Assembly: GCF_944387725.1 (NCBI RefSeq)
Contig: NZ_CALXGA010000005.1
Span: forward strand, 1-56,769
DNA length: 56,769 nt
Direction: 5' to 3'
Source: an uncultured Intestinimonas sp.
GTDB taxonomy: Bacteria > Bacillota > Clostridia > Oscillospirales > Oscillospiraceae
Both the position numbers and the translations under genes were made by a program. A model generated the notes under the pieces. It had not been told where the DNA came from. It searched no databases and saw only the letters and a program-made list of their open reading frames with translations. Positions 1 through 56,769 of the stretch are shown one piece after another (the first letter of the stretch is position 1; the number at the start of each line of letters is the position of its first letter).

Positions 1-92
1 GTCTACAGGTGATATTTAGTTAAAATGACGGAATATTTCAATTTTCCTTGATATCACTACTTTCCTTAAAAAGGGAGGGTCGGAAATGCCCC

Positions 93-121
93 TTGACAAG
101 CGGGAGCGGATTGCATATAAT
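93..121 (+). promoter_or_regulatory. Promoter of rpsU
   Basis: TTGACA at 93-98 and TATAAT at 116-121 are separated by 17 bases, a perfect sigma-A consensus. It lies about 75 bases upstream of the S21 start, leaving a short leader that ends in a GGAGGGAGG ribosome binding site. Confidence 0.8.
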
Positions 122-194
122 ACTACTGTTAAAGCCATAATTATGGCCCTTTCGTGGTGGGTTCCTTCCATCACTTTGGAGGGAGGGGAAATAG

Positions 195-377
195 ATGTCG
201 GAAGTCCATGTCAGAGAGAACGAATCGCTGGAGAGCGCTCTGAAGCGCTTCAAGCGGAGCTGTGCCAAATCTGGAGTGCTGGCCGAGGTGCGCAAGCGCG
301 AGCACTATGAGAGTCCTAGCGTCAAGCGCCGCAAGAAGTCCGAGGCCGCCCGGAAGAACCGCAAGAAGTACTATTGA
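195..377 (+). CDS. rpsU: 30S ribosomal protein S21
   Basis: Small basic protein of the 30S subunit, involved in translation initiation near the 3' end of 16S rRNA. The 60 residues match the usual bacterial S21 length. The typical features are the N-terminal acidic stretch ending in [12 protein letters not shown], a central basic helix, and a Lys/Arg-rich tail ending in RKNRKKYY. A strong GGAGGGAGGGG ribosome binding site precedes the ATG. The gene is monocistronic: a consensus promoter lies just upstream and a strong terminator just downstream. Confidence 0.97.
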
Positions 378-390
378 TGAGACCACCAAA

Positions 391-420
391 GCCCAGCGCC
401 TAACGGGCGCTGGGCTTTTT
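391..420 (+). terminator. Rho-independent terminator of rpsU
   Basis: A perfect 10-base-pair GC-rich stem (391-400 with 406-415) is followed by five T. The A-rich flank on the other side means it may also end the minus-strand gene at 443-1216. Confidence 0.9.
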
Positions 421-442
421 GCGCACCTGAAGCGGGACTGGG

Positions 443-1216
443 TCAGGCCAGGATGTCCTCCAGAAGGTCCGCCACGGCGGGGTAGGGCAGAATGGCGTCT
501 GAGATGTCCAGGCTGCGGGCCAGATAGAGCTTTTTGCGGATGGAGGCGGCGTCGTCGAAGAGGACAAAATGCGCCCCGGTCTGCCGGCTCATATAAGTAA
601 AGTAGTGGGCGCACAGCTCGTTGGAGAAGAAAACCGCAGGCTCCCGCTCATCCAGGAGGGCCTTCAGCTCCGCCTGGGAGAGGGGCTGGCCATGGCCGTT
701 GGGGGCGGGGAGGTAGAAGTCAGCCGCCGACCGCTCCACCGCCAAGGCCACCCGTCCGGCGCCGTACCGGGCGGCGGCCTCCTCCAGTCGGCCCCGGAGG
801 GTTCCGCCGGAGAGGGCGGTGGGAATCAGAACCTTGGCGGTCTCCGAGTGCGGGCCGTAGGGCTCCGAGACGTAGAGTGGCCAGCCCCGGCGCGCCAGCA
901 GGGGGGAGAGCTCCTCCACCGCCCGGGCCAGTACCGGGAAGTGCCGGTCAAAGTCACAGACCACTCCGGTATAGCCCCGGGCGGCGCACTCCCGCAGCAC
1001 CTCCTGGCAGAAGGGGCCGGGATGGCCCCGGCCGTCAAAGCCGGCGTCCCCCACCAGCAGGAGCCCGCCCCGGGCGGAGACCGGCAGATTGGCCCGGAAC
1101 AGGTGGGGGCCTCCCCCCACCCGGTAGGCCATGTGGGCCAGGGTGAGGCCATAGGCCCGGGCGGCCATGACCTCGGTGGGCGCGGCGGCCAGAATCAGAT
1201 TGGATTTTGAAATCAT
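443..1216 (-). CDS. GH18-like TIM-barrel protein, probably non-catalytic
   Basis: A 257-residue soluble protein with no signal peptide; I do not recognise it firmly. The order of segments resembles the GH18 barrels of spore-germination/YaaH proteins. A strand GVVCDFDRHF sits where GH18 enzymes carry their DxxDxDxE motif. Near the C-terminus, FVLFDDAASIRKKLYLAR resembles the family's late FEDxRSIxxKL segment. The catalytic Glu is not visible, so this may be a binding or structural homologue. The start is supported by an AAGGGGGA ribosome binding site. It is transcribed divergently from the YqeG gene. The fold call is inference from motif spacing. Confidence 0.5.
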   Translation of the reverse strand: MISKSNLILAAAPTEVMAARAYGLTLAHMAYRVGGGPHLFRANLPVSARGGLLLVGDAGFDGRGHPGPFCQEVLRECAARGYTGVVCDFDRHFPVLARAVEELSPLLARRGWPLYVSEPYGPHSETAKVLIPTALSGGTLRGRLEEAAARYGAGRVALAVERSAADFYLPAPNGHGQPLSQAELKALLDEREPAVFFSNELCAHYFTYMSRQTGAHFVLFDDAASIRKKLYLARSLDISDAILPYPAVADLLEDILA

Positions 1217-1221
1217 GCGGG

Positions 1222-1251
1222 TTGTCCCCCTTGTCCGTCATGTGATATAAT
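1222..1251 (+). promoter_or_regulatory. Candidate promoter of the yqeG gene
   Basis: TTGTCC (1222-1227) and TATAAT (1246-1251) are separated by 18 bases in the divergent gap. The -10 is perfect and the -35 is weak. Confidence 0.45.
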
Positions 1252-1291
1252 GCAATGTATGCGGACCGATCCCATTTCATGAGGTGCTGCT

Positions 1292-1792
1292 ATGTCTTTT
1301 TCTCTCCTCCCTCACCGGGTTTACAACTCCGTTCTGGACATCCAGGGCGGGGAGCTGGCGGCGGCCGGCATCACGCTGCTGCTGGCCGATCTGGACAACA
1401 CCCTGACCCGGTACGCGGTCCAGGAGCCCACGCCGGAGCTCCGGCAGTGGAAGGCGTCCCTGGAGGCGGCGGGGGTGGACCTCTTCCTCCTCTCCAACAG
1501 CCGGAAGCCTATGCGGGTGGAGCGCTTTGCCCAGAGCCTGGGGGTTCCCTATCTGGGCCGGGCGGGAAAGCCGGGGACGGCGGGGTTCCGCCGGGCCATG
1601 GAGCAGATGGGCCGGACCCCCTCCCGGACCGCCATGGTGGGGGATCAGATTTTTACCGACATCCTGGGAGCCCGGCGGGCCGGGGTGCTGGCCCTGATGG
1701 TGGAGCCCATAGAGCTCAAGGGGAACCCAGGCCGCTACCTGCGCTACGCCGTGGAGGAGCCCTTCCGGGCCCTGGGCCGGCGGCGGGGGTGA
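1292..1792 (+). CDS. YqeG family HAD-IIIA phosphatase
   Basis: HAD superfamily hydrolase of the YqeG type, 166 residues, the usual size. Motif I is LLADLDNTLT with both catalytic Asp residues. Motif II is the Ser of LLSNS. A Lys follows in GRAGKP. Motif IV is MVGDQIFTDILGA. In Bacillus this family sits beside ribosome/GTPase genes and its substrate is not established. Here it is followed 66 bases downstream by an endonuclease IV gene and an Xaa-Pro peptidase gene on the same strand, probably as a loose operon. Confidence 0.88.
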   Translation: MSFSLLPHRVYNSVLDIQGGELAAAGITLLLADLDNTLTRYAVQEPTPELRQWKASLEAAGVDLFLLSNSRKPMRVERFAQSLGVPYLGRAGKPGTAGFRRAMEQMGRTPSRTAMVGDQIFTDILGARRAGVLALMVEPIELKGNPGRYLRYAVEEPFRALGRRRG

Positions 1793-1858
1793 GGAGGCCG
1801 GAGGCCCCTGAGCAAAGGGCCGGAAGAAACACAAGAGAAAGGAAGAGAGCCTATCAGC

Positions 1859-2737
1859 GTGCGATTCGGACCCGCCGGACAGGCGGACAACTACCCGGGG
1901 AAGGGCTCGGCGGACTACCCGGCCTGGCTGGCGGAGCGGGGGCTGGACGCCTTCGAGTACCAGTGCGGCAAGGGGGTCCATGTGGGGGAGGCCGCCGCCC
2001 GGGCGGTGGGGGAGGCCGCCCGGGCCCACGGCGTCCAGCTCTCCCTCCACGCCCCCTACTTCATCAACCTGGCCAACCCGGACCCGGAGAGCCGGAAGAA
2101 GACCACCGGCTACGTTCTGGCCGCCTGTCGGGCGGCGGACTGGATGGGGGCCGGCCGGGTCACCGTCCACACCGGGGCCCTGATGAAGCGGAGCCGCCGG
2201 GAGGCCCTGGACATCGCCCGGGAGACCCTGAGGGAAGTCCTCCGGGCCTGCGACGGGGAGGGGTACGGCCACATCACCCTCTGCCCTGAGACCATGGGGA
2301 AAATCAACCAGCTGGGGGATCTGGACGAGGTGCTGGAGCTGTGCCAGATGGACGCGCGGCTCCTGCCCTGCATCGACTTCGGGCATCTCTACGCCCGATC
2401 CCTGGGGGCTCTGGAGGGGAAGGAGGCCACCGCCCGGACGCTGGACCAGATGGAGGCCGCCCTGGGCGCAGACCGGGCCAGCCGGTTCCACAGCCACTTT
2501 TCCAAGATCGCCTTTACCCCCAACGGGGGAGAAAAGCTCCACCTGACCTTCGGCCAGGCGGACTTTGGCCCCGATCCGGCCCCTCTGATGGAGGAGCTGG
2601 CCCAGCGGGGCTGGAGCCCCACCGTCATCTGTGAGAGCGCCGGCACCCAGGACGTGGACGCCCTGGCTATGAAGGAGCTGTATCTGGCCGCCCTGGCTGG
2701 GCAGGAGCCCGTATCCGGGGGCACTGGGGCCCGCTGA
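1859..2737 (+). CDS. nfo: Deoxyribonuclease IV (AP endonuclease, EndoIV family)
   Basis: Zinc-dependent TIM-barrel endonuclease that cuts the backbone 5' of abasic sites in base excision repair. The 292 residues fit the family. Visible metal-ligand motifs, in order, are LSLHAPYFINLA (His), VTVHTGA (His), LCPETMGK (Glu), CIDFGHLYAR (Asp and His) and FHSHFSK (His). The start is GTG, since the family's conserved N-terminal strand (RFGPAG) begins there; the ribosome binding site is a modest GGAAGAG. It lies in a same-strand run with YqeG and the Xaa-Pro peptidase. Confidence 0.9.
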   Translation: MRFGPAGQADNYPGKGSADYPAWLAERGLDAFEYQCGKGVHVGEAAARAVGEAARAHGVQLSLHAPYFINLANPDPESRKKTTGYVLAACRAADWMGAGRVTVHTGALMKRSRREALDIARETLREVLRACDGEGYGHITLCPETMGKINQLGDLDEVLELCQMDARLLPCIDFGHLYARSLGALEGKEATARTLDQMEAALGADRASRFHSHFSKIAFTPNGGEKLHLTFGQADFGPDPAPLMEELAQRGWSPTVICESAGTQDVDALAMKELYLAALAGQEPVSGGTGAR

Positions 2738-2766
2738 CCCGTGCGCAGAAGAAAGGATGGATACCC

Positions 2767-3831
2767 ATGAATCATCTCAAGCAGATCGCCGCCCGGCTGC
2801 CGGAGTATGGCCTGGACGCCATGCTCCTCACCAGCGGGCCGGGGGAGTTCTACGCCGTGGGCTTCCACGGGGAGGGCACGGTGCTGGTGACGGCGGGGGA
2901 GTGCCTCTACTGCACGGACTCCCGGTATATCGAGGCGGCGGAGGCCCAGGTGACGGGGGCCAGGGTGGTCCAGACAGGCCGGGGCCGGAGCTGCCGCTCC
3001 CTGGTCCGGGAGGCGGTGGAGGCCCAGGGCCTCCGGCGCGTGGGCTTCGAGGACGGAACCATGCCGGTGGCCGCCTGGCGGGTCTGGGAGGAGGCCCTTC
3101 CGGCGGAGCTGATGCCGGCCCAGAAGCTCCTGGACACCCTCCGGGCCGCCAAGGACCCGGAGGAGCAGGCGTGCATGGTCCGGGCCCAGGAGATCACCGA
3201 CCAGGCCTTCGCCGAGATCTGCCGCTTCCTCCGGCCGGGCCTCACCGAGCTGGAGATTGCCGCCCGGCTCCAGTATGAGCTGCTCCGGCTGGGGGGAGAG
3301 CGGATGTCCTTCGACCCCATTGTGGCCTCAGGGCCCAACGGCAGCATCCCTCACGCCGTCCCCGGCCCCCGGCGGGTGGAAAAGGGGGACTTCATCACCC
3401 TGGACTTCGGCTGTGTCTGGGGGGGCTACTGCTCCGACATGACCCGCACTGTGGCCCTGGGGGAACCCACCGAGGAGATGCGCCGGGTCTACCAGGTGGT
3501 GTTGGAGGCCCAGCGGGCGGGCCTGGCCGCCGCCCGGGCCGGCATCTCGGGGCGGGAGCTGGACGCCGCCGCCCGGCAGGTCATCCAGGCGGCGGGCTAC
3601 GGGAACTGCTTCGGCCACAGCTACGGCCACAGCCTGGGCCTGGAGATCCACGAGTCCCCCAACGCCAGCCCCGGAGAGGAGACCCTTCTGCCGGTGGGGG
3701 CGGTGCTCTCGGCGGAGCCGGGCGTCTATCTGCCGGGAAACTTCGGCGTCCGCATCGAGGATGTGACAATTTTGACGGCGGAGGGGTGCGTTGATATCAC
3801 CAAATCGCCCAAAGAATTGACAATTCTCTGA
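2767..3831 (+). CDS. M24 family Xaa-Pro aminopeptidase/dipeptidase
   Basis: Two-metal pita-bread peptidase that removes residues ahead of proline. The N-terminal creatinase-like domain covers about residues 1-120. The catalytic domain carries the full ligand set: the Asp of TLDFGC, the Asp of SDMTRTV, the His of GHSYGHSLGLEIHE, the Glu of AEPGVYLP, and the Glu of VRIEDV. At 354 residues it is the short YpdF/PepQ-like form. It sits directly upstream of efp, a common pairing in Firmicutes and meaningful because EF-P acts on polyproline translation. A separate efp promoter follows it. Confidence 0.92.
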   Translation: MNHLKQIAARLPEYGLDAMLLTSGPGEFYAVGFHGEGTVLVTAGECLYCTDSRYIEAAEAQVTGARVVQTGRGRSCRSLVREAVEAQGLRRVGFEDGTMPVAAWRVWEEALPAELMPAQKLLDTLRAAKDPEEQACMVRAQEITDQAFAEICRFLRPGLTELEIAARLQYELLRLGGERMSFDPIVASGPNGSIPHAVPGPRRVEKGDFITLDFGCVWGGYCSDMTRTVALGEPTEEMRRVYQVVLEAQRAGLAAARAGISGRELDAAARQVIQAAGYGNCFGHSYGHSLGLEIHESPNASPGEETLLPVGAVLSAEPGVYLPGNFGVRIEDVTILTAEGCVDITKSPKELTIL

Positions 3832-3847
3832 AAATAGGGAAAAAGTC

Positions 3848-3876
3848 TTGCAAACGGGGAAAGAATAGAGTAGAAT
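3848..3876 (+). promoter_or_regulatory. Promoter of efp
   Basis: TTGCAA (3848-3853), a 17-base spacer, then TAGAAT (3871-3876), about 90 bases upstream of efp. It overlaps no coding sequence. Confidence 0.6.
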
Positions 3877-3962
3877 GACTTAGATATATCAATTAGGAGG
3901 GCCCGGAGCCTCCGGCGGGTTGGGCCCCAAACAGAAGCAGCTTGAGTGGAGGATGAGTACCA

Positions 3963-4529
3963 ATGCCTATTACTGCCAGTGATTTCCGCAACGGCGTGAC
4001 CTTTGAGATGGACGGCCAGGTGATGCAGGTGGTGGAGTTTCAGCATGTGAAGCCCGGCAAGGGGGCGGCTTTCGTGCGGACCAAGATGAAGAACGTTATG
4101 ACCGGCGCCGTCACCGAGACCTCCTTCAACCCCACCGCCAAGTTCGAGACGGCCTATGTGGAGCGCAAGGACATGGAGTACAGCTACAACGACGGCGACC
4201 TCTATTACTTCATGGACCCGGAGACCTATGACCTGGTGCCCGTCAGCAAGGACACCCTGGGGGACGACTTCCGCTTTGTGAAGGAGAACATGCCCTGCAA
4301 GATCAACAGCTACAAGGGCAAGATCTTCATGGTGGAGCCCCCCACCTTCGTGGAGCTGGAGGTCACCGAGACCGACCCCGGTTTCCGGGGCGACACCGCC
4401 ACCAACGTTACCAAGCCCGCCACCCTGGAGACCGGCGCCGAGATCAAGGTGCCCCTCTTCATCAATCCCGGGGATAAGATCAAGATCGACACCCGCTCCG
4501 GCGAGTATCTGGAGCGCAGCAAAAAGTAA
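3963..4529 (+). CDS. efp: Translation elongation factor P
   Basis: EF-P rescues ribosomes stalled on polyproline by binding between the P and E sites. The 188 residues form the usual three beta-barrel domains. The domain I tip loop, KPGKGAAF, carries the functional Lys (about residue 33). This KPGKG type is the one found in Bacillus-like EF-Ps. The C-terminal domain ends GEYLERSKK, close to the family signature. The ribosome binding site GGAGGATGAG is 7-8 bases from the ATG. No EpmA/EpmB-like modification genes are nearby. Confidence 0.97.
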
Positions 4530-4594
4530 GGGCGGGCAACCGCGCCCGGCATCCGGCAATCCTGCCGGGAGGCCCCATGAAAAGGAGGATTCTT

Positions 4595-5044
4595 ATGACC
4601 ATCACAGAAAAGGTCGCTTATCTCAAAGGGCTGGCCGATGGCCTGGCCATCGACACCGAAAAGTCCAAGGAGGGCAAGCTCATCGCCGCCATCATCGACA
4701 TCCTGGAGGACATGGGCATGTCGCTGGAGGACCTGGAGGAGAGCACCACCGCCCTGGGAGAGGAGCTGGACGCCGTGTCCGACGATCTGTCCGACGTGGA
4801 GGAAGCTCTCTTCGGCGAGGACGACGAGGATGACGAGGACTGCTGCTGCTGTGAGGACGAGGACGACGACTTCTTCGAGGTGGAGTGCCCCAACTGCCAG
4901 GAGCCCCTGGTCATCGACGAGGACGTCCTGGAGTCCGGGATCATCGAGTGCCCCAGCTGCCACAGCCAGTTTGCCGTCTCCGACGAGTGTGACGACGGCG
5001 CCTGCGGCTGCGGCTGCGGGCACGACCACGACGAGGAGGAGTGA
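4595..5044 (+). CDS. CD1247-type N-terminal domain protein with zinc ribbon and acidic Cys-rich segment
   Basis: About 149 residues. The N-terminal part (about 1-70) is the helical domain found in Clostridia as the CD1247 N-terminal domain (KVAYLKGLADGL). An extremely acidic stretch with four consecutive Cys follows (DEDCCCCEDEDDD). Next is a C4 zinc ribbon (CPNCQEP then CPSCHSQF). The tail is rich in Cys, Gly, His and Asp (CGCGCGHDHDEEE). The second ATG is preferred over the one at 4577 because AAAAGGAGG is six bases upstream of it. Function is unknown; metal binding is inferred. The gene follows efp and is closed by a terminator. Confidence 0.8.
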   Translation: MTITEKVAYLKGLADGLAIDTEKSKEGKLIAAIIDILEDMGMSLEDLEESTTALGEELDAVSDDLSDVEEALFGEDDEDDEDCCCCEDEDDDFFEVECPNCQEPLVIDEDVLESGIIECPSCHSQFAVSDECDDGACGCGCGHDHDEEE

Positions 5045-5086
5045 CCTCCCGGCGCCCCGGCCGTGGAACAACAGGATCCCTTTCAA

Positions 5087-5117
5087 CCGGCATGGCCTTC
5101 GGCCATGCTGGTTTTTT
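5087..5117 (+). terminator. Terminator after the CD1247-like gene
   Basis: An 11-base-pair stem (CCGGCATGGCC with GGCCATGCTGG, one G-T pair), a TTC loop and six T. Confidence 0.85.
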
Positions 5118-5485
5118 ATGTGCGCCTGGAGCTCCAGAGACGCGGCGGGGGAGGGGCGCGGCGCTGGAGTACCGGCGGATTTTCCGGCCCGCCCGGGGGT
5201 GTTTTTGGTGGAATGGCACAAAAATTTTTTACTTGACAAGGGGGGCGGCTTTCGTTTCCTGCGCCGCTCGTAAGAATAAAAACTTTTCATTAGAAGGGGG
5301 TATATTTTCGATTGCTGTTTCCTTTTTCCATCACATGGCAATCATGCACGGAAAGAGCCGGGGGAAGGTTTTGATTTTCGTAAAAACCGTAAAAACTGGA
5401 CGAAGGGAGGGAAAGGGGCGGGGGAAGACCTTGAAAATCCCCTTCAATCTGCTAAAATAATGTAGGAAAGAAGAGGGCGGCCCCA
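5118..5485. other. Intergenic stretch without a gene
   Basis: A gap of about 370 bases between the CD1247-like terminator and the family B repeat. It is lower in GC than its surroundings and purine-rich on the plus strand. I see no credible coding region or RNA. A possible hppA promoter near its end is listed separately. Confidence 0.5.
5431..5458 (+). promoter_or_regulatory. Possible promoter of hppA
   Basis: TTGAAA (5431-5436), a 16-base spacer, then TAAAAT (5453-5458). If used, the transcript would run through the family B inverted-repeat element before reaching hppA. Confidence 0.4.
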
Positions 5486-5644
5486 GTACTCCACCAAGCC
5501 AGAGACTTGCATTTGCCTTTCGGCTGAAGTTCCGCATCCCTTCGTTATCGTCCTTGGTGGGCGTCAGCCCACCAGCGTCCGCTGCCTTGTTCTGCAAAAA
5601 TTCCGCCCTAAATCCAATCTGCAATTTCTAACTTGGTGGAGTAC
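5486..5644. repeat. Family B inverted-repeat element (MITE-like)
   Basis: A 159-base non-coding element bounded by perfect 13-base terminal inverted repeats: GTACTCCACCAAG at 5486-5498 and its complement at 5632-5644. It contains an internal hairpin (GGTGGGC with GCCCACC, 5556-5573). It has no ORF for a transposase. A related end, with one mismatch over about 20 bases, occurs at 56726. The element lies only about 30 bases upstream of hppA. Confidence 0.75.
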
Positions 5645-5676
5645 CAAGCGGCCGTCAAGCAAAAGGAGTGAGGAAA

Positions 5677-7815
<2,139 letters not shown>

Positions 7816-7840
7816 TCCGGACAACAGAACCGGCGGGGAC

Positions 7841-7869
7841 TTGACACCAAGGCTGGGGAATGATAATAT
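7841..7869 (+). promoter_or_regulatory. Promoter of the cysE-cysS transcript
   Basis: TTGACA (7841-7846), a 17-base spacer, then TAATAT (7864-7869), immediately upstream of the T-box leader. Confidence 0.75.
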
Positions 7870-7870
7870 A

Positions 7871-8118
7871 CTGGAGACATAGGAGAAACCGGCGCGAAGA
7901 ACGGAAGGAGTAGCGCGGGGGACCTGCCCGGCAAGAGAGGGACCGTCACCGGCTGAGAGCGGACCCACGGGAGCCCTGCGGGAAGTGCATCCGGGAGCGC
8001 GGGGGTGTAATGCCCCACGGACGGGCCCCGTTACCGGCCCCACGAGCGAAACAAGAGAGTGGAACCGCGTGTGGAATGACCAGCGCCTCTCATGCCTTCG
8101 GGCATGGGAGGCGCTTTC
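7871..8118 (+). ncRNA. T-box riboswitch leader, cysteine specifier
   Basis: tRNA-sensing leader that permits transcription when uncharged tRNA-Cys accumulates. Stem I distal motifs are visible (AGAGAGGGACC, then GGCTGAGAG). The specifier region GGAAGTGCATCC contains TGC (Cys) at 7986-7988, followed by the usual purine. The conserved T-box core GAGTGGAACCGCG lies at 8057-8069. A long terminator hairpin (8082-8096 with 8101-8115, TTCG loop, then TTT) follows. Cysteine specificity fits the downstream cysE and cysS genes. Confidence 0.9.
8082..8118 (+). terminator. Conditional terminator of the Cys T-box
   Basis: A 15-base-pair stem with a TTCG loop and a short T run, directly after the T-box core. 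The core would pair into the antiterminator alternative. Confidence 0.8.
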
Positions 8119-8166
8119 TGCCGTCCTGCGGGGTTCTCTTTCACCCTTTTTGATCAGGAGGTGCCT

Positions 8167-8820
8167 ATGCTTCGAGGTTTGATTGAAACCCTTTCCGCTT
8201 ACCAGGCCCGGGACCCTGCGGCCCGGTCCAAGCTGGAGATTTTTCTCCTCTATCCCGGTGTCCACGCCCTTTTGTTCCACCGGGTCTCCCACTGGCTCTA
8301 CCGCCACCGGCTTCTTTTCCTGGCCCGGTTCCTCTCCCAGCTGGCCCGGCATCTGACGGGCATTGAGATTCACCCAGGGGCCAAGATCGGCCGGCGCTTT
8401 GTCATCGACCACGGCATGGGGATCGTCATCGGCGAGACCGCGGAGATCGGGGACGACTGCCTGCTCTACCACGGGGTCACCCTGGGGGGCACCGGCAAGG
8501 ACCAGGGCAAGCGCCACCCCACCCTGGGGAACAATGTGATGGTCTCCGCCGGGGCCAAGGTGCTGGGGCCCTTTAAGGTGGGGGACGGCGCCCGCATCGC
8601 CGCCAACGCCGTGGTCCTCACCGAAATCCCCCCCCAGGCCACCGCCGTGGGCGTCCCCGCCCGGGTGGTCCGCATCGCCGGGGAGAAGGTGGACTATGCC
8701 GCCTCTGTGGACCAGATTCACGTCACCGACCCGGTGCAGAAGGAGCTCCAGGCCCTTTCCTCCCGGCTGGAATGGCTGGAAAAATATCTGGATGAGCAAA
8801 ATAAGAGTGTCAATCTGTAA
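8167..8820 (+). CDS. cysE: Serine O-acetyltransferase
   Basis: Transfers acetyl from acetyl-CoA to L-serine, the first step of cysteine synthesis. The 217 residues make this the short EpsC/CysE form: an N-terminal helical part (about 1-65), then a left-handed beta-helix of hexapeptide repeats. Visible motifs are IDHGMGIVIGETAEIGDD with the catalytic Asp-His pair, YHGVTLGGTG, and RHPTLGNNVMVSAGAKVLG. The ATG at 8167 follows AGGAGGTG; upstream in-frame ATGs fall inside the T-box terminator. It is cotranscribed with cysS 12 bases downstream under the Cys T-box. Confidence 0.95.
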   Translation: MLRGLIETLSAYQARDPAARSKLEIFLLYPGVHALLFHRVSHWLYRHRLLFLARFLSQLARHLTGIEIHPGAKIGRRFVIDHGMGIVIGETAEIGDDCLLYHGVTLGGTGKDQGKRHPTLGNNVMVSAGAKVLGPFKVGDGARIAANAVVLTEIPPQATAVGVPARVVRIAGEKVDYAASVDQIHVTDPVQKELQALSSRLEWLEKYLDEQNKSVNL

Positions 8821-8832
8821 GGAGTGAGCAAG

Positions 8833-10278
8833 ATGAAGCTGTACAATTCCGCGTCCCATGCCAAGGAAGAATTTGTGCCCCACACCCCCGGCAAGGTGGG
8901 GATGTATACCTGCGGCCCCACGGTCTACCACTTCGCCCACATCGGGAACCTGCGCAGCTACCTCATGGAGGACGTGCTGGAGAAGTTCCTGCGCTGGGAC
9001 GGCTACGAGGTCAAGCGGGTGATGAACATCACCGACGTGGGGCATCTGGCCTCCGACGCCGACACCGGCGAGGACAAGATGGTGAAGGGGGCCCAGCGGG
9101 AGCACAAGACGGTGATGGAGATCGCCCAGTTCTATACCGACGCTTTTTTCGCCGACTGCAAGAAGCTGAACATCAAGTATCCCGACGTGGTGCAGCCCGC
9201 CACCGGCATGGTCGAGGACTATATTAAGGTCATCACCAAGCTTATGGACACGGGCTACGCCTATTTTGCCGGGGGCAACGTCTACTTTGACACCGCCAGG
9301 CTGGACCACTACTACGTCTTCAACGACCACGACCAGGAGGACCTGGCGGTGGGGGTCCGGGAGGGGGTGGAAGCCGACGCAAACAAGCGCAATAAGACCG
9401 ACTTCGTCCTGTGGTTTACCAAGAGCAAGTTCGAGGACCAGGCCCTCAAGTGGGATTCCCCCTGGGGGGTGGGTTATCCCGGCTGGCACATCGAGTGCTC
9501 CTGCATCTCCATGAAGTACCTGGGAGAGTACCTGGACATCCACTGCGGCGGCGTGGACAACGCCTTCCCCCACCACACCAACGAGATCGCCCAGTCCGAG
9601 GCCTATCTGGGCCACCCCTGGTGCAGGTACTGGGTCCACATCGCCCACCTGGACACCGCCGGGGGCAAGATGTCCAAGTCCAAGGGAGCGTTCACCACCG
9701 TCTCTACCCTGGAGGAGCGGGGCTATGACCCCCTGGTCTACCGGCTCTTCTGCCTCCAGTCTCACTATCGGAAGGCCCTGGTCTTTACCTGGGAGAACCT
9801 GGACAACGCCAAGGCCGCCTATGAGAAGCTGGTGGGCCGGGTGGCCGCCCTGACGGAGGAGGGGGAGGCCGATCCCGCCTCCATTGCCAAATACCGGGAG
9901 GGCTTCCGGGAGGCCCTGGGCAACGACCTAAATACCTCCCTGGGGGTGACCCGGCTCTACGACGTGCTCAAGGCCAGGGACCTCTCCGACGCCGACAAGC
10001 GGGCGCTGGTGGGGAGCTTCGACGAGGTGCTGGGCCTGGACCTGCTGAACAAGGCGGCGGCCAGGCGGGCGGAGCAGGCCAAGGCCACCACCTCCGCCGT
10101 GGGGGGCTATACCGTCACCGGAGAGGGAGACCCGGAGATTGACGCCCTGGTTCTCCAGCGGGGGGAGGCCAAGAAGGCCAAGAACTTCGCCGAGGCCGAC
10201 CGCATCCGGGACGTCCTGAAGGCCCAGGGCGTCGAGGTCGCCGACGTCCCCGGCGGGGCGGTGTGGAAGCGGGGCTGA
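8833..10278 (+). CDS. cysS: Cysteinyl-tRNA synthetase
   Basis: Class I aminoacyl-tRNA synthetase that charges tRNA-Cys; about 481 residues. The HIGH-type motif is FAHIGNLRSY and the KMSKS motif is GGKMSKSKG. Zinc/substrate Cys and His residues are in TCGPTVYH, HIECSCISM and HCGGVDNAFPHHTNE. The C-terminal helical domain runs from about residue 330. The ATG at 8833 is preferred to the GTG at 8824 because AAGGAG lies eight bases upstream of the ATG. It shares the T-box leader with cysE, so charging and synthesis respond to the same signal. Confidence 0.97.
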   Translation: MKLYNSASHAKEEFVPHTPGKVGMYTCGPTVYHFAHIGNLRSYLMEDVLEKFLRWDGYEVKRVMNITDVGHLASDADTGEDKMVKGAQREHKTVMEIAQFYTDAFFADCKKLNIKYPDVVQPATGMVEDYIKVITKLMDTGYAYFAGGNVYFDTARLDHYYVFNDHDQEDLAVGVREGVEADANKRNKTDFVLWFTKSKFEDQALKWDSPWGVGYPGWHIECSCISMKYLGEYLDIHCGGVDNAFPHHTNEIAQSEAYLGHPWCRYWVHIAHLDTAGGKMSKSKGAFTTVSTLEERGYDPLVYRLFCLQSHYRKALVFTWENLDNAKAAYEKLVGRVAALTEEGEADPASIAKYREGFREALGNDLNTSLGVTRLYDVLKARDLSDADKRALVGSFDEVLGLDLLNKAAARRAEQAKATTSAVGGYTVTGEGDPEIDALVLQRGEAKKAKNFAEADRIRDVLKAQGVEVADVPGGAVWKRG

Positions 10279-10309
10279 GGCCCATACCGGGGAGAATTTT
10301 CGCGCAAAA

Positions 10310-10346
10310 AAACGCCCGAGGACAGGGAAACTGTCCTCGGGCGTTT
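10310..10346. terminator. Bidirectional terminator between cysS and the M18 aminopeptidase
   Basis: A perfect 16-base-pair stem (10310-10325 with 10331-10346), with A on the left arm and T on the right arm. It can serve the two convergent genes. Confidence 0.88.
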
Positions 10347-10366
10347 CTGCACCGGTGCTGTGGGAC

Positions 10367-11779
10367 TCAGCGGCCGGCCTCGTAGACGGCCTTCATGCCC
10401 AGGTAGGTCATGTAGCAGTCCAGCTTGGAGACGGTCTCGTAGGGGGAGTGCATACTCAGCACCGGGACCCCGGCGTCCAGGGTGTCGATGTCCCGGTTGG
10501 CCATATAGCAGGCCACAGTGCCGCCGCCGCCGGCGTCCACCTTGCCCAGCTCGGCCATCTGCCAGACCACCCCGGCCTCGTCCAGGACCCGGCGGACCCA
10601 GGCCACCAGCTCGGCGGAGGCGTCGGAGGCCCCGGACTTGCCCCGGGCCCCGGTGTACTTGCACAGGCCGATGCCGTAGCCGGCCCGGGCGCTGTTGCGC
10701 TTTTCATAGACATCGGCGAAGTTGGGGTCAAAGGCGGCGGTGACGTCGGCGGAGAGGCAAAAGGACTTCTCATAGCAGGCCTTGAGGGGGATCTTCTGGG
10801 CGTCGCACAGGTCGGACATAAAGGTGTCAAAGGCGGCAGACTGCATCCCGCTGACCCCCTCGGAGCCGATTTCCTCCTTGTCGGCAAGCATACAAACGGC
10901 GGTCCGCTTGGGGGTCACCTCCAGGTCCAGCAGGGCGGCCAGGGAGGCGTAGGCACACACCCGGTCGTCATGGCCGTAGGCCCCGATGAGGGAGCGGTCG
11001 AAGCCGATGTCGGAGGCCCGGAAGGCCGGGACCACCTCCAGCTCGGCGGAGATGAAGTCCTCCTCGGTGATGCCGTACTTCTGGTGGAGCAGGTCCAGAA
11101 TGGCCAGCTTCACCCGGTCCGAGCCCTCATCGTCCTGGAAGGGGCGGCTGCCCACCAGCACGTTCAGGCTCTCGCCGGGAATGGCCTCGCTCAAGGGTTT
11201 CTTGCTCTGCTCGGCGCCCAGGTGGGGCAGCAGGTCGTCGATGGTGAAGAGAGGGTCCCCGGCGGCGGCGCCCATGGCCACCGTGACCACGGAGCCGTCC
11301 TTCAGGGCCACCACGCCGTGGAGCTCCAGGGGAATGGCCACCCACTGGTACTTGCGCAGGCCGCCGTAGTAGTGGGTCTTGAGAAAGGCCAGCTCGGCGT
11401 CCTCATAGAGGGGATTGGGCTTGAGATCCAGCCGGGGGGAGTCGATGTGGGCGGCGCCGATGCAGGCCCCCTCCGAAAGGGGATCGCTGCCCACCACGGC
11501 CAGCATCAGGGCCTTGCCCCGGTTGGAGCGGTAGACCTTGTCCCCGGGCTGAAGGTCCATGCCCCGGGTGAAGGGGCGGAAGCCCCTGGCCTCGGCCAGG
11601 GCGGCGGCGTAGGCCACCGCCTCCCGTTCCGTCTTGCTCTCGTCGAGAAATTTTTTGTAGTCCTCACAGTAGGCCCGCAGGGCGGCCTCCTGGCCGGCCT
11701 CCAGCCGGTCCCAGCCGTTCTTGGGGGCGTAGAGCAGCTCCTTCCGGCGCTGCTCGCCGGCGGTCTTCTTTTCTTCCAT
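10367..11779 (-). CDS. M18 family aminopeptidase (aspartyl aminopeptidase type)
   Basis: Cytosolic two-zinc aminopeptidase that prefers N-terminal acidic or hydrophobic residues; about 470 residues, usual for M18. Metal and catalytic motifs are GAAHIDSPRLDLKPNP (His, Asp), LADKEEIGSEG (Glu-Glu) and VPVLSMHSPYE (His). The ATG at 11779 is chosen over a GTG at 11800 because AAAGGAAGG directly precedes it and the GTG would overlap coaE. It is the last gene of the sua5-coaE block, 17 bases after coaE. Confidence 0.93.
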   Translation of the reverse strand: MEEKKTAGEQRRKELLYAPKNGWDRLEAGQEAALRAYCEDYKKFLDESKTEREAVAYAAALAEARGFRPFTRGMDLQPGDKVYRSNRGKALMLAVVGSDPLSEGACIGAAHIDSPRLDLKPNPLYEDAELAFLKTHYYGGLRKYQWVAIPLELHGVVALKDGSVVTVAMGAAAGDPLFTIDDLLPHLGAEQSKKPLSEAIPGESLNVLVGSRPFQDDEGSDRVKLAILDLLHQKYGITEEDFISAELEVVPAFRASDIGFDRSLIGAYGHDDRVCAYASLAALLDLEVTPKRTAVCMLADKEEIGSEGVSGMQSAAFDTFMSDLCDAQKIPLKACYEKSFCLSADVTAAFDPNFADVYEKRNSARAGYGIGLCKYTGARGKSGASDASAELVAWVRRVLDEAGVVWQMAELGKVDAGGGGTVACYMANRDIDTLDAGVPVLSMHSPYETVSKLDCYMTYLGMKAVYEAGR

Positions 11780-11796
11780 GGTTTCGGTCCTTCCTT

Positions 11797-12396
11797 TCAC
11801 TTTGACAAAAGCTCGGTAAAGAGCACCAGCGCCCGGGCCCCGAAGGCCCCCGGCGTGTCGCCCTCCGTGTTCTCCAGGAGATAGCCGCAGTTGGCCCGGA
11901 AAAAGTCCTCCCCCTTCTGGGCCGCCACCCGCTTCCGGGCATATACTTCCGGGATGCCCTCCCGGTCCATGATGCGCCGGACGCGCAGCTCCGCCGGGGC
12001 GATGACCCCCACCACGGTGTCACAGCGCTCCCCCAGGCCGCTCTCGATGAGGGCGATGGCGTCAATGGCGGCGGCGCTCCGTCCCTCCGCCCGGGCGGCG
12101 GAGAGCTGGCGGTCGATCTCCTCCCCGATAAAGCGGTGGGTGATGGCGTTGAGGGCGGCCAGGGCCTCCGGGTCTCCGAAGACCACGTTTCCCAGCTTCT
12201 TGCGGTCTATTTTGCCCCGCTCGTCCTGAAGCTCTCCAAACCGGGCGGTCAGGGCCATTTGCAGGGGGACACTCTCCTCCAGCAGCCGGTGGTAGACCTC
12301 GTCCGCATCGATGATCCAGACCCCAAGCTGGGCCAGGGCCCGGAGGGCGGTGGTCTTGCCCGCCCCGGTGGGGCCGGTGATGCCGATGATTTTCAT
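11797..12396 (-). CDS. coaE: Dephospho-CoA kinase
   Basis: Last step of coenzyme A synthesis, phosphorylating the 3' hydroxyl of dephospho-CoA. The 199 residues are typical. The P-loop is GITGPTGAGKTT, followed by IIDADEVYH with the conserved substrate Asp. The lid region contains RIMDREGIPEVYARKR. The ATG at 12396 lies just before the P-loop with AAAGGGA upstream; longer in-frame readings have no ribosome binding site. Neighbours are sua5 and a 25-codon ORF upstream, and the M18 peptidase downstream. Confidence 0.95.
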   Translation of the reverse strand: MKIIGITGPTGAGKTTALRALAQLGVWIIDADEVYHRLLEESVPLQMALTARFGELQDERGKIDRKKLGNVVFGDPEALAALNAITHRFIGEEIDRQLSAARAEGRSAAAIDAIALIESGLGERCDTVVGVIAPAELRVRRIMDREGIPEVYARKRVAAQKGEDFFRANCGYLLENTEGDTPGAFGARALVLFTELLSK

Positions 12397-12410
12397 ATCT
12401 GCATCCCTTT

Positions 12411-12488
12411 CTACAGCGTCAGCCAGGTCACGGCGTTCCCAAGGCCCTCTTCCAGAGTTTGGAGCACAAGGCCGCGCTTTTGGCTCAT
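12411..12488 (-). CDS. Possible 25-codon ORF coupled to sua5
   Basis: A very small reading frame starting MSQKRGLVLQTLEEG and ending VTWLTL. Its ATG overlaps the sua5 stop as ATGA, the standard arrangement for translational coupling, and it stops 14 bases before coaE. It has no recognised family. It could be a real small protein, or it could simply carry ribosomes toward coaE. The call rests only on the overlap geometry. Confidence 0.3.
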   Translation of the reverse strand: MSQKRGLVLQTLEEGLGNAVTWLTL

Positions 12489-13510
12489 GGTTCTCCCTCC
12501 AGGCCGACGATGTGGAAGCCCGCCGCCTTGTTGAGGCGGTTGGCCACGGCCAGGCCCAGCCCCGCCTCGTCGGGGCACTGGGCCCAGATGGCGGGGACAT
12601 CGGTGCCGTCGAAGGCCCGCAGGGCGTCGAAGACGTTCCGGGCCTGGGCGGCCTTGTCCGCCGCCGGGCCCAGAATCTCCACCCGATGGCCGGGGTAGTC
12701 CCCGGCGAACTCCGCGAAGCAGACCACACCGTCCTCCGGCCCCAGGTGGGCGGCGATGTAGGCGGCGCACCGGGCGGGGTCCCCCCGCACCACCGTTACC
12801 GGGGCCCGGGGGGCGTAGTGGCGGTACTTCATCCCCGGGGCCCGGGGCTGCTCTCCGGCGCCCATGAGGCGCTCCACCGCCGGGTCCACCGCCACCTCTC
12901 CCAGGGCCTCCCGGAGTTCCTCCAGGGTCACCCCGCCGGGCCGCAGGAGCCGGGGAGGCCGGACCGTGAGGTCCACAATGGTGGACTCCACCCCCACAGA
13001 GCAGGGGCCCCCGTCCACAATGGCGTCGATCTTCCCCTCCATGTCCTCCAGCATCCCGGCGGCGCTGGTGGGGCTGGGGCGGCCGGAGGCGTTCCCCGAG
13101 GGGGCGGCCGCCGGCACCCCTGCGGCGGTAAGGATGGCCCGGCAGACCGGGTGGGAGGGGCAGCGGATGCCCACGGTGTCCAGTCCGGCGGTGACGGCGT
13201 CGGGCACCAGGGGCTTCCGCTCCAGAATCAGGGTGAGGGGGCCCGGCCAGAACTGATCCGCCAGGGTCCAGGCCGCCGGGGGGATGTTTTGGCAGTACCG
13301 CTCCAGCCAGTCCGCCGAGGGGATGTGGAGGATGAGGGGGTTGTCCTGGGGCCGGCCCTTGGCTGCGAAAATGCGCCCCACCGCCGCCGGGTCCAGGCCG
13401 TTGGCCCCCAGGCCGTACACCGTCTCTGTGGGAAGGCCCAGCAGCCCCCCCCGGCGGAGGACGGCGGCGGCCCGCTCCACCTCTCCGGCGGTGAGCTTTT
13501 CTGTGTTCAA
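12485..13510 (-). CDS. sua5: L-threonylcarbamoyladenylate synthase (Sua5 type)
   Basis: Makes threonylcarbamoyl-AMP from threonine, bicarbonate and ATP, the first step of the t6A37 tRNA modification. The YrdC domain (about 1-200) contains GLPTETVYGLGANG, IFAAKGRPQDNPLILHI, the KxR-type FWPGPLTLIL, and APSGNASGRPSPTS. The C-terminal Sua5 domain (about 215-341) has PGMKYRHYAP at the junction. At 341 residues it is the two-domain Sua5 form rather than the short TsaC. The start is TTG, with AGGGAGGAA eight bases upstream. The TcdA gene at 30927-31658 acts later in the same modification. Confidence 0.95.
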   Translation of the reverse strand: MNTEKLTAGEVERAAAVLRRGGLLGLPTETVYGLGANGLDPAAVGRIFAAKGRPQDNPLILHIPSADWLERYCQNIPPAAWTLADQFWPGPLTLILERKPLVPDAVTAGLDTVGIRCPSHPVCRAILTAAGVPAAAPSGNASGRPSPTSAAGMLEDMEGKIDAIVDGGPCSVGVESTIVDLTVRPPRLLRPGGVTLEELREALGEVAVDPAVERLMGAGEQPRAPGMKYRHYAPRAPVTVVRGDPARCAAYIAAHLGPEDGVVCFAEFAGDYPGHRVEILGPAADKAAQARNVFDALRAFDGTDVPAIWAQCPDEAGLGLAVANRLNKAAGFHIVGLEGEP

Positions 13511-13529
13511 CCGGGTTCCTCCCTTGCCG

Positions 13530-13643
13530 TCAGTCCCACTGCTCCGGCTTCCGGCGCCGGGCGGGGAGGACCAGGGTGAGGATTCCGGCGGCCACCAGGA
13601 CCGCCCCCAGGGCGATGTTCAAAATACCAACTGCGATCTTCAT
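13530..13643 (-). CDS. 37-residue single-pass membrane peptide
   Basis: A small ORF beginning MKIAVGILNIALGAVLVA. A hydrophobic, Ala/Leu/Val-rich segment spans about residues 4-27, followed by a basic flank LPARRRK; a positive-inside orientation would place the C-terminus in the cytoplasm. AGGAGG lies about ten bases upstream of the ATG and is strong. It sits 19 bases upstream of sua5 on the same strand, so the two are likely cotranscribed. Function is unknown and I recognise no family. Confidence 0.55.
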   Translation of the reverse strand: MKIAVGILNIALGAVLVAAGILTLVLPARRRKPEQWD

Positions 13644-13723
13644 AGCGGACGCCTCCTGAAAATGGAAGTGTGTTCCCTTTTGTCTGGTTTCTCGCGGGGG
13701 GCGGACCCGTCCGTAGATATTGG

Positions 13724-14014
13724 TCAGGTCTCCGCCCAAGCCTTGAATATCTCCAAGACGGTGATTAAGTGATTTGGGCCGCAAGCGCCCACAAAGCGCC
13801 GGTGCACAACCTGACAGTGCAGCCAGCCGGCGCCGTCTTGGAGATTTCGATTGATCTCTGCAAAGGGCTTCTGCTCCAGGGGAGTTTCCCCGATGTCAAT
13901 TTCGACGCGCCAGCCCGGATTGTCCAGCGTCTCGATTTTGATCCCGTAAACATGCTGCCAGTCCTCCGTACAGTGTGCGGCGAACCAGCTTTGCAGCCAC
14001 AGCAGTGTATCCAC
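13724..14014 (-). CDS. Imm53 family immunity protein, orphan
   Basis: About 96 residues matching the Imm53 family of polymorphic-toxin immunity proteins. The family hallmark is LLWLQSWFAAHC, then DWQHVYGIKIETLDNPGW with RVEIDIGETPLE. These proteins neutralise cognate toxins delivered by contact-dependent or secreted systems. No toxin gene is visible within tens of kilobases. The start is set at GTG 14014, preceded by GGGAGG. The longer reading frame would extend into the family A repeat at 14084 and is less likely. The gene lies between a repeat cluster and the small membrane peptide, which suggests acquisition or retention as an orphan. Confidence 0.72.
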   Translation of the reverse strand: MDTLLWLQSWFAAHCTEDWQHVYGIKIETLDNPGWRVEIDIGETPLEQKPFAEINRNLQDGAGWLHCQVVHRRFVGACGPNHLITVLEIFKAWAET

Positions 14015-14083
14015 AAAAAGCTTTTCCTCCCTTCCGGCCTGCCGGGCGGAAAGAGAATCAGAGGGGGACCCCCACCAGAATGT

Positions 14084-14413
14084 TAGGGCTTGCTTGATCA
14101 TTGGCATTATGCCCAGCGGTCAGGGATTTTAGCTGCTGGCAAGCAATTTTGACCCAGGGAATCGGGACGGATTTCAAGGAAAAATTGCACCGTCCAGCGG
14201 CTGAAAAACCCGCCGGTTAGGGCTTGTTTGAAAATTGGCGATGTGTCCAGCAGCGAGGGATTTTGGGCCTCTGGCAAGCAATTTTGACCCAGGAATCCTG
14301 GCGGATTTCAAGGAAAAATTGCGCCGTCCAGGGGGCAAAAGACCCGCTGATTGGACATGTTGACATGTTTCAAACAAGCCCTAGGCGTGTTGATGATTTT
14401 CAAACAAGCCCTA
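14084..14413. repeat. Family A inverted-repeat element, older copy split by a nested copy
   Basis: The left part (14084-14217) starts TAGGGCTTGCTTGATCATTGG and aligns along its length with the other family A copies, with many substitutions. Its missing right end reappears at 14384-14413, ending TTTTCAAACAAGCCCTA. The copy at 14218-14383 lies between the two parts. The geometry is that of one element inserted into an older relative. Confidence 0.75.
14218..14383. repeat. Family A inverted-repeat element, nested copy
   Basis: A 166-base element with perfect 16-base terminal inverted repeats, TAGGGCTTGTTTGAAA and its complement. It is nearly identical to the copy at 56561-56725. It has no ORF of note. 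Each end carries TA, consistent with duplication of a TA target as in IS630/mariner-type transposition. Confidence 0.85.
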
Positions 14414-14668
14414 ATCGTAGATGCCGGTGGGGGTGCCCGCCAGCTCAAGGGTGGTGTCCGGTGAAAATTTGGCCTTTTGCAGGTAGCCCTTGACGGTGAG
14501 GATGCCGTACTTGGGGTTGCGGCGCTCGTCCTCCAGCTCCAGCTCGATGAAATCCGGGCCGGAGCCGGTGAGCCAGCCGTCGTCCTCCAGAAGGGTGGCC
14601 AGGTCCAGCTTCACGTCCTCCAGGGACAGGCCCTCCGGCAGGGCGGAAAAACGGATATACATCTCCAT
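14411..14668 (-). CDS. Hypothetical protein, 85 codons, terminated inside a repeat boundary
   Basis: An acidic soluble protein that I do not recognise, beginning MEMYIRFSALPEGLSLEDV. Its ribosome binding site is AGGAG, about 11 bases from the ATG. It lies seven bases after prfA on the same strand, so it is probably cotranscribed with the prfA block. The stop codon TAG is the first three bases of the family A element (read on the minus strand), so the native C-terminus may be shortened or altered by the insertion. Confidence 0.55.
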   Translation of the reverse strand: MEMYIRFSALPEGLSLEDVKLDLATLLEDDGWLTGSGPDFIELELEDERRNPKYGILTVKGYLQKAKFSPDTTLELAGTPTGIYD

Positions 14669-14675
14669 AGCGTTG

Positions 14676-15746
14676 TCACTCCTGTTCTCCCTGGCGCTTC
14701 ATGCGCTCAGCCTGGTCCGCTGTCACCAGGGCGTCGATGAGCTCGTCCAGGCCGCCGTCCATGACGGCGTCAATTTTGTAGAGCGTGAGGCCGATGCGGT
14801 GGTCGGTGACCCGGCCCTGGGGGAAGTTGTAGGTGCGGATGCGCTCGTTTCTCATGCCGGTGCCCACCTGGCTCCGGCGCTGGGCGGTGACGGACGCCTC
14901 CTGCTCCTGGACCTTCTCCTCGTAGAGCCGGGACCGGAGGAGCTGCATGGCCTTGTCCCGGTTCTGGAACTGGCTGCGCTCCTGCTGGCACTCCACCACG
15001 GTACCGGTGGGTTTGTGGATGAGGCGCACGGCGGAGGAGGTCTTGTTGACGTGCTGTCCCCCGGCCCCGGAGGCCCGGAAGACCTGCATCTCGATGTCGG
15101 CGGGATCCAACTCGAAATCCACCTCGTCCACCTCGGGCAGCACGGCCACCGTGGCGGTGGAGGTGTGGATGCGCCCGCCGGACTCGGTCTCAGGCACCCG
15201 CTGGACCCGGTGGACGCCGCTTTCAAATTTCAGGCGGCTGTAGGCCGCCTCGCCGGCAATGGTAAAGCAGATTTCCTTGACGCCGCCCAGCTCGGTCTCG
15301 CTGAGGGAGTCCACCTCCACCCGCCAGCGGCGGGCCTCTGCGTACATGGTGTACATGCGGTAGAGAGAGTGGGCAAAGAGGGCGGCCTCCTCGCCCCCCA
15401 CGCCGGCCCGGATTTCCACGATGACGTTCTTTTCATCGCTGGGGTCCCGGGGGAGGAGGAGGACCTTGATCTCCTCCTCCAGCCGCGCCAGGTCGGCCTT
15501 GGCGGCGGCGTGCTCCTCCTGAGCCAGCTCCTTCATGTCCGGGTCGGACAGGAGGGCCTGGGCCTCGGAGAGGTCCTGACGCCGCTTTTGATAGGCGCGG
15601 TAGGCGGTAACCACCGGCTCCAGTTCCCGCTGCTCCTTGTTGAGCCGGGCCACCTGGGCAGGGTCGTCATAGGTCTCGGGGGCGGCCAGCCGGGCCTCCA
15701 GCTCGGCATATTGGTGTTCCAGGGCGTTGAGCTTGTCTTCCAGCAT
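14676..15746 (-). CDS. prfA: Peptide chain release factor 1
   Basis: Class I release factor that reads UAA and UAG; 356 residues, standard size. The GGQ loop is [17 protein letters not shown], with the Gln that the PrmC methylase modifies in other bacteria. The stop-codon recognition region is around [20 protein letters not shown]. The N-terminal coiled domain covers about residues 1-100. No prmC gene is adjacent. It is downstream of the YdcF and ABC-F genes on the same strand, 27 bases after YdcF. Confidence 0.97.
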
Positions 15747-15773
15747 AGTGTAACCTCGTTTGGCAGGATGAAA

Positions 15774-16580
15774 TCAGCGGTCCAGCAGCCAGGATTTGAC
15801 CAGGGCTACGGGCTCCCGGAGGTACATGGACAGCCGGGAGGGCAGATGGCTGGAGGGGGCGGCCAGGGTGGAGAGGGTATAGGGCCGCTCCCATTCCCGG
15901 TCCCACAGCATCCGAATGCGGGAGAGGTGGAAGCCGTTGGACACCGCCAGGATGTGCTCCGTGGCGGCCACCGTCCCGGATTGGAAGAGGGCCTGGGTGT
16001 ACTGGATGTTCTCCCAGGTGCTGCTGGAGCGATCCTCCAGGACGATCCGGCCTCCGTCCACCCCCCGGGCGGTGAGGTAGTTGTACATAGCCCGGGCCTC
16101 GCTCATGGGCTCGTCGGGGCCCTGACCGCCGCTGACCACCACCGTCATCTCGGGGTGGTCCTCCAGATAGTCCAGGGCGGTGTCCAGCCGGTCCCGCAGA
16201 AGCTCAGAGGGGCCGTCGGCGCGGACCTGGCAGCCGAAGATCACCATGACCTCCGGCGCCTCCGCCCCCGCGGCCACCTGGGACCGGGACCCGGTGAGGA
16301 CCACGATCTCCAAAATGGCGAAGACCAGCAGGGCCAGGGCCAGCAGGCCCAGGAGAATGTGCCGCAGCAGCCGCCCGGTGGGGATGCTGCACCGGGCGGT
16401 AAGGCCGTAGAGCAACAGAAAGACCCCGAGGGCGGCGGGGAAGGCGGTAAAGCTCCGCACAGCGAGGGGGGCCAGGAGAAAGAGCAGCAGGGAGATTACC
16501 AGGACCATGCCCCCCAGCATCATGACCGGGGAGCCCCAGCGCCCGGTGCCCTGATAGTGCCGGTAAATTTTGGTATTCAT
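15774..16580 (-). CDS. YdcF/SanA/ElyC family membrane protein (DUF218)
   Basis: A 268-residue inner-membrane protein. Three to four hydrophobic helices fill about residues 15-100. The DUF218 domain follows: VMVIFGCQVRADGPSELLRDR, then VVSGGQGPDEPMSEARAMYNYL, LEDRSSSTWENI, and AVSNGFHLSRI. Relatives (SanA, ElyC) affect envelope integrity and peptidoglycan/lipid carrier metabolism, but the biochemistry is unsettled. Its ATG overlaps the ABC-F stop codon (ATGA), so translation is coupled. Confidence 0.88.
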   Translation of the reverse strand: MNTKIYRHYQGTGRWGSPVMMLGGMVLVISLLLFLLAPLAVRSFTAFPAALGVFLLLYGLTARCSIPTGRLLRHILLGLLALALLVFAILEIVVLTGSRSQVAAGAEAPEVMVIFGCQVRADGPSELLRDRLDTALDYLEDHPEMTVVVSGGQGPDEPMSEARAMYNYLTARGVDGGRIVLEDRSSSTWENIQYTQALFQSGTVAATEHILAVSNGFHLSRIRMLWDREWERPYTLSTLAAPSSHLPSRLSMYLREPVALVKSWLLDR

Positions 16581-18475
16581 TCCGCTCGTGCCTCCTCCAG
16601 TTCCCCACTCAGCCGTTCCCAGACGGCGTAGAGGTGGGCAATCTCGTCCTCCAGGGCCTCCCGCTGCGCATAGAGCTCGGTGAGCTTTAAATAGTCGCTG
16701 GAGGCTGCCTCGATCTCCAGGGTCAGGTCGTACATGCGCTCCTCTGCCCGGGTGACCTCCCGCTCGGCGGCGGTAACCTCCTTTTCCAGCAGCTTGGTGC
16801 CGCCGGTGCGCGTGGGCTTTTCTTTCTTGGGGGGCGCCTCCTGTTTGGGGAGCGGCGGGGAAAATCGCCTCTCCCGCCAGGCCCGGTACGCCTCAAAGGC
16901 GCCGTCGAAGTCGGTGATCTTCCCGTCCTCCAGCATCCAGATGCGGGTGGCAAACTGGTGGATGAAGTAGCGGTCGTGGGAGACGAAGAGGAGATTCCCG
17001 CCGTAGTCGGCCACCGCCTCCTCAATCCACTCCCGGGAGTCTAAGTCCAGGTGGTTGGTGGGCTCGTCCAGGATGAGGAGGTTGATCTTCTCGTCCATGA
17101 GCATGCACAGCCGCAGCCGGGACTGCTCCCCGCCGGAGAGGGCGGAGACGCTCTTGAAGACGTCCTCCCCCCGGAAGTTGAAGGCGGCCAGCCGGTCCCG
17201 GGCCTCCTGGGTGGTGCAGTTCTGGGCGTAGAGCATAGTGTCCACCAGATTGCGGTCCGGCCGGTCGAAGTGGATGATCTGGGGAAGATAGCCGATCTTC
17301 ACTGTGGGGCCCATGCGGATCTTTCCGCTGTCCGGGGATTCCTCCCCCAAAATAAGCTTCAGAAGAGTGGATTTGCCGGCGCCGTTGTCCCCCAGCAGGG
17401 CGATGCGTTCCCCGCCCACCACCTCCAGGTCCACATGGTCGAAGAGCACCCGGTCCCCAAAGGACTTTTTCAAGTCCCGGATGACCAGGACCTCGTCCCC
17501 ATGGAACTCCCGCTCCCCGAAGCGGACCGACAGCTTGCGGTCCTTCCGGGGCTTGTCGGTCTTCCGCAGGCGCTCCATGCGCTTTTCCATGGAGAAGGCC
17601 CGCTTGTGGAGCTTGTCGTTGCCCATAAAGGCCCACAGGTGGAGCTTGTCCGCCGCCTCCTGGAGCTGCGCCAGCTTGGCCTGCTCCTTCTCATACCGCC
17701 GGAGCTTTTCCTGGTAGCGGCGCTCCTTCTCCTCCACATAGAAGCTGTAGTTGCCGGCGTAAAACTCGGCCTTGCCGTTTACCAGCTCCACCACCCGGTT
17801 CACCACCTTGTCCAGAAACCAGCGGTCGTGGGAGATGGTGAGGACGGTGCCCTTGAAGCGGCTCAGATAGTCCTCCAGCCACTCGGTGGCCCGGAGGTCC
17901 AAGTGGTTGGTGGGTTCGTCCAGCAGAAGGATGTCGGTGTCCTCCAAGATGAGGCGGCCCAGGTTCACCCGGGTCTTCTCCCCGCCGGAGAGGTCGGTGA
18001 AAGCCCTCTCCCGCATGGCGGAGGGGATGTCCAGGCCGTTGCAGACCTTGTTCAGGGCAGTCTCGGTGTCGTAGCCGCCCCCGGACTCAAAAGCGGCGGA
18101 GAGGGCATCGTACCGTCGGAGCAGAGAGGGGTCGCTTTCTCCTGCGGCCATCCGGGCGGTGAGGGACTCCATCTCCCCCTCCATCTCCCGGAGCCGGTCG
18201 AAGGCGGTGCGGAGGACGGCCTCCACTGTGTAACCCGTTGGATAGACGGGGATCTGGGAGATGAGCCCCACCCGCTTGCCGGAGGCGATGGAGATCTGGC
18301 CCTCGTCGGGCTCCAGCTCCCCGGTGAGGATGCGGAAGAGGGTGGTCTTGCCCGCCCCGTTCTTTCCCAGCAGGCCCACCCGCTCCCCGGTGTCCACCTG
18401 GAAGGTCAGGCCGTCTAAAATTTTCCGGCCCACCTCAAATTCTTTGACGATATTGGAGACAGAGATGTCAATCAT
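16577..18475 (-). CDS. ABC-F family ATPase (ribosome-associated)
   Basis: A soluble twin-ABC protein of 632 residues with no membrane domain. Walker A motifs are LGKNGAGKTT and LGDNGAGKST. Signature motifs are LSGGEKTRV and LSGGEQSRL. Both Walker B motifs read LDEPTNHLDL. An interdomain linker rich in Lys, Arg and Glu (about 235-320) is the P-site tRNA interaction motif region. A C-terminal extension (about 535-632) is a charged coiled coil, as in Uup/YdiF-type members. The likely role is ribosome rescue or translation regulation. Antibiotic protection is possible but nothing specific points to it. Divergent from mtnA. Confidence 0.94.
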   Translation of the reverse strand: MIDISVSNIVKEFEVGRKILDGLTFQVDTGERVGLLGKNGAGKTTLFRILTGELEPDEGQISIASGKRVGLISQIPVYPTGYTVEAVLRTAFDRLREMEGEMESLTARMAAGESDPSLLRRYDALSAAFESGGGYDTETALNKVCNGLDIPSAMRERAFTDLSGGEKTRVNLGRLILEDTDILLLDEPTNHLDLRATEWLEDYLSRFKGTVLTISHDRWFLDKVVNRVVELVNGKAEFYAGNYSFYVEEKERRYQEKLRRYEKEQAKLAQLQEAADKLHLWAFMGNDKLHKRAFSMEKRMERLRKTDKPRKDRKLSVRFGEREFHGDEVLVIRDLKKSFGDRVLFDHVDLEVVGGERIALLGDNGAGKSTLLKLILGEESPDSGKIRMGPTVKIGYLPQIIHFDRPDRNLVDTMLYAQNCTTQEARDRLAAFNFRGEDVFKSVSALSGGEQSRLRLCMLMDEKINLLILDEPTNHLDLDSREWIEEAVADYGGNLLFVSHDRYFIHQFATRIWMLEDGKITDFDGAFEAYRAWRERRFSPPLPKQEAPPKKEKPTRTGGTKLLEKEVTAAEREVTRAEERMYDLTLEIEAASSDYLKLTELYAQREALEDEIAHLYAVWERLSGELEEARAE

Positions 18476-18565
18476 GGAGGTCTCTCCTATGTGGATATGG
18501 TTTCAAGACGGGGAAATCGGTGGGGCAAAGGGCAGTTCCAGCGAAGCAGAGCCGCAGGCCGGGCT

Positions 18566-18594
18566 TTGACGCCGGAGGCTGGCTGTGGTACAAT
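18566..18594 (+). promoter_or_regulatory. Promoter of mtnA
   Basis: TTGACG (18566-18571), a 17-base spacer, then TACAAT (18589-18594), about 35 bases before the mtnA ATG. Confidence 0.65.
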
Positions 18595-18629
18595 AGTACA
18601 CACAAATGTGAGGATAGGAGGCGGCGCAT

Positions 18630-19652
18630 ATGGACGCCATTCGCTGGCAGGGGACAGCCCTTGCCCTGTTAGACCAGACCAAGCTCCCGGTGGAGGAGGT
18701 CTGGGACGACTACACCGACTACCGCGCCGTGGCGGAGGCCATCCGCCGCCTGGTGGTCCGGGGTGCGCCGGCCATCGGCATCTCGGCGGCCTACGCCGTA
18801 TGCCTGGCCGCCCTAGAATACCAGGAGCGGCCAGGGGACTTCCGGCCGGGGCTGGAGGCCGCCCTGGAGACCCTGGCGGCCAGCCGCCCCACGGCGGTGA
18901 ACCTCTTCTGGGCCCTGGACCGGATGCGGGGGGTGCTGGAGTTCCAGGGCTGGACCCCCCAGAGCATTCCTGCCCTCATCCGGGAGGCCGAGGCCATCCA
19001 CCGAGAGGATATCGCCATGAACCGAAAAATCGGCAAACACGGGGCCTCCCTGGCGCCCAAGGGGGCCCGGATTCTCACCCACTGCAACGCCGGGGCCATC
19101 GCCACCGGGGGCTACGGCACCGCCCTGGGGGTGGTGCGGGCAGCCCACGCCGCCGGGCATGTGGCCATGGTCTACTGCGACGAGACCCGCCCCCTCCTAC
19201 AGGGGGCCCGGCTCACCGCCTGGGAGCTGATGAAGGATGGCATCCCCGCCACCCTCATCACCGACAGCATGGCCGCCAGCCTCATGGCCCAGGGGAAGAT
19301 CGACCTGGTCTTTTTGGGCTGTGACCGCATGGCGGCCAACGGGGACTTTGCCAACAAGATCGGCACCTACTCCGTGGCGGTGCTGGCCCAGTACCACGGC
19401 ATCCCCTTCTATACGGTACTGCCCTCCTCCACCATCGACCTGTCCATCCCCGACGGGAGTCATATCGTCATCGAGGAGCGTTCCCCCGACGAGGTCACCC
19501 ACTTCGCCGGGGTTCAGACGGCCCCGGAGGGGGTGGGGGTCTGTAACCCCGCCTTCGACGTGACCCCCCACCGGCTTCTGACGGGCATCGTCACGGAGAA
19601 GGGCGTGATCCACCCGCCCTTCCGGGAAAAGCTGGCGAACCTGTTCGGGTGA
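18630..19652 (+). CDS. mtnA: S-methyl-5-thioribose-1-phosphate isomerase
   Basis: Aldose-ketose isomerase of methionine salvage, related to eIF2B; 340 residues. Visible hallmarks are RLVVRGAPAIGISAAYAV, ILTHCNAGAIATGGYGTALG with the catalytic Cys, and the Asp of GCDRMAANGDFANKIGTY, then VLPSSTIDLSIPDG. The ribosome binding site GGATAGGAGG precedes the ATG. It stands alone: no mtnK, mtnN or other salvage gene is adjacent, so it may act in a partial pathway or on ribose-1-phosphate-like substrates. Confidence 0.94.
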   Translation: MDAIRWQGTALALLDQTKLPVEEVWDDYTDYRAVAEAIRRLVVRGAPAIGISAAYAVCLAALEYQERPGDFRPGLEAALETLAASRPTAVNLFWALDRMRGVLEFQGWTPQSIPALIREAEAIHREDIAMNRKIGKHGASLAPKGARILTHCNAGAIATGGYGTALGVVRAAHAAGHVAMVYCDETRPLLQGARLTAWELMKDGIPATLITDSMAASLMAQGKIDLVFLGCDRMAANGDFANKIGTYSVAVLAQYHGIPFYTVLPSSTIDLSIPDGSHIVIEERSPDEVTHFAGVQTAPEGVGVCNPAFDVTPHRLLTGIVTEKGVIHPPFREKLANLFG

Positions 19653-19670
19653 AAATCCCGGCCTTCCAGG

Positions 19671-19704
19671 GGCCCGGACGGCACTTTGCCGTCCGGGCCT
19701 TTTT
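19671..19704 (+). terminator. Terminator of mtnA
   Basis: A perfect 13-base-pair stem (19671-19683 with 19687-19699), a three-base loop and five T. It lies between the convergent mtnA and murF genes. Confidence 0.9.
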
Positions 19705-19714
19705 GTTGTGTTTG

Positions 19715-21109
19715 TCACGCCTCCGGGGTAATGGACTTCAAATACTCCACCAGCTCCTCAAAGGCCATGCCCCGGGAGGCCTTCACCAGGATGGTGGCGT
19801 TGGGGCGGACCAGCTCCGCCAGGACAGGCTTGGCCTCCTCCTTGGTGGCGTACCAGTGGACCTCGGGGACCAGAGCGTCCCGGGCGGCCTCGTAGATGTG
19901 GCGGGACTGCTCCCCCACGGCCACCAGGCAGTCCACCCCGGCCTTGCCCAGGTAGGCCCCCACCCCGGCGTGGAGCACCGGGGCAAAGGGCCCAAGCTCG
20001 AACATGTCCCCCAGCACCGCCAGCTTGTAGCCGCCGCCGCTCTTGGAGAGGACCTCCACCGCCGCCCGCATGGACTGGGGGTTGGCGTTGTAGGTGTCGT
20101 TGAGAATGGTAATGCCGTTTCCCCGCTTGAGGATGTTCATCCGCATCTTGGTGGGGGCGAAGCGGTGGACCCCCCGGGCGATCTCCTCCCCGGTCATGCC
20201 GAAGTGCTCAGCCACCGCCGCAGCGGTGAGGGTGGGGTAGAGCATGTGGCTGCCCAGGGCGGGAATCTCCACATCGAAGCCCTCCCGGGGGGTGGAGACG
20301 TGGCAGGAGACGCTCCGCTCCCCATCTGTGACCACGTCGGTGGCCCGGTACTCCAGGCCCTCCGCCGCCCCCACATAGACCGTCTCAAAGGGGAGCCGGG
20401 GCCGGATGCTCTGGAGCAGAGGGTCGTCCCCGTTGAGGATGACATAGCCCGTCTTGGGGTCCATGTGGGAGAAAATCTCGCACTTTGCCTTCAAGATACT
20501 CTCCCGGGAGCCCAGGTTCTCAATGTGGGAGTCCCCGATGTTGGTGATAACGGCCACGTCTGGCTCCACAATGGCGCTGAGGTAATCAATCTCCCCAAAG
20601 TGGTTCATGCCCATCTCCACCACGCAGATCTCATGGGTGTGGTTGAGCCGCAGCAGGGTCAGGGGAAGGCCCACCTCATTGTTGAAGTTGCCCTCGGTCT
20701 TGAGGACCTGGTACCGCTCTCCCAGCACCGCCGCCACCATGTCCTTGGTGGTGGTCTTACCCACACTGCCGGTGATGGCCACAAAGGGGATGGAAAAGCG
20801 CTTCCTGTACCAGCGGGCCAGGTCCCGGAGGGCCCGCTGGGTGCCGCTCACCTTAATATAGAACTTATCCGGAAGGTAGCTCTCCCGCTCCCGCTGGGTG
20901 AAGCACCCGGCGCCCCCCCCCTCCAGGGCATCGTGGATGAAGGCGTGACCGTCAAATCGCTCCCCCACCAGGGGGAGGAAGAGGGCGCCTGGGTCTGGCT
21001 TCCGGCTGTCAGTGAAGACGTGGGTGACGGTCTGGTCCAGGTCCCGGAACTCCCCCAGCAGGGTGCCGTCCACGGCTTCCAGAATCTCGCGGATGGTGAT
21101 GGGCTCCAT
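19715..21109 (-). CDS. murF: UDP-N-acetylmuramoyl-tripeptide--D-alanyl-D-alanine ligase
   Basis: Adds the D-Ala-D-Ala dipeptide to the UDP-MurNAc-tripeptide, the last cytoplasmic peptidoglycan precursor step. The 464 residues carry the three Mur-ligase domains: an N-terminal UDP-binding domain (TDSRKPDPGALFLPL), a central ATPase domain (AITGSVGKTTTKDM, then TEGNFNNEVGLPLTLL and EMGMNHFGEI), and a C-terminal domain starting near ILNDTYNANPQS. It is encoded 41 bases downstream of ddl, which makes the dipeptide it uses, under a common promoter. Confidence 0.96.
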   Translation of the reverse strand: MEPITIREILEAVDGTLLGEFRDLDQTVTHVFTDSRKPDPGALFLPLVGERFDGHAFIHDALEGGGAGCFTQRERESYLPDKFYIKVSGTQRALRDLARWYRKRFSIPFVAITGSVGKTTTKDMVAAVLGERYQVLKTEGNFNNEVGLPLTLLRLNHTHEICVVEMGMNHFGEIDYLSAIVEPDVAVITNIGDSHIENLGSRESILKAKCEIFSHMDPKTGYVILNGDDPLLQSIRPRLPFETVYVGAAEGLEYRATDVVTDGERSVSCHVSTPREGFDVEIPALGSHMLYPTLTAAAVAEHFGMTGEEIARGVHRFAPTKMRMNILKRGNGITILNDTYNANPQSMRAAVEVLSKSGGGYKLAVLGDMFELGPFAPVLHAGVGAYLGKAGVDCLVAVGEQSRHIYEAARDALVPEVHWYATKEEAKPVLAELVRPNATILVKASRGMAFEELVEYLKSITPEA

Positions 21110-21150
21110 ATCCTTCCTTCTCCTTCTCTCGCGGGTTCTCCCGGGCGGGC

Positions 21151-22206
21151 TCAGCGCCCCGCCCGGCGGGCGGCCAGGGAGGCGGTGAGGATGCGCTCAC
21201 ACAGCTCCGGGTAGCCGATGCCCACCGCCGCCGCCTCCTGGGGCAGGAGGCTGGTGGGAGTCATGCCGGGCAGGGTGTTGATCTCCAGCAGCCAGGGCGT
21301 ACCGTCCCCGTCCACAATGAAGTCGGTCCGGGAGTACGCCGCCAGCCCCAGAAGCCGGTGGACCGCCAGGGCGGTCTCGCCCAGGCGGCGCTCCAGCTCA
21401 GGATCCACCGGGGCAGGGCAGACCTCCAGCGCCGCGCCGGGCTGGTACTTGTTCTCGTAGTCGTAAAAGCCCTGCTTGGGGATGATCTCGATGGAGGGCA
21501 GGGCCCGGTCCTCCAGAACCCCTACCTGAATCTCCCGGCCCTGGAGATACCTCTCGGCCAGGACCCGGCCGCCAAAGGCCAGACCCTGCTCCAGGGCCTC
21601 GGTGAGCTCCTGAGAGGTGTGGGCGATGGACACCCCGATGGAGGAGCCGCCGTCCATGGGCTTGACCACGCAGGGGAGGGGCAGCTCCCGGACCAGGGCG
21701 GGGATGTCAGCCCCGGTATAGGTGAGGAGCCGCCAGGGGGCGGTGGCAATCCCGGCCTGGGCGGCCAGGCGCTTGGTGAGGTCCTTGTCCATGGCGATGG
21801 CGCTTCCCAGATAGCCGGAGCCGGTGTAGGGGACGCCCATCAGGTCCAGGGCGGCCTGGACCCGGCCGTCCTCCCCGCAGGCGCCGTGGAGGGCCAGGAA
21901 GACGGCGTCCGCCGCAGCGCAGAGGTCCTGCACCCCGGGGCCGAACTGATTTTCGCCCGCCGCCCGCCGCCGGGCCTTGACCTCCGCCAGGTCGGGGGCG
22001 GCGTGGTCCACCTGCCGCCACGCCTGGGGCAGGGGGGCGTCGTAGAGGGCCTCAGGCGGCCCGGGCCAGTCCTCCAGGCCGAAGTAGAGGTCTACCAGGG
22101 CGGCCCGGTGGCCCCGGCTCCGCAGGGCCTCGGCGATCATGACCCCAGAGGACAGAGATACGTTCCGTTCGGGGCTCAGCCCCCCCGCCATGACGACGAT
22201 CTTCAT
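21151..22206 (-). CDS. ddl: D-alanine--D-alanine ligase
   Basis: ATP-grasp ligase making D-Ala-D-Ala; 351 residues. The substrate loop at the N-terminus is GGLSPERNVSLSSG. The ATP-grasp core includes CVVKPMDGGSSIGVSIA and the omega loop KQGFYDYENKYQPG. Metal and substrate residues are in RTDFIVD, LEINTLPGMTPTSLLP. The Tyr in the omega loop fits a D-Ala ligase rather than a D-lactate ligase. AAAAGGAG precedes the ATG. It is the first gene of the ddl-murF operon. Confidence 0.94.
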   Translation of the reverse strand: MKIVVMAGGLSPERNVSLSSGVMIAEALRSRGHRAALVDLYFGLEDWPGPPEALYDAPLPQAWRQVDHAAPDLAEVKARRRAAGENQFGPGVQDLCAAADAVFLALHGACGEDGRVQAALDLMGVPYTGSGYLGSAIAMDKDLTKRLAAQAGIATAPWRLLTYTGADIPALVRELPLPCVVKPMDGGSSIGVSIAHTSQELTEALEQGLAFGGRVLAERYLQGREIQVGVLEDRALPSIEIIPKQGFYDYENKYQPGAALEVCPAPVDPELERRLGETALAVHRLLGLAAYSRTDFIVDGDGTPWLLEINTLPGMTPTSLLPQEAAAVGIGYPELCERILTASLAARRAGR

Positions 22207-22305
22207 AGACAGAAGCTCCTTTTCCGGTTGAATGTTCTCTTTTTAAGGTATGCGCCCGGCGGCCGGGGGGATACCAGATGGGAGGGGTTTCTCATGCAGG
22301 ACGAT

Positions 22306-22334
22306 ATTTTATCACAGGTATGGAAAAATCTCAA
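22306..22334 (-). promoter_or_regulatory. Promoter of the ddl-murF operon
   Basis: On the minus strand, TTGAGA (22329-22334) and TAAAAT (22306-22311) have a 17-base spacer, about 100 bases upstream of ddl. Confidence 0.65.
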
Positions 22335-22407
22335 GCCCGGAGCGCGGGAACCCGCGACAAACGCATGAGTAAATAAAATGGGAACAAGTCCCCTTTTTCT
22401 GGTAAGA

Positions 22408-22584
22408 TAACTCAAACTTCGCACCCTGAGAAAAATCCATAATACGTATCGAAAATCCAATTTTATTCGGATTATTCTTAAGATTATTCAACTTTCATTT
22501 CAAAGATGAGTAAAGGAGCTTACTTGCCCGAATCCAAATAGCCCCGCTTTCCGGGGATAAAAGCGGGGTGCGAAGTTTGAGTTA
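22408..22584. repeat. Family C inverted-repeat element (MITE-like)
   Basis: A 177-base AT-rich non-coding element with perfect 18-base terminal inverted repeats (TAACTCAAACTTCGCACC and its complement). It contains an internal hairpin of CCCCGCTTT with a near-complement. It has no transposase frame. Its outermost bases are TA on both sides, as in families A and B. A partial match to its end lies near 56179-56195. Confidence 0.8.
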
Positions 22585-22746
22585 AATGAACCAAAAAGGG
22601 CATGTGAACGTCCCCTTTGAAATCGTCCATTTGTCCCATGTTTTTGACATCCAAATCATGGGGCCCGCCTTGTTTCAAACCAATTCAGCAGGGCCAAAAA
22701 GTTCTGAATCAGGGCAATCAAGGGGGGGGAGGAACTTGGTTCTTAA
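22585..22746. other. Intergenic stretch without a gene
   Basis: A spacer between the family C element and the rplL terminator. I see no coding frame, RNA or promoter I would defend. Confidence 0.4.
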
Positions 22747-22785
22747 ATAAAAAAGAGCCCGAGGCAGCGAAATTACCTCGGACTC
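22747..22785 (-). terminator. Terminator of the rplJ-rplL transcript
   Basis: Read on the minus strand: GAGTCCGAGG pairs with CCTCGGGCTC (one mismatch), followed by TTTTTTATTT. Confidence 0.85.
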
Positions 22786-22849
22786 CTAGGCGTCATGCTT
22801 CAGGGACATGGCGCCCCTTTGATGAGAAATGAGAGCAAAAGCGGGGGAC

Positions 22850-23224
22850 TTACTTCAGCTCCACCTTGGCGCCGACTTCCTCCAGCTTCTTCTTGAGCTC
22901 CTCGGCCTCGTCCTTGGAGACACCCTCCTTGACAGCCTTGGGAGTGGCCTCCACCAGGCCCTTGGCCTCAGCCAGGCCCAGACCGGTGATCTCGCGGACG
23001 GCCTTGATGACCTTGATCTTCTCGGAGCCGACCTCGGCCAGCACCACGTCAAACTCAGTCTTCTCTTCAGCGGCGGGAGCGGTAGTGCCGCTGGTGGTGG
23101 GAGCGGTCATAGCGGCGGCGGACACGCCGAACTCCTCCTCCAGAGCGTGCACCAGCTCGGAGAGCTCCAGAACGGTCAGACCCTTGACCTCTTCAATGAG
23201 GGCGGTGATTTTCTCAGAAGCCAT
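22850..23224 (-). CDS. rplL: 50S ribosomal protein L7/L12
   Basis: Stalk protein that recruits translational GTPases; 124 residues. The N-terminal dimerisation domain (about 1-35) is joined by an Ala/Thr/Pro hinge (about 36-55) to the C-terminal factor-binding domain, with [16 protein letters not shown] and the end [19 protein letters not shown] precedes the ATG. It is cotranscribed with rplJ, 57 bases upstream, and ends at a strong terminator. Confidence 0.97.
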
Positions 23225-23281
23225 GATATGTTACCTCCTAAAAATACATTTGTAAACGAAAGGATGATGGGAAGGGGCCGC

Positions 23282-23818
23282 TTACTCGGCGGCGGGAGCC
23301 TCGGCGGGCTCGACAGATCCGCCCTTCTGCTCGCAGATGGCCTTCAGGACGATGGCCAGGCTGGTGATGGGGGCCAGCATGGTGCCCAGCACCTGGGCCT
23401 GGAGGACCTCCTTGCTGGGCAGCTCGGCCAGGGCCATGATCTCGTCCATGGAGAGGACCTTGCCGTCCATAAAGCCGGCCTTGATGGTGAACTTAGCGCC
23501 GTTGAACTGCTTGGAGAACTTGTTGATGACGCGCATGGGGGCGATGGGGTCGCCGTTGCTGAGGGCCAGGGAAGTGGTGCCGTTGAGCACGGAATCCATT
23601 TCCTCCATCCCCACGTTGTTGATGGCGAAACGGAGCAGGGTGTTCTTCACCACGGCGTAGTCCAGCTCGCTCTTGCGGCATTCGGTGCGCAGGGCGGTAT
23701 CCTCGGCCACGGTGATGCCCTTGTAGTCCACCAGAACACCGCTGGAAGCGGCCTTCAGCTTTTCGGTCAGCTCGGCCACGATGGCCTGCTTCTCGCTCAG
23801 GACCTTTGCATTAGGCAT
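23282..23818 (-). CDS. rplJ: 50S ribosomal protein L10
   Basis: Stalk base protein that anchors L7/L12 dimers on the L11 region of 23S rRNA; 178 residues from ATG 23818, which follows GGAGGTGAATC. The upstream in-frame extension is the leader hairpin and should not be coding. The N-terminal domain has SGVLVDYKGITVAEDT and the C-terminal stalk helix ends in an Ala/Glu-rich tail. It is expected to repress its own transcript through the leader listed separately. Confidence 0.96.
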   Translation of the reverse strand: MPNAKVLSEKQAIVAELTEKLKAASSGVLVDYKGITVAEDTALRTECRKSELDYAVVKNTLLRFAINNVGMEEMDSVLNGTTSLALSNGDPIAPMRVINKFSKQFNGAKFTIKAGFMDGKVLSMDEIMALAELPSKEVLQAQVLGTMLAPITSLAIVLKAICEQKGGSVEPAEAPAAE

Positions 23819-23838
23819 GTGGGATTCACCTCCGAAAT

Positions 23839-23945
23839 CAAAAATGCTGTTTCCGCGCTCAGAGCGCGAAAACAGCATAGGTCAGCACTAATACTGTATT
23901 CTCGGCAGGATTTACGGAGAAGGGCCACCTGCTGTCTCTGAACAC
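23839..23945 (-). ncRNA. L10-type ribosomal protein leader with attenuator hairpin
   Basis: The 5' leader between the internal promoter and rplJ. A strong hairpin at 23844-23878 (TGCTGTTTTCGCGCTC with its near-complement) is followed on the minus strand by TTTTTG, an intrinsic terminator just ahead of rplJ. This position and form match known L10 leaders, where L10-L12 binding promotes termination. The L10-binding kink-turn was not resolved by eye. Confidence 0.65.
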
Positions 23946-23952
23946 GCAGAAT

Positions 23953-23981
23953 ATTATATCAGCCCGGACAGTCTATGTCAA
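23953..23981 (-). promoter_or_regulatory. Internal promoter of rplJ-rplL
   Basis: On the minus strand, TTGACA (23976-23981), a 17-base spacer, then TATAAT (23953-23958): perfect consensus, between rplA and rplJ. Confidence 0.9.
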
Positions 23982-24025
23982 GCAGAAAACTGTCCGGGAC
24001 CGATATTTTTTCTTAGGTACGGCCG

Positions 24026-24718
24026 TCAGACGAGCTTGGCGCCGTTGACCTTCACGCCGGGGCCCATGGTGGAGGCCACGACACAGCTCTTGATATACTG
24101 GCCCTTGGCGGCGGCGGGCTTGGCCTTGATGATGGCGCCCATGAGGGCGTTGAAGTTTTCCGCCAGCTTCTCGGGGCCGAAGGAGACCTTGCCGATGGGG
24201 CAGTGGATGATGTTGGTCTTGTCCAGACGGTACTCCACCTTACCGGCCTTGATCTCGGTGACGGCCTTGGCCACGTCGGGGGTGACGGTGCCAGCCTTGG
24301 GGGAGGGCATCAGGCCCTTGGGGCCCAGGAGCTTACCCAGACGGCCCACCACGCCCATCATGTCGGGGGTGGCCACCACTACGTCGTAGTCAAACCAGTT
24401 CTCAGACTGGATCTTCTGGACCATGTCCATCTCGCCCACGAAGTCGGCGCCGGCGGCCTTGGCGGCCTCGGCCTTGTCGCCCTTGGCGAAGACCAGCACC
24501 CGCTGGGTCTTGCCGGTGCCGTGGGGCAGCACGATGGCGCCGCGGACCTGCTGGTCGGCGTGGCGGGAGTCCACGCCCAGCTTCACATGGAGCTCCACGG
24601 TCTCGTCGAACTTGGCGGGGGCGGTCTTCACCACCAGGGCCATGGCGTCGGCGGTATCGTAGAGCATGGACTTGTCGATCTGCTTGGCAGAATCGGTATA
24701 TTTCTTGCCTCTGAACAT
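24026..24718 (-). CDS. rplA: 50S ribosomal protein L1
   Basis: L1-stalk protein that helps E-site tRNA release; 230 residues. Domain I includes [20 protein letters not shown] and [12 protein letters not shown]. Domain II contains [20 protein letters not shown]. The C-terminal end [12 protein letters not shown] is close to consensus. It follows rplK by 19 bases with a GGAAGGAGG ribosome binding site. Confidence 0.98.
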
Positions 24719-24737
24719 CGTTTTCTGCCTCCTTCCC

Positions 24738-25163
24738 TTACTCTTCCACGGTGACGCCCATGGAGCGGGCGGTACCGGCGATCATGCTCATGGCGGCCTC
24801 GATGGAGGCCGCGTTCAGGTCGGGCATCTTGGTCTCGGCGATCTTCCGCAGGTCGTCCTTCTTGAGCTGGGCAACCTTGGTCTTGTTGGGCACGCCGGAG
24901 CCGGACTCGATGCCGCAGGCCTTCTTGATGAGCACGGCGGCGGGAGGGGTCTTGGTGATAAAGGTGAAGGAACGGTCGGCATAGACGGTGATGATGACGG
25001 GGATAATCATGCCCACGTCGTTCTTGGTCCGCTCGTTGAACTCCTTGGTAAAGGCGGCGATATTGACGCCGTGCTGGCCCAGGGCGGGGCCAACCGGGGG
25101 AGCGGGAGTCGCCTTGCCGGCCGGAATCTGCAGTTTGACGTAACCAGTTACTTTCTGTGCCAC
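24738..25163 (-). CDS. rplK: 50S ribosomal protein L11
   Basis: GTPase-centre protein; 141 residues from the GTG at 25163, which follows AGGAGG by eight bases (GTG 25172 is too close to it). [20 protein letters not shown] is the conserved N-terminal proline loop and thiostrepton-region segment. The C-terminal rRNA-binding domain ends in [12 protein letters not shown]. It lies between nusG and rplA in the canonical order. Confidence 0.97.
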
Positions 25164-25291
25164 AATGAGCACCTCCTACGAATAATGTGGTTGGAACGGG
25201 ATGCCCGAAGCATCCCTCCCACTTGTGCCTTGACAGCGGGGCGGGGGTCCGCCCGTTGAGAGAGCGGCGGCACACCGCCGGAACGGTCCTC

Positions 25292-25816
25292 TCAGCTCTG
25301 GACCGGCTCCACCTGGTCCAGCTCCAGCTCCACCGGGGTCTCCCGGCCGAACATGGAGACCACCACGCGGACCTTGCTGCGGTCCAGGTCAATCTCCTCC
25401 ACGGTCCCCAGGAAGGACTCCAGGGCGCCGTCGGTGATCTTTACGGTGTCGCCCACCTGATAGGAGACCACCACCTCGCGCTTTTCCACGCCCAGGGCGG
25501 CAATCTCCTCCTCCGTGAGGGGGATCGCCTTGTCTCCGGAGCCCACAAAGCCCGTGGCGCCCCGGACGTTGCGGACCAGGTGCCAGGTCTCGTCGGTCAT
25601 CACCATCTTCACCAGCACATAGCCGGGGAACACCTTGCGCTCCACCACCTTTGGGCCGTTGTCGGTGATCTCGGTGACCGTCTCCAGGGGGATCTTCACC
25701 TCATGGATGAGATCGTGCATGTTGCGGTTTTCCACATGCTTTTCAATGGTGGCCTTCACGGTGTTCTCATACCCGGAATAGGTATGAACCACATACCACT
25801 TTGCGCTATCTGACAT
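25292..25816 (-). CDS. nusG: Transcription termination/antitermination factor NusG
   Basis: RNA polymerase-binding elongation factor; 174 residues. The NGN domain (about 1-115) starts KWYVVHTYSGYENTVKATIE and contains KVFPGYVLVKMVMTDETW and VRNVRGATGFVGSG. The KOW domain (about 120-174) starts VGDTVKITDGALESFLGTVE. It follows secE by 12 bases. Confidence 0.97.
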   Translation of the reverse strand: MSDSAKWYVVHTYSGYENTVKATIEKHVENRNMHDLIHEVKIPLETVTEITDNGPKVVERKVFPGYVLVKMVMTDETWHLVRNVRGATGFVGSGDKAIPLTEEEIAALGVEKREVVVSYQVGDTVKITDGALESFLGTVEEIDLDRSKVRVVVSMFGRETPVELELDQVEPVQS

Positions 25817-25828
25817 GACCGCGCCCTC

Positions 25829-26128
25829 TTAACCCCGGAACAAGTCCAGCAGGGCGGAGATGATGGCGCCGGCCAGCCAATCGAAGATCCAGATGAAGAT
25901 ACCCACCACGATGACGCAGGCGATGACGGTGAGCGTGTTGTTGACGGTCTGCTTGGACGTGGGCCACACGACCTTCTTCAGCTCACTTTTCATCTCGCGG
26001 AACCACCGGGCGATACGCTGGAAAGCGCCGGGCTTCTCGTCCTTCTTGGCCTTCTTTTCCGCCTTGGCAGGTTTGGAAGAGGCAGGGACGTTGGAGCCGG
26101 TCTTCTGGATCTTCTCGTTCTCAGACAT
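25829..26128 (-). CDS. secE: Preprotein translocase subunit SecE
   Basis: Essential SecYEG component; 99 residues. A charged Lys-rich N-terminal extension (about 1-40) precedes the conserved amphipathic region WFREMKSELKKVVWPTSKQT. One membrane helix (about 65-90) begins TVIACVIVVGIFIWIFDW. It is the single-TM Gram-positive form with a longer than usual N-terminus. Position between rpmG and nusG is canonical. Confidence 0.96.
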   Translation of the reverse strand: MSENEKIQKTGSNVPASSKPAKAEKKAKKDEKPGAFQRIARWFREMKSELKKVVWPTSKQTVNNTLTVIACVIVVGIFIWIFDWLAGAIISALLDLFRG

Positions 26129-26170
26129 TCAGTTTCACCCTTCCTTCTTGTGACACTTCCGCAATACTCA

Positions 26171-26335
26171 TCACTTGGTCTCTGTGTGGAGCGTGTGCTT
26201 CCTGCAGAAGGGGCAGTACTTGTTTCTCTCCAGACGGTCAGGAGTGTTCTTCTTGTTCTTGTTGGTGACATAGTTGCGCTGTTTGCACTCGGAGCATCTG
26301 AGGGTGATCTTAACCCGCGCACCAGCTTTTGCCAT
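26171..26335 (-). CDS. rpmG: 50S ribosomal protein L33
   Basis: A 54-residue ribosomal protein of the zinc-binding type, with CSEC and CPFC pairs of Cys and the end KHTLHTETK. The start is ATG 26335 after AAGGAGG; the upstream in-frame ATG has no ribosome binding site. It is the first gene of the rpmG-secE-nusG-rplK-rplA transcript. Confidence 0.97.
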
Positions 26336-26564
26336 GTTTCGGCACCTCCTTGTATGGTTCGGGCCCAACAAAAAATGCCGGGCCCGGCTCTGCCGAATCC
26401 CAGCATGTCAAAAGGAAGGTACGGGAAGAAGCCCGTCCCCTTTCCAAACACGGCAGGTTCGGCACGATCGGCCTCCCTATGTCCTCCAGGGGAGGGGAAG
26501 GGTTTGCGCCCATTACACCGTAAAAATGCGCACAAAAAAAGAGCCCTTTTTCATAGGTGGTATT
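26336..26564 (-). other. Untranslated leader of the rpmG-rplA transcript
   Basis: About 230 bases between the promoter and rpmG, with no coding frame. It contains a palindromic GCCGGGCCCGGC followed on the minus strand by ATTTTTTG (26366-26388), which could act as an attenuator. I could not identify a known leader class. Confidence 0.4.
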
Positions 26565-26593
26565 AGACTATCACAGCCGCAGTCAAAAGTCAA
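26565..26593 (-). promoter_or_regulatory. Promoter of rpmG-secE-nusG-rplK-rplA
   Basis: Minus strand TTGACT (26588-26593), a 17-base spacer, then TAGTCT (26565-26570). It is back to back with the ruvX promoter. Confidence 0.6.
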
Positions 26594-26609
26594 GCATGAT
26601 TTTCTGGCC

Positions 26610-26639
26610 TTGACAAGGGTTCCCCTGGGCATATATAGT
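26610..26639 (+). promoter_or_regulatory. Promoter of ruvX-luxE-luxC
   Basis: TTGACA (26610-26615), then TATATA (26632-26637, 16-base spacer) or TATAGT (26634-26639, 18-base spacer), just upstream of ruvX. Confidence 0.65.
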
Positions 26640-26661
26640 GGTGGGGAAAGGAGCGGAGGAT

Positions 26662-27099
26662 ATGAGGATCATGGCCATTGACTACGGCGATGCCCGGACC
26701 GGCGTCGCCATCTCCGACCCCACAGGGCTGCTGGCGGGGCGCACCGAGGTCATCCACAGCCGCCGGCCGGAGGAGGTATGCGCCCAAATCGCCCGCATGG
26801 CGGCGGAAGCCGGCGTGGAGGAGCTGGTGCTGGGCCTTCCCCGGAACATGGACGGCACCGAGGGCCCCCGTGGGGAGCTCTGCCGGGCCTTCGGGAAGAC
26901 CCTGGAGGCGGCTGTGGGGCGGCCCGTGGTACTCTGGGACGAGCGGCGCACCACCATCGAGGCACACGGCATCCTCCACGCCGGGGGCAGGCGGATGAAG
27001 CAGCACCGGAGGACGGTGGATGCCGTGGCGGCCTCCCTGATTCTGGAGGGCTACCTGACCCGGAAGCGTCTGGAGGGCGAAGCAGGGGAGGGGATATGA
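26662..27099 (+). CDS. ruvX: Holliday junction resolvase RuvX (YqgF family)
   Basis: RNase H-fold nuclease implicated in Holliday junction resolution and 16S rRNA 5' processing; 145 residues. Motifs are MAIDYGDARTGVAISDP (first catalytic Asp), LVLGLPRNMDGTEGPR, VVLWDERRTTIEA (Glu), and the C-terminal DAVAASLILEGYL (Asp). The ATG follows GGAGCGGAGGAT. One base separates its stop from luxE, so this housekeeping gene leads a lux-type operon. Confidence 0.94.
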   Translation: MRIMAIDYGDARTGVAISDPTGLLAGRTEVIHSRRPEEVCAQIARMAAEAGVEELVLGLPRNMDGTEGPRGELCRAFGKTLEAAVGRPVVLWDERRTTIEAHGILHAGGRRMKQHRRTVDAVAASLILEGYLTRKRLEGEAGEGI

Positions 27100-27100
27100 C

Positions 27101-28222
27101 ATGGGGAACCGCCATCGCCTCTTCACCTGGAAGGACCCCTATGACGTGGCGGGGACGGAGGACCTCTTTGTGGCCGCCATGCGGGACAGCTGCACCTTCC
27201 ACTATGCCCACTGTCCCGAGTACCGGGCCATTCTGGACCACTTCGGCTTCCGGCCGGAGGGGCTCCAGACCCCGGCGGACCTGGCGGACCTGCCCTTCCT
27301 CACCACCCTGTACCTGAAATCCCACCAGCTCTTCTCCCTGCCGCAGTCGCGGATGCTCATCCGGGCCACCTCCTCGGGCACCCGGGGGAAGAAGAGCGTA
27401 ATCGGCTTTGAGGCCGGGGGGCTGTGGGCGGGCGTTCACATGGTGCTGCGGATACTGCGCTACCACCACTTTCTCTCCCCGGTGCCCACCAACTACCTTA
27501 TCCTGGGCTACCAGCCCCACAAGAGCAATCAGACCGCCGTGGCCAAGACGGCCACAGGCTACACCTATATCACCCCCGCCATCCACCGGGAGTACGCCCT
27601 GAAATATGGGAAGGAGGGCTACTATGTGGACTTCGAGGGTCTGATCCGGGCCCTGGAGCGCTATGCCCGCTCCCGGTTTCCCACCCGGTTTATGGGCTTT
27701 CCCTCCTACACCTACTTTCTGATGGAGGAGCTGGAGCGGCGGGGCCTGCGGTTTCCACTGCCTAAGGGCTCCAAGATCTTCCTGGGGGGTGGCTGGAAGC
27801 AGTTCTACCGGGAAAAGGTGGACAAGGAGACCTTCTACGCCAAGGCCTGGGAGCGCTTTGCCATCCCGGAGGCGCACGTCTATGAGTCCTTCGGTGCGGT
27901 GGAGCACCCCATCTATTACGCCGACTGCCGCAACCACCACTTCCATGTGCCGGTCTACAGCCGGGTTATCATCCGGGACGTCCAGACGCTCCAGCCGGCG
28001 CCATGGGGGACGGTGGGACTGGTAAATCTTCTGACCCCCATGCTCAAAAGCGTTCCGGTGCTGAGCATCATGACTGACGACCTGGGGGTTCTCCACGAAG
28101 GGACGGACTGCGGCTGCGGCGCTGTCTCCCCCTGGCTGGAGATCATCGGCCGGGTGGGAATGACCGGCATCAAAACCTGCGCCGCCGGCGCCGATGAGCT
28201 GAGAAAGGGGATGGGCCTGTGA
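27101..28222 (+). CDS. LuxE family acyl-protein synthetase
   Basis: ANL-type adenylating enzyme related to bioluminescence LuxE, which activates a fatty acid as acyl-AMP and passes it, via a Cys, to the reductase LuxC. The 373 residues fit LuxE. Visible motifs are the nucleotide loop IRATSSGTRGKKS, ILGYQPHKSNQT, GSKIFLGGGWKQFYREKVDK, and the C-terminal CGCGAVSPWLEIIGR. It is translationally coupled to luxC by a GTGA overlap. No luciferase (luxA/B) or thioesterase (luxD) gene is present, so the product should be a fatty or other acyl aldehyde for another use. Confidence 0.88.
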   Translation: MGNRHRLFTWKDPYDVAGTEDLFVAAMRDSCTFHYAHCPEYRAILDHFGFRPEGLQTPADLADLPFLTTLYLKSHQLFSLPQSRMLIRATSSGTRGKKSVIGFEAGGLWAGVHMVLRILRYHHFLSPVPTNYLILGYQPHKSNQTAVAKTATGYTYITPAIHREYALKYGKEGYYVDFEGLIRALERYARSRFPTRFMGFPSYTYFLMEELERRGLRFPLPKGSKIFLGGGWKQFYREKVDKETFYAKAWERFAIPEAHVYESFGAVEHPIYYADCRNHHFHVPVYSRVIIRDVQTLQPAPWGTVGLVNLLTPMLKSVPVLSIMTDDLGVLHEGTDCGCGAVSPWLEIIGRVGMTGIKTCAAGADELRKGMGL

Positions 28223-29505
28223 TCCTGGCCAACGGCGTCCTCCGGCCCACGGAGGAGCAGAATACCCTCCTGGAGGGGCTGGGGGCGGAGATCTCCCAGG
28301 TCCTCCGGCGCCCCCCGCCCCCGGCGGAGGTGGTGATCGCCGCCTGCGACGCCCTGGCCGGGCGGCTGCTGGCGGGGGAGTTCGACGGCCTCTTGGCCTC
28401 CCTGGGCCTGGAGGAGCGCTTTACCCGGGAGCAGGTCCGCTCCGCCGCCGCCCTGATGCGCCGGGACAGCCTGGAGTACAAGCTGGAGCTGGAGCTGGGC
28501 CGGGACTTCACCGCACCCCGCCGCCTGGAGCCGCCCCACGCCAGGCTGTCCTTCACCCGGCAGGTGCTGCCCCTGGGGGTCCTCTTCCACATCGCCGCCG
28601 GGAATGTGGACGGGCTGCCCGCCTACAGTGTGGTGGAGGGGCTCCTCACCGGCAACGTCAACCTTCTGAAGCTGCCCCAGGCCGACCAGGGGCTCTCAGT
28701 GCTGCTGCTGAAGGCCCTGGTGGACCAGGCCCCGGAGCTGGCCCCCTATGTCTGGGTCTTCGACACCCCATCCGACGACCTCCCGGCCATGAAGCGCATG
28801 GCGGAGCTCTCCGACGGCATTGTGGTGTGGGGCGGAGAGGGGGCGGTCTCCGCCGTTCGGAGCCTGGCCCCCCAGGGGAGCAAGCTCATCGAGTGGGGCC
28901 ACAAGCTCAGCTTTGCCTATGTGACAGCGGGGGGACGGAGCCCGGAGGCCCTCTCTGCCCTGGCCCGGCACATTCTCACCACTCGGCAACTCTTGTGCAG
29001 CTCCTGCCAGACCATCTTCCTGGAAACTGGGGACGGGGAGGAGGTTCTGGCCTTCTGCCGGAGCTTTCTGCCGGTGCTGGAGGCCGCCGCCCGGGAGGCT
29101 CCGCCTCTGGACCCTGGCTCAGCGGCCCAGGTGACCCTGGCCCTCTACACCCGCACCCTGGAGGAGGCCGCCCACAGCGATGGGCGGCGGCTTCTGCGGG
29201 GGGAGGGGTGCTCCCTCACCGCCTGCACCGACGGGGAGCTGGAGCTCTCCTATCAGTCCGGCAACCCCCTGGTGAAGCCCCTGCCCCGGGCACAGCTCTT
29301 CTCCATGCTCCGGCGGCACAAGGGGGTCCTCCAGACGGCGGGGCTCCTCTGCGCCCCGGAGGAGCGGGAGGAGTTGGCTCTGCTCCTCCTCCGGGCGGGG
29401 GTGGTCCGGGTCACCGGACCGGGGGAGATGAGCCGTTCCACCTGCGGGGACGCCCACGACGGGGAGTATCCCCTCCGGCGCTACACCCGGATCACCGAGC
29501 GCTAG
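28219..29505 (+). CDS. LuxC family acyl-CoA/acyl-enzyme reductase
   Basis: NADPH-dependent reductase of the aldehyde dehydrogenase superfamily; reduces the acyl thioester delivered by LuxE to an aldehyde. It has 428 residues. The nucleotide-binding segment is PLGVLFHIAAGNVDGLPAYS, then NVNLLKLPQAD. The likely catalytic Cys lies in LLCSSCQTIFLE. It starts with GTG overlapping the luxE stop. Its 3' end overlaps the convergent TauE gene by 14 bases with no terminator between. Confidence 0.88.
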   Translation: MILANGVLRPTEEQNTLLEGLGAEISQVLRRPPPPAEVVIAACDALAGRLLAGEFDGLLASLGLEERFTREQVRSAAALMRRDSLEYKLELELGRDFTAPRRLEPPHARLSFTRQVLPLGVLFHIAAGNVDGLPAYSVVEGLLTGNVNLLKLPQADQGLSVLLLKALVDQAPELAPYVWVFDTPSDDLPAMKRMAELSDGIVVWGGEGAVSAVRSLAPQGSKLIEWGHKLSFAYVTAGGRSPEALSALARHILTTRQLLCSSCQTIFLETGDGEEVLAFCRSFLPVLEAAAREAPPLDPGSAAQVTLALYTRTLEEAAHSDGRRLLRGEGCSLTACTDGELELSYQSGNPLVKPLPRAQLFSMLRRHKGVLQTAGLLCAPEEREELALLLLRAGVVRVTGPGEMSRSTCGDAHDGEYPLRRYTRITER

Positions 29506-29860
29506 ATGATTTTCGGAAGAGCTCCCGGAGGCCGATGACCAGGAGGAAGCCCCCGAAGCACCGGCGCAGCAGGGTTACATCCAGAGCGGTGGCGGCCCAG
29601 GCCGCCGCCGCAGTGCCCGCCAGTCCGGCCAGGATGGCGGGCATTGCTGTTTTTTTGTCCACAAATCCGTTTCGGAAGTGGGCGGGCAGGGCGGTGGCGG
29701 CAGTGGGGAGGAAGTAGAGCAGGTTGATGCCCTGGGCCAGGTGCTGCTCCACGCCGGCGAAAGCTGTCATATAGATGAGCAGCAGGGTGCCGCCCCCCAC
29801 GCCGAAGCCGGAGAGGACCCCGGTGACCGCCCCGGCCGCCAGGGAGACCAGCCAGCTCAC
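29492..29860 (-). CDS. TauE/SafE family half-protein (second of pair)
   Basis: A 122-residue membrane protein equal to one half of a normal TauE/SafE exporter (about 250 residues): about four helices beginning LVSLAAGAVTGVLSGFGVGGG, with NLLYFLPTAATALPAH. The GVGGG motif after helix 1 is the family hallmark. It starts with GTG overlapping the upstream half's stop (GTGA). The likely function is anion or sulfur-compound export as a heterodimer with its partner; the substrate is unknown. Confidence 0.85.
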   Translation of the reverse strand: MSWLVSLAAGAVTGVLSGFGVGGGTLLLIYMTAFAGVEQHLAQGINLLYFLPTAATALPAHFRNGFVDKKTAMPAILAGLAGTAAAAWAATALDVTLLRRCFGGFLLVIGLRELFRKSSSAR

Positions 29861-30225
29861 AGGGCCAGCAGGGCCCGGACGCCCCCGTAGAGGATCAGCA
29901 GGGCAAAGCCCCGCCGGAGCCAGTCCATATTCAGCCGCCGGAAGACTCTGCCGCCAATCCAGCCCCCGGCCAGCCCCCCCAGCAGGTATGGGAGGGCGGT
30001 GGACAGGTCCAGCCCGCCCCGGAAAAAATAGATGGCCGAGGAGAGGGCGCAAAGGGGCAGGATGATGGCCACTGAGGTGGCGAAGGCCCGCCGCTGGTCC
30101 AGTCCGCACCGCCCGGTGAGGAGGGGCACCAGCACCATGCCCCCTCCGCCGCCGAAAAAGCCGTTGGCGATGCCCGCCAGCCCCCCCGCCACGGCGGGGG
30201 CCAGCCAGGGCCGCTTCTTTTCCAT
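29857..30225 (-). CDS. TauE/SafE family half-protein (first of pair)
   Basis: Also 122 residues and about four helices, with the same hallmark (GLAGIANGFFGGGGGMVLVPLL) and a distinct second segment. Together the two genes make one full transporter. The start ATG follows GGAGGGAGG, but that ribosome binding site is part of a terminator stem (30226-30273), so translation or transcription of the pair may be conditional on that hairpin. Confidence 0.85.
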   Translation of the reverse strand: MEKKRPWLAPAVAGGLAGIANGFFGGGGGMVLVPLLTGRCGLDQRRAFATSVAIILPLCALSSAIYFFRGGLDLSTALPYLLGGLAGGWIGGRVFRRLNMDWLRRGFALLILYGGVRALLAL

Positions 30226-30273
30226 AAAAAGCCTCCCTCCTGGGCCTAGTATGGCGAAGGAGGGAGGCTTTTA
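30226..30273 (-). terminator. Terminator hairpin that also contains the TauE ribosome binding site
   Basis: Minus strand: AAGCCTCCCTCC (30261-30272) pairs with GGAGGGAGGCTT (30229-30240), followed by TTT. The second arm is the Shine-Dalgarno of the TauE pair, whose ATG begins at 30225. Confidence 0.75.
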
Positions 30274-30306
30274 TGCGGGAAAAGGGAGCTTGCGGGCAAA
30301 GGGCCA

Positions 30307-30930
30307 TCAGTCGAAGGGGACCACCCAGTTGGGGTCCCGGTAGGCGGCAAAGCACAGGGCGATCTGCTCCGTGGTGGTTTTCTCCTCCGCCAGGGGCGGA
30401 AGCCGGTCCAGGGAAAACCACCCGCTGTCCAGGGTCTCCAGGTTGGGGCGGAACTGCCCGCCCAGGGCCCGGCAGAGGACAAAGACCTTGCAGATGCCGT
30501 GGAGATAGGGGGGAGGGTTTCGGAGGTTGCGGTCCTGAAGGGCGATGAGGCGCAGGGCCTCCGCCTCCAGGCCAGCCTCCTCCAGCACCTCCTTGACGGC
30601 GTTGGAGCGGACCGACAGGTTCTCATCTACCCAGCCCCCGGGCAGGGCCCAGCGACCGTCCCGCTCCTGGACCAAAAGGATGGCATCTCCCTGGAACAGG
30701 GCGGCCCGGGTCTCCAGCTTGGGGGTCTGATAGCCCGACTCCCCGCAAAAGAGGTCCGTGACCCGCTCCAGGGGGAGGCCGGAGCCCTCCGCCGCCATTT
30801 CGGCGGAGATCTCCCGGATGCGCTGGAAGCGCTCCCGGTCAAAGGGGTCTGTGGAGTATGTCAGCCCGGCCTGGGCCATGGTCTGGAGCTCCCGGGCCCA
30901 GTCCGTCCACCGGGGCAGCGGCTTTGTCAT
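30307..30930 (-). CDS. NUDIX hydrolase with N-terminal Nudix_N helical domain
   Basis: About 207 residues. The N-terminal helical domain (about 1-60), typical of the ADP-ribose-type Nudix_N proteins, starts PRWTDWARELQTMAQAGLTYS. The catalytic NUDIX box spans GGWVDENLSVRSNAVKEVLE with EEAGL after it; a Lys replaces the usual Arg. Likely substrates are ADP-ribose or a related nucleoside diphosphate; this is inferred from the domain pairing. Its ATG overlaps the tcdA stop (ATGA). Confidence 0.88.
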   Translation of the reverse strand: MTKPLPRWTDWARELQTMAQAGLTYSTDPFDRERFQRIREISAEMAAEGSGLPLERVTDLFCGESGYQTPKLETRAALFQGDAILLVQERDGRWALPGGWVDENLSVRSNAVKEVLEEAGLEAEALRLIALQDRNLRNPPPYLHGICKVFVLCRALGGQFRPNLETLDSGWFSLDRLPPLAEEKTTTEQIALCFAAYRDPNWVVPFD

Positions 30931-31658
30931 ACGTCTGCCCTCCCTTCGGCGGTGAGGTCCCGGACCACCTCGGCGGCCAGCAGGAGGCCGGCGGCGGCGG
31001 GAACCCACATGACGCTGCCCGGAATGCTCCGGCGGCCGGGGGGCGGCGTTTCCCCGGCGGGAAGGGCGGGGGTCCGCGCCATCTCCGGGGACCAGACCAC
31101 CTTGTGGTGGAGGATGTCCCGCTTCCGCAGCTCCTTGCGGACCACCCGGGCCAGGGGACAGCCCTGGGTTTGGGAGAGGTCGGAGACCCGCAGCAGGGAG
31201 GGGTCCAGCTTGTTCCCGGTGCCCAGGGCGGAGATCACGGGTATCCCCCGGGCCAGGGCCTGTTCGATGAGGTCCAGTTTGCAGCTCACCAGGTCGATGG
31301 CGTCTACAATATAGTCGCAGCGCCGGGCGAAGAAGGCCTCCCGGGCAGCGGCCTCATACCGCCCCTGGACGGGGTGGACCTGGCAGCCGGGAGCGATGTC
31401 CCGGACCCGGATGGCCATGGCCTCAGCCTTGGGGAGGCCCAGAGTGGACTCCAGAGCCTCGGCTTGGCGGTTGAGATTGGAGCGCTCCACCTTGTCCTGG
31501 TCCATGAGGGTGAGCTCCCCCACGCCGGAGCGGGCCAGGGCCTCGGCGCACCAGCTCCCCACGCCCCCCAGGCCCAGGACGCAGACGTGGGCGGCGGAAA
31601 GACGCGCCATCGCCGCCCGGCCCAGGAGCATCTCGGTACGAAGAAAACGAGGGTCCAT
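30927..31658 (-). CDS. tcdA: tRNA threonylcarbamoyladenosine dehydratase
   Basis: E1-like ATP-dependent enzyme that cyclises t6A37 to ct6A in tRNAs reading ANN codons; 243 residues. The Rossmann nucleotide loop is VCVLGLGGVGSWCAEALARS. DQDKVERSNLNRQ is the conserved E1-like segment. The substrate-proximal DAIDLVSCKLDLIE follows. The catalytic Cys region is QTQGCPLARVVRKELRKR. Sua5, which starts the same modification, is in the same window. It precedes the NUDIX gene and overlaps it. Confidence 0.92.
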   Translation of the reverse strand: MDPRFLRTEMLLGRAAMARLSAAHVCVLGLGGVGSWCAEALARSGVGELTLMDQDKVERSNLNRQAEALESTLGLPKAEAMAIRVRDIAPGCQVHPVQGRYEAAAREAFFARRCDYIVDAIDLVSCKLDLIEQALARGIPVISALGTGNKLDPSLLRVSDLSQTQGCPLARVVRKELRKRDILHHKVVWSPEMARTPALPAGETPPPGRRSIPGSVMWVPAAAGLLLAAEVVRDLTAEGRADV

Positions 31659-31679
31659 CGAAAAACCTCCTAAAGAAGA

Positions 31680-31711
31680 CCTGCCCCCGGAGGCGGGTCC
31701 TCCGGGGGCGG
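31680..31711 (-). terminator. Possible terminator after the parvulin gene
   Basis: A strong GC stem (GCCCCCGGAGG with CCTCCGGGGGC) with a pyrimidine-rich but not continuous T tail on the minus strand. It lies between the isomerase gene and tcdA. Confidence 0.5.
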
Positions 31712-31727
31712 GAAGGGAATTTGGCGC

Positions 31728-33281
31728 TCAGCCCAGCAGAGCCAGGGTCTTTTCATCGCTGGCGATGGGGTAGGCGGTCTCAATCTCCTCGGTCCAGGCG
31801 CTCATGTCCTCGCCCCGCAGGGTGTTGGTGACGGTGTAGTGCCACAGCAGCTCGTTCTGGGCGTCCAGGTACATAATGTGCCAGCCCTGCTGGCCGGACT
31901 GGGTGTTCTCCACAAGGCCGGTGTCGCCCACCTGGCGGCCGCCGGCGAAGCACCAGTCCAGGAAATCGGTGAAGAAGCTGGTGCTCGGGGTGACATGCTC
32001 ATAGAGTCCGCCGTTGGTGTTGGAGCCGAGGTCGTCGGAATACTCCTCCGCCAGGGCGGCAAAGGCCTCAGCGGTCTGCTCACCGGCGTTGAACTGGTCC
32101 AGGATGGCCTGGGCCTGGTCCTGGGCGGCCTGGAGGGCCTCGTCGGTGGGGGCGTCGGCGCCCTCCGCCACCTCAGCCTGGATGAGGATGTGCCGCACGT
32201 TCACATCGCCCCAGCTCTCCTCGTCCAGATAGCGGTCCTGGAAGCGGAGGACCCAGTAGCCGCTGTCGGCCACCTCAATGGTGGTCAGGTCGCCGCTCTC
32301 CCGGGCGGCGTCGGTGAGCCATTCGGCGCAGTCGGCGTTGAGGCTGTTGGCGAGGCTGGAGCCCAGCTCGGTGGTCTCATAGGAGACGGGCTCCGTCTCT
32401 TCGGTCTCCCCGGTGGTTGCGGCGTCCCCAGCGGCACCGTCCGTGGTCTCGGCGCTCCCGGCGGCCTCGGCGGCCAGGGAGTCGAAATCGCCGCCATTCT
32501 CCAGATCCTGAATCATCTGATCGGCGATGGCCTGGGCGTCCGCCATGGCGGCGGTGGTCTCCTCCTCGGTGGGCTCTACGGTGCTGCCGGTGTCGTCGGT
32601 GGTGCTCTCTGCGGAGCCGTCGATAAAGACGGCGGAGTAGGTGAAGGTGTCCAGCTCGCCGGCGTGCTCCTCGTAGTAGGCCTGGACCTCGGACTCCTCA
32701 TAGGTCAGGGCGTTCCGATGGTCGTTGTAGTACTCCTGGGCCAGGGTATCCATGGTCAGGCAGTCCCGCAGAATCCCCTCGGTCATATAGGGACCGTAGG
32801 CGTTGCGGATATAGGCGGTGAAGGAGAGTCCGCTCTGGGCGGCGTAGGTCCTCAGGTTGGAGATGGTCTCATCTACAGAGGCGGCTCCCTCCTCAGAGAG
32901 GGTGAAGCCGTCAGCCTCAGCAGCGGCGGCCAGGGCGGCGGTACTGTGGAGGCTGTCCAGGGCGTTCTGCCGGAGGGTGGCCTCGTCCATGGCGATGCCG
33001 TACTGGTTGTACATATTGGCAGTGGGGTAGTAATAGTAGCCCATCTCGGCCACGGTGTAGTCCCGGCCGTTGACAGTGGCCACGGGTTTACCCTTTTCCA
33101 AAATGCCGGAGTGCCACACCAGCAGGGCGATGACCAGCACGGCGATGACCACGCCGGTGACCGTATAGAGGATGGTCCTGGTGCGGGCCTTGCCGGCTTC
33201 GGCCGCCTCCCGGCGCTGCTTTTCCGTGGGGCCGTTGGCCGCAGAGGCCATTCGCTGTTTCTTCTCTCTGGAAGCGCTCAT
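31728..33281 (-). CDS. Membrane-anchored peptidyl-prolyl isomerase, SurA/PrsA-like with parvulin domain
   Basis: A 517-residue extracytoplasmic foldase. A cytoplasmic basic N-terminus (about 1-35) is followed by one membrane helix beginning TVTGVVIAVLVIALL. The SurA-like chaperone region (about 65-185) follows. A low-complexity acidic linker rich in Thr, Glu and Ala runs to about residue 300. The parvulin domain (about 350-490) includes VNVRHILIQAE, EYSDDLGSNTNGGLY and TGLVENTQSG. It is anchored by a helix rather than a lipid, since no lipobox Cys is seen. It has its own promoter. Confidence 0.9.
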   Translation of the reverse strand: MSASREKKQRMASAANGPTEKQRREAAEAGKARTRTILYTVTGVVIAVLVIALLVWHSGILEKGKPVATVNGRDYTVAEMGYYYYPTANMYNQYGIAMDEATLRQNALDSLHSTAALAAAAEADGFTLSEEGAASVDETISNLRTYAAQSGLSFTAYIRNAYGPYMTEGILRDCLTMDTLAQEYYNDHRNALTYEESEVQAYYEEHAGELDTFTYSAVFIDGSAESTTDDTGSTVEPTEEETTAAMADAQAIADQMIQDLENGGDFDSLAAEAAGSAETTDGAAGDAATTGETEETEPVSYETTELGSSLANSLNADCAEWLTDAARESGDLTTIEVADSGYWVLRFQDRYLDEESWGDVNVRHILIQAEVAEGADAPTDEALQAAQDQAQAILDQFNAGEQTAEAFAALAEEYSDDLGSNTNGGLYEHVTPSTSFFTDFLDWCFAGGRQVGDTGLVENTQSGQQGWHIMYLDAQNELLWHYTVTNTLRGEDMSAWTEEIETAYPIASDEKTLALLG

Positions 33282-33331
33282 TTCTGTCGTTCAGTCCTCT
33301 CAAATATAGTGCTGTGGTGACTCAATGTTGC

Positions 33332-33360
33332 ATTATACAGGAAAGAAATCCGGCTTGCAA
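33332..33360 (-). promoter_or_regulatory. Promoter of the parvulin gene
   Basis: Minus strand TTGCAA (33355-33360), a 17-base spacer, then TATAAT (33332-33337). Confidence 0.6.
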
Positions 33361-33487
33361 GCCCCAATCTGCTCCACCGGGGGAATTGAGGCCCTCTTTT
33401 TACAGAAAATTCACGTTTATCCCTCCGGTGTCTGGAGCGCCCGCAGAGGCTTTTCGCAGCATATGCAGGGGATGGGAGATATGTTTT

Positions 33488-33568
33488 CTGCATTTGCAAA
33501 AATATTCTTGACAAAGGGCTTTTGCAAATGTAGAATAAAACTGCAGAAGGCTTCTGCAAATGCAAATC
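33488..33568 (+). promoter_or_regulatory. Promoter and candidate BlaI-type operators
   Basis: TTGACA (33508-33513) and TAGAAT (33531-33536) with a 17-base spacer. CTGCATTTGCAAAA (33488-33501) and TTTTGCAAATGTAG (33520-33533) form a dyad around the -35. A third half-site, CTGCAAATGCAAAT, is at 33554-33567. Repressor binding here would block RNA polymerase. Operator identity is inferred from dyad geometry and position. Confidence 0.65.
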
Positions 33569-33593
33569 TATAGACAAGAAGGGGGTCCGCTGT

Positions 33594-33974
33594 ATGGGCG
33601 TACAGGGACGGCTGCCGGAGTCGGAGCTGGACATCATGCTGGTCATCTGGGCCAAGGGAAGAGGGGTCACCGCCCCCGCCATTCTGGAGGCCCTGGAGCG
33701 GCCCCTCACGGCCAGCGCCCTCCACAGCTACTTAAAACGATTGGAGGAGAAGGGCTTCCTCACCTGCCGGAAGGAGGGGAAGACCAACCGCTACACCCCC
33801 CTGGTGAGCCGGGAGGCATACCAGCGCAGCGAGGGGCGGAGCTTTCTGGACAAGCTCTACGGCGGTTCCCTCTCCCGGTTTGCCGCCGCCCTCTATGACG
33901 GCGCTCCGGTGGACCGGGAGGAGCTTCAGGCCCTCCAGGCGCTGCTGGACAGCCTTCGGGAGGAGGGGCGGTGA
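33594..33974 (+). CDS. BlaI/MecI/CopY family transcriptional repressor
   Basis: Winged-helix repressor of 126 residues. The N-terminal DNA-binding domain is about residues 5-75 (LPESELDIMLVIWAKGRGVT, then SYLKRLEEKGFLTCRKEGK). The C-terminal dimerisation helix region contains the segment that partner peptidases cut in BlaI/MecI. It is encoded immediately upstream of, and overlapping by one base, an M56 peptidase gene. The arrangement is that of a repressor-sensor pair, and dyads in its own promoter suggest autorepression. Confidence 0.9.
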   Translation: MGVQGRLPESELDIMLVIWAKGRGVTAPAILEALERPLTASALHSYLKRLEEKGFLTCRKEGKTNRYTPLVSREAYQRSEGRSFLDKLYGGSLSRFAAALYDGAPVDREELQALQALLDSLREEGR

Positions 33975-35737
33975 TGGCCGGGCTGGTCCAGCGGCTGGGG
34001 GAGCTCTCCCTCACCACCTCGGTGGTGCTGCTGCCCCTGCTGCTCCTGTCGGGACAGTTGGAGCGGCGCTACCGGGCTGAGGGCCGGGTCCTGCTGTGGC
34101 TGCTGCTGGCCCTGTGGCTCCTGCTGCCGGTGCGGTGGGCGCCGCCGGAGGCGGCTGTCCTCAGCCTCCCCGCGCCCCAGCCGGCCCAGGTCTGGGGAGA
34201 GGGGGAACCTGAGGACTGGAGGGTCCCTCAGGCCCCGGCTTCCACGCCGGAGACGCCCGACCCGGCCTGGCGGTGGGAGGAGGCTGTTCCGTGGCTGTGG
34301 CTGGCGGGGTGCGGCGGGCTGCTGTTGTGGCAGAGCGCGGGGGCGCTGTTGGTCCGCCGGAGGCTCCTGCGGGGGGCGGAGGAGAAGCCAGAGGACCAGA
34401 TCCTCCTGGCCCGGCTGTGGCATGGGGAACATGGGCCGCCCCGGGTCCTCCGCACGGAGGCGGCAGGGCCACCCCTGTCCCTGGGGCTCCTCCGGCCTGT
34501 GGTGGTGCTGCCCCCGGACCTGGCAGGGGAGGAGGCCGAGCTGGTCCTCCGCCACGAGTTGGCCCACATCCGCCGCCATGACCTGTGGGCCAAGGCCCTG
34601 CTGAACCTGGCCAACGCCGCCCACTGGTTCAACCCCCTGGTGTGGTGGATGGTCCGACGGGCGGGGCGGGACCTGGAGCTGCGCTGTGACGACGCCGTGG
34701 TGGCGGGGCAGGACGCCGCCTTCCGCCACCGCTATGGCGGGGTGCTGCTGGGCTGGGCCGCCCGGACGCCGGCGGGCTCCCGGTGCGCCGCGCCCCTAAG
34801 CGGAGGGGCGCGAGAGATGAAAGGACGGATTATGAACCTGTTTACCGCTAAGAAGACGGGGGTCCTGCTGACAGGCCTGTGCCTGTGCGCGGCCATGCTC
34901 CTGGGAATCCTGGTAACCTTCGGCCGGGCCCAGGCCCAGACGGAGGATATGACGGCCCAAGAGGCCCTGGACGCCCTGGGGGAGAGTGTGGCTCTATCTG
35001 ACAAGGAATTTTCCTTCACGATACCTGCGGGCTACCAGCCGGACACGGACTGGCTGATCCAGGTCTCCGGCCGGTACAAGGGAGAGAACGGCATGTCCAT
35101 GAGCCTCCATCTGGTGGACAACGACGGCACCCAGGGCCGGTGGAAGGCAGGGGAGAGGTATGTCTTCGACCTGACGGACGATGACCTGACCCATATGGAG
35201 CTGACCCTGTGGGCCTGGCTTCCCGACGAGTCTGGAGAGGTTCTAGAGCTGCAAGTGGAATTCCTTTACAGTGTTGTGTCCGCAAAGGGATCAGAAGAGA
35301 CAGCCCAGAAAATTTCGGCCCAGGAGGAGACACTTCAGTGGCCCCTGCCGGGCTATACCGAGGTAAGTATGATCTTTGGTACCCGGGTCCACCCCATTTC
35401 CGGGCGGACCACCAGCCATGACGGGGTGGATATCCCGGCCCCCAGCGGCGCCCCAGTGCTGGCGGCGGCCTCCGGCCAGGTGGCCGAGGCCGGTTGGGAC
35501 AGTAGCGATGGCAGCTATGTGCTCCTGACCCACGAGGGAGACAGAACCACCCGGTATTGCCACCTCTCCCAGGTGTCCGTGGCGGCGGGGGAGACGGTGA
35601 CAGCCGGACAGGCCATCGGCGCGGTGGGGGCCACCGGAATGGCCACCGGGCCCCATCTGCACCTGGAGGCCGCCGTGGGCGGGACCTTTGCGGACCCCCT
35701 GGCGCACTATCCCTCCATGACCTTTACCTACCGCTGA
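33974..35737 (+). CDS. M56-M23 fusion metallopeptidase (BlaR1-like membrane sensor with LytM domain)
   Basis: A 587-residue membrane protein. Two N-terminal hydrophobic segments (about 15-55) and one at about 98-120 frame the BlaR1-type M56 domain, with the zinc motif VLRHELAHIRRHD near 195. A further membrane helix lies at about 295-315. The extracellular part has an unknown region (about 330-440), then an M23 (LytM) domain with SHDGVDIPAPSG, CHLSQVSV and GPHLHLEAAV. All M23 zinc ligands are visible. BlaR1 proteins have a penicillin-binding domain there, so this one more likely acts on or senses peptidoglycan. The start ATG overlaps the blaI-like stop. Confidence 0.88.
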   Translation: MAGLVQRLGELSLTTSVVLLPLLLLSGQLERRYRAEGRVLLWLLLALWLLLPVRWAPPEAAVLSLPAPQPAQVWGEGEPEDWRVPQAPASTPETPDPAWRWEEAVPWLWLAGCGGLLLWQSAGALLVRRRLLRGAEEKPEDQILLARLWHGEHGPPRVLRTEAAGPPLSLGLLRPVVVLPPDLAGEEAELVLRHELAHIRRHDLWAKALLNLANAAHWFNPLVWWMVRRAGRDLELRCDDAVVAGQDAAFRHRYGGVLLGWAARTPAGSRCAAPLSGGAREMKGRIMNLFTAKKTGVLLTGLCLCAAMLLGILVTFGRAQAQTEDMTAQEALDALGESVALSDKEFSFTIPAGYQPDTDWLIQVSGRYKGENGMSMSLHLVDNDGTQGRWKAGERYVFDLTDDDLTHMELTLWAWLPDESGEVLELQVEFLYSVVSAKGSEETAQKISAQEETLQWPLPGYTEVSMIFGTRVHPISGRTTSHDGVDIPAPSGAPVLAAASGQVAEAGWDSSDGSYVLLTHEGDRTTRYCHLSQVSVAAGETVTAGQAIGAVGATGMATGPHLHLEAAVGGTFADPLAHYPSMTFTYR

Positions 35738-35767
35738 TTGTAACGCATCTTTCCTTCTCTATTGTGT

Positions 35768-35813
35768 GCCAGGTGGAAGGGCTCTGATCGGGCCCTTCCA
35801 CCTGGCTATATTT
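35768..35813 (+). terminator. Terminator after the M56-M23 gene
   Basis: A perfect 15-base-pair stem (35768-35782 with 35792-35806) followed by TATATTT. The tail is only partly T. Confidence 0.65.
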
Positions 35814-35870
35814 GGAGGAGGCTCCTCCGCAGCCAGAAGAAGGGTGGGAGGGACGCCCGATTTCACCCGC

Positions 35871-35899
35871 TTGTGCACGCTGGGAAATAGTAGTATAAT
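35871..35899 (+). promoter_or_regulatory. Promoter of the acyltransferase-DUF6320 pair
   Basis: TTGTGC (35871-35876), a 17-base spacer, then TATAAT (35894-35899). Confidence 0.6.
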
Positions 35900-35935
35900 G
35901 AGGGACAACAGACCGGGCAGAGAGGGGGCGCGGGC

Positions 35936-37225
35936 ATGGCAAAGCCGCAGAGGAAGAAAAAGGCGTGGTACAAGCTGGACAACGCGGCCATGATGTACTC
36001 CGCCATTCAGCGGGAGAACTACTCGGCCATTTACCGCTTCTCCGCCGTCATGACCGAGCTGGTGGACCCGGAGGCCCTCCAGCGGGCCATCGACAAGACC
36101 ATGCCCCGGTTCCCCACCTTCCGGGTACGCATCAAGCGGGGTGTGTTCTGGTACTACTTTGAGCCCAACGACGCCCCCGGCCCCTTCGTCAAGGAGGATA
36201 TGAAGAATCCCTGTCAGCCCGTCCGCTTCTGGGAGGACAACGGCTGGCTCGTCCGCTTTTTCTACTACGGCCGCCGCATTTCGCTGGAGGTCTTCCACGC
36301 CCTGGCCGACGGCGCGGGGGCCCTGACCCTTCTGCGGACTCTGCTGGCGGTCTACCTCCGGGAGCGGGGCTGGGCAATCCCCAATACCGGCGGAGTGCTG
36401 GACATCACCCAGCCGCCCCCAGCGGAGGAGGGGGAGGACGCCTACTTCCGCTATGCCAAGTCCCGGGTCCGCCGGGGCATGGGGGAACGGAAGGCATACC
36501 AGAACACCGGGACCCCGGAGCCCTTCTACACCCTGAATGTCACCATGGGGCTCCTGCCCCTGGACCGGCTCCGGGCGGCGGCCAAGGGCTACGGCGCCTC
36601 GGTGACGGAATACCTCTCTGCGGTGCTCATCGCCTCCATCCTGGCCCGGCAGCGCCGGGAGGGGCGGCGGCGGGAGCTGCCGGTAGCCCTGGCGGTGCCT
36701 ATCAACCTCCGGCCCCATTTTCCCTCCCGGACCCTGCGGAATTTCATCCTCACCGTCCGGCCCTCCATCGACCCGGAGCTGGGGGAGTACACCTTTTCGG
36801 AGATCGTCTCCCAGGTCCACCACCATATGCGCCTGCACATCACACGCCAGGAGATGCAGGCGGTCATCACCCGCAACGTGATGCTCCAGAAGAACAAGTT
36901 TCTCCAGCTGGCGCCGGCCCCCCTGAAAAACCTGAGCATGGCCCTCAGCTACCGGCTGGTGGGCTGCCGGCCCTACTCCACCACCTACACCAACCCGGGC
37001 GCCTTTCCGGTTCCGCCGGAAATGGCCCCCCACATCCAGCGCATGGAGGTCATCCTGGGCCAGTCCTACACGCCCCGGGCCAACTGTGCCTCCATCAGCT
37101 ACGGCAACACCATGGAGATCACCTTCGCCGGAACGGTGAAGGAGACCGACGTGGAGCGGGATTTTTTCCGGCACCTGGTCCGGGAGGGCATCCCTGTCAA
37201 AGTCATCTCCAACCGGGAGGAGTGA
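35936..37225 (+). CDS. Condensation/alcohol acetyltransferase-like acyltransferase
   Basis: A 429-residue soluble enzyme of the CoA-dependent acyltransferase superfamily (condensation domains, alcohol acetyltransferases, PapA). The catalytic HxxxDG is present as HALADGAG at about residues 121-126. YKLDNAAMMYSAIQ at the N-terminus resembles the opening of the alcohol acetyltransferase-like group. PVALAVPINLRPHF fits the second domain's conserved NLR segment. Acceptor and donor are unknown. It lies six bases upstream of a DUF6320 membrane protein gene; the two probably work together. Confidence 0.75.
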   Translation: MAKPQRKKKAWYKLDNAAMMYSAIQRENYSAIYRFSAVMTELVDPEALQRAIDKTMPRFPTFRVRIKRGVFWYYFEPNDAPGPFVKEDMKNPCQPVRFWEDNGWLVRFFYYGRRISLEVFHALADGAGALTLLRTLLAVYLRERGWAIPNTGGVLDITQPPPAEEGEDAYFRYAKSRVRRGMGERKAYQNTGTPEPFYTLNVTMGLLPLDRLRAAAKGYGASVTEYLSAVLIASILARQRREGRRRELPVALAVPINLRPHFPSRTLRNFILTVRPSIDPELGEYTFSEIVSQVHHHMRLHITRQEMQAVITRNVMLQKNKFLQLAPAPLKNLSMALSYRLVGCRPYSTTYTNPGAFPVPPEMAPHIQRMEVILGQSYTPRANCASISYGNTMEITFAGTVKETDVERDFFRHLVREGIPVKVISNREE

Positions 37226-37231
37226 AGTCCG

Positions 37232-37936
37232 ATGTCCTACTGTGTCAACTGCGGCGTGGAGCTGGACCCCACGGCCCGGGCCTGTCCCCTGTGCCACACC
37301 CCGGCAGTGAACCCCAACCAGCCGGTGGACACCGCCCTTCCGCCCCCCTTTCCCAGCCGCCGGGAGGAGGTCCAGCCGGTGAGCAAGAAGGAGCTGGCCC
37401 TGCTGCTCAGCGCCATGATGGGCTCGGTGGCGGTGTGCTGCGGCCTGCTCAACCTCTTTTTCCTCCACTCCAGCCGGCCCTGGTCCCTCTATGTCATCGG
37501 GGCGGCGGCCATGCTGTGGATCTGGCTGGTGCCTCCCCTGGTGCTCCGGCGGATGCCCCTGTGGATCCGGCTGGGCCTGGACGCCTGCGCCGTGGGGGTG
37601 TATGTCTACCTCATCTCCATTGACCTGCGCGGCCTGGACTGGTATCTGGGGCTGGCCCTGCCCATCGTCCTCACCGGCGGGGCCATCGTCATGGCCCTGG
37701 GACTGGTCCTGAGCAGCGGGCGGTCTATCCTCACCAGCGTCACCCTTATCATCGGGGCCGTGGGGCTCTTCCTCATGGGCATCGAGTTTTTCGTGGACCG
37801 CTGGCTCACGGAAACCTACCAGCCCGGCTGGTCCCTGGTGGTGGCCGCCGTCTGCGTGGCCCTGATGGTCCCCCTTATCGTGGTCCGCCGCCGTCCCGCC
37901 CTCCGGGATGAGGTCCGCAGGCGGTTCCATCTTTAA
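37232..37936 (+). CDS. DUF6320 zinc-ribbon membrane protein
   Basis: A 234-residue protein. The N-terminal zinc ribbon has Cys at residues 4, 7, 18 and 21 (CVNCGVEL and CPLC), followed by a proline-rich linker. Six to seven hydrophobic helices run from about residue 55 to 222, ending in a basic cytoplasmic tail. The pattern matches the DUF6320 family. Function is unknown. The close pairing with the acyltransferase suggests a membrane-linked acylation or export step. Confidence 0.75.
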   Translation: MSYCVNCGVELDPTARACPLCHTPAVNPNQPVDTALPPPFPSRREEVQPVSKKELALLLSAMMGSVAVCCGLLNLFFLHSSRPWSLYVIGAAAMLWIWLVPPLVLRRMPLWIRLGLDACAVGVYVYLISIDLRGLDWYLGLALPIVLTGGAIVMALGLVLSSGRSILTSVTLIIGAVGLFLMGIEFFVDRWLTETYQPGWSLVVAAVCVALMVPLIVVRRRPALRDEVRRRFHL

Positions 37937-38005
37937 AATGGCGGCGGGGGAAAATCCGGGCAGACGCCGTCCATTCTGGGGGCAGGGGAGCTGACAGGCC
38001 GATAA

Positions 38006-38095
38006 TATTCATAATATACCGTATATTTATGAATGATATAGGGAGAATATACGAGAAATTTCGGAGGCAATTCGCATATTTATGCGAATTGCCTC
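38006..38095 (+). promoter_or_regulatory. Candidate ArgR operators upstream of argG
   Basis: Two AT-rich dyads. The first is TATTCATAATATA (38006-38018) with TATATTTATGAATG (38022-38035), close to the ARG box pattern. The second is a perfect 15-base-pair palindrome at 38064-38095 centred on GCATATTTATGC, directly upstream of the -35. The second could also form a hairpin ahead of TTGCATTTTT and end upstream transcripts. Confidence 0.65.
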
Positions 38096-38124
38096 TTGCA
38101 TTTTTCCCGGGGAGGTGGTACACT
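38096..38124 (+). promoter_or_regulatory. Promoter of the arg operon
   Basis: TTGCAT (38096-38101), a 17-base spacer, then TACACT (38119-38124). It abuts the palindrome, so bound ArgR would contact the -35. Confidence 0.6.
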
Positions 38125-38159
38125 GTCTCCAACATTGAAGGACACGGAGGGTTTTTGCC

Positions 38160-39386
<1,227 letters not shown>

Positions 39387-39486
39387 AGACCGAAACGAAC
39401 TTGGCCGGGCCGCCGAGCACACGCCGCCCTCCGGGGCCGGCGCCCTCGACGGCCCGCCTTCATCGCTTGCAAGGAGTGTGTAACGG

Positions 39487-40866
39487 ATGAAATTATGGGC
39501 AGGCCGCTTCCAGAAGGAGACGGATACGGCAGTCAATGACTTTAACTCCTCCATCACCTTTGACGCTCGGCTCTACCGGGAGGACATTCGGGGCTCCATC
39601 GCCCACGCCGCCATGCTGGGCCGGCAGGGCATTATCGAGGAGCACGAGGCTGAGAAGATCATCCAGGGCCTCCAGGCCATTCTGGCCGACATCGAGGCCG
39701 GACAGGTGGAGTTCTCCGTGGAAAACGAGGACATCCACATGAACATTGAAACCATGCTCACCCAGCGCATCAGCGACACGGGCAAGCGCCTCCATACCGC
39801 CCGGAGCCGCAACGACCAGGTGGCTGTGGACTTCCGCCTCTATGTCAAGGAAAAAATTCCCGACATCATAGGCATGATTCTGAACCTGGAAAAGGTTCTG
39901 ATCAAAAAGGCGGAGGCCAATCTGGACACCGTCATGCCGGGCTATACCCACCTCCAGCGGGCCCAGCCCACCACCTTTGCTCACTATATGATGGCCTACG
40001 CCAACATGCTCAGGCGGGATGTCACCCGGCTGGAGGACTGTCTGGAGCGGATGGACGAGTGTCCCCTGGGGGCTGGGGCCCTGGCCACCTCCACCTACCC
40101 GGTGGACCGGTTCCAGACGGCCCGGGCCCTGGGCTTTGCCAAGCCCACCGACAACTCCCTGGACTCGGTCTCCGACCGGGACTTTGCCATCGAGTTCACC
40201 TCGGCCCTGTCCATCCTCATGATGCACCTGTCCCGGTTCTCCGAGGAGATCATCCTCTGGTGTTCCTGGGAGTTCAAGTTTGTGGAGCTGGACGACGCCT
40301 ACTCTACCGGCTCCTCCATCATGCCGCAGAAGAAGAACCCAGACGTGGCCGAGCTGGTCCGGGGCAAGACAGGGCGGGTATATGGCTCGCTCATCACCCT
40401 TTTGACCTTGATGAAGGGCCTCCCTCTGGCCTATAATAAGGACATGCAGGAGGACAAGGAGCCCGTTTTTGACGCCATTGACACAGTGGAGCAGTGCCTG
40501 CCGGTCTTCGCCGCCATGGTGGACACCCTGACGGTGAAGCAGCGGAATATGCAGAAGGCGGCGGCCGGCGGCTTCATCAACGCCACCGACTGCGCCGACT
40601 ATCTGGTGAAGCAGGGCCTGCCCTTCCGGGACGCCTATATGATTGTGGGCCGGCTGGTCCATATGTGCCTCAAAACAGGGGAGACCCTGGACACTCTGCC
40701 CCTGAAGGACTTCCAGTCGGTCTCCGGGGCCTTTGGTCCCGACGTCTACCAGGCCCTGGAGCTCAAGACCTGTGTGGGGGGAAGAAAGGTCTACGGCGGC
40801 CCCGCGCCGGACTCCGTGAAAACGCAGATCGAGCACATCAAGGAGTTTGTGGAGGCGCGTTCGTAA
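39487..40866 (+). CDS. argH: Argininosuccinate lyase
   Basis: Releases arginine and fumarate; 459 residues of the fumarase/aspartase superfamily. Conserved regions are LHTARSRNDQVAVDFRLY, PGYTHLQRAQPTTFAHY, and the signature loop TGSSIMPQKKNPDVAELVRG with the catalytic Ser. AAGGAG lies upstream of the ATG. It follows argG as usual. Confidence 0.97.
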   Translation: MKLWAGRFQKETDTAVNDFNSSITFDARLYREDIRGSIAHAAMLGRQGIIEEHEAEKIIQGLQAILADIEAGQVEFSVENEDIHMNIETMLTQRISDTGKRLHTARSRNDQVAVDFRLYVKEKIPDIIGMILNLEKVLIKKAEANLDTVMPGYTHLQRAQPTTFAHYMMAYANMLRRDVTRLEDCLERMDECPLGAGALATSTYPVDRFQTARALGFAKPTDNSLDSVSDRDFAIEFTSALSILMMHLSRFSEEIILWCSWEFKFVELDDAYSTGSSIMPQKKNPDVAELVRGKTGRVYGSLITLLTLMKGLPLAYNKDMQEDKEPVFDAIDTVEQCLPVFAAMVDTLTVKQRNMQKAAAGGFINATDCADYLVKQGLPFRDAYMIVGRLVHMCLKTGETLDTLPLKDFQSVSGAFGPDVYQALELKTCVGGRKVYGGPAPDSVKTQIEHIKEFVEARS

Positions 40867-40976
40867 ACCAAGGGCCGCCGGAGAGCTGCCCGCCTTTGGC
40901 GGGCCGCGCCGGGCGGCGCGGGTATGCAAAACATACCAGAATCAGAATTTCGTTTCGCAGAGAGGAAGCGTCAAAT

Positions 40977-41933
40977 ATGAGCGAAAAGCCAAAGGTATTC
41001 ATTGACGGCCAGGAGGGGACCACCGGCCTGCAAATTTACCAGCGGCTGGGGGAGCGGGAGGACATACAACTCCTCCTCATTGACCCGGAGAAGCGGAAGG
41101 ACCCGGCGGAGCGCAAAAAGTGCTTAAACGCCGCCGACCTGGTCTTCCTCTGCCTGCCCGACGACGCGGCCCGGGAGGCAGTGGAGATGATCGAGAACGG
41201 GGACACCCGGGTCATTGACGCATCCACCGCACACCGCACAGCGGCGGGCTGGGTCTACGGCTTCCCCGAGCTGAACCCCGGCCAGCGGGAACGCATTCGG
41301 ACGGCGAAACGGGTGGCCAATCCCGGCTGTCACGCCACAGGTTTTATCAGCGCGGTCTACCCCCTGGTGGCCGGCGGGACGCTGCCAGTGGATTATCCCC
41401 TGTCCTGCTTCTCTCTCACCGGCTACTCCGGGGGCGGGAAGAAGATGATTGCCCAGTACGAGGGGGCGGATAAGGGGGAGGCGCTGTTCAGCCCCCGCGT
41501 CTACGGCCTGAACCAGTCCCACAAGCATCTGCCCGAGATGCAGAAAGTCTGCGGCCTGACCCTGGCCCCGATCTTCTGTCCCGTTGTGGATGACTATTAC
41601 AAGGGCATGGCCACAACGGTCTGCCTGCACAACAGTCTGGAGCTGCTCCAATACGGCGGCTGTGCCCAACAGGTCTGGGAGGAGCTGTCCGAGCACTACC
41701 GGGACCAGACCCTGGTGCGGGTGGCCCCCCCCGGCTGGAGCGAGCCCATGATCGCAGCCAACACCATGGCCGGAAAGGACACCCTGACCCTGATCGTCTG
41801 CGGCAGCGAGGACGGGGTGCGAACCACGATTACCGCCATCTTCGACAACCTGGGCAAGGGCGCCTCCGGTGCGGCGGTACAGAACATGAACCTGATGCTG
41901 GGCTTCCCCGAGACGGCGGGGCTGAGCCTGTAG
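40977..41933 (+). CDS. argC: N-acetyl-gamma-glutamyl-phosphate reductase (type 2)
   Basis: NADPH-dependent reductase of the third arginine step; 318 residues, the shorter type-2 form. The nucleotide-binding start is KVFIDGQEGTTGLQI. The catalytic Cys is in RVANPGCHATGFISAVYPL. FSLTGYSGGGKKMI and the catalytic His segment NQSHKHLPEMQ follow. GAGAGGAAG provides the ribosome binding site for ATG 40977. A GGTATG-CATACC palindrome sits about 40 bases upstream (40921-40937). Confidence 0.94.
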   Translation: MSEKPKVFIDGQEGTTGLQIYQRLGEREDIQLLLIDPEKRKDPAERKKCLNAADLVFLCLPDDAAREAVEMIENGDTRVIDASTAHRTAAGWVYGFPELNPGQRERIRTAKRVANPGCHATGFISAVYPLVAGGTLPVDYPLSCFSLTGYSGGGKKMIAQYEGADKGEALFSPRVYGLNQSHKHLPEMQKVCGLTLAPIFCPVVDDYYKGMATTVCLHNSLELLQYGGCAQQVWEELSEHYRDQTLVRVAPPGWSEPMIAANTMAGKDTLTLIVCGSEDGVRTTITAIFDNLGKGASGAAVQNMNLMLGFPETAGLSL

Positions 41934-41973
41934 GGGCGGAACCATCCGCCATGTATGGAAGGAGTGCATGACC

Positions 41974-43236
41974 ATGAAACAGCTATCCGGCGGCGTGGCC
42001 GCCCCCAAGGGCTTTCGGGCTGCGGGCGTCCACTGCGGCGTCAAGAAGGGGAAGGGGGACGGCAACCAGCCTCCCATGAGCAAGATGCCTGAGGTCCTGG
42101 ACGGGAAGAAGGACCTGGCCCTCATCGTCTCCGATCAGCCCTGCGCGGCAGCGGCGGTCTACACCATGAACCGGGTGAAGGCCGCCCCCATCTATGTTAC
42201 CATGGACCACCTGGAAAACGGCGAGGCCCAGGGCATTGTGGTAAACTCCGGAAACGCCAACGCCTGCGCCCCCAACAGCCACGAGCACGCCGAGGAAATG
42301 TGCAGCCTGGCCGCCGCCGCCACCGGCATCAAGGCCAGCGACTTTGTGGTGGCCTCCACCGGCGTCATCGGACAGGAGCTGAACATGGCCGCCATCCGCG
42401 CCGGCCTCCCACAGTGCGCCGCCGGGCTGTCCCGGGAGGGCTCCGGCGACGCGGCCAACGCCATTATGACCACCGACACGGTGAAGAAGGAGATGGCCGT
42501 CTCCTGCACTGTGGGGGGGAAGACCGTGACCCTCGGCGCCATTGCCAAGGGCTCCGGCATGATCCACCCCAACATGGGCACCATGCTGTGCTTTGTCACC
42601 ACCGACTGCGCCATTACCCAGGAAATGCTCTCCGAAGCCCTCCACGAGATCGTCCCCCGGACCTTTAACCGGGTGACCATCGACGGGGACACCTCCACCA
42701 ACGATATGTGTGTGGTGCTGGCCAATGGCATGGCGGAAAATCCCCTCATTGAGTGGAAGGACGACGGCTACACCGTCTTCTATAAGGCCCTCTACAGCCT
42801 CTTCGAGCAAATGGCCCGGGCCATTGCCGCCGACGGGGAGGGGGCCAGCCGGCTCATCACCTGCACCGTCCGCAACGCCCGCAGTGAGGAGAGCGCCGAG
42901 CGCCTGGGCAAGGCGGTGGTGGGCTCCTCCCTGGTAAAGGCCGCCATGTTCGGCGCCGACGCCAACTGGGGCCGGGTCCTGTGCGCCATGGGCTACTCCA
43001 AGGCCCCCTTCCGGCCGGAGTTTGTGGACGTGAAGTTCTCCTCCGATGTGGGGGAAATTCTGGTCTGCCAGCAGGGGGCCGGGGTGGACTTTGACGAGGC
43101 CGCCGCCAAGAGCATCCTCAGTCAGGACGAGGTGGTCATTGATGTGGACCTCCACGAGGGGGAGTATGCCGCCACCTGCTGGGGCTGTGATCTGACTTAT
43201 GACTATGTGAGGATCAACGGGGACTATCGGACATGA
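41974..43236 (+). CDS. argJ: Bifunctional ornithine acetyltransferase/N-acetylglutamate synthase
   Basis: Transfers acetyl from N-acetylornithine to glutamate, which recycles acetyl and explains the absence of argE here; 420 residues. The N-terminal segment has AAPKGFRAAGVHCGVK; the substrate region has VVNSGNANAC. The self-cleavage site lies in KGSGMIHPNMGTMLCFVTTD, where the nucleophile Thr is kept but the preceding residue is Gly instead of the usual Ala. ATG 41974 is preferred to 41968 by spacing from GGAAGGAG. The next gene overlaps by four bases (ATGA). Confidence 0.95.
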   Translation: MKQLSGGVAAPKGFRAAGVHCGVKKGKGDGNQPPMSKMPEVLDGKKDLALIVSDQPCAAAAVYTMNRVKAAPIYVTMDHLENGEAQGIVVNSGNANACAPNSHEHAEEMCSLAAAATGIKASDFVVASTGVIGQELNMAAIRAGLPQCAAGLSREGSGDAANAIMTTDTVKKEMAVSCTVGGKTVTLGAIAKGSGMIHPNMGTMLCFVTTDCAITQEMLSEALHEIVPRTFNRVTIDGDTSTNDMCVVLANGMAENPLIEWKDDGYTVFYKALYSLFEQMARAIAADGEGASRLITCTVRNARSEESAERLGKAVVGSSLVKAAMFGADANWGRVLCAMGYSKAPFRPEFVDVKFSSDVGEILVCQQGAGVDFDEAAAKSILSQDEVVIDVDLHEGEYAATCWGCDLTYDYVRINGDYRT

Positions 43237-44744
43237 CAAAAAAGGTCAGGCCAGACGCGTTTTGCGGCCTGCTGGACCCATCCGCCGGAATGGGAACGCG
43301 CTGGGGACGGGCCCTGGAAGGCATTGCGCTGTTCTCCGCGCTGGGAATCGCTCTGCTGGTAGTCCTCCAAATTCTGGATGTGCAGCTGGGTGACTGGGGA
43401 GTCCTCTGGACGGTTCAAGTCGTTCTTCTGACGGCTGCGGTTGTCCTGCTGCTGTTCGGAACTGCCCGGCTGCGCTGTTCAGGCAGGACGCTCCTCCTTG
43501 TGGGGATGCTGGTGTCCCTGCTGCTGCGCCTGACCTTTCTGCTTGCGGTAAATACGCCGCCCAACAGCGATTTCTATGTGCTGAACCAGGCCTCCTGGAT
43601 GCTGGCCCAGGGGGACCTGTCCTGGACGGAACAGGTTTACTTCCAAAACTGGGGTTATCAAATCCCCTTTGTGGCCTATCAGGCCCTGGTGCTGAAGCTG
43701 ATTCCGTCCAACTGGGCGCTGAAGGCGCTCAACCTGGCCTTTATGGTCGGGAGCAATTTCCTGATTTACAAACTGGGACGGCTCTTCGTCAGCGAGAATG
43801 CCGCCGCCTCTGCGGCGGCGCTCTACGCGGTCTATCCCGGGGCGATCCACATGGTTTCGGTGCTCACCAACCAGCATATCGGCCTGTTTTTCCTCCTTTT
43901 GGGCCTGTGGCTGCTCCTGAGCCGTCTGACCTGGCCGAGGATGCTGCTGGCCGGCATATGTCTGGCAGCGGCAAACCTGATGCGCCCGGAGGAGGCTGTG
44001 GTCTGGGCCGCCATACTCTGCTGCGGGGTGTGCGTCCTGGTCCGGTGGCCGGCGAAGGAGCGGGCGAAGCGGATGGCGCTTGGATTGGCGCTGGCGCTGG
44101 CGGTCTATGTCCTGGCGCAGGCTGCGGCCGGCCTGGCGCTGCGTGTGTCCGGGATTGCGCCCCACGGCATTGGAAACAACGTGCCGGAGTGGAAATTTGT
44201 CGTGGGGCTGGACGCCGAAAATGAGTACGGCGACTATACGATGGAAAACGCCCATGTGTTGACCATAGAGAATGACGCGGAGCGGGAGCGGGAGACCTGG
44301 CGGGTGATCCGCCAGTCCTTCCGGGATTGCGAAAACGTTCCAGGCTTTTTCCTGAGCAAGGTCAGGGCGATGTGGGCCTGGGATGAGAGCTTCCACTGGT
44401 CCATGGGGCATCTGAAGCGGAATGCCCAGCCTGTGCCGGGCGTGACGGTGGATATGCTGATGAGTGGGATGCTCCTGGTGGAGAGAGGCGTCTATCTCGG
44501 CCTGTGGGGGCTGCTGGCTGCGGCGGCGGTGCTGCTGTTCCGGCGCCCGGAGCGGCGGGAAAAGGGAATCGCGCTGGTGTCTGCGGCAGTGATCTGCGCC
44601 TTTTTCTGTGTCTATCTGCTGATCGAGGTACAGCCGCGGTACCGTTACTCCGTCATACCCTTCCTGGTTGTTCTCTCCGGCGGTGTGGTCCAGCGGTTCC
44701 TGGCGCTGGGAGGGTTTTCCCGCAGCAAGAAAGAAAAAAGATGA
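43233..44744 (+). CDS. GT-C fold glycosyltransferase (GT39/ArnT-like), inside the arg operon
   Basis: A 503-residue polytopic membrane protein with about 11-12 helices. The first luminal loop carries an acidic motif, PPNSDFYVLNQASWML, where GT-C enzymes hold their catalytic Asp. Relatives use lipid-linked sugars to modify proteins or lipids outside the membrane. It overlaps the argJ stop (ATGA) and lies nine bases before argB, so it is translated within the arg operon. No link to arginine synthesis is evident. Codon choice looks slightly less GC-biased than its neighbours (by eye), which would fit later insertion. Confidence 0.8.
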   Translation: MTKKVRPDAFCGLLDPSAGMGTRWGRALEGIALFSALGIALLVVLQILDVQLGDWGVLWTVQVVLLTAAVVLLLFGTARLRCSGRTLLLVGMLVSLLLRLTFLLAVNTPPNSDFYVLNQASWMLAQGDLSWTEQVYFQNWGYQIPFVAYQALVLKLIPSNWALKALNLAFMVGSNFLIYKLGRLFVSENAAASAAALYAVYPGAIHMVSVLTNQHIGLFFLLLGLWLLLSRLTWPRMLLAGICLAAANLMRPEEAVVWAAILCCGVCVLVRWPAKERAKRMALGLALALAVYVLAQAAAGLALRVSGIAPHGIGNNVPEWKFVVGLDAENEYGDYTMENAHVLTIENDAERERETWRVIRQSFRDCENVPGFFLSKVRAMWAWDESFHWSMGHLKRNAQPVPGVTVDMLMSGMLLVERGVYLGLWGLLAAAAVLLFRRPERREKGIALVSAAVICAFFCVYLLIEVQPRYRYSVIPFLVVLSGGVVQRFLALGGFSRSKKEKR

Positions 44745-44753
44745 GGTGTCATC

Positions 44754-45608
44754 ATGTCTGACCATTTGCAGGAACGGGCCCAGGTATTGGCCGAGGCCCT
44801 GCCCTATATTCAAAAGTTCTACGGTATGACCGTGGTGGTGAAGTATGGCGGCAACGCCATGATCTCCCAGGAGCTGCGGGAGGCCGTCATCCGGGACATC
44901 ATCCTCCTCCACCTGGTGGGCATCCGGGTGGTGGTGGTCCACGGCGGCGGCCCGGAGATCAGCGCCATGCTGAAAAGGCTGGGCAAGGAGTCCAAATTCG
45001 TGGACGGCCTGCGCTACACCGACGCCGAGACCATGGACGTGGTCCAGCAGGTGCTCTGCGGCAAGGTGAATAAGGACCTGGTGGCCACCCTGAACCGGGT
45101 GGGGGGCCGGGCCCTGGGGCTGTGCGGCATGGACGCCGGACTCCTCCAGGCCCGAAAGCTCAGTGATGCCTACGGCCTGGTGGGAGAGATCGTCCAGGTG
45201 AACCCCGCCGTGGTACAGGACGCTCTGGCCGACGGCTACATCCCGGTGGTCTCCACCGTGGCCCAGGGGGTGGACGCCGACACCGCCTACAACATCAACG
45301 CCGACACCGCCGCCGCCAAGCTGGCGGTGGCCCTCCACGCCGAAAAGCTCCTCCTCCTCACCGATGTCCGGGGCCTGCTCCGGGACCCGGCGGACGAGGA
45401 CAGCCTCCTGCCGGTGGTGGAGCTCTCCCAGGTCCCCGGCCTCATCAAGGACGGGGTGATCCAGGGGGGCATGATCCCCAAGGTGGACTGCTGCGTGGAG
45501 GCGGTGCGCTCCGGCGTCAAGAGCAGCATTATCCTGGACGGGCGAATCCCCCATTCCATCCTGATTGAGCTGTTGTCCGACCAGGGCATCGGCACCATGC
45601 TTGTGTGA
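44754..45608 (+). CDS. argB: Acetylglutamate kinase
   Basis: Phosphorylates N-acetylglutamate; 284 residues of the amino acid kinase fold. Visible motifs are [49 protein letters not shown] and [13 protein letters not shown]. An N-terminal extension helix (about residues 1-20, [19 protein letters not shown]) is the feature of arginine-inhibited hexameric kinases, which fits the ArgJ recycling pathway where this step is the control point. Confidence 0.96.
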
Positions 45609-45617
45609 GGTGAGACG

Positions 45618-46793
45618 ATGAATTTTTCTGAGATCAAGGCCAGAGACGACCAGTATGTCCTCCACACCTATGCCCGCTTCCCCTTGGACATCGAGCGGGG
45701 GAAGAACGCCACCCTCTGGAGCGCGGAGGGACGGGAGTACATTGACTTTACCTCCGGCATCGGGGTCAACTCGGTGGGGGTGGCCAACCCCAAATGGGTG
45801 GAGGCGGTGGCGGACCAGGCGGTCCGGCTGGGCCACATGTCCAACCTCTTCTACACCCAGCCCTGCGGGGCCCTGGCGGAACAGCTCTGCCGCCGGGCTG
45901 GGATGTCGGCCGCCTTCTTCGCCAACTCCGGGGCCGAGTCCAACGAGGGCCTCATCAAGCTGGCCCGGAAGTGGTCCTTTGACAAGTACGGGAAGGGGAG
46001 GGGGACCATCCTCACCCTGAAGAACTCCTTCCACGGCCGCACCGTCACCACCCTGTCCGCCACCGGGCAGGAGGTCTTCCACAACTACTTCTTCCCCTTC
46101 ACAGACGGCTTTCGGTACGCCGAGCCCACCATGGACGGCATCTCCCAGGTGTCCGGCCATGACGTGTGCGCTGTACTGCTGGAGCTGGTCCAGGGGGAGA
46201 GCGGCGTCTGGCCCCTGGACCAGGACTTTGTTCACGACCTGGCGGTGCTCTGCGCTGAGCGAGACTGGCTGCTGCTGGTGGATGAGGTCCAGACGGGAAT
46301 CGGCCGCACCGGAACCCTATTCTGCTACCAGCAGTACGGCATCCTGCCCGACGCCGTCTCCTTTGCCAAGGGCATCGCCGGCGGACTGCCCTTCGGCGGC
46401 TTCCTGGTCAGCGAGAAGTGCCGGGACGTGCTGGGCCCCGGCGATCATGCCACCACCTTCGGCGGCAATCCAATATGCTCCGCCGCCGCCCTGGCGACCC
46501 TGGAGATCCTCAGTGAGGAGGCCATGGGGGAGATATCTGACAAGGGGAAATACCTGCGGGATGCCATCGACGCCATGGCCCTGCCCTGCTTCGGGCCCAC
46601 CCGGGGCCTGGGCCTTATGATCGGTATTGAGGTTAAGCCGGGGCACTCCAACCGGGAGATCGCGGAGACGCTGATGGACAACGGCCTGCTGGTGCTGACG
46701 GCGGGGCCCGCCATCCGCCTGCTGCCCCCCCTGACCATCACCAAGGACGAGATGGACAAGGGCCTGGCCATCCTGAAGCAGACCTTGGTGTGA
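45618..46793 (+). CDS. argD: Acetylornithine aminotransferase
   Basis: PLP-dependent class III aminotransferase; 391 residues. Motifs are YIDFTSGIGVNSVG, FFANSGAESNEGLIKLAR, LLLVDEVQTGIGRTG (Asp contacting PLP), and SFAKGIAGGLPFGGFL with the Schiff-base Lys. The C-terminal segment includes RLLPPLTITKDEMDKG. GAGGTGAG lies ahead of the ATG, nine bases after argB. Confidence 0.96.
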   Translation: MNFSEIKARDDQYVLHTYARFPLDIERGKNATLWSAEGREYIDFTSGIGVNSVGVANPKWVEAVADQAVRLGHMSNLFYTQPCGALAEQLCRRAGMSAAFFANSGAESNEGLIKLARKWSFDKYGKGRGTILTLKNSFHGRTVTTLSATGQEVFHNYFFPFTDGFRYAEPTMDGISQVSGHDVCAVLLELVQGESGVWPLDQDFVHDLAVLCAERDWLLLVDEVQTGIGRTGTLFCYQQYGILPDAVSFAKGIAGGLPFGGFLVSEKCRDVLGPGDHATTFGGNPICSAAALATLEILSEEAMGEISDKGKYLRDAIDAMALPCFGPTRGLGLMIGIEVKPGHSNREIAETLMDNGLLVLTAGPAIRLLPPLTITKDEMDKGLAILKQTLV

Positions 46794-46823
46794 CCAGGAT
46801 AAAACCGGAAAGAGGTGTCAAAG

Positions 46824-47747
46824 ATGCAGAAAGACCTGCTCAAGCTGTTGGATCTGACCCGGGAGGACATCACCAAAATCCTCAACGTGGCCGACCAGAT
46901 GAAGTACAACCAGAAGCACGGCCTCATCCACAACTATCTCCAGGGAAAAACCCTGGCCATGATCTTTGAGAAGAACTCCACCCGGACCAGGGTGTCCTTC
47001 GAGGTGGGCATGTACCAGCTGGGGGGGCACGCCCTCTTCCTCTCGGGCAAGGAGAGCCAGATCGGCCGGGGGGAGCCCATTGAGGACACCGCCCGGGTCC
47101 TGGCCCGGTACTGTGACGGTATCATGATCCGCACCTACCGCCAGGAGGAGGTGGAGGAGCTGGCGAAATACGCCTCCATCCCCGTCATCAACGGCCTCAC
47201 CGACTTTGCCCACCCCTGCCAGGTCCTGGCCGACCTGATGACCATTCGGGAGCATATGACCCGGCTGGAGGGCCTGAAGCTCTGCTTCATCGGGGACGGA
47301 AACAACATGGCCAATTCCCTGATTGTGGGAGGGCTCAAGTGCGGTATGGACGTCTCGGTGGCCTGTCCCGAGGGCTATGAGCCGGACCGGCGGGTGCTGG
47401 ACTTCGCCCAAACGGTCACAGACGCGAAGTTCCTCCTCTGCCGGGACCCCAGGGAGGCCGCCGCGAATGCCGATGTGGTCATCACCGATGTGTGGGCCTC
47501 CATGGGCCAGGAGGAGGAGAAGGAGCGCCGCCAGCGGGCCTTCGGCGGCGTCTACCAGGTCAACGAGGCGGTCATGGCGGCGGCCCGCCCCGGAGCTATG
47601 GTCCAGCACTGCCTGCCCGCCCACCGGGGGGAGGAGATCACCGCCGGCATCTTCGAGGCCCACGCCAATGAGATTTTTGACGAGGCGGAGAACCGCCTCC
47701 ACGCCCAAAAGGCGGTGCTCTACCTGCTGATGGGGGAGCCGGGCTGA
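46824..47747 (+). CDS. argF: Ornithine carbamoyltransferase
   Basis: Makes citrulline from ornithine and carbamoyl phosphate; 307 residues. The carbamoyl phosphate loop is FEKNSTRTRVSFEVG. The second-domain segments are DFAHPCQVLADLMTI, and HCLPAHRGEEIT with the catalytic Cys. ATG 46824 is chosen over GTG 46815 by spacing from AAAGAGG. It is the last arg gene and is followed by a terminator. Confidence 0.96.
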   Translation: MQKDLLKLLDLTREDITKILNVADQMKYNQKHGLIHNYLQGKTLAMIFEKNSTRTRVSFEVGMYQLGGHALFLSGKESQIGRGEPIEDTARVLARYCDGIMIRTYRQEEVEELAKYASIPVINGLTDFAHPCQVLADLMTIREHMTRLEGLKLCFIGDGNNMANSLIVGGLKCGMDVSVACPEGYEPDRRVLDFAQTVTDAKFLLCRDPREAAANADVVITDVWASMGQEEEKERRQRAFGGVYQVNEAVMAAARPGAMVQHCLPAHRGEEITAGIFEAHANEIFDEAENRLHAQKAVLYLLMGEPG

Positions 47748-47803
47748 GGGCCGGAGCGCAGAGTGGGGAAAGGGGCTGTCTGCCCCAAGCCGTCCCCGCT
47801 TAT

Positions 47804-47847
47804 CCCGGCGGCTCCGGGGACTTGGCCCAGAGCCGCCGGGCTTTTTT
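47804..47847 (+). terminator. Terminator of the arg operon
   Basis: CCCGGCGGCT pairs with AGCCGCCGGG (10 base pairs, 17-base loop), followed by CTTTTTT. Confidence 0.85.
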
Positions 47848-47878
47848 GCCCGCAGCGGGGGAAAAGGAAATTTTTTAG

Positions 47879-47907
47879 ATGACAAAAGACCACGGAACGT
47901 GTATAAT
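47879..47907 (+). promoter_or_regulatory. Promoter of the amino acid ABC transporter
   Basis: ATGACA (47879-47884), a 17-base spacer, then TATAAT (47902-47907). Confidence 0.65.
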
Positions 47908-47913
47908 CTAAGG

Positions 47914-48060
47914 CATACGGGAAGACTGCTGGAGCCTTCCCAGTGTGTTCCGCAGGGACCCTGACGTCCGTTTGAAAGCAGCCAAACGGTCCTTTGCCGG
48001 TTTTCAAGCCGACGGCAGGCGCTCCCAACAGACGGAAAGGCGCGTATGCGCACGAATCAA
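47914..48060 (+). other. Structured untranslated leader of the amino acid transporter
   Basis: About 150 bases between promoter and first gene. Several complementary segments are visible, for example CCGTTTG with CAAACGG and GCCGG with CCGACGGC. The long, structured and non-coding form suggests a regulatory leader. It matches no riboswitch class I can name. Confidence 0.4.
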
Positions 48061-48081
48061 AAAGAGGAAAGGAAGACACAC

Positions 48082-48906
48082 ATGACTACAAAAAAGCGTA
48101 TCTTTGCCCTGACCACAGCGACCCTGGTTCTGACCGGCGCTCTGGCCGCCTGCGGCGGCCAGAGCGCCGCCCCGGAGGAGAGCAGTGGAAGCACCGCCCC
48201 GGTGGAGAGCGGCGCCGGAACGGAGAAGGTCTATCATATCGTGGCCGACAATGCCTTCGCCCCCTTTGAGTTCCTGGACGAGGCCACGGGCTCCTACACC
48301 GGCGTGGACATGGACCTGCTGGCCGCCATCGCTGAGGACCAGGGCTTCCAGTACACCGTGGACAACTGCGGCTGGGACGCCGCCCTGGGCAACCTCCAGT
48401 CCGGCCAGGCCGACGGCATGATCGCCGGCATGAGCATCACCGACGAGCGCCGGGAGAGCTATGACTTCTCCGACAGCTACTACGACGGCGGCCAGATCAT
48501 GATCGTCAAGGGGGACAGCACCATTTCCTCCTATGAGGATCTGGCGGGCCAGACCGTAGCGGTGAAGACCGCCACCCAGAGCGCCGCCTTCGCCCAGAGT
48601 ATTGCTGAGGAGTACGGCTTCGAGGTGGTCATTTACAAGGACTCCCCGGCGGTTTACGCCGCTGTCACCGGCGGCATCGACGCGGCCGGCTTCGAGGACT
48701 ACCCCGTCATCGCCTACCAGCTCCAGACCCAGAGTGACCTGGACCTGAAGATGGTGGGGGAGCAGCAGAACGCCACCCCCTACGGCTTTGCCGTGCTGAA
48801 GGGGAACAACCCTGAGCTCATTGAGATGTTCAACGCCGGGCTGGCCAACATCCGGGAGAGCGGTCTCTATGCCGAGATCATGGCCAAGTACGGCATTGAG
48901 GTATGA
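48082..48906 (+). CDS. Amino acid ABC transporter substrate-binding lipoprotein
   Basis: Family 3 solute-binding protein (polar amino acids); 274 residues. The signal peptide starts MTTKKRIFALTTATLVLTG and ends at the lipobox ALAAC, so it is lipid-anchored. A Ser/Gly/Glu linker follows. The mature domain has VADNAFAPFEFLDEATGSYT, GVDMDLLAAIAED, and MSITDERRESYDFSDSYYDG. The start is set by AGAGGAAAGGAAG before ATG 48082. It is the first gene of a three-gene importer. It directly follows the arg operon, but the ligand (arginine, cystine, glutamine, other) cannot be read from the sequence. Confidence 0.93.
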   Translation: MTTKKRIFALTTATLVLTGALAACGGQSAAPEESSGSTAPVESGAGTEKVYHIVADNAFAPFEFLDEATGSYTGVDMDLLAAIAEDQGFQYTVDNCGWDAALGNLQSGQADGMIAGMSITDERRESYDFSDSYYDGGQIMIVKGDSTISSYEDLAGQTVAVKTATQSAAFAQSIAEEYGFEVVIYKDSPAVYAAVTGGIDAAGFEDYPVIAYQLQTQSDLDLKMVGEQQNATPYGFAVLKGNNPELIEMFNAGLANIRESGLYAEIMAKYGIEV

Positions 48907-48948
48907 GTCTGAGCTCCGCTATTTTAAACGTAAGAAGTTGGTAAAAGA

Positions 48949-49623
48949 ATGAGTTCCCTGTTTACGATCTTTCAGGCGTCCCTGCCCTATTTGATGGATG
49001 GATTTCAGATCACCATTCAAATCTGGGCGATCTCCATTGTCCTGGGCGTGGCGCTGGGGCTGGTGACCTGTCTGTTGAAGCTCTCGCCCTTCCGGCCCCT
49101 GCGAGCCGTGGCCTGGGTCTACATTTGGATCATCCGGGGTACGCCCATGCTGGTCCAGGCTATGGTGGTCTACTTCGGCGTCCCCCAGGTCACCGGGCTC
49201 CGGCTGACCCCCTTTACTGCCGGCGTCATCACCCTGAGCCTCAATGCAGGAGCCTATCTGTCGGAGATTTTCCGCAGCGGCATCCAAGCGGTACCTAAGG
49301 GGCAGAGCGAGGCCGCCCGCAGCCTGGGCCTGGGGGCCGGCCGGACCATGGTTAAGATCGTGCTGCCTCAGGCATTCAAGATCGCCATACCCCCCATGGT
49401 GAACCAGTTCATCATCACCCTAAAGGACACCTCCATCCTCACCGTCATCGCCCTGCCGGAGATCATGAACGAGGCCCAGCAATATGTGATGATTCGATGG
49501 GAATACTTCCAGACGTACGTCCTTGTGGGCCTGTACTTCCTGGCAGCGACCTCTCTGCTGATGGTCCTGGCAAATTATGTGGAGAAGAAGATAAGCTATG
49601 ACAGAAAAGGTAATCGTTCATGA
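48949..49623 (+). CDS. Amino acid ABC transporter permease
   Basis: HisM/GlnP-type inner membrane permease; 224 residues and about five helices. The EAA-type coupling loop is [20 protein letters not shown]. The family opening is [18 protein letters not shown] and [15 protein letters not shown]. Its 3' end overlaps the ATPase start by 26 bases. The ribosome binding site is weak. Confidence 0.95.
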
Positions 49624-50329
49624 CTTGAAAAAGAACTTCCACCATTTGGAGGTTCTGAAGGGCATCGACCTGACCGTCCATGAGGGCGAGGTGGTCTGCA
49701 TCATCGGACCCTCCGGCGGCGGCAAATCCACCTTCCTCCGGTGCATCAACCGTCTGGAGGAGCCCACCGGGGGCGAGATTACGGTGGACGGCTACACCAT
49801 CACCGACCCGAAGGTGAACATCAACAAGGTGCGCCAGAACATCGGCATGGTCTTTCAAAGCTTTAACCTCTTCGCCCATCTGACGGTGAAGAAGAACATC
49901 ATGCTGGCCCCGGTGGACCTGAAGCTGATGAGCAAGGAGGAGGCGGAGCAGAAGGCTCTGGAGCTCCTGCGCCGGGTGGGGCTGGAGGAGAAGGCCGACG
50001 CCTACCCCCACCAGCTCTCCGGCGGCCAGCAGCAGCGGGTAGCCATCGCCCGGGCCCTGGCCATGAACCCGGATGTCATGCTCTTTGACGAGCCCACCTC
50101 CGCCCTGGACCCTGAGATGGTGGGGGAGGTCCTCAATGTCATGAAGGAGTTGGCCGAGGGGGGTATGACCATGATCGTGGTGACCCATGAGATGGGCTTC
50201 GCCCGGGACGCGGCGGACCGGGTCATTCTCATGGCCGACGGCGTCATCGCCGAGGAGGGGACCCCGGAGCAGATTTTTGAGCACCCCCAGGTCAAGCGGA
50301 CCCAGGATTTCCTCTCCGCTGTGCTGTAA
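49598..50329 (+). CDS. Amino acid ABC transporter ATP-binding protein
   Basis: GlnQ/HisP-type ATPase; 243 residues. Walker A is [13 protein letters not shown], the Q-loop region is [13 protein letters not shown], the signature is [16 protein letters not shown], Walker B is [15 protein letters not shown], and the switch His is in [16 protein letters not shown]. It is the last gene of the importer. Confidence 0.97.
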
Positions 50330-50399
50330 CTGGCGCGGAGACAAGCGGCCGGCTGTAAAGGAAGCCACAAAATGACAGGCTGGACGGCCGAAATGATAT

Positions 50400-50450
50400 G
50401 CGCCCTCTATGAGAGACAGGGAAAGACAGAACTGTCCTCATGGAGGGCGC
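50400..50450. terminator. Possible terminator between convergent genes
   Basis: A 14-base-pair stem (GCGCCCTCTATGAG with CTCATGGAGGGCGC, one G-T pair) with an inner hairpin (GACAG with CTGTC). There is no clean T run on either strand, so termination is uncertain. Confidence 0.4.
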
Positions 50451-50586
50451 GTTACTATGTTTTGCATCGGAAGGCGGCAAGGCTGTGGACAGGGAGACAC
50501 GCAGCGGGACCGGAATCTGCCGCACCGCACTGGCAGTATTGGGGATTGAATAACGGACGGGGAAGGCCACCGCGATCTGCGCCCGG

Positions 50587-51729
50587 TCAGGTCACCACGA
50601 AGCCGGCGGGCAGCCGCCAGGAGGAGTTGGCGTAGTAGAAGGTCACGCTGGGCATCAGGTACTCCCCGTCGTAATACATACAGGAGGAGCTGCCTCCATC
50701 CAGGTTGGCGGCGTTGACCGCGCCGAACTCCTGCATGACCTGGATTAGGTCCCCGCTGGAGGCCCCCAGGTGGCCTGACTTCCCCCGGCCGTCGGTGACG
50801 AACAGCAGCACCGCGCCGTCGGCCCGCTGGCCAATGGCTGTGCGGGGGTTCAGGCCGCTGCCCTGTCCCTTCATGTCCCGGGTCTCGTTGTTGATGATCA
50901 GCTGGACAAAGTGGTTGTTGGAGTCGCTGGCCTCCTCCTGGAAGGTGACCGCGTCCCGGATCTTCTCCTGCGCCACCAGCTCCTCCACCTGGGCGGCGCT
51001 CATGCCGTCGATGTCGATGATTTGCAGCAGATGGTCCTCTGTGAAGCCGACCAGCACCAGGCCCGGGTACTGTTGGGGCTGGTTGTACTGGATCTCCCCA
51101 TGGGAGACCACCACGCCCAGAGGCCGGCCGCCCGTGTTGTTGGTGGAGTCGTACAGCCCGCCGTTGATCCCCCCGATGGCGCCGCTGTTCTCCACCAGCT
51201 CATCCAGGGGGATGCCCTGATCCCGCCAGGGGTAGATGGTGGCCAGGCTCACCCTGGAGGGGTCCTGGACGATCATCATGGTGCCGGTGTAGGTGGTCCC
51301 CGCCACCTCCACGATCTCGATGTCCTCCTCGGTCCCCGCCGTGTCTCCCTGACCAGAGCCGCCGATCTGGATGAGGGTGGAGTCCACCTGGGCGTCCAGG
51401 GCCTCCATGGAGTTCTGGTCCACGATGGCCTGGATTTCCTCTGGGCTCAGGAACCAGGAGGCCAGGAATTTCAGCTGTCCAGTCTCCAGGATGGTGGTCA
51501 CGAACATCTGCTGGGCGGTGGGGAAGGCGTCGGAGCAGATCATGCGCAGGCTCAGCAGCACCGTGAGCGCCAAGGCCGCCGCCAAAGTCAGCAGGCAGGC
51601 CAGCGCCCGCAGGGCCGCCCGCCCTGCCCGCCGGCCCAGACTGACGCCGCCGGGCTGCTCCCGTTTCCCACGCACCGCCGGGCTCCGGCCCTGCGCAGGG
51701 GCGGAACGGATCTCATTCTTCTCCATCAT
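50587..51729 (-). CDS. Phosphodiester glycosidase family protein (NAGPA domain), membrane-anchored
   Basis: A 380-residue protein. A basic N-terminus is followed by one membrane helix (about 38-62). A linker precedes the NAGPA/DUF2233 catalytic domain from about residue 150. Hallmarks are GAIGGINGGLYDSTNNTGG, NPRTAIGQRADGAVLLFV and NAANLDGGSSSCMYYDG. Relatives cleave sugar-phosphodiester bonds, such as GlcNAc-1-phosphodiester. It starts inside the upstream gene (AAGGAG seven bases before ATG 51729), so translation is coupled. Last gene of the envelope cluster. Confidence 0.9.
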   Translation of the reverse strand: MMEKNEIRSAPAQGRSPAVRGKREQPGGVSLGRRAGRAALRALACLLTLAAALALTVLLSLRMICSDAFPTAQQMFVTTILETGQLKFLASWFLSPEEIQAIVDQNSMEALDAQVDSTLIQIGGSGQGDTAGTEEDIEIVEVAGTTYTGTMMIVQDPSRVSLATIYPWRDQGIPLDELVENSGAIGGINGGLYDSTNNTGGRPLGVVVSHGEIQYNQPQQYPGLVLVGFTEDHLLQIIDIDGMSAAQVEELVAQEKIRDAVTFQEEASDSNNHFVQLIINNETRDMKGQGSGLNPRTAIGQRADGAVLLFVTDGRGKSGHLGASSGDLIQVMQEFGAVNAANLDGGSSSCMYYDGEYLMPSVTFYYANSSWRLPAGFVVT

Positions 51730-53248
51730 TCAGGATCTCCTTCATGCTGACCAGCTTCCAGGCGGGATCGTCCGCGCCGTCCTCTGGGTCGTCGTACCGG
51801 ACAAAGTAGAACCGGTCGTTCATGGCGTCATCCACCGGGGTGCCGTACCACAGGCGCATATGCTTGACGAAGCTGATATCCACCGAGAAGCAGTCCTCGG
51901 TGATCCAGACGAAATTGGTCACCGTGTTCCCGGTGAAGGCCGGGTCGTCCAGGGTGTGGCGGCTGGTAAAGGTGATGTCCACCCCGGTGGCGTACTTCTG
52001 GGCCACCTCGTACTGGTAGGAGCCGGGGATCAGATAGCCCCGAATCCGGGAGAAGGCCAGGTCGTTGGTCATGAACAGGCTCCAGTCCTGGGCCACCTGC
52101 AGCACGTCGATCTGGCTGCTCACCTCTGCCGGCACCTGGTCCAAGCCGGGGCCGGAGGAGGTGAGGTCATAGGCGCTGCGCCCCTCCTCCAGGGCCACGG
52201 GCTCGCCATCCCCGCCGGTGACGGTGATCTGGGCCCCGTCCTCCAGCACGGCCACCGAGTAGACGCACAGCTGGGGCAGGCCCTCCACATAGCCGGCGAA
52301 CTGCTGGTAGTCCGGGTTTGGCGTGCGGGTGACCGCCTCCTCGGGCACCGGGGTTCCGTCCACCTGGACGGTATATCCCTCGTCGGCGGTGATGGTACAG
52401 CTGGTCAGGGGCAGCTCAGCCCCGCCCTCGTAGCGGACGGTGTTGCCATAGCAGTCGGAGATGGTGACGTCGGGCGCGTCCAATCGGGCGATCTCATAGC
52501 GCACCAGCCCATCCCCCTGGGCCTGGCCGGGCCAGTCGGACTGGTTGACCTGGACGGTGAGCGCCGGGGGGAGGGTGAGGATGTAGTGGGTGTAGTCCAC
52601 CAGCACCCGGCCGTCGCGGATGGTGTACTGGGCCCGGGCCCCCGTCTCATCAGTGATGGAGAAGTCCGGGGGCAGGTATAGGCCGGACACGGTGTAGGTG
52701 CTCTCTCCGCTGTCCTCCGCTGCGGCGGTGAGGGGTGTCCCGTTCAGGCTCACCGAGAAGGCGGCAGGGACGGTGAGGGTGTAGTCGTGGGCCTCCAGCT
52801 CGGGCCGGACGTAGTCCACCGCCCAGTCCCGCATGGTGAACACGGCCAGCTTGGTGACCGGCGGGCCCTCCGCCCGCAGGCCCACCCGGGCCAGCACCAC
52901 GCCGCCCCGCTCCACCTGGTACGCCGCGCTGTCCCCCTGGAGGGAGTCCGCTGCCCGGACGACGCTCAGGTCCTCCTGGTCCCCGAACAGGGCCAGATAC
53001 GCCTGCCGGATGTCCTGGCCCTGCTCATAGGGGCCGGGGTCGGCCTGGGGGAGGTCATACTCCTCCAGGAAGGCGCCGCCGGCGGCCTTGGCGGCCAGCT
53101 CCTCCACCGCCAGCCACACCTGCCGCTCGGGCTGGGAGGCCTCGTACTGGCGCAGCAGGAAGTACACATAGGAGACCGACCCGATGACCAGGGCGGCCAG
53201 GACGGCAAGATAGATCAGATAGGCTCGTTTGAATGAGATCTTTTTCAT
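51713..53248 (-). CDS. Unknown membrane-anchored extracellular protein, 511 residues
   Basis: I do not recognise a family. A short basic N-terminus MKKISFKRAY is followed by one membrane helix (about 9-30); the rest is extracellular, beta-rich in composition and acidic. Several segments look like repeated beta-sandwich units (DYTLTVPAAFSVSLNGTPL, YILTLPPALTVQVNQSDW and GYTVQVDGTPVPEEAV share a pattern). Its ATG overlaps the GT2-GtrA stop (ATGA), and its 3' end overlaps the NAGPA gene by 17 bases. Coupling on both sides suggests it works with these enzymes, perhaps as a scaffold. Confidence 0.8.
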   Translation of the reverse strand: MKKISFKRAYLIYLAVLAALVIGSVSYVYFLLRQYEASQPERQVWLAVEELAAKAAGGAFLEEYDLPQADPGPYEQGQDIRQAYLALFGDQEDLSVVRAADSLQGDSAAYQVERGGVVLARVGLRAEGPPVTKLAVFTMRDWAVDYVRPELEAHDYTLTVPAAFSVSLNGTPLTAAAEDSGESTYTVSGLYLPPDFSITDETGARAQYTIRDGRVLVDYTHYILTLPPALTVQVNQSDWPGQAQGDGLVRYEIARLDAPDVTISDCYGNTVRYEGGAELPLTSCTITADEGYTVQVDGTPVPEEAVTRTPNPDYQQFAGYVEGLPQLCVYSVAVLEDGAQITVTGGDGEPVALEEGRSAYDLTSSGPGLDQVPAEVSSQIDVLQVAQDWSLFMTNDLAFSRIRGYLIPGSYQYEVAQKYATGVDITFTSRHTLDDPAFTGNTVTNFVWITEDCFSVDISFVKHMRLWYGTPVDDAMNDRFYFVRYDDPEDGADDPAWKLVSMKEILNDGEE

Positions 53249-54339
53249 ACTGTCTTGTCCTTTCCCTCCTCCGGGCCGTCCCCGTCCCGGCGGAACACCC
53301 ACCTGTGCTGCACACGGAAGCTGATAAAAAACAGCATGGTGTCCACCAGGATCTTCACCAGGGTGGACAGGGCGGGCGAAGTGATGGTGAACACGCCCTC
53401 GGCCAGAAACACCAGGCAGGCGGAGGCCGCGATCTGACACACGGCCAGGATGTAGTACCGCGCCAGAGCACGGGTGCTGGCCCGCTCCTCAAAGACCAGG
53501 TTGGCGTTGACCCAGAAGTTCAGCAGGGAGGAGACCGCCCGGGCCAGGAAGGCGGCGGTGAAGGTGGTGGGGATGGGCAGGAAAGCCAGGACCTCCAGAG
53601 ACTTCAGCAGGAAAAAGGCCAGCTCGTCCACCACGCAGGACCCCAGGGAGCTGAACAGATACTTCAAGATCACGCCGTAGACCCGCAGGCTGTCCCGCAC
53701 CACCCGGAAGTGGGAGGAGCGGTTGCCCTCTAGGTAGACCACGGTGATGGGCACCTCTACGAAGGGGACGTGGCGGTGGTTCATGAGGAAGAGCATATTG
53801 GTCTCGTACTCATACCGGTCCCCCTTGGCCCCGGCCAGCATGGGTATGTACGGCCTGGGGATGGCCCGCAGGCCGGTCTGGGTGTCGTGGACCTTCATAC
53901 CCAAAAGCAGGCGGAACACGGCGATGGTGATCCGGTTACCCGCCCGGCTCTTGAAGGGGACGGAGGGGTGGGAGAAGTCCCGCACCCCCAGGGCCACCTG
54001 CCCGCTGTCCAGCATGGCCTGAGCCACGGCGGCGATGTCCTGGGGCAGGTGCTGCCCGTCGGCGTCGGCGGTGACCACCCCGGCCTGCTCCGGCTGGTGC
54101 TGGAGGAAATATGCCATGGCGGTCTTCAGGGCCGCCCCCTTCCCCCGGTTGGCCGGGTGGCGCAGCAGGGTGCAGCCTGGGATCGCCTCCGCCTGTTGAA
54201 AGAGAGAGGCGAACGCCGGGCCGCTGCCATCGTCCACCACCAGGATATCGGTAAACCCGGCCTGGCGCAGTCCCTCCAGCGTGCCGATCAGCTTCTGATC
54301 CGGCTGGTATGCGGGAATGATAACAGAGACCCGATTCAT
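53245..54339 (-). CDS. Bifunctional GT2 glycosyltransferase / GtrA-like membrane protein
   Basis: A 364-residue fusion. The N-terminal GT2 domain (about 1-225) resembles dolichyl-phosphate mannose synthase: VSVIIPAYQPDQKLIGTLEG, DILVVDDGSG, and VTADADGQHLPQDI with the metal-binding DAD, then TQTGLRAIPR. The C-terminal GtrA domain (about 230-350) has four helices, including SSLLNFWVNANLVF and the end QHRWVF. Likely function is to make and flip an undecaprenyl-phosphate sugar. The GGGAGG ribosome binding site is two bases from the ATG, which is closer than usual. Confidence 0.92.
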   Translation of the reverse strand: MNRVSVIIPAYQPDQKLIGTLEGLRQAGFTDILVVDDGSGPAFASLFQQAEAIPGCTLLRHPANRGKGAALKTAMAYFLQHQPEQAGVVTADADGQHLPQDIAAVAQAMLDSGQVALGVRDFSHPSVPFKSRAGNRITIAVFRLLLGMKVHDTQTGLRAIPRPYIPMLAGAKGDRYEYETNMLFLMNHRHVPFVEVPITVVYLEGNRSSHFRVVRDSLRVYGVILKYLFSSLGSCVVDELAFFLLKSLEVLAFLPIPTTFTAAFLARAVSSLLNFWVNANLVFEERASTRALARYYILAVCQIAASACLVFLAEGVFTITSPALSTLVKILVDTMLFFISFRVQHRWVFRRDGDGPEEGKDKTV

Positions 54340-54370
54340 ATCCTCCCGCCTTTCCTCTTGTCTCGTTTCA

Positions 54371-55852
54371 TCATCGCCGGCGGCGCTGGACCCGGTGCAC
54401 GGCCAGGACAGCGCACGCCGCAGCGATCAGCGCCCCCGCCGCCAGGCCGGCGGCCAGCCGCCTCCGGGCCGCCTGCTCCTGGGCCAGCCGCTCTGCCTCC
54501 GTCTGCCGGGCCTCCTCCGCCAGCCACTCGGCTTCGGCCTGCTCCTGGGCCAGCCGCTCCGCCTCGGCCCGTCGGGCCTCCTCCGCCAGCCGCTCCGCCT
54601 CGGCCCGCTGGGCATAGGTCTCTACATGTTCAAAGAAGTCGCCCCCCGCGGTGTCCGGCCCCACCTGGGTGTCGTAGAGCCCGTACAGACAGGGGGAGTA
54701 GCTCCCGATGTCCGCCGCCCGCTGGATGGGGACGGTGGATGTGCCGTAGATCCAACGGTAGAACCAGGTCCAGTGCTGGCTCTCGTGGCAGGCAAAGCCC
54801 TCCTGGGTCACCTGGAAGGGGGTCCTGCCCCCCAGGCTGTCCAGGGGGGTATCCCAATCCATGACGATCTGGTTCTCCGGGTACAGGTGCAGGTAGGTCT
54901 TCTCCACCTGCCAGGCTCCAAATTCCTCCGCCGTGTCCGGGTCCTGGGCGGGGTCGGCGGCCCGGTCCAGCGCCTCTCCCAGGGCGTCGGCGCACAGCAC
55001 ATGGGCGCCGTGACCGTACTCCCCGTCCAGGTCGTGGGAGACCACCACCAGGGGCCGGAAGCGCCGGATGCACCAGGTCAGGTAGTCCACAAAATCCTCG
55101 TAGGTGTAGCCCGCCGCCTCATAGACAGAGACGGCCTGGGCCAGGGCAGTGTCCCGGTCTTTGGACTCGGCGTACAGGTCGGGGAACTCGGGCATGACGG
55201 GGTAATTGCGTACGCCCACCGTCCACAGGCCGTCCAGCTGCTCATGGGTCCGCCGGTGGTCGGCGTAGCCCCCCTCGAAATACTGCACCAGATAGGCCAC
55301 CTGGACGTTGAGCCCCCGCTCCACGGCGTAGTAGGGCAGCACGCCGGCGAAGAACAGCTGCTCGTCGTCGGCGTGGGAGGAGACCAGCAGCAGGTCGGCC
55401 CGCTCACAGGGGGGCTGCCACACCTGGACCCAGCCGGGGAGCTCCCCCTCAGAGAACACATAGAGCTCCCCGATGTCCGCCCCCGCCGGAAAGTCCAGCA
55501 CCAGCGATTCTGGCAGGCCGTCCCCCAGGGCGGCCAGGTCCACATACTCGTGGAGGAAGCCCTTCTCTCCGCAGGACAGGCTGTCCCCCGTGAGCGGGTC
55601 GGCGGCCGTCCAGGGCTGGGGGATGGTGTCAAATTCGATGTACACGCCGGCGATGCCCCCCGCCCGGGAGAGGGTCACCTGGGCCGGGCCGCCGGCGCTG
55701 GCCACAGCGGTGCGGCTGCCGTCGGTCAGGTTGCCGGGGAGGGAGAAGCCCACGGCCTCCACCGCCGCGTCCCCATACCGGGCCTCATCGGCCAGAACGG
55801 GTATGGCGCAGCAGGCCAGCAGGGCCGCCAGTACCATGAGAGATCGGATCAC
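54371..55852 (-). CDS. PIG-L family deacetylase with C-terminal coiled coil and membrane anchor
   Basis: About 493 residues. A signal peptide (about 1-22, ends AIPVLA) precedes a beta-rich N-terminal domain (about 25-165). The PIG-L domain (about 165-390) carries SSHADDEQLFFAGVLP (the AHPDDE-like zinc motif), HRRTHEQLDG, and SHDLDGEYGHGAH. The C-terminus is a tandem 22-residue repeat rich in Ala, Glu and Arg (about 415-465), then a membrane helix and a basic RRRR tail. GTG 55852 is preferred because the signal peptide begins there. Relatives deacetylate GlcNAc-containing glycans. First gene of the envelope cluster. Confidence 0.88.
   Translation of the reverse strand: MIRSLMVLAALLACCAIPVLADEARYGDAAVEAVGFSLPGNLTDGSRTAVASAGGPAQVTLSRAGGIAGVYIEFDTIPQPWTAADPLTGDSLSCGEKGFLHEYVDLAALGDGLPESLVLDFPAGADIGELYVFSEGELPGWVQVWQPPCERADLLLVSSHADDEQLFFAGVLPYYAVERGLNVQVAYLVQYFEGGYADHRRTHEQLDGLWTVGVRNYPVMPEFPDLYAESKDRDTALAQAVSVYEAAGYTYEDFVDYLTWCIRRFRPLVVVSHDLDGEYGHGAHVLCADALGEALDRAADPAQDPDTAEEFGAWQVEKTYLHLYPENQIVMDWDTPLDSLGGRTPFQVTQEGFACHESQHWTWFYRWIYGTSTVPIQRAADIGSYSPCLYGLYDTQVGPDTAGGDFFEHVETYAQRAEAERLAEEARRAEAERLAQEQAEAEWLAEEARQTEAERLAQEQAARRRLAAGLAAGALIAAACAVLAVHRVQRRRR
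54476..54612 (-). repeat. Tandem repeat in the PIG-L gene tail
   Basis: Two copies of a 66-base unit encode 22 residues each, AEAERLAEEARRAEAERLAQ plus EQ, and a variant with EWLAEEARQT. They form a likely coiled coil before the membrane anchor. Confidence 0.75.
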
Positions 55853-56198
55853 TCTGCCTATCTCCGCCCGCCTCCTTTCGCCCCGCGCCGGAGCTCTCGG
55901 CCGGCGGGAGGCACGGGATCTGTCTTTTATAGTTATGCCACAACTCGTCGAAAAAAACAATAGGTTGATTGTAAAATCAAGTAGAACACCAAAGAGAAAT
56001 GTCCACAGTGACCTTCCTCCCATGCAGGATAGGGCGCCTGGCAAACACTCCATTCAAGGGAGCGCAATCACTATGGACGACCACGATGATGCCACAGATT
56101 TGCCGAAACACAAGCAGGGACCCCACGCACAACAAACGTATGAATGAACCTATTACTAAAAAAGTGAGTATCTGCCTTCTCAAACTTCACACCCCATT
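55853..56198. other. Intergenic stretch upstream of the envelope cluster
   Basis: Lower in GC than the cluster. It should hold the promoter of the PIG-L gene; I see only weak candidates (TATAAA on the minus strand near 55927-55932). A minus-strand frame of 68 codons (55977-56183, TTG start) has a hydrophobic beginning but no family match. TCTCAAACTTCACACCCC near 56179-56195 resembles one end of the family C element. Confidence 0.45.
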
Positions 56199-56519
56199 TT
56201 GGGCGCAGAAGTGTCTATGAACTTTTCAAAATCGAGGAAAGGCTTCCTGTCGGCAGGTAAATTTTTGAGGAAATCCACGGCAAGTGCACAAATTTCCTCT
56301 TTCCGGGCAATAAGACCGTTCGGAACTTTTTGGAGAAAAAGCGGCAATTTTTCAGAAGCGGCAGCAAAGGAGATATCCGCTCCCGGGATGCGCGGAGCAG
56401 AGCGGTTCCGGGAGAACTTCGGCGCGGCGGATGTGCTGCTGACGGACGAGGAGCTCCGCGCTATGGAGGCAGAGCCGAATTGTCTGGAGCTCCCGGCGAC
56501 CGTACAGGAGAGATTCTGA
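56199..56519 (+). pseudogene. Remnant of an aldo/keto reductase gene (C-terminal part)
   Basis: The last 50 codons (from about 56370) read like the aldo/keto reductase C-terminus: SAPGMRGAERFRENFGAADV followed by LLTDEELRAMEAE, the family's cofactor-binding PGxR...ENxGAAD segment. Upstream in the same frame only faint similarity remains (for example KSTASAQISSF). The TIM-barrel domain is missing, so this is a decayed fragment beside repeat elements. Confidence 0.6.
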
Positions 56520-56560
56520 CAAATTGCAGAGGATTTTGCATTGATTCAGCGGAGAAAATT

Positions 56561-56725
56561 TAGGGCTTGTTTGAAAATTGGCGATGTGTCCAGCGGCGAT
56601 GGATTTTGGCCGCTGGCAAGCAATTTTTTCGCAGGAATCCTGGCGGATTTCAAGGAAAAATTACGCCGTCCAGGGGGCAAAAGCCCCGCTGATTGGGCAT
56701 GTTGACATGTTTCAAACAAGCCCTA
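56561..56725. repeat. Family A inverted-repeat element, third copy
   Basis: 165 bases with perfect 16-base terminal inverted repeats (TAGGGCTTGTTTGAAA and its complement). It is nearly identical to the nested copy at 14218-14383. TA is present at both ends. It lies 41 bases after the aldo/keto reductase remnant and directly abuts a family B end. Confidence 0.85.
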
Positions 56726-56745
56726 GTACTCCATCAAGTTAGAAA
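56726..56745. repeat. Family B element end (solo or start of a copy cut by the window)
   Basis: GTACTCCATCAAGTTAGAAA matches the right end of the family B element at 5486-5644 (complement strand) with one mismatch over 20 bases, then similarity stops. A GAGGAGG with ribosome-binding spacing follows at the very end of the window, so a gene may begin just outside. Confidence 0.5.
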
Positions 56746-56769
56746 ATAGAAATAGCGAGGAGGTGGAAT

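Follow-up and report, generated by a model that had tools for sequence, protein, structure and literature searches.

Envelope sugars carried on polyprenyl phosphate are best known from three-component systems such as CsbB/GtcA/YfhO and GtrB/GtrA/GtrX, in which the final step falls to a transferase that acts outside (PMC7389260). A second kind of cassette is represented by hexSDF of C. difficile—an MGDG synthase-like protein, a polysaccharide deacetylase, and an MprF-like protein (PMC10128005)—and by gpgSDF of P. aeruginosa, which encodes a GT4, a COG3233 protein, and an AglD2/YbhN protein (PMC12713373). NAGPA, in turn, is mentioned as fusions to cell-surface proteins (PMC11188070; PMC12419801). 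Few bacterial roles are assigned to NAGPA/DUF2233 in the literature covered, though matches are common in the order studied here. Statements about cited papers throughout refer to the parts of them covered here.

Here we describe a locus that brings together an NAGPA-type glycosidase, a 511-aa anchored protein, a GT2-GtrA fusion, and a PIG-L deacetylase. The set is real and recurrent, and it is a variant of an envelope-sugar cassette with a constant two-gene core. The preliminary description knew of no pathway with this exact set, and our literature searches for the set and for bacterial NAGPA likewise listed no paper whose title and abstract describe it.

Organization of the Locus

The window—the whole 56,769-nt stretch analyzed—is contig C5 of a genome that is 84.7% complete in 116 contigs. 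On its minus strand, positions 50587–55852 carry PIG-L, GT2-GtrA, the 511-aa gene, and NAGPA in that order and co-directionally, as had been claimed from the sequence. The overlapping ends ascribed to three of the genes are likewise present: GT2-GtrA and the 511-aa gene have 4 bp in common (53245–53248), and the 511-aa gene and NAGPA have 17 bp (51713–51729). The PIG-L and GT2-GtrA genes are separated by a 31-bp gap. A purine-rich stretch lies 5′ of each of the four starts, and GC3 is 0.88–0.91 across all four frames. The PIG-L start is uncertain: The candidate GTG at 55852 follows AAGGAGG, and the frame stays open further, to an ATG at 56053.

Between 50000 and 56769 there are two promoter-like sites (shuffles 0.8, SD 0.8) and two terminator-like sites (shuffles 3.7, SD 2.1), neither count being informative; a tRNA scan and an Rfam search at gathering scores returned no matches. 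Near the contig end, a 32-nt inverted repeat (56561–56592/56694–56725; arms 78% complementary, 101 nt apart) is possibly the remnant of a small mobile element. The window also has, at 43233–44744 on the plus strand, a gene for a PMT_2-type GT-C that scores 25.9 bits against a cut-off of 26.1, and 29.4 when the whole genome was searched. It shares bases with the stop of an argJ-like gene, and argB-, argD-, and argF-like genes come after it (arg names assigned by eye), which places a glycosyltransferase inside an arginine operon. By BLAST, GT2-GtrA and this GT-C are unrelated.

Catalytic Domains and Conserved Residues

The NAGPA-type phosphodiester glycosidase (50587–51729, minus strand; 380 aa) carries an N-terminal helix anchor at residues 31–64 and scores 102.5 bits against PF09992 (cut-off 25). 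Residues N189, R296, D313, and D344-G345-G346 are invariant in a 22-row alignment that took in 22 of 38 sequences. The putative activity is cleavage of a sugar-1-phosphodiester.

The PIG-L de-N-acetylase (54371–55852, minus strand; ~493 aa) has a signal-peptide-like start, a putative N-terminal domain, its PIG-L domain at residues 155–294 (PF02585, 35.3 bits against 28.2), and a C-terminal hydrophobic helix followed by an Arg tail. Its profile matches MshB structures. H160, D162, D163, H281, and H284, which we take to be the His/Asp motif residues of the family, are invariant across 13 rows (13 of 15 sequences taken in).

The GT2-GtrA fusion (53245–54339, minus strand; 364 aa) joins a polyprenyl-phosphate-sugar synthase-type domain (Glycos_transf_2, 54.3 bits against 23.3) to a GtrA/DPMS-type membrane domain; the latter, at 24.0 bits, lies slightly below the GtrA_DPMS_TM cut-off of 26.1, and its homologue in locus L012 scores 31.6. 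D37, D92, and D94 are invariant in an 18-row alignment (18 of 19 sequences). Matches of the GT2 profile to the structures of ArnC, dolichol-phosphate mannose synthase (DPM synthase), and sll0501 suggest kinship with enzymes that make polyprenyl-phosphate sugars, its predicted product. The best NCBIfam relative, the polyprenyl-phospho-GalNAc synthase PpgS (NF058614), scores 65.4 bits, far under its equivalog cut-off of 370. Sequences left out of the four family profiles and alignments were mostly near-copies, truncated, or late-found rows.

Loss of catalytic residues, which the preliminary description had said would count against its proposal, was looked for on these alignments and not found; the conserved motifs are intact. 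Prediction also bears out its placement of every catalytic domain except the GT2 outside the membrane. Its account of membrane attachment holds for the anchored 511-aa protein and falls short for PIG-L, which it had called secreted: All four products look membrane-attached, because the PIG-L protein too ends in a hydrophobic helix and Arg tail. One predicted anchor in each of the three outside proteins would suit a membrane-proximal substrate.

Architecture of the 511-aa Protein

The 511-aa protein (51713–53248, minus strand) begins MKKISFKR, directly followed by a transmembrane helix (residues 6–37). Structure prediction then gives an NTF2-like domain (~40–149), three Ig-like domains (~154–362), and a second NTF2-like domain (374–504). 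No Pfam or NCBIfam family exceeded its cut-off, the one Pfam match having an E-value of 0.055, and no Pfam zinc-ribbon family matched the N terminus. A PDB search with the single sequence gave no match; with the 30-row profile (30 of 37 sequences taken in) it gave three, the best, at E = 0.01, being a designed NTF2-like protein. Foldseek TM-scores for the whole predicted protein were low, the C-terminal NTF2-like domain being the only one well tested, and a viral library yielded nothing useful.

YvbJ of B. subtilis is a TcaA cell-wall protein. TcaA has been linked to wall teichoic acid (PMC10328498). TcaA_5th matches were counted in 0 of 30 relatives and in 3 of 149 in the phylum; weak matches appear in 2 of 30 family members (best E = 0.012), with none in the window protein itself. 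By hhalign against three TcaA_5th proteins, probabilities were 94.6%, 4.8%, and 3.6%, the first with a score of 59.8 against at most 20.1 over 60 shuffles. The protein appears to be a remote relative of one TcaA-type protein. The preliminary description had called it unknown; it still lacks a named family, but with a predicted NTF2/Ig/NTF2 architecture and a remote likeness to TcaA it is no longer a blank.

Co-occurrence Across Genomes

The 511-aa profile matched in 64 of 295 genomes of the order and in 2 of 299 genomes of the phylum sample, namely the window's own genome and one weak match. Leaving out five weak genomes gives 65 loci of the 511-aa gene in 59 genomes. NAGPA lies within 700 bp of the 511-aa gene at 64 of these 65 loci; the exception is a 107-codon fragment, and G220, one of the 64, has a short NAGPA match of 66 codons.

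Of the 59 genomes with the 511-aa gene, 55 carry the GT2-GtrA subfamily (E ≤ 1e-40), vs. 38 of the 236 that lack that gene (Fisher P = 1.6e-29, shared ancestry ignored). Among the 65 loci, 29 have a GT2-GtrA copy within 3 kb, another 31 have one farther away in the same genome, and 5 gave no match. The PIG-L subfamily (E ≤ 1e-20) was detected in 37 of 270 genomes; the 511-aa gene is also present in 33 of these (P = 6.5e-22, assuming that all 59 genomes lie within the 270 and ignoring shared ancestry), and 16 of the 37 copies lie within 4.5 kb of that gene. No more than 33 of the 59 therefore gave a PIG-L match, in a sample of 270 genomes that may not include all 59. Co-occurrence exceeds chance in counts that ignore shared ancestry. 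The preliminary description's view of the genes as a linked set is upheld by these counts; independent occurrence, the result it had said would speak against the set, was looked for and not found. NAGPA and the 511-aa gene form the core and the rest is optional, because GT2-GtrA is near at only 29 of 65 loci and PIG-L is present in at most 33 of 59 genomes.

NAGPA matches as a whole are found in 212 of the 295 genomes of the order. Another 20 NAGPA loci divide by score: A 511-aa partner is present at the 7 with 367–415 bits and absent from the 13 with 215–318, and the idea that NAGPA in general requires this partner was rejected on that ground.

Locus Variants and Descent

We read 35 loci in detail, excluding the window: 28 chosen by 511-aa matches and 7 by NAGPA matches (of 20 fetched). 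All four genes are present at 9, GT2-GtrA without PIG-L at 8, PIG-L without GT2-GtrA at 4, and the pair alone at 13; the remaining one, L012, carries the GtrA domain and the 511-aa protein in a single frame. Genes may be missed at some loci, because several are cut by contig ends. The order seen in the window recurs at L010, L011, L013, L047, and L048, with flanking genes that differ among the first three, and PIG-L/GT2/NAGPA/511-aa is the order at L015, L016, L057, and L058. The expectation of a four-gene order conserved across genomes is therefore only partly borne out: The set recurs, but its order varies, and the idea that what is conserved is an invariant four-gene operon was rejected, with all four genes at 9 of 35 loci. 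In L012 (2–2320), at a contig end in a single MAG, a GtrA domain and the 511-aa protein share one 772-aa open frame, possibly a natural fusion. A peptide-pattern scan of the genome contigs reached three loci.

GT2-GtrA and NAGPA also pair repeatedly: Among 20 loci fetched for GT2-GtrA copies that do not neighbor the 511-aa gene, 4 (L136–L139) run directly from GT2-GtrA into a divergent NAGPA of a second subfamily, without a 511-aa partner; L133 has an NAGPA that the contig end truncates.

Two other kinds of neighbor were seen. In three genomes, PAP2 phosphatase genes sit immediately next to the set, at L014 (12967–13632), L059 (5978–6547), and L102 (519–1088). CapA/PGA_cap-like genes adjoin the set, or a GT2-GtrA copy elsewhere, in L052 (10588–13070), L064 (2942–4177), and L120 (1948–4485); Pfam confirms the first of two in L052 and one in L064, the others being assigned by eye.

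A single-sequence search found no 511-aa gene in 10 congeners, most of whose genomes are incomplete. In a 37-row NAGPA tree, the window copy forms a group with L010 and L011, which is joined next by L012 and by copies from families f18 and f20 (support 99/94); L015, L016, and L017, the other three copies from the window's family, fall elsewhere. Copies from families f20 and f10 (L049 and L050) are close neighbors, with branches of 0.055 and 0.052. The tree fits horizontal movement, with duplication and loss as the alternative.

A Proposed Outer-Leaflet Sugar Module

A sugar-1-phosphate bond outside the membrane is the kind of bond that a GT2-GtrA-type protein makes and exposes and that an NAGPA-type enzyme breaks, and a secreted deacetylase added to these two suggests an amino-sugar route. 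Our main reading, to which we give a rough probability of 0.42, is an outer-leaflet membrane sugar module acting on a lipid-linked amino sugar. GT2-GtrA would load polyprenyl phosphate with an N-acetylhexosamine (HexNAc) inside and then expose it outside; anchored PIG-L would take the acetyl group off the lipid-linked HexNAc; and anchored NAGPA, with the NTF2/Ig/NTF2 protein as its obligate partner, would act on the sugar-1-phosphodiester and free the carrier. The amino sugar would then be either released or handed to an envelope acceptor held by the 511-aa protein as a putative scaffold. The identity of the sugar and of the acceptor, the order of the steps, and the lipid-linked sugar as NAGPA substrate are predictions from domain content and gene neighborhood; NAGPA and its partner may serve carrier recycling, transferase action, or product trimming. 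The sugar-phosphate decoration of the wall or of a membrane polymer that the preliminary description proposed is a candidate product. In favor of the module count the NAGPA adjacency and the co-occurrence figures, the single frame in L012, the GT2-GtrA/NAGPA pairs of L136–L139, the GT2 profile matches to polyprenyl-phosphate enzymes, the predicted anchor in each outside protein, the PAP2 neighbors, and the link of the TcaA relative to wall teichoic acid. Trapped carrier lipid harms cells (PMC12826051), and a releasing enzyme would be useful for that reason.

The literature search found no report of a polyprenyl-phosphate sugar as an NAGPA substrate. Animal NAGPA removes alpha-linked GlcNAc, whereas beta-linked products are expected from GT2 enzymes of the GT2-GtrA kind. 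The main objection to the module follows: A direct substrate match would need changed specificity. The dependence of the TcaA link on one of three TcaA_5th proteins, the 38 genomes that have GT2-GtrA without the 511-aa gene, the optional presence of GT2-GtrA and PIG-L beside the pair, and the relatedness of the genomes counted also weigh against it.

A classical three-component decoration, in which GT2-GtrA feeds a GT-C encoded elsewhere while NAGPA and its partner do no more than cut back or reshape sugar-1-phosphate branches of a polymer resembling teichoic acid, is a tentative alternative that we hold to be somewhat unlikely. CsbB-GtcA-YfhO systems do act through an outside-acting glycosyltransferase (PMC7389260), and the window's own genome has PMT_2 GT-C genes over the cut-off at window positions 43233–44744 and on contig C100, with a weak match on C62. 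The same 84.7% complete genome nevertheless gave no YfhO match; a neighbor of at least 300 aa with at least six predicted transmembrane segments lies within 4 kb at only 7 of the 35 loci (several of the 35 being contig-cut), with no recurring type by eye; and the NAGPA/511-aa pair is left unexplained.

It is quite doubtful that the locus is instead an amino-sugar membrane lipid cassette like hexSDF and gpgSDF, by which a HexNAc-lipid would be made, flipped, and de-N-acetylated to change surface charge, with NAGPA and its partner turning the lipid over. The synthase/flippase/deacetylase logic is the same (PMC10128005; PMC12713373), and parts of the window set are predicted to be membrane-anchored; yet the synthase, deacetylase, and flippase families differ, and the GT2-GtrA profile matches polyprenyl-phosphate enzymes.

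Very improbable, in our judgment, is a polyprenyl-P-mannose synthase feeding protein O-mannosylation by the PMT on contig C100, with PIG-L and NAGPA at work on unrelated glycans. A protein of the genome does score 52.2 bits for PMT and 72.9 for PMT_4TMC, and dolichol-phosphate mannose synthase is among the GT2 profile matches, but PIG-L implies an N-acetyl sugar, and unrelated substrates would not readily account for the co-occurrence of GT2-GtrA and PIG-L with the pair. Slightly less probable still is a hydrolase that scavenges phosphoglycans from host or diet and has incidental neighbors: Gut-type sources (L010, chicken; L012, buffalo cecum), the wide spread of NAGPA, and the 13 loci with the pair alone would suit it, but no transporter or sugar-use genes recur by eye beside the pair in the loci surveyed for neighbors, and GT2-GtrA accompanies the 511-aa gene in 55 of 59 genomes.

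Should the outer-leaflet module be right, polyprenyl-phosphate recycling would gain a further step, either release of the carrier or transfer. That an NAGPA subfamily keeps to one partner and to a predicted polyprenyl-phosphate-sugar synthase yields a concrete, testable substrate hypothesis, and the module offers a function for a 511-aa family that neither Pfam nor NCBIfam names and that, by the phylum sample, is hardly found outside the order.

Comparison with Known Systems

With CsbB/GtcA/YfhO and GtrB/GtrA/GtrX, the locus shares a GT2 predicted to make a polyprenyl-phosphate sugar, a putative GtrA-type flippase domain, and an outside-acting partner. It differs in that a single protein combines the putative synthase and flippase, no linked GT-C was found, and NAGPA, the NTF2/Ig protein, and PIG-L stand in its place. 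One could picture NAGPA and its partner in the role of the third, outside-acting component—an enzyme of soluble fold using a polyprenyl-phosphate-sugar donor, passing the sugar to a partner-bound acceptor or hydrolyzing it, and so replacing a multi-TM GT-C—though we consider this unlikely.

In Lactobacillus johnsonii, an envelope glycan likewise requires the GtrA-GtrB pair 241/242, to which the authors added no third transferase; the pair consists of separate genes with a glucan product, and the covered part of that paper does not mention NAGPA, PIG-L, or NTF2/Ig proteins (PMC7117936). Because this pair is on record, absence of a third transferase alone is not unique to the present locus. The hexSDF and gpgSDF cassettes resemble it in the logic of an amino-sugar synthase, a deacetylase, and a flippase, but in the material covered each is an operon of three genes, none of which is NAGPA or NTF2/Ig, and by Pfam the window set belongs to GT2, PIG-L, and GtrA rather than to their families. 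TcaA proteins share the predicted layout of a single transmembrane helix followed by NTF2-like, Ig-like, and NTF2-like domains, with an hhalign match to one of them; the 511-aa protein differs in lacking a zinc ribbon, in having more Ig-like repeats, and in its tie to NAGPA. Compared with NAGPA (the uncovering enzyme) and bacterial DUF2233 proteins, the window glycosidase forms a subfamily of its own by score, set apart by its own N-terminal anchor and extension and by a constant partner gene.
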